Source: an uncultured Bacteroidota bacterium (GTDB lineage: Bacteria; Bacteroidota; Bacteroidia; Chitinophagales; Saprospiraceae). Taken from it: a stretch of 36,913 nucleotides of DNA. Shown one piece after another: positions 1 through 36,913 of the stretch (its first letter is position 1; each line of letters begins with the position of its first letter). The stretch is from the NCBI GenBank assembly GCA_903933805.1, contig CAIZLM010000321.1, positions 1 to 36,913 of the forward strand, given 5' to 3'. A model generated the notes under the pieces. The model saw only the letters and a program-made list of their open reading frames with translations. It was not told the DNA's origin and did no database searches. The position numbers and the translations under genes were made by a program.

Positions 1-685
1 ACAAAGTACTGCCAATACCATACAGGTCGCCAAATGCATCGAAGTAAAGCCCGTACAAGGTATTTCCAGACTCCAGGGGCTGAAAAGCATTGATATTGCC
101 GTTGGTCAGGTTGATGGTCACTACCCTATTGACAGACGGATCATACCCAAACAAAGCCCCATTGGTGGGGTCAAACACAATGTCCGACAGATGCCACGCC
201 CCAATTATCGGCGTGAAGGACGTTGGAAATCCGGCGGTTTCCAAGTCGATTTTGGCCAACTGAACATCAATACCCGCTGTATTGGAGCCAACAACAACCA
301 AGTATTTACCGTCAGGGGAGATATCTCCCGCGAGGTACAACAATTCATTGTCCAGCCCTGCAGGCCCCATATCTTGATAATTGGCATTTTGTCCAACCCT
401 GAAAAGATGGTTGCTGGCCGTTTCAACTCCATACAATAAATTGTCTGTTCTTCTATAACCCAAAGCATCAAACCCGCCGGGGGGTAACGCACCCAACGAT
501 ATTGTATTTAGACTGTTGTATCCCGGTTGAACAAGAAATTCCGCTAGCGTATTGCTGTTTTGAGGAATGACGAATACTTGACCTTTTCGGAGAAAGGGCG
601 GCTGGCCATTCACCGAAAGTCCAGCCAACAGGAAGACTGCCCAAAACAGCCATTGTATAATTTGATTGGAGGTAATTGAACTCAT
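1..685 (-). CDS. Secreted DUF6923-like beta-propeller protein, 3' end beyond the window
   Basis: The reading frame is open from an ATG at 685 to the left edge, giving 228 codons with no stop, so the C-terminal part is missing. The start was chosen because it gives a good signal peptide: a short polar start, a hydrophobic stretch with IIQWLFWAVFLLAGL, and an end near VNGQ (about residue 28). The rest reads as repeated beta-propeller blades with phrases such as GFDALGYRRTDNLLYGV, DISPDGKYLVVVG, LSDIVFDPTNGALFGYD and LYGLYFDAFGDLYGI. This is the pattern of DUF6923-type propellers found in large secreted Bacteroidetes proteins, which often end in a T9SS tail; that tail would be outside the window. 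A TATCTTTA box lies 60 bases upstream and a MITE copy is inserted next to it. Family assignment is by pattern only; the function is unknown. Confidence 0.75.
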   Translation of the reverse strand, partial: MSSITSNQIIQWLFWAVFLLAGLSVNGQPPFLRKGQVFVIPQNSNTLAEFLVQPGYNSLNTISLGALPPGGFDALGYRRTDNLLYGVETASNHLFRVGQNANYQDMGPAGLDNELLYLAGDISPDGKYLVVVGSNTAGIDVQLAKIDLETAGFPTSFTPIIGAWHLSDIVFDPTNGALFGYDPSVNRVVTINLTNGNINAFQPLESGNTLYGLYFDAFGDLYGIGSTL

Positions 686-744
686 TGACGGTTTGCTGAT
701 ATTAGGCGCCGATTCATGCCATTGTGCCCATACTTTCGGCCCTG

Positions 745-752
745 TAAAGATA
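745..752 (-). promoter_or_regulatory. Candidate -7 box for the leftward propeller gene
   Basis: On the minus strand this reads TATCTTTA, one mismatch from the Bacteroidetes TAnnTTTG -7 consensus, 60 bases upstream of the start at 685. The MITE target duplication (747-754) overlaps it, so any original -33 element is displaced by the MITE. No TTTG is seen at the expected spacing. Confidence 0.3.
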
Positions 753-754
753 TA

Positions 755-917
755 GTAATTGGTTAGTTGGCACGCTGAATGATCGAAAAAGGCCGATTTT
801 TCGTTGTGCTTCCGAGATTTTTTCTGACCGGAGCGCTGCTTTGCCCTACAAAAAATCGCTTGATCTAGCAACAATATGGCCAATTTAACCCTTCAAGGGG
901 ACCACCTCGGTCGGTGC
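755..917 (+). mobile_element. MITE copy 1 (diverged, full length, perfect 8-bp target duplication)
   Basis: The left end reads GTAATTGGTTAGTTGGCACG, close to the family end GTAACTGGTTAGGTGGCACG. Internal blocks of the family are recognisable, such as CTGACCGGAGCGCTGCT and CCCTACAAAAAATCGCTT. The right end is degraded. The 8-mer AAGATATA is repeated exactly at 747-754 and 918-925, and the interval between is 163 bp, the same length as the two best copies at 17345 and 28010. The element has no ORF of its own. It is the oldest-looking copy in the window. Confidence 0.8.
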
Positions 918-985
918 AAGATATAAACTAGGTTAAGGGGATAAAATCAGTCGGTAAAATCCGGTCAATTAGCGGCAGAGCGTTG

Positions 986-993
986 TATTTTTG
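986..993 (+). promoter_or_regulatory. Candidate -7 box for the FG-GAP operon
   Basis: TATTTTTG matches the Bacteroidetes TAnnTTTG -7 consensus and lies 32 bases upstream of the ATG at 1026. No convincing TTTG/TTG -33 element is seen at the usual distance, so the call is tentative. Confidence 0.35.
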
Positions 994-1025
994 ACGGCCC
1001 TATCTTTTAAACGGCATCCTCTGTC

Positions 1026-4000
1026 ATGCGACCACCCATCTTCGCGATTTTCACAGCGCTTATTTTCTCTTTTTGTACCAAACAACCCACAAAACAGCCT
1101 CTTTTTGAAGAAGTTTCTGCTGAAAAATCAGGCGTAAGCTTCGTCAACAAGGTAGAGAACACCGAAGAATTCAACATCTTCAGTTACCGAAATTTTTACA
1201 ACGGCGGTGGAGCAGCCATTGGCGATCTCAACAACGATGGGTTGCCGGAGGTATTTTTTACGTCTAATATGGGTGACAACAAACTGTACCTCAACAAAGG
1301 GGATTTTGTGTTCGAAGATATTACCACTACAGCTGGGGTCGCAGGCTCCAAGTTTTGGAGCACCGGCGTAGCCTTGGTGGATATCAATGCGGATGGATTG
1401 CTCGATATTTATGTTTGTAATGCTGGTTATAAAAAAGATGAAAAGCCCGAAAACGAGCTTTTTATCAACAATGGAGACCTCACCTTTACAGAAAGTGCTG
1501 CGGCATACGGACTCAATGAAGACGGCTACACCACCCACGCGGCGTTTTTTGACTATGACCTAGACGGAGACTTGGACTGCTATATATTGAACAATAGTTT
1601 TATGCCGGTGAATACCCTGGATTACAGCAACAACCGGGAACTTTACGCCAAAGATTGGCCTGTAAAAGACTTTTTAAAGGGTGGCGGCGATAAATTACTC
1701 CGAAATGACGGCGGAAAATTCACCGACGTTTCCAAAATATCCGGCATTTATGGCAGTCTTATTGGGTTCGGCTTGGGTGTCACGGTAGGTGATGTAAATG
1801 GTGACCATTGGCCAGACCTCTACATCTCCAACGATTTTTATGAACGCGATTACCTGTACATCAACCAAGGTGATGGCACCTTTAAAGAGGAAGTTGAAAA
1901 ATGGATGGAGCACCTCAGCCAAGCTTCTATGGGCGCTGACATGGCCGATATCAACAACGACGGTTTCCCGGAAATTTTTACCACGGAGATGCTGCCCAGC
2001 GACGACCAACGTCTGAAATCCATGATTCTCTTTGAAAATTATAATATTTACCAACTCAAACTGGACCGGGGCTTTTACCACCAATACATGCAGAATAGCC
2101 TTCAACTCAACAACAAAGACAATACTTTTAGCGAAATTGCTTATTACGCCGGGGTAGCTGCCAGCGATTGGAGTTGGGGCGCCCTGTTGTTCGATGCCGA
2201 CAACGACGGATTCCGAGATATTTACATTTGCAATGGGATCTACAAAGACGTCATAGACCAGGATTTTATCGATTTTTTTGCCGACGAAGTGGTTCAAAAA
2301 ATGGCACTTACGGGTAAAAAAGAGCAAATAAACGAGGTTATTTCAAAAATGCCCTCCACTCCCCTGCTCAACAAAGCCTTCAGAAATACAGGCGCCCTAA
2401 CATTTGAAGACAAAGGAATGGATTGGGGATTCCATACGCCCTCTTATTCCAATGGTGCGGCATACGGCGACCTCGACAACGATGGCGACCTCGACTTGGT
2501 GGTCAACAATGTCAACCAGCCAGCTTTTATGTACCGCAACAACGCTGATAAAATACTACAAAACCACTTTCTGAGTATTAAACTTCAGGGTAAAGGGCAG
2601 AATTCCTTTGCCATTGGCGCTAAGGTAACGGCGTATCGCGGAAGCGAGCAACTGAATACGCAATTGATTCCAACCCGAGGTTTTCAGTCGTCGGTGGACT
2701 ACAAAATCGTGTTTGGCCTAGGCCAGGGTTCAACCGTTGATTCGCTGGTGGTAGAATGGCCTGACAACACCAAAACGGTGCAAGTGAGCCCAAAAATTGA
2801 CGGTACCATCCTACTTTCCTGGGAAAAAGCCAACCCTCCCACTGCCCAAATCAATCAGGGTCAACGTAAAGACGCACAAACAATATTTCAAGAAAGCCCC
2901 TCACCCTTCCCGGCATTACCGGAAGATGACTTTATAGATTTTTACCCCGAAGGCCTGAGCTTTCGGATGATTTCCAGAGAAGGACCGAAGTCGGCCGCAG
3001 GAGATGTGAACGGTGATGGGCTGGAAGATGTTTTTATAGGCGCACCGGCAGGGCAGGCGGGATGCTTGTATTTTCAAACAAAAAACGGTGGTTTTGTCAA
3101 AAGCAAACAGGCTATTTTTGAGATAGATTCTGTTTTTGAAGACACCGCAGTGCTGTTGTTCGATGCCGATGGCGACAAAGACCTGGATCTTTTTGTCGGT
3201 TCCGGTGGCAACAAAAATGAAGTTGGTACCAGGCTCCTTCAGGACAGACTGTACACCAACGATGGCAAAGGCAACTTTAAAGCCAACCCCTATGCCCTTT
3301 CCATGAACGGCTACAACACAGCCGTTGCCGTTCCCCTCGACTTCGACGGTGATGGTGATTGGGATCTTTTTGTGGGTAGCCGCTCCGTGCCTGGGAATTA
3401 CGGGGTGCCGCCCCGTCAATTTCTGTATGAAAATGATGGAACTGGCAATTTCAAGGATGTCGCCAAAACAAATGCCGAAGATCTCAAGCTCGTTGGCATG
3501 GTGACCGATGCCACCCTTGCCGATGTTACGAGCGATCCCGGGGAAGAGCTGGTCATTGTCGGAGAGTGGATGGCACCACAAGTATTTAAAAACGACCGTG
3601 GACAACTCAAAAAAGTCGCTTCCAACCTCGATCAATACGCCGGTTGGTGGTATTCCGTAGATGCGGCAGACCTCGATGGCGATGGCGACAATGATTTGGT
3701 GCTTGGCAACAGGGGTGAAAACTTTTATTTCACCGGCACACAAGAAGCCCCTGCTAAAATCTGGATTTGGGACTTTGACAGCAATGGTACCGTGGATAAA
3801 ATCATGACACGGCAGATAAACGGCCGCGATATGCCGATTCCAATGAAAAAAGACTTGACAGGTCAGTTGCCAATGCTCAAAAAAGCCAACCTGAAACACG
3901 CTGACTATGCAAAAAAAGCGATTCAGGACCTGTTTCCTGAAAAATTACTGCGGCAAGCGATGATGCGGCAAGCCAATTATTTCAAATCCGCTGTGGCGAT

Positions 4001-4373
4001 CAACAATGGCAATGGGCAGTTTACACTCCAGGAACTCCCCAAAGAAGTGCAATTTTCATGTGTCTGTGCGATATGGTGCAGCGATTTGAACCAAGATGGC
4101 AAAACAGACTTGGTACTCGCCGGCAATGACGCAGGGTTTACGCCGCAATTCTCCAAACTGGATGCATCTTTTGGCCACACGCTCATCAACCGGGGAAATG
4201 GTCAATTTGATCGCTTGGAAAATCGACTGTCCGGCTTTACCGTACACGGCGATACCAAGGGCCTGACCCCCATTCAAATACACGACAAGGAATACTTGCT
4301 GGCCACCTTAAATGGAAAAGCACCCAAACTTTTTTCATACCAACAATCCGCTGCTGTTTCTACCAGCAAATAA
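1026..4373 (+). CDS. FG-GAP (VCBS) repeat lipoprotein with ASPIC/UnbV domain
   Basis: This 1115-residue protein begins with a short hydrophobic leader ending IFSFC (Cys17), a loose lipobox, so it is probably an exported lipoprotein. It carries many FG-GAP/VCBS beta-propeller repeats with Ca2+-binding DxNxDGxxD-type loops, for example GDLNNDGLPEVFF near residue 67, VDINADGLLDIYV and GDVNGDGLEDVFIG near 660. An ASPIC/UnbV domain occupies about residues 512-590 (NSFAIGAKV ... GLGQGSTVDSLVVEWPD), and a second propeller follows it. The architecture is that of the CRTAC1-like VCBS proteins common in Bacteroidetes, often linked to surface glycan handling. The next gene is a clear paralogue 25 bases downstream, so the two form an operon. 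The substrate or partner cannot be deduced, and no SusC/SusD pair is present here. Confidence 0.93.
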   Translation: MRPPIFAIFTALIFSFCTKQPTKQPLFEEVSAEKSGVSFVNKVENTEEFNIFSYRNFYNGGGAAIGDLNNDGLPEVFFTSNMGDNKLYLNKGDFVFEDITTTAGVAGSKFWSTGVALVDINADGLLDIYVCNAGYKKDEKPENELFINNGDLTFTESAAAYGLNEDGYTTHAAFFDYDLDGDLDCYILNNSFMPVNTLDYSNNRELYAKDWPVKDFLKGGGDKLLRNDGGKFTDVSKISGIYGSLIGFGLGVTVGDVNGDHWPDLYISNDFYERDYLYINQGDGTFKEEVEKWMEHLSQASMGADMADINNDGFPEIFTTEMLPSDDQRLKSMILFENYNIYQLKLDRGFYHQYMQNSLQLNNKDNTFSEIAYYAGVAASDWSWGALLFDADNDGFRDIYICNGIYKDVIDQDFIDFFADEVVQKMALTGKKEQINEVISKMPSTPLLNKAFRNTGALTFEDKGMDWGFHTPSYSNGAAYGDLDNDGDLDLVVNNVNQPAFMYRNNADKILQNHFLSIKLQGKGQNSFAIGAKVTAYRGSEQLNTQLIPTRGFQSSVDYKIVFGLGQGSTVDSLVVEWPDNTKTVQVSPKIDGTILLSWEKANPPTAQINQGQRKDAQTIFQESPSPFPALPEDDFIDFYPEGLSFRMISREGPKSAAGDVNGDGLEDVFIGAPAGQAGCLYFQTKNGGFVKSKQAIFEIDSVFEDTAVLLFDADGDKDLDLFVGSGGNKNEVGTRLLQDRLYTNDGKGNFKANPYALSMNGYNTAVAVPLDFDGDGDWDLFVGSRSVPGNYGVPPRQFLYENDGTGNFKDVAKTNAEDLKLVGMVTDATLADVTSDPGEELVIVGEWMAPQVFKNDRGQLKKVASNLDQYAGWWYSVDAADLDGDGDNDLVLGNRGENFYFTGTQEAPAKIWIWDFDSNGTVDKIMTRQINGRDMPIPMKKDLTGQLPMLKKANLKHADYAKKAIQDLFPEKLLRQAMMRQANYFKSAVAINNGNGQFTLQELPKEVQFSCVCAIWCSDLNQDGKTDLVLAGNDAGFTPQFSKLDASFGHTLINRGNGQFDRLENRLSGFTVHGDTKGLTPIQIHDKEYLLATLNGKAPKLFSYQQSAAVSTSK

Positions 4374-4398
4374 CAAATACCTCGCGCATAATAACACC

Positions 4399-7300
4399 AT
4401 GGCAAAAAACGCTGTTACGTTGACTTTACTCCTACTCGTATTGGTTGGTTGTAAGCAAGAAACGCCCATAAAGGCATCCTTTGAATTGTTGCGAAAAGCA
4501 GACACTGGCTTAGACTTTCAAAATATACTACAATCATCCATCGACTTTAATCCACTCAACTACATGTATTTCTTCAACGGCGGAGGGGTGGCTGCCGGCG
4601 ATTTCAACAACGACGGTTTAGCAGATATTTTCTTTACCAGCAACATGGGCAAAAGTAAAATGTTTCTAAATCGAGGCAACTTGCACTTTCAAGACATCAC
4701 CGATCAAGCTGGTGTTGCAGGCACCTCAACGCCCATCGAAGGTGGTAGTGTAACGCCCAAATGGACAACCGGCGCCTCCGTGGTTGACATCAACAACGAC
4801 GGATTGCTGGACTTGTACGTAAGTCAGGTTGGCAACTACCTGACCATCAAAGGTCAAAACCATTTCTACATCTGTCAGGGTATTCAGGACGGTGTACCTG
4901 TATATGAAGACCAAGCCATTCAGTACGGATTGGATCTCGTGGGCTTTGGCACCCAAGCAGCCTTCTTGGATTACGACCTCGATGGCGACCTCGATATGTA
5001 TCAATTAAACCATTCTGTGCACGCGAATGGCACATTTGGCCAAAAAAAGAGCTTTGAAGGAACACAGCATCCCTTGGCCGGTGACAAGCTTATGCGCAAT
5101 GAAGGCGGAAAATTTACCGAGGTAACCCTGGCTGCAGGCATAAAAAGCAGTGTTATCGGTTACGGCCTCGGTATTGCGGTAGGCGATATAAACCTGGATG
5201 GATGGCCAGATATCTACATCGGAAACGACTTTCATGAGAACGACTACCTCTACCTCAACCAGCAAAATGGCACGTTCAAAGAATGCCTGAATGACCATAT
5301 CCAGCATACCAGTCAGTTTTCTATGGGCGTTGATATCGCGGATGTCAACAACGATGGCTGGAGCGAAATAATCTCGCTGGATATGCTTCCGGAAGATCCT
5401 TATATCTTGAAAAGTTCACTCGGGGAAGACGACTATGGATTGTATCATTTCAAGTTGGAATATGGCTACAGCAGCCAATATTCCAGAAATACGCTTCAAA
5501 AAAATAACGGCGATCCGACAGAACCCGGGCAGATGCCCTCCTTCAGCGAAATTGGTATGTTCTCAGGCGTATATGCGACTGACTGGTCGTGGGCCTCGCT
5601 GTTTTTGGACTTCGACAACGATGGCAACAAAGACCTGTTCATCAGCAATGGCATAGAGCGGCGTATGAACGACATCGACTATGCCAATTTCAGAATGGGC
5701 GATGAAGACTTGCGGTTCAAGCAGGGCGCCAACAACCTGGAGAAAAAAGACCTTTCTGTCGTTGATAAAATGCCCCAAATCAAGCTCCCCAATAAATTCT
5801 TTCGAAACAACGGGGCCTTCAAATTTCAAGACTTGGAAATGGCGATCAAAGGCGCCTTACCCACTTTTTCAAATGGCGCCGTTTATGCAGACTTCGACAA
5901 CGACGGCGACCTTGACGTGGTGGTAAACAACCTGGCCGATGAGCCATTTCTGTACAAGAACCTTGCATCTGATCAGGCCCTACAGGGTAACAGTTACTTG
6001 TCCTTACAACTCAAAGGGGCGCCCACCAACCTGAATGCCATTGGCGCGCGCGCGATTGTTTTCAAAAAAAATGGGGAAAAGCTGGTGTTTGAGCAAAATC
6101 CGGTGCGGGGATTTCAATCCAGCGCGCTCACACGCCTTCACCTGGGACTTGGAGATCCATCTACCCTTGATTCCATTTTGTTGGTTTGGCCAGACAGAAC
6201 CTACCAACAGGTACCCTCAAATTCCCTCGATAAAACATTGGACATAGTGTGGAAAACGGGCCTTCCCGTCTTTAATTTCGAGCAATTCACCAAAAAACCG
6301 ACACTGCCGTTTGATTTTACCGAAGTGTCTGATAAGAAAAAACTGTTGTATTACCATGTAGAAAACCCCTTTGTTGAATTCAACCGCGAGGGTCTCATTC
6401 CGCACATGGTATCAGCCGAAGGCCCGGCATTGGCGGTGGGTGATGTGAATGGTGATGGCTTGGAAGACGTCTTTTTTGGTTCCAGCAAACGTGGCCACAG
6501 CGCCCTGTATTTCCAAAAGAAAGATGGCACCTTTTTTGAAAACACACCAATATCCATACGTCAAGACAGTATTTTCGAGGATGTTGACGCTGTTTTGGTT
6601 GACTTAGATGCGGACGGAGACTTGGATCTCTTGGTGGCAGCCGGTGGCAACGAATACCGAAATCAAGATGAGGCCATGCAGCAGCGGGCATATATCAACG
6701 ATGGAAAAGGTGGAATGGCACGCAAAAATTTTGAAGGCGTTTTCATGACTGCCTCCTGTGTATTACCCACAGATTTTAACAAAGACGGTCTGGTTGACTT
6801 ATTTTTTGGGGCACGTGCCAAGCCTTGGAACTATGGGGTAACACCCACTTCTACCCTGTTGTTGAACAAGGGGAACGGCCAATTTGAAGATGTCACCGAT
6901 CAAATCGGGGGTGGGATCCGAGAAGCCGGGCTGGTCAAAAACGGCGCATGGGCAGATATGGATGGCGATGGCGACTCAGACCTCCTGCTGGCCCTTGAAT
7001 GGGAACCACCCACCATCTACTTCAATGAAAACGGCCAATTCAAGAAATTTGTACTGAACAACATGAAAGGCTGGTGGAATTTCATGATGCCCTACGACTT
7101 TGACGGCGATGGAGACTTGGATATTTTGGCCGGAAATCTCGGGGAAAACAACAAATTCCACCCAACGCCCGAGCAGCCTGTACGACTCTATGTGTCTGAT
7201 TTTGATGACAACCAACAGATAGAACAAATATTGACCTATTACATCAAAGGTCGAGAGGTTCCTTTTGCCAACTATGATGAAATCACCAAGCAACTTCCCT

Positions 7301-7779
7301 ACCTGAAGAAAAAATACCTGCTCGCGAAAAAATTTGCCCAAGCCACCTTGCCCGAACTGTTTGGCGCAGACAAACTGGCTAAATCAATCCATCGGGAAGC
7401 CAATACATTCCAAAGTATGTATTTCACCAACAGCGGGGATGGTCGAGTATTTACTGCACAACCATTGCCCGATGCCCTTCAATACAGCACCCTGAACGCT
7501 ACGGCGCTTGAGGATGTGGACGGAGATGGAAAATCAGACGTAATCCTAGGCGGCAATTTTTATGAAAGCAACATTGAGATGGGGCGTTACGATGCCTCCT
7601 ACGGCAATGTGCTGAAATTTAGCGACCAAGGAAACATGTCGGTATTTCCACTAGGGAACTTGCGGGTGAAAGGACAAATTAGGCGGATTGAGCCCTTAAA
7701 AACAGTGGGCGGAAAAGTGTTCGTACTGGCAAGAAACAATGAAAAAGCACTGATTATTCAAGCTACACCTACGCAATAA
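4399..7779 (+). CDS. FG-GAP (VCBS) repeat lipoprotein with ASPIC/UnbV domain, paralogue of the preceding gene
   Basis: The start at 4399 was chosen over an in-frame ATG at 4312 because it yields a canonical lipoprotein signal (MAKNAVTLTLLLLVLVGC, Cys18) and avoids overlap with the upstream gene; the protein is then 1126 residues. The order of domains repeats that of its neighbour: FG-GAP repeats (GDFNNDGLADIFFTSNMG near residue 70, VDINNDGLLDLYV), an ASPIC/UnbV domain at about residues 530-605 (NAIGARAIVF ... LGLGDPSTLDSILLVWPD), then a second propeller (GDVNGDGLEDVFFG). It lies 25 bases after the first gene and before a strong terminator, so both are probably on one mRNA. The pair most likely arose by tandem duplication. 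The proteins have diverged strongly outside the calcium loops. Outer-membrane or surface location is inferred. Confidence 0.93.
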   Translation: MAKNAVTLTLLLLVLVGCKQETPIKASFELLRKADTGLDFQNILQSSIDFNPLNYMYFFNGGGVAAGDFNNDGLADIFFTSNMGKSKMFLNRGNLHFQDITDQAGVAGTSTPIEGGSVTPKWTTGASVVDINNDGLLDLYVSQVGNYLTIKGQNHFYICQGIQDGVPVYEDQAIQYGLDLVGFGTQAAFLDYDLDGDLDMYQLNHSVHANGTFGQKKSFEGTQHPLAGDKLMRNEGGKFTEVTLAAGIKSSVIGYGLGIAVGDINLDGWPDIYIGNDFHENDYLYLNQQNGTFKECLNDHIQHTSQFSMGVDIADVNNDGWSEIISLDMLPEDPYILKSSLGEDDYGLYHFKLEYGYSSQYSRNTLQKNNGDPTEPGQMPSFSEIGMFSGVYATDWSWASLFLDFDNDGNKDLFISNGIERRMNDIDYANFRMGDEDLRFKQGANNLEKKDLSVVDKMPQIKLPNKFFRNNGAFKFQDLEMAIKGALPTFSNGAVYADFDNDGDLDVVVNNLADEPFLYKNLASDQALQGNSYLSLQLKGAPTNLNAIGARAIVFKKNGEKLVFEQNPVRGFQSSALTRLHLGLGDPSTLDSILLVWPDRTYQQVPSNSLDKTLDIVWKTGLPVFNFEQFTKKPTLPFDFTEVSDKKKLLYYHVENPFVEFNREGLIPHMVSAEGPALAVGDVNGDGLEDVFFGSSKRGHSALYFQKKDGTFFENTPISIRQDSIFEDVDAVLVDLDADGDLDLLVAAGGNEYRNQDEAMQQRAYINDGKGGMARKNFEGVFMTASCVLPTDFNKDGLVDLFFGARAKPWNYGVTPTSTLLLNKGNGQFEDVTDQIGGGIREAGLVKNGAWADMDGDGDSDLLLALEWEPPTIYFNENGQFKKFVLNNMKGWWNFMMPYDFDGDGDLDILAGNLGENNKFHPTPEQPVRLYVSDFDDNQQIEQILTYYIKGREVPFANYDEITKQLPYLKKKYLLAKKFAQATLPELFGADKLAKSIHREANTFQSMYFTNSGDGRVFTAQPLPDALQYSTLNATALEDVDGDGKSDVILGGNFYESNIEMGRYDASYGNVLKFSDQGNMSVFPLGNLRVKGQIRRIEPLKTVGGKVFVLARNNEKALIIQATPTQ

Positions 7780-7792
7780 CGCTATAGAAAAA

Positions 7793-7823
7793 GGCTCTCT
7801 GATCGTTCAGAGAGCCTTTTTTT
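7793..7823 (+). terminator. Bidirectional rho-independent terminator
   Basis: A perfect 10-bp stem, GGCTCTCTGA / TCAGAGAGCC, with a TCGT loop, is followed by seven T. Five A precede the stem, so it also works as a terminator on the minus strand. It ends the FG-GAP operon and the convergent CBS gene. Confidence 0.92.
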
Positions 7824-7839
7824 CTATCGGAAAGCCCGT

Positions 7840-8265
7840 TTACATGTTTTCCTGAACAAATTTTTCCAGATTATCCGGATACTCCTTGGAGTGTTCGTAT
7901 CGAACAATATCTGTGCTGGTGACAATACCCAACAGCTCGTGCTGAGCATTGACAATTGGGACGGCGTGAAAAAGATGTTTAGACAAAACCTCTGCTACAG
8001 CACCCAGGTGTTGATCGGGCTCCAACGTGGCAAGTTTTGTGGTCATGATTTCCTTTATCTTAATTTCATGGTATTCTTCAGCAGATTTCCCAAGCTTAAA
8101 TAAGTCCCAAGAAGTCAACATCCCCACCAATCTGCGACCTTCAAGGATCGGCAGGTGGTGTATGTGTTTTTGAAGCAAAATTTCTCGGGCTTCGCCCAAC
8201 GTGTTTTCAGGACCAAGCGTGATCACATCCGTGGTCATGTGCAATTGAACCGATTCATTCATCAT
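7840..8265 (-). CDS. Two-CBS-domain protein
   Basis: This 141-residue protein consists almost only of two CBS motifs, i.e. one Bateman module. The first (about residues 8-60) has MTTDVITLGPENTLGEA and HIHHLPILEGRRLVGMLT. The second (about 72-130) has IMTTKLATLEPDQHLGAV and HAVPIVNAQHELLGIVTSTDI. Stand-alone CBS pairs bind adenine nucleotides and usually act as regulators of other proteins; the partner is not evident here. The start could be either of two adjacent ATG codons (8265 or 8262). The gene is convergent with the FG-GAP operon across the shared terminator. A short hairpin (GCCCT...AGGGC, 8302-8316) lies in the likely leader. Confidence 0.9.
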   Translation of the reverse strand: MMNESVQLHMTTDVITLGPENTLGEAREILLQKHIHHLPILEGRRLVGMLTSWDLFKLGKSAEEYHEIKIKEIMTTKLATLEPDQHLGAVAEVLSKHLFHAVPIVNAQHELLGIVTSTDIVRYEHSKEYPDNLEKFVQENM

Positions 8266-8383
8266 AGGCTTTCAATATTTTATTGTAGTTGGGAAATGTC
8301 TGCCCTAAAAAAGGGCATGTGCTGATAAAGGATAAAAATGACCGCTTTAAAACGGGATAGTTTGCTGCATGTGGCACCTGTGG

Positions 8384-8575
8384 TCACTTGCCTTTTTTCA
8401 TCCCTCCCCCCTTGTGAACACCACCCTTGCTACCAGGGTTGCCAGATTTGGGGGAAATAAACCGGTTGTTTTTATTGAACGGAGAAACAGGATTCCGTTT
8501 GGGTGGAGCAGGCGTTGTTTTTTTTACTTCAGGGCGCTCTTCGTTTGGCGCATCGTTTTTATGTTCTTCAGACAT
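8384..8575 (-). CDS. Small basic, proline/lysine/glycine-rich hypothetical protein
   Basis: This 63-residue ORF encodes a disordered, strongly basic protein. It starts with an acidic segment (MSEEHKNDAPNEERPEV), continues with a Lys/Pro stretch (KKTTPAPPKRNP) and ends in a Gly/Lys tail (GSKGGVHKGGGMKKGK). No known domain is recognised. Support for a real gene comes from the non-random composition and from a TAACTTTG -7-like box upstream (8628-8635, minus strand). It lies upstream of the CBS gene on the same strand, 118 bases away. The basic tail would suit nucleic-acid or ribosome contact, but that is a guess. Confidence 0.5.
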   Translation of the reverse strand: MSEEHKNDAPNEERPEVKKTTPAPPKRNPVSPFNKNNRFISPKSGNPGSKGGVHKGGGMKKGK

Positions 8576-8627
8576 AATAAGTTTGTTTTTGACCCATGCA
8601 GTTGCTGCTGGTGTTTACTAAAGGTCA

Positions 8628-8635
8628 CAAAGTTA
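8628..8635 (-). promoter_or_regulatory. Candidate -7 box for the small basic protein gene
   Basis: On the minus strand this reads TAACTTTG, an exact match to TAnnTTTG, about 53 bases upstream of the ATG at 8575. A TTG lies 24 bases further upstream, slightly long for the usual Bacteroidetes spacing. Confidence 0.45.
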
Positions 8636-8804
8636 GAGAAAAATAAAAATACATCACGTCAAGTTGACCATCTGTAAGCAATCTATTTATAATTTTAAGC
8701 GAAATTAAGGCGCGCAATCCGGTAATTCAAAAAAATAACGATCTTGCAGGCATTCAGCCGCCACATTTCCAGCCTTTTTTAAGATTTTCTTTTTCTAATT
8801 TTAG

Positions 8805-8966
8805 GTAACTGGTTAGCGTGGTCGCGTCTAAGACAAAAAAGTGGCCATTTTTTGCCAGACGAAGCAGATTTTTGCAGGCCTTAGCAGCGTTACGGTCAAA
8901 AAAACTGCGAAGTATGGCAGAAAATGGGCCTTTTTGGGCCAGACAGCGTGCCACCTAACCAGTTAC
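8805..8966 (-). mobile_element. MITE copy 2 (full length, perfect 8-bp target duplication)
   Basis: This 162-bp copy is in the opposite orientation to copies 3 and 6: its right end, read on the minus strand, begins GTAACTGGTTAGGTGGCACG. The flanks carry an exact 8-bp direct repeat, AATTTTAG, at 8797-8804 and 8967-8974. Reverse-complemented, it aligns over its whole length with the copies at 17345 and 28010, one base shorter. The two halves form an imperfect palindrome. A 66-codon frame across it on the minus strand is an artefact of the repeat. Confidence 0.93.
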
Positions 8967-9090
8967 AATTTTAGTAACTATCCCCATCTTGGCTGCTGTT
9001 GAAGCGGATACCTACAACAATTGGGTATTTACTGTGTACAATCAAGGCGTCTGAATTCTCTTTCCGTGGTAAAAAAGCTAACTCACTTCC

Positions 9091-12000
9091 ATGCTGATGC
9101 GCAATTTATTTTTTCTCGTAAGCCTAGCATTTTGCTGGTGCACCACCACATCACTGCACGCACAAGGCGGCGGATGTGAATGTACCAACTGCCCACAGTT
9201 TATGCAGGATCTCTTTGTAGGGGATTTTAACATCAACGTCCAGGGCGCTACGAACAACACATTGGGACAGAACGGTCAGGGCGTTTGTGCTGTTATTGTA
9301 CATTTTGACCACACTGCCCTGTGCGATATTTCCATTACACTCACGGCGCCTTCCGGCCAAACAATCACTTTGGTAGGTCCCATTGGTCAGTTTTGCAACA
9401 ATATGGGCAATGTTGGCACCGATTGGAATGTTACGTTTGTACCCTGTGGCGGTGGGGCCGTTCCAGATCCGGGGTTCACGGCACAATGGAACAACAACCA
9501 AGCCTGGGGCGCCAACAACAATTACAGCGGAAGTTACTATCCCTTTGCGGGTTGTTTACAGAATCTTTCCGGCCCTGTTAATGGCAACTGGGTACTTACG
9601 GTGACGGATGGCCAAGGCGCTGACACCGGTAACTTATACGATTATGAAATTATCTTTTGTGACCCCAGTGGTATCAGCTGTGTTTCCTGCGATGCAAACG
9701 CCGGAACGCTGACACAACCGGATGTGATGGCCTGCCAGGGAGCCCCTGAACTCACCTTGGACCTTCCCCCAAGTTATACGCCACCAGTGGTTGAACCTCC
9801 GGCATCCGACTACACCTACAGCTATCTGATAGGAGGCCCTGGCGGCATTCTTCAAGCGATAACCTCTTCGCCGGATCTCAGCGGGTTGCCCGCAGGCAAC
9901 TACACCGTCTGTGGTTTGTCTTACCTGACAGCACATCAAAATTTACTGCCCACGATCAATGGTGTACTGACCGTTACCCAATTAACCAATCAACTCAATT
10001 CCAATACGCCGCCTTTCTGTGGCAATGTCACGTCCAACTGCGTCAATGTCACCATCTTTCCGATTCCTCCGGATGAAGAAGAAACCGTCGTGTTGTGTGC
10101 CCCGGAATGCCATGATTTTTTGGGTGAATATTACTGCCAAACCGGCGATTACACGGTGGAACAAATGGACGCCAACGGATGCCAATACAACGCTATTTTA
10201 CACCTGACCATCAACACACCCTCATTCCGTACCATCAATGAAATTGTGTGTCCTGGCAATTGCGCTACTCACCCGTCATTCCCAGATGCCTGCGGTCCTG
10301 GCCTTTACCAAATAACCCTTGTAAACGCCCGCGGATGTGACAGTATTCTCACCCTCAACCTAACTACCATGAACGTGAACGCGGTGATTCAACCACCTGC
10401 CATGCTCACGTGTACGCAAAATACCGTTCAGTTGTCGGGCGTTGGTTCGACGCTTGGTTCCGGGACGACTTATTTGTGGACGGCTGGCAATGGCGGATTG
10501 ATCAGTGGCCCCAACAACCTCATTGCTGCAACAGCCGCTGCTCCTGGCGTCTATAAGTTGTTGGTATGTAGAACCATCAGTGGCGTTACTTGCTGCGATT
10601 CCACCTCCGTCAATGTTACTTCCAGTATCGTACTGCCCAACACACCTGTCATCTCTGGCAGCGGCGCCATTTGTGCAGACACCAATCAGTTGTTTTCTGT
10701 TGGTGCAGTCTTGGGAGCGACCCATTATACTTGGACGGTCCCACCCGGGATCAGCATTATTTCGGGTCAAGGAGATACCGCTATCATTGTTCAATGGACC
10801 AACGCGTTGGGAGGCAATATCTGTGTCACCGCCGACAATGCTTGTGGATCAAGTTTACCGGCATGTAAAGCCGTTTTTCCGGTTTTTGCACCTCCTGCAC
10901 CGAACATCAATGGAGACCTCAACGTGTGCAAGGATTCCATCTATACCTATTCAGCTGACACGATACCTGGCGTCAGCAACATCTTTTGGCAAGTGACCGG
11001 TGGCAACATCTTAAGCGGCAACGGCACCTATGTTGTTGCAGTACAATGGACCGACGTCCAAACCAATGGAACGTTGTGTGCCTATGCGTCCAATGTGTGT
11101 GGACAAAGCGATACTACCTGCCTGAATAGTACCATCAACGCAGTACCATCTTCAGCGGATGTTTTTACTGGCAGTGCAACCCGATGCGTTGGCACCATAG
11201 GGCAATATTCTATTAGCCCCCCCATCAGTGGTGCTACTGGATATGTATGGACCGTACCAGCGGGCGGAACGATCTTGTCGAATCCAGACAGCACTGCCAT
11301 CATCGTTCGATGGGATTCTGTGCTCACGGGCGATGTTTGTGTGTACGGTGTAAATGGTTGCGGCGCAGGGGATTCACACTGCTTTGCTGTAAAAATTTTA
11401 GACCAGTTGATCGCAGATGCCGGTATTGATACAGCAGTTTGTGGTGTTTCGGTGAACTTGGCGGCGGTACCCGGCGGTGCAGGTGTCACTGGAAATTGGA
11501 CGGTTATTGCTGGTCCTGGATGGGCGCAATTTGCCAACACCAGTTCTGCCAACACCAGCGTATCCGTAAATTCCCCCGGTACGTATGAATTTCAATGGCG
11601 GTTAGCCAATGGTGGTTGTATAGAATGGGATACCGTTCAAATTCAATTCAATGCCATCCCCATGGGTGGGGTTGCGCAGGCTAACTGTGGCAGCGCCAAC
11701 GATAACTTCACGGTTTCATTCCAAGTATCCGGGGGCACAGCGCCATACACCATTCAGGGTGGCACCCTCAGTGATAGCATTTTTACCTCAGAGCCCATCC
11801 CCAATGGATATTCGTATGTTTTTGCTGTAACGGATTCCAATGGCTGCGTTTCTCCCCCAATTTCTGGGGTGTATAATTGCAACTGCGCTTCCAATGCCGG
11901 TCAAATGACCCTTCAATTAATAACAGCATGCCCCGGAAACAGCGTCACTGCTGCAGCGCCTGTTGGTGTTGGTTTGGATTCTGACGACATTGGTGCTTTC

Positions 12001-15000
12001 GTACTTCACACCAAACCTGGGTCCATTTTGGGCACTATTTTTGGAGAAAATACCAGCGGGACATTCCCCTTCACCAATGGAATGTCGTACGGTACTACCT
12101 ACTACATTTCTTATGTTGTGGGCAACAACCTGAATGGGCTTCCCGACCCAATGGACCCCTGCATTTCTGTCTCTCCCGGACAACCGGTCGTGTTTTACGA
12201 CAACCCAAGCGCCAACGCCGGTGCAGATGTAACTGGCTGTGGATTAACCCTCTCGGTGCAAGGCAACACCAATCAAGGCAGTGGTTTTTGGACGGTCAAC
12301 AGTACGCCTGTCTTTGAGACCGCCACCATTGGGACGCCTCAAAACGCTTCCACACAGGTAACGGTCAGCAATTTTGGCGACTACACCTTGGTCTATACCG
12401 TAACCCGCAATGGATGCGTCGGGACAGACGAGGTGGTTGTGCACTTTGGCGATGCCCCGGTGGCGGGTGTTGTCACCCACAGCTGTGACCCGACGTTCCA
12501 AGTGTACCAGGTTGTTTTTCCTATGTCTGGTGGGCAAGCGCCCTATTCCGTCAATGGGCAATCTGTTGCTGGATCAACATTTACCTCTCCATTGCTGAAC
12601 AGCGGCAGTGCCTATAACTTTGTTATTACAGATGCGCTGGGGTGTATTTCAAACCCCACGACCGGTTCTTTTTCCTGTAACTGTGCGACGAATGCCGGAC
12701 AAATGGCTCAGACGACAATTACAGCCTGTCAATCAGACTCCATCACCGCGCAACTTCTTGGTGGACAAACACTGGATGCCAATGACGTGACGGCGTTTGT
12801 GTTGCACACAGGATCTGGACCCTCCCTAGGAACCATTTTGGCGCAAAACCACACTGGAAAATTTGGTTATTGGGCTACGATGACTTTTGGCGTTACCTAT
12901 TATATCTCCGTGGTTGCGGGAAACAATTTAAATGGATTCCCCGATCCCAATGACCCTTGTTACACCGTTTCTCCTGGCCAACCCATTGTATTTCTCCAAA
13001 ATCCTACGCCCAATGCCGGCAGCGATTTCGTCGTATGTGGATTAATGGCCAATATGGGCGCGGCACCCACGGCACTCGCGGGTAATTGGACACAGGTAAG
13101 CGGCCCTTTAACCGGCATTTTCTCCAACAATCAGAGCAGAACCTCCCAGATAGCTGTTCCAACACCCGGTACCTATGTTTTCCGGTGGACAGAGTTTAAT
13201 GGTATTTGTTCTGTTTCAGATGAAGTGCAAGTCGTGTTTTGGAACAATCCATCGGTTGGTGGACTAACGGAACAGTGTAACAACACCAATACTGGATACA
13301 CCGTCAGTTTTTCAGTCAGCAACGGCTCGGGTACTTACAGCGTAATTGGGTTGAATGGAACATTCAATGGCAATATTTTTACCTCAGTATTGCTGCCCAA
13401 CAACAGCAATTACGCCTTTACAATACTGGATGCCTTCGGGTGTCAATCCGCAATCGTATCGGGCAGCCACAGTTGTAATTGCAGCACCAACGCAGGGTCC
13501 ATGGTCAACTTGCTCCTTGTTTTTTGTGCAGATCAACCTGCCACGGCCACTTGGAACAACAATGCAACCCTCGATGGCAATGATATGGTACAATTCATAT
13601 TGCACGACCAACCCGGCAGTTCACTGGGAACCGTATATGCGACCAACACACAGCCCACTTTTACCTTCGGTGCAGGACTACAAACGGGCATAACCTATTA
13701 TATTTCAGCCATTGCCGGCAACAATCAAGGTGGCGTAATAAACCTAAACGACCCGTGTCTGGATATTGCACTTGGTACTCCTATCCAGTGGAAAGCCTTG
13801 CCCACCGCCACCATTTCAGGTACAACAACCATTTGCAACGGAAGCAGTGTCCCCTTGACCATTTCCGGTGCTGGAACATATCCACTGACATTGAACTACA
13901 GCACTGGTACGCCAGGGCAGTGGACGATCCCCAATCCCCAGTCCATCGCCATTGCTGTCAGCCCAACGACCACAACAACTTACACGCTTATTTCTGTCAC
14001 CGATGGCAGCGCGCCCACCTGTGCTTCCAACTTAAACTCCGGCGTGACCATAACGGTTGTGCAACCCGTCCATTCAGGAATTGCTGGCGCGCCGTTGGAT
14101 CTTTGTGCAGAAGCCGCCCAAACCATCCAACTTCGCAACCAAATCAATGGAGAGGACTCCGGCGGACAATGGACGGAAACCTCTGCCATTCCATCCTTGC
14201 CAGGGGGCTTTAATGGTACAACTGGTATTTTCAACACGGCTGGACAACCGTCAGGTACGTACAATTTTCAATATTCCCTGCAAGCAGCTTTGCCGTGTGC
14301 CAATCAGTCAACAAGTGTATCCATCAACATCCATCCCACGCCGGTTGCAGATGCCGGTTTACCACAAACAATTGATTGTCACCAGGATACCGTAATGATC
14401 GGAGGTTCCGGGACAAGTATGGGAACAGGTATCCTCTATAGTTGGAAAAGGGCAGGAATAACGGTCGGCAACACAGCGCAACTGATCAGTACGATCGGCG
14501 GAACTTATGCCCTCTCTGTCACCAATGATTTTGGATGTTCAGACAGCGATACCACTTCCATTGCAGTCAACAATGACATTCCAATGGCCGGTAAAATATC
14601 CGTCAAATCTGTAACCTGTCATGGTGAAAACGATGGTTATATCCGATTGGATTCCATCATAAGCAACCACCAACCGGTGCTTTTTTCCCTGAATGGCGGG
14701 CCCTTTGAAGCAAATCTGTCCTATGGTAATTTGGAACCTGGCACCTACGTGGTAACCTTGCTCGACAACTATGGCTGTGAGTGGCAGACCGCGCCAATCA
14801 TGGTCACAGAGCCCCCTGTCCTATCGGTTGATTTAGGTGCTGATATCGAGGCAATCTTTGGCGATTCCGTGACCATAGAGGCAAACGTCAATGTGGTGCT
14901 ATCAGCCTTGGAATCGCTGCAGTGGAATCCATTGCTGGACACCCTTCATGCTCAAACATTCACCCAAACATTCCTGCCTTTAAAGTCAAAATACGTCACC

Positions 15001-15360
15001 CTTGAAGTGGTAGATACCAATGGCTGTAATGCGAAAGCCAAGATTGCGGTACGTGTGCAACGGCCTAACGAGGTGTACATCGCGAACATTTTCAAACCCG
15101 GAAGCCCTAACCTAAACGACCGTTTGACCGTATTTGCTGGACGGGGTGTGGAAGAAATTGAATCTTTCCGCGTTTTCGACCGGTGGGGCAGTTTACTGTT
15201 TGAAACCCTCCACTACCAGCCAAACGACCCGATTTTTGGTTGGGACGGCACCTACAAAGATCAAATGGTATTACCCGGTGTTTACGTATATGCTGCTACT
15301 GTCCGTTTTATTGACGGAGAAGTGCAACTATTCAAGGGTGACGTAACCGTTTTCAGGTAG
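9091..15360 (+). CDS. Giant T9SS type B secreted surface protein with P-domain-like, PKD-like and 266-residue repeats
   Basis: The protein has 2089 residues and a signal peptide of about 25 residues (ends SLHAQ); starts at 9091 and 9097 are equally possible. Residues about 30-195 resemble a proprotein-convertase P domain (ISITLTAPSGQTITLVGP ... GNWVLTVTDGQGADTGNL). Three PKD-like units start near residues 520, 605 and 691, each with a pattern such as YTWTVPPG...AIIVQW and paired Cys. Three longer repeats follow, marked by NC(A/S)(S/T)NAG at residues 931, 1197 and 1463, an exact 266-residue (798-bp) period; each contains an LHT/LHD...LGT...YYIS...NDPC-type core. The C-terminus (about 1993-2089) is a type B T9SS sorting domain (FRVFDRWGSLLFE, GWDGTYKDQ, LPGVYVYAATVRF). 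It is expected to be exported by T9SS and displayed or released as an adhesin-like protein. Confidence 0.95.
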   Translation: MLMRNLFFLVSLAFCWCTTTSLHAQGGGCECTNCPQFMQDLFVGDFNINVQGATNNTLGQNGQGVCAVIVHFDHTALCDISITLTAPSGQTITLVGPIGQFCNNMGNVGTDWNVTFVPCGGGAVPDPGFTAQWNNNQAWGANNNYSGSYYPFAGCLQNLSGPVNGNWVLTVTDGQGADTGNLYDYEIIFCDPSGISCVSCDANAGTLTQPDVMACQGAPELTLDLPPSYTPPVVEPPASDYTYSYLIGGPGGILQAITSSPDLSGLPAGNYTVCGLSYLTAHQNLLPTINGVLTVTQLTNQLNSNTPPFCGNVTSNCVNVTIFPIPPDEEETVVLCAPECHDFLGEYYCQTGDYTVEQMDANGCQYNAILHLTINTPSFRTINEIVCPGNCATHPSFPDACGPGLYQITLVNARGCDSILTLNLTTMNVNAVIQPPAMLTCTQNTVQLSGVGSTLGSGTTYLWTAGNGGLISGPNNLIAATAAAPGVYKLLVCRTISGVTCCDSTSVNVTSSIVLPNTPVISGSGAICADTNQLFSVGAVLGATHYTWTVPPGISIISGQGDTAIIVQWTNALGGNICVTADNACGSSLPACKAVFPVFAPPAPNINGDLNVCKDSIYTYSADTIPGVSNIFWQVTGGNILSGNGTYVVAVQWTDVQTNGTLCAYASNVCGQSDTTCLNSTINAVPSSADVFTGSATRCVGTIGQYSISPPISGATGYVWTVPAGGTILSNPDSTAIIVRWDSVLTGDVCVYGVNGCGAGDSHCFAVKILDQLIADAGIDTAVCGVSVNLAAVPGGAGVTGNWTVIAGPGWAQFANTSSANTSVSVNSPGTYEFQWRLANGGCIEWDTVQIQFNAIPMGGVAQANCGSANDNFTVSFQVSGGTAPYTIQGGTLSDSIFTSEPIPNGYSYVFAVTDSNGCVSPPISGVYNCNCASNAGQMTLQLITACPGNSVTAAAPVGVGLDSDDIGAFVLHTKPGSILGTIFGENTSGTFPFTNGMSYGTTYYISYVVGNNLNGLPDPMDPCISVSPGQPVVFYDNPSANAGADVTGCGLTLSVQGNTNQGSGFWTVNSTPVFETATIGTPQNASTQVTVSNFGDYTLVYTVTRNGCVGTDEVVVHFGDAPVAGVVTHSCDPTFQVYQVVFPMSGGQAPYSVNGQSVAGSTFTSPLLNSGSAYNFVITDALGCISNPTTGSFSCNCATNAGQMAQTTITACQSDSITAQLLGGQTLDANDVTAFVLHTGSGPSLGTILAQNHTGKFGYWATMTFGVTYYISVVAGNNLNGFPDPNDPCYTVSPGQPIVFLQNPTPNAGSDFVVCGLMANMGAAPTALAGNWTQVSGPLTGIFSNNQSRTSQIAVPTPGTYVFRWTEFNGICSVSDEVQVVFWNNPSVGGLTEQCNNTNTGYTVSFSVSNGSGTYSVIGLNGTFNGNIFTSVLLPNNSNYAFTILDAFGCQSAIVSGSHSCNCSTNAGSMVNLLLVFCADQPATATWNNNATLDGNDMVQFILHDQPGSSLGTVYATNTQPTFTFGAGLQTGITYYISAIAGNNQGGVINLNDPCLDIALGTPIQWKALPTATISGTTTICNGSSVPLTISGAGTYPLTLNYSTGTPGQWTIPNPQSIAIAVSPTTTTTYTLISVTDGSAPTCASNLNSGVTITVVQPVHSGIAGAPLDLCAEAAQTIQLRNQINGEDSGGQWTETSAIPSLPGGFNGTTGIFNTAGQPSGTYNFQYSLQAALPCANQSTSVSINIHPTPVADAGLPQTIDCHQDTVMIGGSGTSMGTGILYSWKRAGITVGNTAQLISTIGGTYALSVTNDFGCSDSDTTSIAVNNDIPMAGKISVKSVTCHGENDGYIRLDSIISNHQPVLFSLNGGPFEANLSYGNLEPGTYVVTLLDNYGCEWQTAPIMVTEPPVLSVDLGADIEAIFGDSVTIEANVNVVLSALESLQWNPLLDTLHAQTFTQTFLPLKSKYVTLEVVDTNGCNAKAKIAVRVQRPNEVYIANIFKPGSPNLNDRLTVFAGRGVEEIESFRVFDRWGSLLFETLHYQPNDPIFGWDGTYKDQMVLPGVYVYAATVRFIDGEVQLFKGDVTVFR

Positions 15361-15387
15361 CAGGAACCTACAACGGCTTAAAAATAA

Positions 15388-15434
15388 GGGAAACAAGGGG
15401 GAGATGAAATCTATTATTCCTCCCCTTGTTTCCC
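15388..15434. terminator. Inverted repeat between convergent genes, possible terminator
   Basis: GGGAAACAAGGGG (15388-15400) pairs perfectly with CCCCTTGTTTCCC (15422-15434). The 13-bp stem sits between the 9091 gene and the convergent macrodomain gene and overlaps the latter's stop codon. There is no T-run, so rho-independent function is uncertain. Confidence 0.4.
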
Positions 15435-15902
15435 CTTGACGTAAGTTGCGTAAATATAAATATCGGCATCCAAATCGTGCAGATGTTGGTGAATGAGGGG
15501 TGAAACATCTTCCCATTTCAGGCCACCGACACCTGTTGCCAATCGGGGCATTGCCACGCTTTTCAATCCCTCTTTTTGAATTATTTTTTTCAACGATTGG
15601 AGGGCATGGTTCACTATGGTCAAGGTGGCTCCACCTGGGTGGCCCCCATGGCCATGTCCTTGAGGAGCGTTCTGGGTAAGCAAATTGATGATGCGAATGC
15701 CATGAACGCCACTCCAAATCCACGCAGTACCGGGCTCCGGATTCTCCAGTTTACAATAGTGCTTGAAATCCTTGAACATAGAAGGATACTCCTCCCGTAG
15801 GCTCAGGGCCAATCCGCTGTCAAAATGGTCAAACGGCGCTACACCGTGCACGATGGCTGTTGCTGTTGAAAGCAACAAATCACCACTTACTTCTTTGATC
15901 AT
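15414..15902 (-). CDS. Stand-alone macrodomain protein (ADP-ribose-binding, DarG/TARG1-like)
   Basis: The start at 15902 (MIKEVSGDLLLS) gives 162 residues, the size of a single macrodomain; an upstream in-frame ATG at 15977 would add 25 residues that do not fit the fold. The N-terminal strand-loop GDLLLSTATAIVHGVA fits the ADP-ribose-contacting region, and MPRLATGVGGLKWEDV near residue 122 matches the P-x-x-x-TG-x-GGL-x-W signature of DarG/TARG1-type macrodomains, which bind ADP-ribose and can remove it from targets. A His/Gly-rich insert (GHGHGGHPGG) follows residue 90. No DarT-like toxin is next to it, so a toxin-antitoxin role is not supported. The protein should be cytoplasmic. Its exact substrate is unknown. 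Confidence 0.85.
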   Translation of the reverse strand: MIKEVSGDLLLSTATAIVHGVAPFDHFDSGLALSLREEYPSMFKDFKHYCKLENPEPGTAWIWSGVHGIRIINLLTQNAPQGHGHGGHPGGATLTIVNHALQSLKKIIQKEGLKSVAMPRLATGVGGLKWEDVSPLIHQHLHDLDADIYIYATYVKGKQGEE

Positions 15903-16045
15903 GATATCATTAATTTTGATGATTGAATGATACAAAGGAATGACGTAAAGGTGTTCTAAGGTGGTGACCAAGACCACCTATAACGATGATATCCATCAAA
16001 CAGTAAAACCCAATGGTAAAATGTTGGCGCGTGATCGGTTTTGGA

Positions 16046-17323
16046 TCAATTCAATAGGCTATACTGACAAACATACGCCATACAGCCCGCCGCGTACCCC
16101 AACAAAGCCAACAATGCAATGCGTTTCAGGTACCAAAAAAATTCAATTTTCTCCATGCCCATGGCCGCAACACCTGCTGCTGAACCAATGATCAGGATGC
16201 TGCCACCGGTTCCTGTAGCATAAGCGAGGAATGACCAGAAGAAACCATCTGTTGGGTATTCGGCCAATGTGTACATTCCCTGGGCTGCCGCAACCAGGGG
16301 CACATTGTCAACCAGTGAAGACAACAACCCAAGCGTTCCAACGATAACGGTCTCGTTTCCAATATTTTGAGTGAGCCAAAGTGCAAGTTGCCTGAGTTGC
16401 CCAGATGATTCAAGGGCTGCGATACTGATGAGGATTCCCAGAAAAAAAAGAATACTGGGCGTGTCAATTTTACGCAAAGCATACACCACCGATCGCAAAT
16501 CCTTGTCAGCGGTGTCTTTTTCACTGTGGATGAGCTCTGTAATTACCCACATACAGCCCAAGCCAAAGAGAATGGCCATAAAAGGAGGTAAGTGCGTAAC
16601 CGTTTTGAAAACGGGTACAAACAACAAAGCCCCCAATCCAATTCCAAAAACTGTATTTCGTTCAAAAGCAGTAGCGTTGGCAGATGCATCATCGCTTTCT
16701 ACCGTGGCCAATATTTTGCCTTTCAACTGCCATGATAAGAACGTCAACGGAACCAATAGACAAACCACGGAGGCCAAAAAAACCTCAGACATTATTCCCT
16801 TTGCGGTTACCTGCCCGCCAATCCAGAGCATGGTGGTTGTCACATCGCCAATGGGCGACCAAGCACCACCAGCATTGGCCGCAATGACCGTCATACCGAC
16901 AAAATACGCCCGTATTTCTTTGTCGTCTATTATTTTTCTAAGCAGCGAAACCACCACGATGGTGGTCGTCAAGTTGTCTAGCACAGCCGAGAGAAAAAAG
17001 GTTATGAGACCGATCAGCCAGAGTAGGTTGACGGCTTTCTTTGTTTTGATCCTTTCCGTGATCAGGTGAAATCCATCGTGTGCGTCAATCAGTTCGACCA
17101 TCGTCATGGCCCCCAACAGAAAAAATAAGATACCCGATATTTCCCCCAAATGATCCATCAATTGGTGGGTTACCGCTGCCTTATCGGGCTGGTAGAGGAT
17201 GAAAATTGTCCAACAAATTGTCCCCGTTAGCAAAGCACTGGCGGCTTTGTTGATCCTGATTTTGTGTTCCAGTGCGATCGCAGCATATCCTACAACGAAG
17301 GTGAGTACAAGCAAGAATTCCAT
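16046..17323 (-). CDS. nhaD: NhaD-type Na+/H+ antiporter
   Basis: This 425-residue polytopic membrane protein has about 11-13 hydrophobic segments. It contains the NhaD signatures: GAMTMVELIDAHDGFHLIT (residues 71-89), SAVLDNLTTT (112-121) and ANAGGAWSPIGDVTTTMLWI (149-168), with conserved Asp and Thr residues typical of the ion-transport superfamily. NhaD exchanges external protons for internal Na+ (or Li+) and serves pH and salt homeostasis. The length is close to the family's usual size. The gene stands alone; a MITE ends only 21 bases upstream of the start codon, so its promoter must be in or beyond the MITE, or at the junction (TACTTTTA on the minus strand). An AGGTGGT/ACCACCT hairpin at 15959-15979 lies downstream. 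Confidence 0.92.
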   Translation of the reverse strand: MEFLLVLTFVVGYAAIALEHKIRINKAASALLTGTICWTIFILYQPDKAAVTHQLMDHLGEISGILFFLLGAMTMVELIDAHDGFHLITERIKTKKAVNLLWLIGLITFFLSAVLDNLTTTIVVVSLLRKIIDDKEIRAYFVGMTVIAANAGGAWSPIGDVTTTMLWIGGQVTAKGIMSEVFLASVVCLLVPLTFLSWQLKGKILATVESDDASANATAFERNTVFGIGLGALLFVPVFKTVTHLPPFMAILFGLGCMWVITELIHSEKDTADKDLRSVVYALRKIDTPSILFFLGILISIAALESSGQLRQLALWLTQNIGNETVIVGTLGLLSSLVDNVPLVAAAQGMYTLAEYPTDGFFWSFLAYATGTGGSILIIGSAAGVAAMGMEKIEFFWYLKRIALLALLGYAAGCMAYVCQYSLLN

Positions 17324-17344
17324 ATCAACAATATTTGACTAAAA

Positions 17345-17507
17345 GTAACTGGTTAGGTAGCACGCTTTCTGGCCCAAAAAGGCTCATTTTCCGCCATATT
17401 TCGCAGATTTTTTTGACCCTAGCGCTGCTACGGCCTACAAAAATCCGCTTCGTCTGGCAAAAAATAGCCACTTTTTTGTCTCAGACGCGACCACGCTTAC
17501 CAGTTGC
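17345..17507 (+). mobile_element. MITE copy 3 (full length)
   Basis: A 163-bp copy running from GTAACTGGTTAGGTAGCACG to ACCAGTTGC. By hand alignment it differs from the copy at 28010 at about 13 positions, and the right-hand half is nearly identical. Flanks are GACTAAAA and GATAAAAA, 6 of 8 identical, consistent with a decayed 8-bp duplication. It sits between the terminator of the oxoamine synthase gene and nhaD. A 66-codon frame through it is a repeat artefact. Confidence 0.9.
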
Positions 17508-17510
17508 GAT

Positions 17511-17548
17511 AAAAAATAGCCACCACACCTTGTGACAAGTGTGGCGGC
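17511..17548 (-). terminator. Rho-independent terminator of the oxoamine synthase gene
   Basis: On the minus strand GCCGCCACACTTG and CAAGGTGTGGTGGC form a long stem with one bulged base and a TCA loop, followed by TATTTTTT. It begins 28 bases after the stop codon at 17577. Confidence 0.85.
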
Positions 17549-17576
17549 TTTTGTGAAAAGACATTTTAGCGTAGCG

Positions 17577-18821
17577 TTACACCAACACCTCAGGAACGAA
17601 CTCCTTGTAAACCCCTGCCTGCATTTTTTCGCGGACAGCGGAGAAGGCATCCAAGGTTATTTGGATATCTTCTTCTGTATGGGACGCAGTAGGAATGAGT
17701 CGGAGAATGATCATGCCTTTTGGAATAACCGGATACACGACAATCGAACAAAACACGCTGTAGTTTTCGCGCATATCTCTGACCAAAGCCATGGCTTCTT
17801 CTACTTCTCCTTGCATGTACACGGGCGTAACGCAGGTATTGGTATCGCCGATATCAAAGCCACGTTCTATGAGCCCTCCTTGTAGCAGGCGAACATTGTA
17901 CCACAATTTTTCGCGCAATTCAGGATGGTCGCGCAACAGCTCAAAGCGTTTCATCAGGCCCACGACCAAGGGCATGGGAAGCGACTTCGCAAAAATTTGC
18001 GAGCGCATATTAAACTTCAGGAATTGAATTATTTCAGGCCGCGCAGCAATAAAACCACCGATCAGCGCCATACTCTTTGCGAAAGTACTGAAGTAAACAT
18101 CTACATCAGCCGTTACATTTTGCTCTTCTGCGGTACCTGCGCCTGTTTTTCCGAGCATACCAAAACCGTGTGCATCGTCAATAAACAACCGGAAACCATA
18201 TTTTTCCTTTAAGGTACAAATTTCCCGCAACTTCCCTTGGTCGCCCCGCATGCCAAATACCCCTTCGGTGATCACGAGAATACCGCCTTCCGTACCTTCC
18301 GTGAGGCGTTTTGCCCGATCCAGACATTTTTGCAGGCTACCGATATCGTTGTGGGTGAATGCGAAACGTTTGCCCATGTGCATCCTCAGGGCATCCACGA
18401 TACAGGCGTGGCTTTCAGCGTCATACACCACGACATCGTGGCGGCTGAGGAGCGTATCAATGGCAGAGAGCACGCCCTGATAGCCGTAATTAACAAGTAG
18501 CCCGGCTTCTTTGCCGACATAATTGGCCAACTGCGTTTCCAAGGTATGGTGCAATTTAGTATCACCCGACATCATTCGGGCGCCCATTGGATAGGCTAGC
18601 CCCCAGCGTGCCGCGCCCTCAGCGTCTGCTTCGCGTACTTCCGGGTGGTTGGCGAGACCAAGATAATTGTTGATGCTCCAGCAAACCATCTCTTTACCGT
18701 TGAAGAACATGCGGTTGCCCAGTTCTCCTTCCAATTGGGGAAACATGTAATAGCCATCCGCCACTTCAGCGTATTTACCCAAGGGACCGGCTTGTTTCAG
18801 AATTCGATCAAATAAATCCAT
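17577..18821 (-). CDS. PLP-dependent alpha-oxoamine synthase: serine palmitoyltransferase or cysteate C-acyltransferase (CapB-like)
   Basis: The start at 18821 (MDLFDRILKQAG) gives 414 residues, normal for bacterial serine palmitoyltransferase; the longer frame from 18992 overlaps the next gene and adds unrelated sequence. Motifs of the family are complete: His138 in DAESHA stacks on PLP, FIDDAHGFG at 213-221, and the PLP lysine Lys249 in STFAKS, the form seen in Bacteroidetes sphingolipid/sulfonolipid enzymes rather than in Kbl or BioF. These enzymes condense an amino acid with an acyl thioester, releasing CO2, to make the long-chain base. The upstream neighbour is a cystathionine-beta-synthase-like gene of the CapA type, which favours cysteate as substrate and capnine as product. 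Serine cannot be excluded from sequence alone. The enzyme is cytosolic or membrane-associated. Confidence 0.9.
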   Translation of the reverse strand: MDLFDRILKQAGPLGKYAEVADGYYMFPQLEGELGNRMFFNGKEMVCWSINNYLGLANHPEVREADAEGAARWGLAYPMGARMMSGDTKLHHTLETQLANYVGKEAGLLVNYGYQGVLSAIDTLLSRHDVVVYDAESHACIVDALRMHMGKRFAFTHNDIGSLQKCLDRAKRLTEGTEGGILVITEGVFGMRGDQGKLREICTLKEKYGFRLFIDDAHGFGMLGKTGAGTAEEQNVTADVDVYFSTFAKSMALIGGFIAARPEIIQFLKFNMRSQIFAKSLPMPLVVGLMKRFELLRDHPELREKLWYNVRLLQGGLIERGFDIGDTNTCVTPVYMQGEVEEAMALVRDMRENYSVFCSIVVYPVIPKGMIILRLIPTASHTEEDIQITLDAFSAVREKMQAGVYKEFVPEVLV

Positions 18822-18934
18822 GTTTTGTATGTTCGAAAAGTTCGATAAATTTGAATTTTCTTCAAATGGTAGATCTTGCTGGAGAACAGCGCTGCAGCAC
18901 AAAAAAATATGGTATTGAGCGATGTGTTGTACCG

Positions 18935-19939
18935 TTACCCGATTTTTTCCACCGCAGGAGCCTCCTCCAAGAATCCTTGATCGCGCATCCATTTGTCACT
19001 GAATAGTTTCGTGACATATTTAGACCCGTGGTCTGAAAAAAGGAGTACCACGACATCATCCTCTGTCAGTTCATCCTGAATTTGTTCCAATGCTTGTAGG
19101 GCAGCGCCGCTGGAATACCCCACCATCATACCTTCCATTCTGGCCAATTCGCGGGCGCGCAGTGCGCTGTCTTTGTCGGTGACCTTCTCAAAACGGTTGA
19201 TGAGTTCGAAATCCATGTTGGCGGGTATAATATTTTTTCCCGTGCCTTCTATCCGATAGGGATAAATTTCTTTTTCGTCATAAACACCCGTTTCGTGGTA
19301 TTTTTTCAAGACCGACCCATACGCATCTACGCCAATAATTTTCAGATCGGGATTTTGTTCCCGCAAATATCGACCTGAGCCACAAAGCGTGCCGCCTGTG
19401 CTGGTGCTTCCCACGAGCCACGTGATGCGGCCCTGCGTCTGCTCCCATATTTCAGGTCCTGTGCTCAAGTAATGGGCCTCCCCATTCTCTGGATTGTAAT
19501 TTTGGTTTATGTAGTAGGCGCCCGGTATTTCAGATGCCAATCGCTCTGCCATTCGGTAGTATGAATTCGGATCATTGGGCTTCGCCTCTTGCGGGCATAA
19601 GATCACCTCAGCCCCCATGGCGCGCAAGTTATTAAGCTTATCTTCAGAGATTTTTGTGGTAACCGTCAGCACACATTTGTATCCCTTGATCGCTGCTACC
19701 ATGGCCAAACTGAACCCGGTGTTGCCACTGGTGGCGTCCACGACGGTACCTCCGGGCTTCAATTTACCGAGCCTTTCAGCCCGATCAATCATGTGCAGTG
19801 CGATTCGGTCTTTGGCACTCAGTCCAGGATTGAAAGCCTCCACCTTGGCATATACCGTTGCAGGAATATGCATGGTGATGTTGTTGAGGCGAATCAGTGG
19901 GGTTTTGCCAATCGTTTCGAGAATGTTGTTAAAAACCAT
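18935..19939 (-). CDS. Cysteine synthase/cystathionine beta-synthase family PLP enzyme, candidate cysteate synthase (CapA-like)
   Basis: The start at 19939 (MVFNNILETIGKTPL) matches the standard N-terminus of the fold II cysteine synthase family; the product has 334 residues. The PLP lysine is Lys43 in NPGLSAKDR, a change from the usual NPGGSVKDR. SGNTG at 71-75 contacts the substrate carboxylate, and STSTGGTLCGSGRYL is the phosphate-binding loop. There is no C-terminal CBS (Bateman) regulatory domain. The family replaces a leaving group on serine, phosphoserine or acetylserine with a sulfur nucleophile. CapA of Capnocytophaga, which makes cysteate from phosphoserine and sulfite, is closest to cystathionine beta-synthase, and here the next gene, 113 bases downstream, is a CapB-like oxoamine synthase. 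A plain cysteine or cystathionine synthase remains possible. Confidence 0.88.
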   Translation of the reverse strand: MVFNNILETIGKTPLIRLNNITMHIPATVYAKVEAFNPGLSAKDRIALHMIDRAERLGKLKPGGTVVDATSGNTGFSLAMVAAIKGYKCVLTVTTKISEDKLNNLRAMGAEVILCPQEAKPNDPNSYYRMAERLASEIPGAYYINQNYNPENGEAHYLSTGPEIWEQTQGRITWLVGSTSTGGTLCGSGRYLREQNPDLKIIGVDAYGSVLKKYHETGVYDEKEIYPYRIEGTGKNIIPANMDFELINRFEKVTDKDSALRARELARMEGMMVGYSSGAALQALEQIQDELTEDDVVVLLFSDHGSKYVTKLFSDKWMRDQGFLEEAPAVEKIG

Positions 19940-20403
19940 ACTCTGAAAACATTTAAAAGATGAGGGATAGAAAAAAATATTGCACTGCTGTGTGGGCAAT
20001 ATGCCACTTCAATCTGTTTCACAACTTTCGAAGGGCCGAAATGTATTTCCAGAGGTGTTTTTTTGAGTAAAAATCCAGCGCTAAGGTAGTTCAATACTAC
20101 GTTAGGAAGTTTGCTCTTTCTTGAAAAACAGACAATACAGAAAAATAATTTGAAAATAGTTGCTGATATAAAAAAATTGATCATATTAGAGCCCTATTCC
20201 AGAACAATCAATTGGATTTTGATTCAACAACTTGCACTCAACTGCTCTCTTATTCCGCCTTATTATGTTTATTCTGGTCTTAATGCTCTCTGTGCTGGTA
20301 CTGATTCGATTTTTACCGACAATCATCGAAGCCCTGTCAGGCTCTAAACGCAGATAATATTAATTGGTTGGGTTGCATTATTGCAGCGACTCCAACTGAT
20401 CTT
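19940..20403. other. 464-base AT-rich intergenic region with a hairpin and one small ORF
   Basis: No MITE copy is present. A hairpin CTAAGGTAGT / ACTACGTTAG with TCAAT loop lies at 20081-20105 (one mismatch). A TTG...TAATTTG promoter-like pair faces right (20121-20152). A 30-residue hydrophobic ORF follows at 20265. The other frames look random. Confidence 0.5.
20265..20357 (+). CDS. Possible 30-residue single-span membrane peptide
   Basis: The ORF starts ATG at 20265 and ends TAA at 20357. It encodes a hydrophobic helix (MFILVLMLSVLVLIRFL), a short amphipathic part (PTIIEALSG) and a basic end (SKRR), the layout of a small inner-membrane peptide with cytoplasmic positive charges. A TTG-N22-TAATTTG promoter-like pair ends at 20152. 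No family is recognised. Short hydrophobic ORFs arise by chance in AT-rich DNA, so confidence is low. Confidence 0.25.
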   Translation: MFILVLMLSVLVLIRFLPTIIEALSGSKRR

Positions 20404-21393
20404 TTAGAATTTTCCTTCCAAAAAAGCCCGTACATCGTCCACCGTTTTTTGGGGGTTTTCCTCCTGAGGCCAGTGGCCGGTATTGGGGTAAATACGAAGG
20501 TCGCTGGATTTGATGCGCTGATGAAATTCATACGCATACTCTGGCGATATGCGGGTATCTTCTGCTCCCCAAATAATCAAGGTAGGCGCAATTATTTTTT
20601 TAATAAGATCATCCGCCGGGGGTCTGTTGTCTTGTACGGAAGCGCGATCGGTAAACGCCTTTCGATTGCCTGAACGCAGCAGTAAGTCAAAATATCGGTC
20701 TACCAGTGATTCCGTCACCAAAGCATCATCCGCATAAACATCTTCGAGGTAAATGCGCACAAATGACCGCGGGGTTAGATTCCAAATAACTCTGTTGATG
20801 ATTGGTGCACTCGCCAACATATTGACCCATGAAGCGCTTTTTTTTTCAAAACCCGGAGGACTCAACAGGATTAGCTTATCTACATGCGCCGGTTTTTCAG
20901 CAGCAAATTGCCACGCAATTTGGGCGCCAAGGCCATTCCCTGCCAAGTAAAACCTGTTCAAACCCAATGTGTGTACGAGACTGTCGAGGAAATCTACGTA
21001 CATAAAAGCACTGTAACTGCCCATAGGGTGCGGTCCGGTTAGCCCAAACCCTGGCAAGTCCACCGAAATTACCTGATATTTGTCAGAAAGCGCGCTGGAC
21101 CATTCCGACCAAGTCTGCAGCGAATTTTGAGCATCGTGGAGCAAAATGATGGGTTGGCCTTTCCCCCTGATCTGACAATGGGCTGTCAGTCCGTCCACTT
21201 CGACAAATCGTGAAAAAGTGGTGGAGTAACGACTTTCCAGTTTTGAAAATGGCAGATCCTCGTGAAGATTGGTTGTCAGCCACCAGCCAACCAATAGGAG
21301 CAAAGACCAACGAATGATCCTTGAAAAACTGACTATTTTCATCCACCTCCGAGCAATTTCTGACCGACTTCGCTTCTTTTCCTGTTGGGACAT
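20404..21393 (-). CDS. Membrane-anchored alpha/beta hydrolase fold protein lacking the nucleophile serine
   Basis: The 329-residue protein has a basic N-terminus, one membrane segment (about residues 26-42, IIRWSLLLLVGWW) and an alpha/beta hydrolase domain from about residue 60. Core motifs are present: VISVDLPGFGLTG (108-120), the acid Asp279 in IIWGAEDTRISPEYA and the catalytic His307 in NTGHWPQEENP. The nucleophile elbow, normally G-x-S-x-G, reads Gly152-Asn-Gly154-Leu-Gly156; codon 154 is GGC (20932-20934). The oxyanion HG motif is also changed to HD (residues 86-87). The enzyme is therefore probably inactive as a hydrolase, or works by another mechanism. It follows a DUF4199 gene with a 10-base gap, so they form an operon. 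The reading frame is intact, so it is not a decayed pseudogene. Confidence 0.88.
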   Translation of the reverse strand: MSQQEKKRSRSEIARRWMKIVSFSRIIRWSLLLLVGWWLTTNLHEDLPFSKLESRYSTTFSRFVEVDGLTAHCQIRGKGQPIILLHDAQNSLQTWSEWSSALSDKYQVISVDLPGFGLTGPHPMGSYSAFMYVDFLDSLVHTLGLNRFYLAGNGLGAQIAWQFAAEKPAHVDKLILLSPPGFEKKSASWVNMLASAPIINRVIWNLTPRSFVRIYLEDVYADDALVTESLVDRYFDLLLRSGNRKAFTDRASVQDNRPPADDLIKKIIAPTLIIWGAEDTRISPEYAYEFHQRIKSSDLRIYPNTGHWPQEENPQKTVDDVRAFLEGKF

Positions 21394-21403
21394 GGCACTT
21401 TTT

Positions 21404-21931
21404 TTAGGCTCTGGATCTAATAATTACCACCACACCAGACGACAGCGCAAAACCGCCCAAAGCACCGATAAACATTCGGGTAACAATGGGACCAAGTGGT
21501 TGCGTCGAGGGAAACTGTATCATTTTTTCCATGTCTACGATTTTTTCCCGAACAGCGTTGGCCTGTTGCGGATCGCCCATGCCGGATTCCAACTGTGCCT
21601 TTAACCCCATCACTTCAGCCACCATTTCTGTTTGCAAAAGGCTGGGATCAAACAGGTGTAAAGCATAGTAAAATGTCCAGTAACAGAGATTTATCAGCAG
21701 GAAAGCAACAAACGGGGTGCGCAATATTTCCCTAAAATCGCGGGAAACGCCGTGTTCAGCGACATCAACTTTGGCTGCCTGCCACATAAACAATCCATAA
21801 ATCGCCAAACTCCCCCATTGGAACATGGGCCGAAGAAAATAGTCCGGATTTACCGCATACAACAAAAAGAAATAAAACACCACCGCTACTCCACCCAGAA
21901 AACCGTACCGAATACCCGAATTGGACAACAT
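21404..21931 (-). CDS. DUF4199 family membrane protein
   Basis: The 175-residue protein has four hydrophobic segments: near residues 8-26 (YGFLGGVAVVFYFFLLYAV), 36-52, 72-92 (PFVAFLLINLCYWTFYYAL) and 150-172 (MFIGALGGFALSSGVVVII). A soluble helical loop lies between the third and fourth spans. This layout is that of DUF4199, a Bacteroidetes inner-membrane family with no assigned function. Its stop is 10 bases before the start of the alpha/beta hydrolase-like gene, so translation is probably coupled. A TATTTTTG box lies 17 bases upstream of the start codon. A second DUF4199 gene lies upstream, separated by 128 bases and a MITE remnant. Confidence 0.85.
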   Translation of the reverse strand: MLSNSGIRYGFLGGVAVVFYFFLLYAVNPDYFLRPMFQWGSLAIYGLFMWQAAKVDVAEHGVSRDFREILRTPFVAFLLINLCYWTFYYALHLFDPSLLQTEMVAEVMGLKAQLESGMGDPQQANAVREKIVDMEKMIQFPSTQPLGPIVTRMFIGALGGFALSSGVVVIIRSRA

Positions 21932-21947
21932 ATTGTCAATTTTTTTG

Positions 21948-21955
21948 CAAAAATA
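21948..21955 (-). promoter_or_regulatory. Candidate -7 box for the DUF4199-hydrolase operon
   Basis: On the minus strand this reads TATTTTTG, an exact TAnnTTTG match, 16 bases before the ATG at 21931. No clear TTTG -33 box is seen. Confidence 0.4.
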
Positions 21956-22023
21956 GCGAGATCACGCCACTTGATGTCTTGTTTTTTCGCCACTCAGTAT
22001 GCTCAAATAAAGCTTATTAGCGC

Positions 22024-22058
22024 GTAACTGGTCAGCGTGCCACCTAACCAGTTCTTAC
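22024..22058 (-). mobile_element. MITE copy 4 (internally deleted remnant, about 35 bp)
   Basis: The sequence GTAACTGGT joins directly to CAGCGTGCCACCTAACCAG and ends GTTCTTAC, so both ends remain but the 120-130 bp centre is lost. The flanks ATTAGCGC (22016-22023) and ATTAACGC (22059-22066) agree at 7 of 8 positions, as expected for a decayed target duplication. The right flank overlaps the stop codon of the upstream DUF4199 gene. The remnant can still form an AACTGGT/ACCAGTT hairpin just after that stop and may act as a terminator. Confidence 0.75.
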
Positions 22059-22059
22059 A

Positions 22060-22626
22060 TTAACGCAAATAATCAGGCTTAGGTTCACGCTTCATAAATG
22101 CAGCGGTGATTGAACCAATGATAAGACCTAAAAAAACGCCACTCATCAAGTTACTCTTTAGCGTTTGCAGCAAACTTCCGGCCGTGTCAAAACCGTCTAA
22201 TGCCTGTTGCAATGCTTCTTCTGGCATTTTTTCTCCCCAAGTCTCTGTAAATTGTTCTTTTAAGTGGGTCATATACCCTGTATCAATAAAATTGATAAAC
22301 ACGTAATTCCAACCACCTGAAATCAACATCCCCACCAAAACGACCAATATCCCAACAGACATCGCCTTACCAAAGCTGATATGGCCGTTGTCAATCTGAT
22401 CGCGTTGATGGCGTATGGCGAGCGCCGTCGTAATAAAGCCAATAACAAAGATGGCGAGGTACAGGGTGATCAAACCACTGATGGACATCAAATTGATGTC
22501 TGCCAGATAGGTGATCATCGAAAAAAACATCATTCCTACACCACAATAGACGCCATAAAGCATTGATGTTTGCCACACAGGTACAGTTTGGGCGGGGGTG
22601 GTGGTGGGTGTTTCAAGCATTTCCAT
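22060..22626 (-). CDS. DUF4199 family membrane protein (second copy)
   Basis: The start at 22626 (MEMLETPTTT) gives 188 residues; the ATG at 22620 is equally good, and the longer frame from 22659 adds an unlikely Cys-rich start. Four hydrophobic segments are visible: SMLYGVYCGVGMMFFSMITY, LITLYLAIFVIGFITTALAI, AMSVGILVVLVGMLISG and LMSGVFLGLIIGSITAAFM. A soluble segment with EQFTETWGEKMPEEALQQ lies before the last. The layout is that of DUF4199, and it is a distant paralogue of the next gene downstream. The function is unknown. The gene is divergent from tauE; its 3' end abuts a MITE remnant. Confidence 0.83.
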   Translation of the reverse strand: MEMLETPTTTPAQTVPVWQTSMLYGVYCGVGMMFFSMITYLADINLMSISGLITLYLAIFVIGFITTALAIRHQRDQIDNGHISFGKAMSVGILVVLVGMLISGGWNYVFINFIDTGYMTHLKEQFTETWGEKMPEEALQQALDGFDTAGSLLQTLKSNLMSGVFLGLIIGSITAAFMKREPKPDYLR

Positions 22627-22759
22627 ACAATAGCATTTTAACAATGAAGGTTGAACCAAGCCCGAAGCTACAAAATAACTGCTGATTTTTCGTGCGTCCA
22701 GACGACAATAATACGCAATTTACCGACCAATTGGCTTTATTACCTACCTTTAAACTTGA

Positions 22760-22837
22760 GTGACTGGTTAAGTGGCACGCTGTCTGGCCCAAAAAGGACC
22801 ATTTTTTGTCTCAAACGCGACCACGCGAGCCCGTTAC
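22760..22837 (+). mobile_element. MITE copy 5 (internally deleted, 78 bp)
   Basis: The left 42 bases follow the family (GTGACTGGTTAAGTGGCACG ... CCCAAAAAGGACCATTTT), then jump to the right-hand part (TTGTCTCAAACGCGACCACG ... CCGTTAC). About 85 bp of centre are missing, with the join in the T-run shared by both arms. Flanks AAACTTGA and AAATTTTA agree at 6 of 8 positions. The copy ends 11 bases before the tauE start codon, so it must be transcribed as leader or contain promoter elements. The family peptide pattern seen upstream of tauE is produced by this repeat. Confidence 0.85.
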
Positions 22838-22848
22838 AAATTTTACTT

Positions 22849-23625
22849 ATGCTCTATTCTGCCTTGATGCTCGCCTTTATGGTGGTGGCTTTTGTTTATG
22901 CCTCCGTCGGATTTGGTGGTGGCTCCAGTTATCTGGCAATTCTCGCCATGGCAGCCCTACCCTTTCCGGAAATACGGATTACGGCCCTGTTGTGCAACAT
23001 CGTCGTTGTGATGGGCAATTCTATACTTTTTGCGCAAAGAAAACAACTGAATTGGCGCAAGTGCGTCCCGTTGATACTTTGCAGTGTTCCCATGGCATTC
23101 CTAGGTGCAATGGTTCCGATGCGAGAGACCATGTTTTTTGGACTACTGGGAGTGGTATTGGTATTGGCATCAGTTGTCCTGTGGTTTCAACCCAATAAAC
23201 AACGCCCCAATGCCCCGCCGGAAGTGGCCCGACACCCCATCAGGGACAGCCTCTTGGGGGCTTCCATCGGATGGCTGTCTGGGCTGGTTGGAATCGGCGG
23301 CGGAATTTTTTTATCGCCCATCCTACATTTCTTGCGGTGGGATGATGGCAAGAAAATAGCCGCCATGGCAAGTCTGTTTATCTTGGCCAATTCTTTCATG
23401 GGGCTTGTCGGCCAACTGATGTTCCACAAAGCTGTGTTGAACTGGCCCCTGATCATTGGACTCGCCCTTGCAGTAGCCACCGGCGGTCAGTTGGGGTTGC
23501 GGGTGAGCCTGACGCAATACAGCGAAGCGGTGGTCAGAAAATGGACGGCAGCAGTGGTGCTTTTTGCCGGACTGGAAGTGCTTTGGAAGCATATCTTTGT
23601 TGCCGTATTGGGATTCAGGCTTTAA
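22849..23625 (+). CDS. TauE/SafE family anion (sulfite/organosulfonate) exporter
   Basis: The start at 22849 gives 258 residues, the normal size; the longer open frame back to 22651 runs through a MITE copy and is rejected. The protein has about eight membrane spans in two inverted halves, each with the family's glycine-rich signature: VYASVGFGGGSSYLAI near residue 17 and GWLSGLVGIGGGIFLSPIL near residue 143. TauE/SafE proteins export sulfite, sulfoacetate or related anions across the inner membrane. It is followed after 26 bases by moaD and moaE, so it is likely co-transcribed with them; the reason for the pairing is unclear, although both relate to sulfur or oxyanion chemistry. An imperfect promoter (TTTA-N22-TACCTTTA, 22719-22752) lies just before the MITE. 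Confidence 0.9.
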   Translation: MLYSALMLAFMVVAFVYASVGFGGGSSYLAILAMAALPFPEIRITALLCNIVVVMGNSILFAQRKQLNWRKCVPLILCSVPMAFLGAMVPMRETMFFGLLGVVLVLASVVLWFQPNKQRPNAPPEVARHPIRDSLLGASIGWLSGLVGIGGGIFLSPILHFLRWDDGKKIAAMASLFILANSFMGLVGQLMFHKAVLNWPLIIGLALAVATGGQLGLRVSLTQYSEAVVRKWTAAVVLFAGLEVLWKHIFVAVLGFRL

Positions 23626-23651
23626 ATATTGCACCACCCTAAGCATGTACT

Positions 23652-23894
23652 ATGAAAATTAAAATTCTCGCATTCGGAATTGCCCGAGAAATTTGTGGCG
23701 CTAGGTCCTTTGAAATGGATATTCCTGAGGACAGCGACAGCGGGCTACTCTTGGCGCACCTTGGCGAACAATACCCGCAACTTCGCCAGTTGGCCGCATG
23801 TCACTTGGCCATCAATGAAACGTATTCACACGAAAACACCCCCATCAAAGCGGGTGACACGATTGCCATTTTGCCTCCGGTGAGTGGCGGTTAA
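23652..23894 (+). CDS. moaD: MoaD, small subunit of molybdopterin synthase
   Basis: This 80-residue beta-grasp protein (MKIKILAFGIAREICGA) ends in the diagnostic Gly-Gly after ILPPVSGG. The terminal glycine is thiocarboxylated and donates sulfur to cyclic pyranopterin monophosphate in molybdopterin synthase. The partner MoaE follows 9 bases downstream. The length fits the family exactly. The other moa and moe genes are not in the window, nor is a molybdoenzyme. The gene lies 26 bases after tauE and probably shares its transcript. Confidence 0.93.
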   Translation: MKIKILAFGIAREICGARSFEMDIPEDSDSGLLLAHLGEQYPQLRQLAACHLAINETYSHENTPIKAGDTIAILPPVSGG

Positions 23895-23903
23895 ACCTAC
23901 CAG

Positions 23904-24323
23904 ATGTCTGTAAACACACAAATATTAACCACGCCATTGGATATTCAAGTATGTCTTGACCATGTTGTCAGTCCTGGAAGTGGCGGAATAGACCTGTTTA
24001 TTGGTACCGTCCGGGACAATACTGCTGGCAGGCGGGTAAGTCTTCTGGAATTCGAAGCCTACATACCCATGGCCTTGGCGGAAATGCAGAAGATTGGCGA
24101 ATATGCTGCTGAAAAATGGCCTATTCACGCCATAGCACTACACCACCGAGTCGGTGCACTGCGTGCTGGTGATGTTGCTGTAATCATTGCCGTATCCGCT
24201 GCGCACCGTTCGGCGGCATTTGATGCCTGCCGGTTTGCCATTGACACTTTAAAAAAAACGGTGCCGATTTGGAAAAAGGAAGTGTTCGAGGACGGGGAAG
24301 TATGGGTTGCCGCGCACCCTTAG
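23904..24323 (+). CDS. moaE: MoaE, large subunit of molybdopterin synthase
   Basis: The 139-residue protein matches MoaE along its length: GGIDLFIGTVRDNTAGRRV near residue 27, FEAYIPMALAEMQKI, HHRVGALRAGDVAVIIAVSA and AHRSAAFDACRFAIDTLKKT. The LKKTVPIWKKE segment holds the conserved lysines of the active site that bind the pterin precursor. With MoaD it forms the heterotetrameric molybdopterin synthase in the cytoplasm, converting cyclic pyranopterin monophosphate to molybdopterin. It starts 9 bases after moaD and is surely co-translated. The frame is intact and of normal length. Confidence 0.95.
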   Translation: MSVNTQILTTPLDIQVCLDHVVSPGSGGIDLFIGTVRDNTAGRRVSLLEFEAYIPMALAEMQKIGEYAAEKWPIHAIALHHRVGALRAGDVAVIIAVSAAHRSAAFDACRFAIDTLKKTVPIWKKEVFEDGEVWVAAHP

Positions 24324-24380
24324 CCTATACAGCAAAAAAAAACCGTCTTTGCCTCCTGCCAGAAATTCCCAACATGGGCT

Positions 24381-24388
24381 TACCTTTG
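24381..24388 (+). promoter_or_regulatory. Candidate -7 box for the SCP2-RidA gene pair
   Basis: TACCTTTG exactly matches TAnnTTTG and lies 20 bases before the ATG at 24409. The nearest TTTG upstream is about 29 bases away, longer than usual, so the -33 element is unclear. Confidence 0.4.
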
Positions 24389-24408
24389 AAACCAAAACAA
24401 CGCTCAAT

Positions 24409-24723
24409 ATGATAGACATAAAAGATTTTTTATTCTCCCTGCCGGCCAAAGTAAAACCAGAATCTGTGGAAGGACTCAGTACATTGTTCCATTTTGATGT
24501 GGGAGAAGCCGGAAAATTCACCGTTCAACTAAAAGACGGGGCATTGGACGTATCGGAAGGGCTCAACGGTGATGCCAACTGTACGGTAACCTCCACGGCA
24601 GAGGTTTTGTCCAAGCTGCTTTCCAAGGATCTCAACCCGATGATGGCCATGATGACAGGCAAGCTAAAAATCAGCAATCCTGGGGTCATGTTGGAGTACG
24701 CCAAGATTTTTGGGCTCATGTAA
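24409..24723 (+). CDS. SCP2 sterol-binding domain protein
   Basis: The start at 24409 (MIDIKDFLFSLPAKV) gives 104 residues, the size of a lone SCP2 domain; the longer frame from 24307 overlaps moaE and adds unrelated sequence. Family features are GKFTVQLKDGALDVSEG near residue 40, DANCTVTSTAEVLSKLL and the C-terminal MMAMMTGKLKISNPGVML, i.e. the hydrophobic-pocket helix and the GK(L/I)K(I/V)xG-like motif. SCP2 domains bind lipids or acyl-CoA; the bacterial role is mostly unknown. The ridA-like gene follows 14 bases downstream, so the two form an operon, possibly also continuing from moaE 85 bases upstream. Confidence 0.85.
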   Translation: MIDIKDFLFSLPAKVKPESVEGLSTLFHFDVGEAGKFTVQLKDGALDVSEGLNGDANCTVTSTAEVLSKLLSKDLNPMMAMMTGKLKISNPGVMLEYAKIFGLM

Positions 24724-24737
24724 CACATAAAAAAACC

Positions 24738-25163
24738 ATGGCTACCTCTGAAAAAATTGATGCAACAAACGCCCCAAAAGCAGTGGGGCTATACCCACAT
24801 GCCCGCAGGGTAGGCAACCTGTTGTTCCTCTCCGGCATTGGCCCAAGGAATGCTGGGGACAACAGCGTACCGGGCTTGACGCTTGGTGCTTCGGGCAATT
24901 ACACGACGTTTGATTTTGAAGCCCAGGTACACGCGGTATTTGACAATGTTCGGAAAGTATTGGAAGCGAGTGGTGCTCAATGGGAGCACTTGGTTGATGT
25001 GACAGTTTACTTGGTCGACATGAAGCGCGATTTTCATACCTACAACCGCATCTGGGCGGAATATTTCCCGGAGAACGCACCTTGTAGAACCACCGTTGGC
25101 ATTGACAGCTTGCCTACGCCCATTTCAATCGAATTGAAATGTATTGCGGCATTGCCTTCCTAG
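24738..25163 (+). CDS. RidA family (YjgF/YER057c/UK114) enamine/imine deaminase
   Basis: The 141-residue protein has the RidA pattern: VGLYPHARRVGNLLFLSGIGPR near residue 16-37, FEAQVHAVFDNVRKVLEASG, HLVDVTVYLVDMKRDFHTYN and the signature ending with Arg117 in APCRTTVGI. That Arg is the residue that binds the substrate carboxylate in active family members. RidA hydrolyses reactive 2-aminoacrylate and related imines released by PLP enzymes. The N-terminal AVGLYPHARR and the overall length also resemble the 2-aminomuconate deaminase subgroup, so a catabolic role cannot be ruled out, although no kynurenine-pathway gene is nearby. It closes a rightward gene string and is followed by a strong terminator. 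Confidence 0.92.
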   Translation: MATSEKIDATNAPKAVGLYPHARRVGNLLFLSGIGPRNAGDNSVPGLTLGASGNYTTFDFEAQVHAVFDNVRKVLEASGAQWEHLVDVTVYLVDMKRDFHTYNRIWAEYFPENAPCRTTVGIDSLPTPISIELKCIAALPS

Positions 25164-25219
25164 TGCCGTGTCCAGTCACTAGTATCAGCCCCCAACAACG
25201 TTGTTGATGATAAAAAAAA

Positions 25220-25250
25220 GGGGCCGAAGCATTGCGCTCGGCCCCTTTTT
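25220..25250 (+). terminator. Bidirectional rho-independent terminator
   Basis: GGGGCCGA and TCGGCCCC form a perfect 8-bp GC-rich stem with a 10-base loop. Six T follow, and eight A precede the stem, so it serves both the RidA gene and the convergent DUF4295-rpmG-rpmB operon. Confidence 0.92.
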
Positions 25251-25294
25251 TAGGGTATAATAAATCCTTGCCATTTGCAAGTGCGGTGTGTTTA

Positions 25295-25474
25295 CTACTT
25301 CGCGTCAGCAAAGAAATCTTTCACTTTATCTTTGTGAACGATCATTTGTTTGTACGAATACTTTCCTGTTACCGGATCTTTAACAGCTTTCACCACTTTA
25401 ACGTGGTCTTTGCCGGAGCCCGCATTGGCAGCACGTTGTGCAACCCGGGCGTTTTTGGAAACTTTCTTAGCCAT
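25295..25474 (-). CDS. DUF4295 family small basic protein
   Basis: A 59-residue ORF starting MAKKVSKNARVAQRAANAGS and ending DKVKDFFADAK, with GKDHVKVVKAVKDPVTGKYS between. It is short and lysine-rich. DUF4295 proteins are encoded directly after rpmB and rpmG in Bacteroidetes, exactly as here (25 bases after rpmG), so a ribosome-associated role is likely but not proven. It is the last gene of the operon before the terminator at 25220-25250. Confidence 0.9.
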   Translation of the reverse strand: MAKKVSKNARVAQRAANAGSGKDHVKVVKAVKDPVTGKYSYKQMIVHKDKVKDFFADAK

Positions 25475-25499
25475 AGCCTATTAATTTAGCAGGTTAGAT

Positions 25500-25688
25500 T
25501 TATTTGATTTCGCGGTGTACTGTGTACCTTCTCATGATAGAGTTGTACTTTTTCAGTTCCATGCGATCAGGAGTGTTTTTGCGGTTTTTCTGCGTGATAT
25601 AACGCGAAGTTCCCGGAAGTCCACTGGTTTTATGTTCGGTGCATTCGAGAATAACCTGAATGCGATTACCCTTACTTTTCTTTGCCAT
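25500..25688 (-). CDS. rpmG: 50S ribosomal protein L33
   Basis: The 62-residue protein matches L33: [20 protein letters not shown], then [20 protein letters not shown] and [17 protein letters not shown]. Only one cysteine is present (ECTEHK), so this is the zinc-independent (C-minus) form without the two CxxC pairs. L33 is part of the large ribosomal subunit near the E site. It lies 65 bases after rpmB and is followed by the DUF4295 gene in the usual Bacteroidetes order. Confidence 0.97.
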
Positions 25689-25753
25689 TTGTTAAAAAAT
25701 TGAGCGTACGAAGAATTGTTGATTGGCTGATAAAACGATTTGATTCAGGAATA

Positions 25754-26017
25754 TCAGCTGCCTTGAGGAGCGGTACCGTAGTAGATCACGTCACCTTTTT
25801 TTTCCAATTTCTTGATATACTGATAAATACCAAGTTTGGAAATGGTTCGGATAGCACTAGAGCAAACCTTCAAAGTAATCCATTCGCCCGTTTCAGGCAC
25901 AAAGAACCTTTTTGTGTGGAGGTTCGGGTAAAACCGGCGTTTTGTTTTGCGGTTGGAGTGAGAAACGTAGTTGCCACTGACTGGCCGTTTCCCGGTTAAA
26001 TCACATACTTTAGACAT
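25754..26017 (-). CDS. rpmB: 50S ribosomal protein L28
   Basis: The start at 26017 (MSKVCDLTGKRPVSGNYVSH) is the normal L28 N-terminus and gives 87 residues; an upstream in-frame ATG at 26086 would add 23 unrelated residues. The basic core SNRKTKRRFYPNLHTKRF and WITLKVCSSAIRTISKLG identify the family. L28 belongs to the large ribosomal subunit. The C-terminal helix KLEKKGDVIYYG is slightly extended. The gene is 80 bases downstream of tRNA-Arg and may share its transcript. Confidence 0.97.
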   Translation of the reverse strand: MSKVCDLTGKRPVSGNYVSHSNRKTKRRFYPNLHTKRFFVPETGEWITLKVCSSAIRTISKLGIYQYIKKLEKKGDVIYYGTAPQGS

Positions 26018-26096
26018 TGAATTAAATTTGAGTGTTCTATTTGAAAAAAATTCAAGAAATGAGTGGCTATGAACCAACTCAAACACATCATTACTG

Positions 26097-26172
26097 TGGT
26101 GACTCCGAGAGGACTCGAACCTCTAACCTCCTGATCCGTAGTCAGGTGCTCTATCCATTAAGCTACGGAGCC
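26097..26172 (-). tRNA. tRNA-Arg (anticodon ACG)
   Basis: On the minus strand the acceptor arm GGCTCCG pairs with CGGAGTC (one G-U), the D arm contains AGCTTAATGGATAGAGC, the anticodon stem CCTGA/TCAGG holds the loop CTACGGA with anticodon ACG, and the T arm is AGAGGTTCGAGTCCTCT. The discriminator is A and CCA is encoded (26099-26097). It reads CGU and, with A34 deaminated to inosine, CGC and CGA. Confidence 0.97.
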
Positions 26173-26197
26173 AAATTTAGGCTCTTTTTTCGGGCGG

Positions 26198-26230
26198 CAA
26201 AGATAACACAGCTTTGTTTAAAAAACCAAA
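26198..26230 (-). promoter_or_regulatory. Promoter of tRNA-Arg, probably also of rpmB-rpmG-DUF4295
   Basis: On the minus strand TTTG (26230-26227) is followed after 21 bases by TATCTTTG (26205-26198). This is the best match in the window to the Bacteroidetes housekeeping promoter (TTTG, then TAnnTTTG). It lies 25 bases before the mature tRNA 5' end and 8 bases after the subtilase stop. Confidence 0.75.
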
Positions 26231-26237
26231 CCTTGTG

Positions 26238-27884
26238 TCATATTTTTGGAAACTTTACAGAAACAATGGCATTGCCCCGACTGATAGAAAGCACATAAAC
26301 CCCTCTTGGCAGGTTAGAAAAGTCATATTTTACGTAGTTTTCGTTGAATTGTTTGGGGTACAAAGTTTCTTGATAAATTTCTTGTCCCAGCATGTTTACT
26401 ACTCGAAACTGGTACGGCAGGAAAATCGGCGTTTGATAAAACATTCTAACTTCTTGCCCCTCTACAAAGGTACGAAGTTGTAGAATTTGTAACCTGCCAA
26501 CGGCCCCCTTGCAAATATTTGTAACGCCTTCAACAGCTTTTTTTAGGTCGAGATGACCGCCTGTGACGGTGATGCTGTCGAGTGTTGGATTGGGCTGGGT
26601 ATTGTCTAAAATAGCATCCCTGACCCGGCGGGCACAGGCAGCAGGATCGGTGATGGCATCACCGGCAAAACCTTCACAGCCAAGACTGTACAGCAAGGCC
26701 ACGGAGCCTGTCACGTGGGGTGTAGCGGCTGATGTCCCGCCCAGTTGAAAACTATACCCTGGAACATCATTGCCGGTGTTGATGGTGGTATAAGTACCGG
26801 TTCCGGGAGCGCCCAAGTCAATGGAGACCCTTCCATACCCACTGGGCAGGTGGGTTCCCAGCGTATTGATTTCTGTAACAGCTATTAAATACTCGCTTGG
26901 GCATGAGGTCGGCATATCACCATACAAATCTACATTGGTATTTTGGTTGGTCGTTGCGCCAACATTGAGTACCCCTACCCTGCCCAATGAATCGTACAAA
27001 GAACACCAGGTGGTAAAATTAAGTGTGGCACTGGGAAATTGATTGTCGTAACCAAAAGAAGCATTGGTGGCCACAATGAAGGCGCCTTTGGCGCCTTTGG
27101 TATCGTTGTACAGCTTGCGCATGGTGTACACATAGTAGTAGGCATCCAAAATATTGACATCATCTTCAACACCGGACACATTCATCATTTTAACATGCCA
27201 GTTGATACCTGTCACCCCGAGGTTGTTGTTGCCTGCCGCACCGATGATACCATACACGCCGGTGCCATGCCAACCATTGCTGCCCGTGTCGTCCAAGCCA
27301 GTAGAGGGATTCCACCCACCAAAATCATCGATGTAACCGTTTCCATCGTTGTCAATTCCATCATTGGGGATTTCTTGCCTGTTCCACCAACGGTTTGGCA
27401 CCAGGTCGGGATGGGTCAGCAATGCGCCTTTTTCCAACACTGCCACTACAATCGTATCGCCATTGAACGTTACGCCGCCCGTGGAAGTGGCCCATGCCTC
27501 TGGAGCATTGATGAGACTCATGTCAGCTTGCTGGAGCCAGTCGGGGTCATTGGGGGTAAGGCTGCGCTCCTCAGCAATATTGTTCCATTGGGCAAACTGC
27601 ACGTCCGACATCTGAATAGATTCGTCGATTAACCGGGTTGGGTTGGCAAAACTGGCGTCAAATCCTATTAAATAAATGTTCCAATCAGCAATGATCGTAC
27701 GTTTTAAGTAAATTCCTGCGCCGCCGCCGGTCAGCCGATTCAGTTTCGCCATATAATCCAACGGGCTTACACCTTTGATCAGTTGTACAATCATTTCACC
27801 AGGGCGATGTTCAACCGTATTTTGCGCTGAAAGCGCCGATATCATCAGGGCACTGACCAAAAAAACGAGGAAAAACTGTTTCAT
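26238..27884 (-). CDS. S8 family (subtilisin-like) secreted peptidase with T9SS type A sorting domain; active-site Asp replaced by Glu
   Basis: The start at 27884 (MKQFFLVFLVSALMISALSAQ) gives a signal peptide and 548 residues; the frame continues upstream to 28136 only because of a MITE. Residues about 20-125 look like a propeptide region. The peptidase domain has His206 in NGWHGTGVYGIIGA, the oxyanion Asn274 in ATNASFG and Ser385 in GGTSAATPHVTGSVALL. The position of the catalytic Asp, normally D-(T/S)-G, reads VVAVLEKGALLTHPDL with Glu151 (codon GAA, 27434-27432). The C-terminal 80 residues (FRVVNMLGQEIYQETL ... LPRGVYVLSISRGNAIVSVK) form a type A T9SS sorting domain. It should be a secreted or surface-bound protease. 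Whether Glu151 supports catalysis cannot be told from sequence. Confidence 0.92.
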   Translation of the reverse strand: MKQFFLVFLVSALMISALSAQNTVEHRPGEMIVQLIKGVSPLDYMAKLNRLTGGGAGIYLKRTIIADWNIYLIGFDASFANPTRLIDESIQMSDVQFAQWNNIAEERSLTPNDPDWLQQADMSLINAPEAWATSTGGVTFNGDTIVVAVLEKGALLTHPDLVPNRWWNRQEIPNDGIDNDGNGYIDDFGGWNPSTGLDDTGSNGWHGTGVYGIIGAAGNNNLGVTGINWHVKMMNVSGVEDDVNILDAYYYVYTMRKLYNDTKGAKGAFIVATNASFGYDNQFPSATLNFTTWCSLYDSLGRVGVLNVGATTNQNTNVDLYGDMPTSCPSEYLIAVTEINTLGTHLPSGYGRVSIDLGAPGTGTYTTINTGNDVPGYSFQLGGTSAATPHVTGSVALLYSLGCEGFAGDAITDPAACARRVRDAILDNTQPNPTLDSITVTGGHLDLKKAVEGVTNICKGAVGRLQILQLRTFVEGQEVRMFYQTPIFLPYQFRVVNMLGQEIYQETLYPKQFNENYVKYDFSNLPRGVYVLSISRGNAIVSVKFPKI

Positions 27885-27991
27885 GCGTGGGTATTTTGTG
27901 TGTTGGTCTTGCGAAGCTGCGTTTCGGCATACATTGACAGCCGTAAATACTGGCTGTATGAACGAATAATCGCCCTTTTGGTTGCCTGAAG

Positions 27992-27999
27992 CAAAGGTA
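27992..27999 (-). promoter_or_regulatory. Candidate -7 box of the subtilase gene
   Basis: On the minus strand this reads TACCTTTG, an exact TAnnTTTG match, about 107 bases upstream of the ATG at 27884. The MITE begins only 10 bases upstream of it (28010), so the region where the -33 box should lie is MITE DNA; no TTTG is seen there. Confidence 0.45.
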
Positions 28000-28009
28000 A
28001 TTATTGCGA

Positions 28010-28172
28010 GTAACTGGTTGGGTGGCACGCTGTCTGGCCCAAAAAGGCCCATTTTCCGCCATACTTCGCCCATTTTTTTGACCGTAGCGTTGCTACTGCC
28101 TACAAAAATCCGCTTCGTCTGGCAAAAAATAGCCACTTTTTTGTCTCAGACGCGACCAGGCTAACCAGTTAC
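28010..28172 (+). mobile_element. MITE copy 6 (full length, perfect 8-bp target duplication; reference copy)
   Basis: This 163-bp copy runs from GTAACTGGTTGGGTGGCACG to GCTAACCAGTTAC. Perfect 8-bp direct repeats TATTGCGA flank it at 28002-28009 and 28173-28180. The terminal 10 bases are perfect inverted repeats, and the two arms continue as an imperfect palindrome up to a central GTAGC-GTT-GCTAC hairpin. It contains no gene. It lies in the 326-base gap between the BtuF-like gene and the subtilase gene; apart from it and the -7 box at 27992-27999 nothing else is recognised in the gap. Confidence 0.95.
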
Positions 28173-28210
28173 TATTGCGAAATACTATTGGGATATGTTA
28201 TCAATTTTGC

Positions 28211-29011
28211 TCAATCGCGTTGTGACGCCATTACCATCAGGTGTTGAAAATAGGCCGACGCCAACTGTAACCTACTGCCGTACCAAGAAAACAGTTCACC
28301 GTCCACCAACAAAATTTTGGCTTCGGGGCAAGCCACCGCTAGTTCCTGCACGTGTTTTTCTGCAAATGGATAGGGCTCTGACGACAACAATATCACCTGT
28401 GGCCGCGCTGCTGCCAACGCTGCCAAGTCCACCTCCGGATACCGCTGAAGGTGCCCAAATACATTGGTGAACCCCGCACGACCCAACAGGTCGTGGATAA
28501 ACGTTTGTCGCCCGACGGCCATGTATGGTTTTCGCCAAATCAGATACGCTGCCGTCAACGCTACCGGCTTTGAACTTTCGAATAACACCTGAAAACGGTG
28601 GCGGATGTCTGCCGCTAAAGCTGCTGCCTGAACCCTTCGATCGGTCAGGTTGCCCACAGCCTGAATCATATTCAGCGCATCTTCCAAGTTTTCTATATCG
28701 CTCATCCAAACAGGAAATTCATCCATGAGGGATTCTATCTGAAAACGGTCGTTTTCCTCTTTGTTCCCAAGGATCAAATCAGGCTTTAATGCCCTGATTT
28801 TTTGAATATTCAGGGTTTTGGTGCCCCCCACACGCTGTTTGGCAGTAAACCACGCAGGTGGGTGTACACAGAATTTGGTGATGCCCACCACCGCTTCCTC
28901 CAATCCCAACGAAAACAGCAATTCAGTTTGAGAAGGCACCAAGGAGATGATGCGGCGCGGTGGCCACGATGGAAGCGATACTTGACGGTTTATTTGATCG
29001 GTAAAATCCAC
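28211..29011 (-). CDS. BtuF-like helical-backbone metal-receptor (ABC substrate-binding) protein
   Basis: The start is taken as the GTG at 29011 (VDFTDQINRQVSLP), because the family begins at this point, just before RRIISLVPSQTELLFSLG; the product has 266 residues. In-frame ATG codons further upstream lie in a MITE remnant. Motifs include EEAVVGITKFCVHPPAWF near residue 36, VGGTKTLNIQKIRALKPDLI and the second-lobe LLGRAGFTNVFGHLQRYPEVD. This is the fold of BtuF-type periplasmic binding proteins for cobalamin or metal chelates. No signal peptide is present, as in many Bacteroidetes members of this subgroup, so a cytoplasmic or non-transport role is possible; no permease or ATPase is adjacent. 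The gene follows porP/sprF after 140 bases. Confidence 0.87.
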   Translation of the reverse strand: MDFTDQINRQVSLPSWPPRRIISLVPSQTELLFSLGLEEAVVGITKFCVHPPAWFTAKQRVGGTKTLNIQKIRALKPDLILGNKEENDRFQIESLMDEFPVWMSDIENLEDALNMIQAVGNLTDRRVQAAALAADIRHRFQVLFESSKPVALTAAYLIWRKPYMAVGRQTFIHDLLGRAGFTNVFGHLQRYPEVDLAALAAARPQVILLSSEPYPFAEKHVQELAVACPEAKILLVDGELFSWYGSRLQLASAYFQHLMVMASQRD

Positions 29012-29035
29012 GTTAAAAAATGGTGATAAAAAAAA

Positions 29036-29070
29036 GGAACTGGTTAGTTGGCACGCTGTCTGGCGCAAAA
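29036..29070 (+). mobile_element. MITE copy 7 (truncated left end, about 35 bp)
   Basis: GGAACTGGTTAGTTGGCACG followed by CTGTCTGGCGCAAAA matches the left end of the family; the similarity stops at 29070 and no right end is found. It lies 25 bases upstream of the BtuF-like start codon and supplies spurious in-frame upstream codons. No target duplication can be assigned. Confidence 0.7.
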
Positions 29071-29080
29071 CGGATTCCAT

Positions 29081-29114
29081 GCCGTTTGTTGGCGCCCCCG
29101 CTAACAACAACGGC
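29081..29114 (-). terminator. GC-rich hairpin downstream of porP/sprF, possible terminator
   Basis: GCCGTTTGTTGGCG (29081-29094) pairs with CGCTAACAACAACGGC (29099-29114) with one mismatch and a two-base bulge, loop CCCC. It begins 38 bases after the porP/sprF stop. There is no T-run, so termination is uncertain. Confidence 0.35.
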
Positions 29115-29151
29115 GGAGACCAAGAAAGGCTGAAACACTGCAGGCAGATCT

Positions 29152-30183
29152 CTAAAAACCTGAACAAACAATACACCGATCGGTTTTGCCAAAACTCGTC
29201 TGAAAGACGAATTCCATGCCGCCCGAGAAGCGCGAGCGCGTGCGTGCGATGTCTGCATCATAAGAAATGGTCGCAGAAAAATGGTCATTGCCCAGTTGAA
29301 TGGCGGGTACGATGGTGTTCAGTGTGAATACTGATCCAGGCAGACTGCCTCCCCGAAGATACGTACCTACGGTCATTTTCATGCCACCACTGCCAGCGAA
29401 GGCTGACTGATAAAATACCCCGGCCATGGTTTGCCACTGCAGGCTGTTGGAGCCTGTGACTGATTGCCGGCGGTAAAGGGCCCTGACCTGCACGCTTTGA
29501 CCGTGAACGCGCGTTTTCCAAGGAGAACAGGTTCCGTATAGCACCATTCCAACGCCAAGCCGGTTTTCGTCGCCCTGCAGCGAATACACCGGTTTGTTCA
29601 GGTGACGCCAAGAAAGGCCCGCGGACCAACCTTTGCTGTTGTTGTACAACACAAAGCCCGACGACAAATCAGGCTGAATGATATTGTCGCGCAGAAAATT
29701 TTCGCCATTGCTATTGGACGGATCGTAGGCGCCCTGCTGAAACTGTTCGTCAAACTTCAGTTTTTCAGGCTTTATGCCCATGGCCAGTCCGCCCAAACTG
29801 CCCCCGACCGACGCGAAGGTTCCATTCCCCAGGTGCTTGTGGTAGGCAGCGGTTAACATTCCGTTGCTGTTATAAAAGTAGCCCAGCGGACTGAAATCGT
29901 GTTGAACACCGATGCCAAGGGCATAAAAGCTCTTTTTGCTGTTTTGCAGACAGAAACGAATGTCGGCAAACGCAGCAGTGCCCTGATATGAATTCTGGCT
30001 TATGAGGTTGTCCCACTGCCCGCGGTACAAGGCTGCCACCTGTGTTCTGTGTACTGATCCACTGCCTGTGGCTGCGGGGTTTAGCAACTGCGGCAACTGC
30101 ATGCTGTTGGCGAAGTGATAGTCCTGCCCCAAGACGATGATTGGAGCGGTAATCAAGAAGAATAAGGCTAAAATGAGGCGCAT
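29152..30183 (-). CDS. PorP/SprF family type IX secretion outer-membrane protein
   Basis: The start at 30183 (MRLILALFFLITAPIIVLGQ) gives a clean signal peptide and 343 residues, typical for the family. The mature start QDYHFANSMQLPQLLNPAATG and the next part TQVAALYRGQWDNL are the PorP/SprF signature, followed by alternating beta strands of an outer-membrane barrel (GIGVQHDFSPLG, VGGSLGGLAMG, SAGLSWRHLNKPV). SprF-type proteins are needed to export or anchor the type B cargo encoded beside them, as with SprB in Flavobacterium. Here two giant type B proteins lie directly upstream on the same strand, with only 4 bases between the stop codon and this start. The C-terminus is longer and more polar than usual, ending KTDRCIVCSGF instead of an aromatic residue after a final strand. 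Confidence 0.92.
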   Translation of the reverse strand: MRLILALFFLITAPIIVLGQDYHFANSMQLPQLLNPAATGSGSVHRTQVAALYRGQWDNLISQNSYQGTAAFADIRFCLQNSKKSFYALGIGVQHDFSPLGYFYNSNGMLTAAYHKHLGNGTFASVGGSLGGLAMGIKPEKLKFDEQFQQGAYDPSNSNGENFLRDNIIQPDLSSGFVLYNNSKGWSAGLSWRHLNKPVYSLQGDENRLGVGMVLYGTCSPWKTRVHGQSVQVRALYRRQSVTGSNSLQWQTMAGVFYQSAFAGSGGMKMTVGTYLRGGSLPGSVFTLNTIVPAIQLGNDHFSATISYDADIARTRSRFSGGMEFVFQTSFGKTDRCIVCSGF

Positions 30184-30187
30184 GTGC

Positions 30188-33100
30188 TTATCTGATGAGT
30201 TGAACGGTTCCCGCAAAATTCCGGTTCACGCCGTCCGGGAAGACAACGGAAATGGTGAACCGGTAAGCGCCAGCCTCGGCTTTCTCCCCGCGAAAGACGC
30301 CTTCCCAGCCAAAAAAGATGTCTTCAGGGGTGGCATTTTCATGGCCTTCCAGTTCGGCTAGATCGAAAACGGTTTCGTTGTATTTGTCAAAAATCCGGAA
30401 ATAGTCTATCCGCAGCGCGTCTGGCATGTTACTCCTGGCATAGAAAACATCGTTCACGCCGTCGTTGTTCGGGGTGAACGCATTCGGAATAAACAGCGCG
30501 GCATCATAGTCAATGGAGAGGTCTATTTGGACGGTGTCGGTTTTGGTGCATCCGTTGTTGTCGGTGGCCGTTACCGTGTAAATAACCGGTTGAATGGGTC
30601 TTGAAACTGGGTCAGCGATGGTTGGATCGCTCAACCAGTTGCTGGGTTCCCATACAAAGTCAACATCCGATTTGTTTACCCTGGCCGACAGGGAGGCATA
30701 TTCTCCCAGAATCAGAGCGAAATAGTCCTGTTCAACGTGCAGCAGGAGTTCGTTGACCGGAAGTGCGAAAACAAGGGTGTCAAGAAAGCAACCCTCCTTG
30801 CTTTCAGCCCTAACCGTGTAGCTTCCAGGAGCAAGTCCATTGTGTACCCCTCCGGGTGCGTTGTAGCCAGGACCACTCACAAAGAGTTGATCTGGAGGCC
30901 CAGTGGTAGCCACCAGGTCTGTTCCGGCACTGGCCGTACAGTGTAAAGCCATGGCTACATGCAGTTCTGGGACTGGAAACACTTCAAAAGCGACCTGTGC
31001 GGTGTCGGGACATATACCATCGTTTGACGTATAAAAAGTAGCGGCATAAGCGCCTGCCTGATTGAATGTCCGTTCAAAGAGAAAATCATCCGAGGAATAA
31101 CCGTCGCTCAGTTTCCACCGGACGGCTGTAGCGCCGGTTGCCTGACTCAGAAAAGAAGCTGTCGCGGGCGCGCAAGCCTGCGGGAGACTGAAGCTAAAAA
31201 CGGCATCCGGGATGGTTCTGACGATGACCGTTGTGGTATCTGACGCCAGGCATCCCTCCGGCGAAATCACCTTGAAAATGGGCATGAAATTGCCCTGAGC
31301 AGGGTAATCGTGCATCACTACGCGCCCGACGGACGAAGTTCCATCCCCAAAATACCACGTACAGGAATCGTCTGGATTGTTGCTGATACCCTGAAACTGA
31401 GCCTTGGCAAACGTGCAGACAGAATCCGTGGCCATGGCCTGTGCCGTTGGGAGCTCATGGATGACGAGGCTGCCAGATGCTGTGTTTTCGCAGCCGCGCT
31501 GGGTGGTGACCCTTGCAAATGGTGTGTAGGTGCCCGGTCCGGGGTACACGTGCGCAATGTTGCGCTGCGCGGATGAGTCGCCGTCGCCAAACCAGAGTTG
31601 TACGCCCGGTGCAACAGAGTTTACCCAGAAATTGATTGGCTCGCCCGGACATTTTTGCAGGTCATGTAGCAAAGCGATGTCCGGGATCGGATAAACTGTC
31701 ACAGGCAGTGTTACACTATCGTAGCCACAGCCATATGCATAGAGTGTGATGACATATTGCCCTGGGTCATTAAAATGTACTGAAATGGTATCGCCTGAAT
31801 AGTTTTCGCCGTTTGATACTTCCCAAACAATGTCGGAACCGGGTGTGGCGAAACTGATAACCTGTGCCAGCAAACCTTCGCACAAGCGTGTGGTATCGGG
31901 TAATCCGACCAACGCGGTCACATCAGGCGGATTTACGATCACCTGACGCATAGCAGTATCGGAACCACACAGGTTGGTCGAAACAAGCCATATAGCCACA
32001 GTATCGGGCACATCCCCCGTAAATAACTGGAAAGAGGTGGGTTGGTCAACGGAACCCGAGTATTGGTGGCCATTGGAAACGTAATAGGTTTGTTGTAACG
32101 GATTTCCGGTACTGCCAAGGATCAGTTCTGCCACGTTGCCGGAACATGGTTGTTCAAAAACCACATCAAAATCAGCCCGCGGCCGCGGCGCTACCCTTAT
32201 GGTGTGGGTAAATTCAGCCACTCCGCAGCCATTGACCATACTGACCCGCACCTGATAGGAGGTGTCTGTAGTTCCATCGTAGTACGTAACCGGGGGCGGA
32301 TTGTAACCGTCATATTTTTGTCCGTTCCCCAAATCCCAAGTGTACTGCCGGCCGTCGTTTGGGCTCAGATTGTTGAAATAGACGGTGAGCGGGGCGCAAC
32401 CTGAATCCGGAAATACTGAAAAACGAATCACGCCAGTCAGTTGCTCCGCTGGTATTTCCACCTGGGCGACACCTGTTACTGTACAAAGCGGCTCTGCGGT
32501 GAGTGGATTTACTGTAAACGCGGTGTATTGTACCGGATAACTGCCTGGCTCGCTGTAGGTATGTTCGAGCAGCCCAAGTCCCGACGTTCCATCTCCCCAG
32601 TCAACCAAGTGAACCACACCCGACATGGCCTCCGGCACAACACTGACCATTTCACCCCGACAGGCCGTATCCCTGTCCAAACTGAAACCGGCGGCGGGTG
32701 GGCCATAGACGGTGACGGTCCGGGTATCCAGGTTACAGGCCTCTGGCAAGCCGGGATTGATGTACGTGTAAAGATAAGTCGTATCAAGCGCCAATTGGGA
32801 GACGTTTACGATGTCACCTGTCACAGCAAATCCGCTGAAGATACCTCCAGGAGAGGCATTGGCCAGTTGAACGGCCAGTTGAGTGCTGCACACTACCAGG
32901 TCTTCGCCGGCCTCCACGGCGTTACCCGGAGTCACATTGACCCTGATGGAATCGGTGCGCCGGCACAGATCGAAACCGCGTACGAACACCAACAAATATG
33001 ACCCAGGATCAACAGGATCAAAATAATAACCATTGCTGTTTTTGAAAATATGATCGCCCTCCCAAAAACCGAGGAGGGTATCGCTGGCTGCTAGATAAAT

Positions 33101-34813
33101 CCTGCCAGAACCAGAACACAGAACAGTATCCCGGGTATAAATCTCAACATCTTCTGGTGCAATGAACGCTGTAACCACGCTTTTTTCCGCTAGTCCGCAG
33201 GAATTACTGGTGGAGGCCGTGATGATATAAGGACCAAATGCCGCGTCCAGTTTAACTGGAAAACTGTCCTGAACAGCACCATTCACTTGATACACGAGGC
33301 TGGAGTCGAATGGCGCAGGGGTAAACAATGTTTCTAAACAAGCGAGCGCCGGGGTGTCAAGGGCTATTTCAATGGGTAATTCTACCTCAATGTGGATGGT
33401 GTCCGCTCGCCGACAAACACCCAATCCACTGTAGGTAAATACTTCAAACATTCCGGGGGTATTGGGTACAAAGAATATACCCGAGGAGTCGTTGAAAAAA
33501 ATGCCGGAGGGCCCCGCCCAATTCCCCGCCGGATAGGCAAATATATTGATGGTATCAGAACCGATACAAGCCGTCACATCGCCATTCGGATAAGCTATAG
33601 CAATGTTAGGGGCTGTGCGAAGCGAGAAAGTATCGTAGGCGTGTACTTCCCCACAAAAATTCTTCATAACCGCCTCGAGAAAATACGTATCGTTTGAAAG
33701 TGGCAGAAAAAGTGGGAAAGTATCCTGCTCAATACCGTTAATGGTGTAAACTACGCTCGTATCAAGCTGAATCGGTGTATAGGTAATCGACGTACAAGTA
33801 TCCCCCTGCGCCTCTAAACGGATGGCAGGCGTCCTGATAACATGGACAATCACCTCCGCCTTGTCGTTGGCGATACAATTATTGCTGACCTCCAGGTAGA
33901 TCCTGTAAGTACCTGGCTGGGAGAACTGCATGGCCACAATATTGGTATCCGGTGTTTCAGGATCGGGGTACCATTGCCAGCCGCCCGTTGGCCCCTCCAC
34001 TTTCCAGGAGAAACTGGCACTGGAGAAGGAGTTTGCTCCTGTCAACTGGAGGTATTCCAGCGAATCGTCCATGCAGATATTGTACTCGTTGCCAGTTACG
34101 TTGATCGCATTGTTGGTGGCGGGTACCAGTTCTGCATTGGGCGGGTTGGAAACAGTAAAGGTTCCGGATGAACACACCGTATCGCAAACGTTCCCCACGC
34201 AATAAGTTACATTGTAGGTTCCACCACTGCTGAATACATATCCAAGGGTATTTCCTGAGTAATACTGGCTATTCCCCAGATCCCACACCTCATAATTCAC
34301 GCCTGCTTCAGGACAGTTGGTCAGTCCGCCTCCACTCCCACCCGCTAAGGATCCCTGAAAGGTGACGCCTTCGTTGGCGCACGGGTTTGACGAAACCACA
34401 AAACTGGCAACAGGCGGATTCCTAAACGTCAGAATGAACGCACTGTTCGTGGGGTCAGCCAGCGTATCGTTCAGGTAGGTTTGCATGACAATGGTGAACG
34501 ACTTCTGATATTTACAGGTGCCAAAAAAGTCAGACAGGTTGTACACATGCGTTTGCGAGGGTGGGTTCTGGCTGCCTGGAACCACCGTATTGGGGGAATT
34601 GTCGCCCCAATCTATATCAAAATGATCTATACTGTCCCTGTTTGGGTCATTGGGATCCACAATGATGTTTACGCAAATCTCTTCCAGTGGCCCGGTGATG
34701 CAGTAAAACTGCACCCCATCGCAGGTGGCGATGGTGGGGTTGTTGTAGGTCTGACCTAAAAGTTGGGCTGAAGCAGACATCAGACCGAAGAGTAATATGA
34801 CCGTCTTTTTCAT
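30188..34813 (-). CDS. Giant PKD-repeat protein with T9SS type B sorting domain
   Basis: This 1541-residue protein begins with a signal peptide (MKKTVILLFGLMSASAQLLG). Its body is made of PKD/Ig-like domains; typical cores are FDIDWGDNSPNTVVPG near residue 64, VHLVDWGDGTSGLGLLEHTY, YTWDLGNGQKYDGYNPPPV and CTWYFGDGTSSVGRVVMHDY. Residues 1435-1541 form the type B sorting domain (FIPNAFTPNNDGVNDVFYAR, YFRIFDKYNETVF, GWEGVFRGEKAEAGAYRF). The start codon overlaps the stop of the preceding gene as TAATG, so translation is coupled. PorP/SprF follows after 4 bases. It is expected to cross the outer membrane by T9SS with its PorP/SprF partner and be displayed on the surface, perhaps in adhesion or gliding. 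The ligand is unknown. Confidence 0.95.
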   Translation of the reverse strand: MKKTVILLFGLMSASAQLLGQTYNNPTIATCDGVQFYCITGPLEEICVNIIVDPNDPNRDSIDHFDIDWGDNSPNTVVPGSQNPPSQTHVYNLSDFFGTCKYQKSFTIVMQTYLNDTLADPTNSAFILTFRNPPVASFVVSSNPCANEGVTFQGSLAGGSGGGLTNCPEAGVNYEVWDLGNSQYYSGNTLGYVFSSGGTYNVTYCVGNVCDTVCSSGTFTVSNPPNAELVPATNNAINVTGNEYNICMDDSLEYLQLTGANSFSSASFSWKVEGPTGGWQWYPDPETPDTNIVAMQFSQPGTYRIYLEVSNNCIANDKAEVIVHVIRTPAIRLEAQGDTCTSITYTPIQLDTSVVYTINGIEQDTFPLFLPLSNDTYFLEAVMKNFCGEVHAYDTFSLRTAPNIAIAYPNGDVTACIGSDTINIFAYPAGNWAGPSGIFFNDSSGIFFVPNTPGMFEVFTYSGLGVCRRADTIHIEVELPIEIALDTPALACLETLFTPAPFDSSLVYQVNGAVQDSFPVKLDAAFGPYIITASTSNSCGLAEKSVVTAFIAPEDVEIYTRDTVLCSGSGRIYLAASDTLLGFWEGDHIFKNSNGYYFDPVDPGSYLLVFVRGFDLCRRTDSIRVNVTPGNAVEAGEDLVVCSTQLAVQLANASPGGIFSGFAVTGDIVNVSQLALDTTYLYTYINPGLPEACNLDTRTVTVYGPPAAGFSLDRDTACRGEMVSVVPEAMSGVVHLVDWGDGTSGLGLLEHTYSEPGSYPVQYTAFTVNPLTAEPLCTVTGVAQVEIPAEQLTGVIRFSVFPDSGCAPLTVYFNNLSPNDGRQYTWDLGNGQKYDGYNPPPVTYYDGTTDTSYQVRVSMVNGCGVAEFTHTIRVAPRPRADFDVVFEQPCSGNVAELILGSTGNPLQQTYYVSNGHQYSGSVDQPTSFQLFTGDVPDTVAIWLVSTNLCGSDTAMRQVIVNPPDVTALVGLPDTTRLCEGLLAQVISFATPGSDIVWEVSNGENYSGDTISVHFNDPGQYVITLYAYGCGYDSVTLPVTVYPIPDIALLHDLQKCPGEPINFWVNSVAPGVQLWFGDGDSSAQRNIAHVYPGPGTYTPFARVTTQRGCENTASGSLVIHELPTAQAMATDSVCTFAKAQFQGISNNPDDSCTWYFGDGTSSVGRVVMHDYPAQGNFMPIFKVISPEGCLASDTTTVIVRTIPDAVFSFSLPQACAPATASFLSQATGATAVRWKLSDGYSSDDFLFERTFNQAGAYAATFYTSNDGICPDTAQVAFEVFPVPELHVAMALHCTASAGTDLVATTGPPDQLFVSGPGYNAPGGVHNGLAPGSYTVRAESKEGCFLDTLVFALPVNELLLHVEQDYFALILGEYASLSARVNKSDVDFVWEPSNWLSDPTIADPVSRPIQPVIYTVTATDNNGCTKTDTVQIDLSIDYDAALFIPNAFTPNNDGVNDVFYARSNMPDALRIDYFRIFDKYNETVFDLAELEGHENATPEDIFFGWEGVFRGEKAEAGAYRFTISVVFPDGVNRNFAGTVQLIR

Positions 34814-36913
34814 TACCTGATTAATTGTAGCGTTCCACTAAAAATACTGACCTGGTTGTCGATGAAGCGCGCGGCAATCGCGTACCTATACGAGCCTGCC
34901 TCTGCTTTTTGCCCTCTGAATAGACCATCCCACCCCAAAGTGGGGTTTTCAGGTGCTATCAGTTTGCTGGAATCTGCACCCCGCGCATCAAAAACCAGCT
35001 CGTTGTACTTGTCGTACACCATCATGTAGTCCAGGCCAAGCACCGAAGGGCTGCTGCTGCGCACATAGAAAACATCGTTGACGCCGTCGTCGTTCGGCGT
35101 GAAAGCGTCCGGGATATAGAGTTCTTCTTCTCTGTTGATTTTCAGCGCTACCCTGACGGTATCCACCCTGACACATCCAGTTGGGCTGGTGGCATACACA
35201 TAGTAAAGCATGGATCGTTCCGGCGTGCAAACCGGATTGCTGATGGTCGCGCTGTTCAAAAACAAATCTGGCTTCCAAATGTACGTCGCATCGGCTTGGT
35301 TAGAGGTTGTAATGAATTGCACCGACTCTCCAGGGCGCACCTCAAAGTAATCGGTGGCCGCCTGTATTTCGACCAATTCAGGGGAAGACAACTGAGCCAC
35401 CGTATCCAATCGGCATCCGATCTGATTTAGGATCGAAACCTGATACGACCCAGTATGAAGGGCTTCGTGAAAATCACCGACCTGAAAGTAGTCGGAGGCA
35501 CTAACGGTGACGATATTGGTGGGATCGGTGGAGATGCTCAGTTCAATACCATCCTCCGGGTCGCACAGCGGAACGACAATTATCGCTGCCTGTATGGCGT
35601 CGTTGAACTGCAATAGTACCTGCCCAGTATCCGGACACACTCCGTTGTTGCTGGCAATGAGTGTTATCTCATGGGCGCCGGGTGTCGTAAATCGACGATC
35701 AAAGGACGTTTGATACGATACCGGAACACCGTTATCCTTCCAAATAGCGCCATTTGCAGCCGGTGAAACAACCTGAAATGATGCAGTTACGGGTACACAA
35801 GTCTGCGGTAGCTGATACGCAATGGCTGCGTTTGGTGTTTCTACTACCTGAAGGAGCGAGGTGTCTGAAAGGATACAGCCATTCGGGGCATAAACTGTGA
35901 AGATGGCCTGATAACTGCCTGGTTGCGCGTAAGTATGTAGGGCATCACAGGCCGGCTTCACGTTGCCATCGCCAAACTGCCAGTAACAGTTAACAGGGGG
36001 CGGGGTACTAGCCCCTGAAAAAACAGCCTCCCTGCCCGTACAGGAAACATCATCTACAACTGTCTGAATATAAGGAAGTTCTAACACTTCAACCTGTCTG
36101 GCATCGGTGGCTTTACATCCAGCAAGCGTACTGGCGGTGGCCGTAACGACGTAATTTCCCGGAACAGCATACCGGTGTGCCGAAGTCGTTTGGGTCGTGG
36201 TAGCACCATCACCGTAAGTCAGGAATACCGCCGGAGTATTGGTATTGACCTGAAAAAGTGTCTCTTCATACGCGCATACGTGCGGGTCAACCACCAGACC
36301 CACCTCCGGCGTCGGATTTACCTCAATTGGCAATGTCATGCTGTCGTACCCGCAACCAAATGTGTACAGGGTGGCGGTGTAATTGCCTGGCAAATGGAAG
36401 ACAACTGAAACGGTGTCACTGAGGAAGGCATTGCCGTCTGAAAATTTCCATAACACCGGTGCTCCGTTGGTGGACTGGCTGTACAATACCACCGGACTTC
36501 CGGTACAAAATGGGGTGTTGGGTGCGCTGATCAGTGCATTGACAGCGGCGGGGTGGACCACCACTTCCCGATAAGCCGTGTCGGAACTACATACATTGGA
36601 GGATACAAGCCAGATACCAATTGTATCGGGTTCGTTTAGGGCGAAAAAATGAAAAACGGAGGTTATTCCTGCTGCCGCCGCACTTATTTCTCCGGTGGAC
36701 GTGTAATATATATTGCTTTGTGGGTAACCTGTACTCAACATAGAAGCCTCCAACGGGGCGCCTGAACAGGTCTCGTTGGAAAAAAGCGCAAAATCAGCAA
36801 CGGGATTAGACATCACTTTGATTGTCTGCTCCGATTCGTAAAACCCACAGCCATTGGGCACGCTCAGGCGAATGTGATACACTGTATCCGCTGCGCCATC
36901 CGGATACACCATC
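34813..36913 (-). CDS. Giant PKD-repeat protein with T9SS type B sorting domain, N-terminus beyond the window
   Basis: The frame is open to the right edge; the ATG at 36912 is internal, since its context (YPDGAADTVYHIRLSVPNGC) aligns with the middle of the downstream paralogue (YYDGTTDTSYQVRVSMVNGC), about 850 residues from that protein's start. The 699 visible residues hold PKD-like domains (VFLTYGDGATTTQTTSAHRY, CYWQFGDGNVKPACDALHTY) in the same order as the next gene and end in a type B sorting domain (YIPDAFTPNDDGVNDVFYVR, GWDGLFRGQKAEAGSYRYAI). The two are tandem paralogues. The stop shares a base with the next start codon (TAATG). The promoter and the number of further copies lie outside the window. 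Confidence 0.93.
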   Translation of the reverse strand, partial: MVYPDGAADTVYHIRLSVPNGCGFYESEQTIKVMSNPVADFALFSNETCSGAPLEASMLSTGYPQSNIYYTSTGEISAAAAGITSVFHFFALNEPDTIGIWLVSSNVCSSDTAYREVVVHPAAVNALISAPNTPFCTGSPVVLYSQSTNGAPVLWKFSDGNAFLSDTVSVVFHLPGNYTATLYTFGCGYDSMTLPIEVNPTPEVGLVVDPHVCAYEETLFQVNTNTPAVFLTYGDGATTTQTTSAHRYAVPGNYVVTATASTLAGCKATDARQVEVLELPYIQTVVDDVSCTGREAVFSGASTPPPVNCYWQFGDGNVKPACDALHTYAQPGSYQAIFTVYAPNGCILSDTSLLQVVETPNAAIAYQLPQTCVPVTASFQVVSPAANGAIWKDNGVPVSYQTSFDRRFTTPGAHEITLIASNNGVCPDTGQVLLQFNDAIQAAIIVVPLCDPEDGIELSISTDPTNIVTVSASDYFQVGDFHEALHTGSYQVSILNQIGCRLDTVAQLSSPELVEIQAATDYFEVRPGESVQFITTSNQADATYIWKPDLFLNSATISNPVCTPERSMLYYVYATSPTGCVRVDTVRVALKINREEELYIPDAFTPNDDGVNDVFYVRSSSPSVLGLDYMMVYDKYNELVFDARGADSSKLIAPENPTLGWDGLFRGQKAEAGSYRYAIAARFIDNQVSIFSGTLQLIR

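Follow-up and report, generated by a model that had tools for sequence, protein, structure and literature searches.

The window analysed here is a whole stretch of 36,913 nt from an uncultured Saprospiraceae bacterium. At positions 28002-28180 it shows the layout TATTGCGA-GTAACTGG...CCAGTTAC-TATTGCGA: a complete 163-bp element (28010-28172, plus strand) with the ends GTAACTGG and CCAGTTAC lies between two copies of the 8-bp target duplication TATTGCGA, one on the left (28002-28009) and one on the right (28173-28180). A sequence-only reading of the window had described a 163-bp quasi-palindromic unit bordered by this duplication; the unit is real, and TATTGCGA is indeed present on both sides. 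The terminal repeats occupy 28010-28021 (GTAACTGGTTGG in this copy, the consensus form being GTAACTGGTTAG) and 28161-28172 (CTAACCAGTTAC), both on the plus strand. A conserved hairpin core corresponds to element positions 30-134 (28039-28143, plus strand; the models described below span about 28050-28132). A single strand of the element is predicted to fold into one end-to-end hairpin (RNA, -54.2 kcal/mol, z -4.2; DNA, z -4.2). The element was classified as an IS66-type MITE; it contains no transposase gene and has a high copy number.

The window includes further full copies at 17345-17507 (plus strand, flanks GACTAAAA/GATAAAAA) and 8805-8966 (minus strand, 162 bp, AATTTTAG on each side). A diverged copy spans 755-917 (plus strand; the profile match covers 755-905), a 78-bp short form with both ends but no centre lies at 22760-22837 (plus strand), and a left-end fragment at 29038-29079 (plus strand). 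Six of the seven places listed in the sequence-only reading were thus recovered (755, 8805, 17345, 22760, 28010 and 29038), while that at 22024-22058 was not. The 8-bp duplications are exact at full copies 8805 and 28010, and the flanks of 17345 carry two mismatches. An earlier hand count of about 13 differences in 163 positions between the copies at 17345 and 28010 fits the 92% identity measured over 167 bp. The view that copies always lie between genes is roughly right, although the longest reading frames are overlapped in their 5' portion by the copies at 28010, 22760 and 29038, in each case ahead of the Pfam domains encoded there. Five relatives were searched for an empty site matching the 17345 copy. 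One gene flanking this copy was found in 5/5 of them; the other flanking gene was on another contig in four and was not found in one, so that the two genes are not neighbours there. Elsewhere in the window (1026-7779), units of the GAC.TCGACAACGA type are repeated within two very long reading frames, a feature that we take to be typical of FG-GAP/VCBS repeat proteins.

The genome to which the window belongs (G000; 4.2 Mb in 336 contigs) was searched with the terminal 19-base pattern GTAACTGGTTAGNNNGNNC, allowing one mismatch at most. This gave 455 + 434 matches, against 0 + 2 for a reversed control, so that the genome contains hundreds of copies. Since an intact element has two ends, the genome should contain at least about 445 elements. 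A profile search of 200,333 bp from this genome counted 42 elements or fragments, in agreement with the earlier estimate of about one copy per 5 kb; the sample is not random, as it comprises the window, three contigs chosen for IS66 and contig C100, where a copy was already known, and the 28-copy profile behind the count included one copy (L017) on the wrong strand. Among 27 G000 copies (L017 left out), variation is even along the element.

Fifty-one stretches with both ends were found in the examined sequence of G000. Thirty-three were 158-167 bp long (28 of exactly 163 bp), and ten formed a short class of 77-80 bp in which both ends are kept and the centre is missing; some of the 51 with odd lengths, such as a 191-bp stretch at window position 33909, are probably chance pairs. 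Duplications were counted in the 33 stretches of 158-167 bp and in 11 of 70-89 bp. Exact 8-bp duplications flank 18 of the 33 full copies, and 25 if one mismatch is allowed (0.2% and 0.6%, respectively, in a mispaired-flank control), with zero exact duplications at 7 or 9 bp in the same 33. The 8-bp duplications anticipated at other copies were thus found. The short form shows exact duplications in 3/11 cases and duplications with at most one mismatch in 5/11. Since it lacks the core and still carries 8-bp duplications, from which movement is deduced, the core appears to be dispensable for movement, and the idea that the core is required for it was rejected.

In 14 of the 51 both-ended stretches, grouped in ten arrays, another element end lies at exactly 8 bp; other spacings between 0 and 20 bp occurred 0 or 1 times. 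Typing of the neighbour's inner end succeeded in seven arrays, where that end always had the same orientation, and failed in three. The ten arrays were at loci L005, L006, L007, L009, L011, L014, L017, L026, L027 and L143. The elements of an array may be unlike in length or in divergence (85% versus 95% identity to the query in contig C37, for example), which points to re-insertion beside an old end rather than to duplication of a pair. The 8-bp spacing suggests that the transposase may prefer to insert beside an existing element end.

The sister genome G036, with 83% identity at the porP gene, contained one full copy and one fragment. In view of these few copies, the burst of the element was probably recent in the window's lineage. 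The first 28 bases of the consensus had one exact match outside G000 in the species-genome collection, in an uncultured Flavobacteriales MAG, on a contig of 5 kb; this may reflect a transfer or a binning error. The element pattern had no match in viral contigs, blastn gave none in plasmid and phage records, and carriage by phages or plasmids was rejected for this reason.

IS66-family elements begin with 5'-GTAA and duplicate 8 bp of target. Elements coding for an IS66 transposase and having ends identical to the 12-bp consensus ends, GTAACTGGTTAG, were found at L081 (genome G009), with TTTTCAGA on each side, and at L082 (G036), with no exact 8-bp duplication. Their scores against NF033517 were above the model cut-off for L081 and below it for L082. 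L081 is interrupted and the transposase of L082 is internally deleted, so that no intact partner with GTAACTGGTTAG ends was seen. Inside L081 (594-3723) lie two copies, of about 769 bp each, of another insertion element (691-1459 and 2827-3595) in the same orientation. Inside its own ends the MITE showed, by eye, no further likeness to L081 or L082. A PF03050 (IS66) search of G000 found three loci: one with other ends, GTAAGCCTCCCAC, and an 8-bp duplication, CACCGGGA; one with GTAACTATCCAG ends; and a fragment adjoining a remnant of the GTAAGCC type. The search for IS66 elements with matching ends was thus successful in relatives of the genus, while 0/3 IS66 loci in the own assembly had GTAACTGGTTAG ends. 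With the assembly in 336 contigs, the partner may be missing from it; its absence touches present movement, not the make-up of the element.

IS66 was present in eight of 26 genomes of the genus, G000 included, and other repeats could be paired with it. The repeat end GTAAA[AT]ACTTAG of G003 pairs with the G007 IS66 end GTAAAAACTTAG, with exact 8-bp duplications at several G007 copies, and the repeat end GTAACTATCCAG of G012 pairs with an IS66 of G000 (L051). At L090 (171-2843, contig C1 of G007) two IS66 elements of the GTAAAAACTTAG type (171-1370 and 1379-2843) lie 8 bp apart, like the MITE arrays. Copy number, 8-bp duplications and the identical 12-bp ends of genus IS66 elements support the interpretation as an IS66 MITE made in the sequence-only reading. 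That interpretation covers only part of the picture: the core is shared by a far larger family in which other ends occur.

When the element was used as a query, matches were found in five of 30 genomes (G000 and 29 relatives), and several of them covered the middle only, with other ends around it. A first covariance model, built for 82 positions of the middle from 19 sequences (of G000, G014, G003, G012 and G008), had matches in 29/42 genus genomes, own included. A second model, based on 29 cores taken from 27 genomes, had matches in at least 24 of the 247 class genomes sampled and in 14 of 136 genera, own included, with up to 18 candidates scored per genome. The inner ~105 bp is one member of a set of related, covarying hairpin cores that occur with ends of several dissimilar kinds. 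In the alignment of 29 cores, 18 of the 24 pairs were changed on both sides, a figure as high in none of 500 shuffles, and 91.5% of the cells paired, compared to a mean of 71.9% in the 500 shuffles and to 51.2% at most when the alignment was slid by 1-3 columns. Some unpaired loop columns are nearly fixed (C in 76/76 representatives, T in 95%); the conservation partly reflects how the cores were selected, as they were found by the models.

The homology of cores with unlike ends was assessed with a sequence-only profile of 15 IS66-class cores. It was applied to 65 cores bearing other ends, a single core being taken for each combination of genome and end label, and every core was compared with 100 shuffles that preserved its base pairs. 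Fifty-nine of these cores outscored all 100 of their own shuffles, and 43 exceeded the best of all 6,500. By end class, success was 41/43 for GAG/GAA, 6/6 for GACTTGTTGC, 6/6 for AGTACC, 5/5 for AGGAACG and 1/1 for ACACTGTA. The four cores whose ends are labelled G, H, I or J all failed, and these labels were dropped as core relatives. The two GAG/GAA-type failures were the cores of G031 and G043, the latter being tied in only via its position in the core tree (see below), beside the cores of G033 and G045 (85/96). Two side observations were made on the collected loci. L127 (G007) and L121 (G039), from genomes treated as different species, have identical cores and identical flanks in opposite orientation, which is either recent transfer or shared contamination; and a hairpin copy at L048 (135-335, G003) contains an insert of CTTCGGCAGGCTCAGCATG-type repeats in one arm.

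The kinds of ends differ in their partner transposons and duplications. GTAA ends go with an IS66 match and an 8-bp duplication, and GAGC ends with an IS5-family match and a 3-bp duplication. Exact duplications of 3 bp, TTA or TAA in most cases, were found at 42 of 55 GAG/GAA-type elements; mispairing gives 33%. TA flanks were found in seven of nine elements of the GACTTG type and in 7/7 of the AGTACC type, being too constant for a duplication test. IS5-family (NF033580) elements with like ends were present in G043, G009 and G039 and, more weakly and below the model cut-off, in G007. In G043, the IS5 element L269 (AGAACGTGTTCGGGAATTT) and the hairpins L187-L190 (AGAGCGTGTTCGGGATTTT) have 17 of 19 terminal bases in common, as do the hairpins of G033 and the IS5 of G039 (L237), both compared by eye; the best IS5 end match, that of G043, sits on a core that did not pass the core test. 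By their 3-bp duplication and IS5-like ends, which the window element does not bear, the sister hairpins of the GAGC type can be described as IS5-type MITEs. IS elements with TAGACTT ends carry DDE_Tnp_4, and GACTTG ends match those of their IS over only about 12 of 14 bases (by eye). No partner transposons were found for AGTACC, AGGAACG and ACACTGTA ends. Total length varied little: in a survey of lengths and flanks restricted to 150-180 bp (121 loci examined, 71 assigned), hairpins were 160-164 bp long in 53/55 cases of class B (GAG/GAA), 160 bp in 8/9 of class C and 157-158 bp in 7/7 of class D, to be compared with 163 bp in 28/33 full copies of G000. One genome, G003, has five end classes around its cores.

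The clearest exchange of ends involves G014 and G003. Their repeats end in GTAACTGGTTAG and GTAAA[AT]ACTTAG, respectively, each equal or nearly equal to the end of a genus IS66; they have 96 of 110 core columns in common, and eight of 12 bases at each end (ends versus rest, p 0.038). This is one clear case in which the core was kept and both ends were switched to those of another IS66 subfamily. In a core tree of 125 rows and 84 columns, in which 43 of 118 inner branches were left open, G014 and G003 cluster together (100/99), while G000, with G014's ends, lies apart beside G036 (99/89). Nine of 134 cores were left out of this tree (seven without end label and two of over 90 bases). All IS66-class cores fall in one cluster (81/81), and the tree mostly groups by end class, so that clustering by genome instead of by ends was rejected. 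The ten end labels require 13 changes on the tree, the least possible being 9 and shuffled labels giving 54.6; ends therefore seem to be mostly inherited with the core, and exchanges to be few. The arms next to the ends were also compared with the core. Identities were 11/28 versus 73/111 between G000 and G014 (p 0.016) and 11/28 versus 77/111 between G000 and G003 (p 0.004); the arms diverge more than the core in both comparisons, which are not mutually independent. The pair of G000 and G036, with 26/28 versus 94/111, shows no such faster divergence of the arms.

In a normal element, unlike sequences adjoin the left and the right end. Among 53 end pairs of G000, 41 were left-right, one was left-left (L024), two were right-right (L004 and L006) and nine could not be typed. 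A further left-left element, in which the right end duplicates the left, was found in another genome, at L303 (306-488), on a contig binned as a Flavobacteriales MAG. The traces of arm copying thus amount to four cases; hybrid ends in L017 and L143, initially taken as such signs, were withdrawn, a single inserted base explaining both. Mismatches of the stem were balanced between G.T and A.C (24 versus 33, and 42 versus 34), which agrees with complementarity being maintained in the DNA rather than by RNA pairing on a single strand.

We propose, with a probability of roughly 0.78, that the 163-bp IS66-moved MITE is a branch of a class-wide core family with exchangeable ends, in which partners change and arms are copied. 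An IS66-family transposase would move the element in trans via its 12-bp ends, leaving 8-bp duplications; the anatomy is seen directly and the movement is deduced from it. Throughout the class, the conserved ~105-bp hairpin core would be carried between the terminal repeats of different transposons, namely IS66 elements of three or more end sequences, IS5-like elements and, for ends where no partner was found, further transposons. Lineages would change partner by gaining new ends while keeping the core and a total length of ~160 bp, as the pattern of ends and lengths indicates. One arm may acquire a new end, which template switching inside the palindrome would then transfer to the opposite arm. 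Such copying would account, too, for the DNA-level complementarity that the arms retain. Why the core persists and how its ends are exchanged are matters of inference. That this is a long-lived parasite lineage of transposons, with one core across Bacteroidia, a transposase changed repeatedly (also between the unrelated IS66 and IS5) and both ends replaced in concert by arm-to-arm copying, is held more tentatively, at slightly less than even odds.

The element might be an ordinary IS66 MITE and nothing more, its likeness to hairpins with other ends being a convergence of AT-rich palindromes caught by the covariance model. Hairpin models favour any palindrome, model-found cores are alike by selection, and 6/65 cores, including all four of labels G, H, I and J and that of G043, failed the shuffle control. 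However, such convergence would hardly let a sequence-only profile of IS66-class cores beat pair-preserving shuffles in 59 of 65 cases, 43 of them above the best of 6,500. The unpaired loop positions are kept too, and 223 of the 247 class genomes, with up to 18 candidates scored in each, gave no match; we regard this explanation as improbable. It is equally doubtful that the core is a mobile hairpin inserting into the centre of other MITEs. The five end classes around the cores of G003 and the existence of core-less short forms would be expected of it, but total length is near-constant, and G014 and G003 differ mainly in their terminal bases.

Alternatively, the core could act as a functional RNA or as a transcription terminator and be conserved because it affects the genes nearby, with the ends of secondary importance. 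It is a covarying hairpin with a conserved asymmetric loop, the window copies lie between genes or before domains, and the left end is overlapped by one promoter-like match on the minus strand (28028-28000). However, shuffled sequences contain more such sites than the region does, and no terminator-like site was found inside the copies at 17345 and 28010, on which ground a terminator was rejected. Rfam searches found only a tRNA in the window. In 11 loci, all that they found lay outside the elements: a tRNA, and plant microRNA models scoring below threshold. A known RNA family was therefore rejected as well. G.T mismatches were not favoured over A.C, contrary to RNA pairing, which led us to reject selection at the RNA level, and within-genome variation is even along the copies. 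A role as RNA or terminator is accordingly considered unlikely. Intrinsic bending by phased A/T tracts was also rejected : in a calculation with an approximate wedge table the cores scored barely higher than shuffles (mean z 0.55 and 0.76), and the window element lay below its own.

The proposed family, with its conserved core and exchangeable ends, can be set against several known systems. The window element resembles IS66 insertion sequences (NF033517) and the MITEs derived from them in its GTAA ends, its 8-bp duplications and its 12-bp ends identical to those of two genus IS66 elements. Unlike IS66 elements, it contains no transposase gene, and its core is common to elements with other ends. 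As for the IS5 family (NF033580) and its MITEs, sister hairpins of the GAGC type share IS5-like ends and 3-bp duplications with them, whereas the window element has IS66 ends. REP/REPIN sequences, associated with RAYT, are dispersed intergenic palindromes of high copy number. The window element differs from them in its 8-bp duplications, and a search for the Y1 (RAYT) transposase PF01797 gave 0 matches in G000, with control matches in 5/14 genomes; a REP/RAYT origin was rejected on this basis. The Correia/NEMIS elements of Neisseria are likewise short palindromic repeats with two size classes that differ by an internal segment (107/155 bp, and 78/163 bp here), but in the parts of the source consulted that segment carries an IHF site and no change of partner is described (PMC2229807). 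MITECca01 of Cardinium is, like the window element, an abundant IS-derived MITE in a bacterium; in the sections consulted it is described as unique to that strain, and, unlike here, its parent IS982 is present in the same genome (PMC9769881). A search of the open-licence PMC literature yielded no description of the present family, no paper on IS66 MITEs in Bacteroidetes and none on bacterial MITEs that combine a common middle with unlike ends. Set against that literature only, the family provisionally appears to be new.

MITEs are commonly regarded as deletion derivatives that depend on a single parent transposon. In the present family it is the middle that the elements have in common, and they differ in their ends, which determine the enzyme that moves them. 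A testable target preference is suggested by the insertions at exactly 8 bp from existing copies, and natural pairs with a like core and different ends are material for tests of transposase specificity. The core family is in addition a marker family across the class. If the proposed reading is true, host switching by non-autonomous transposons would be traceable in bacteria.
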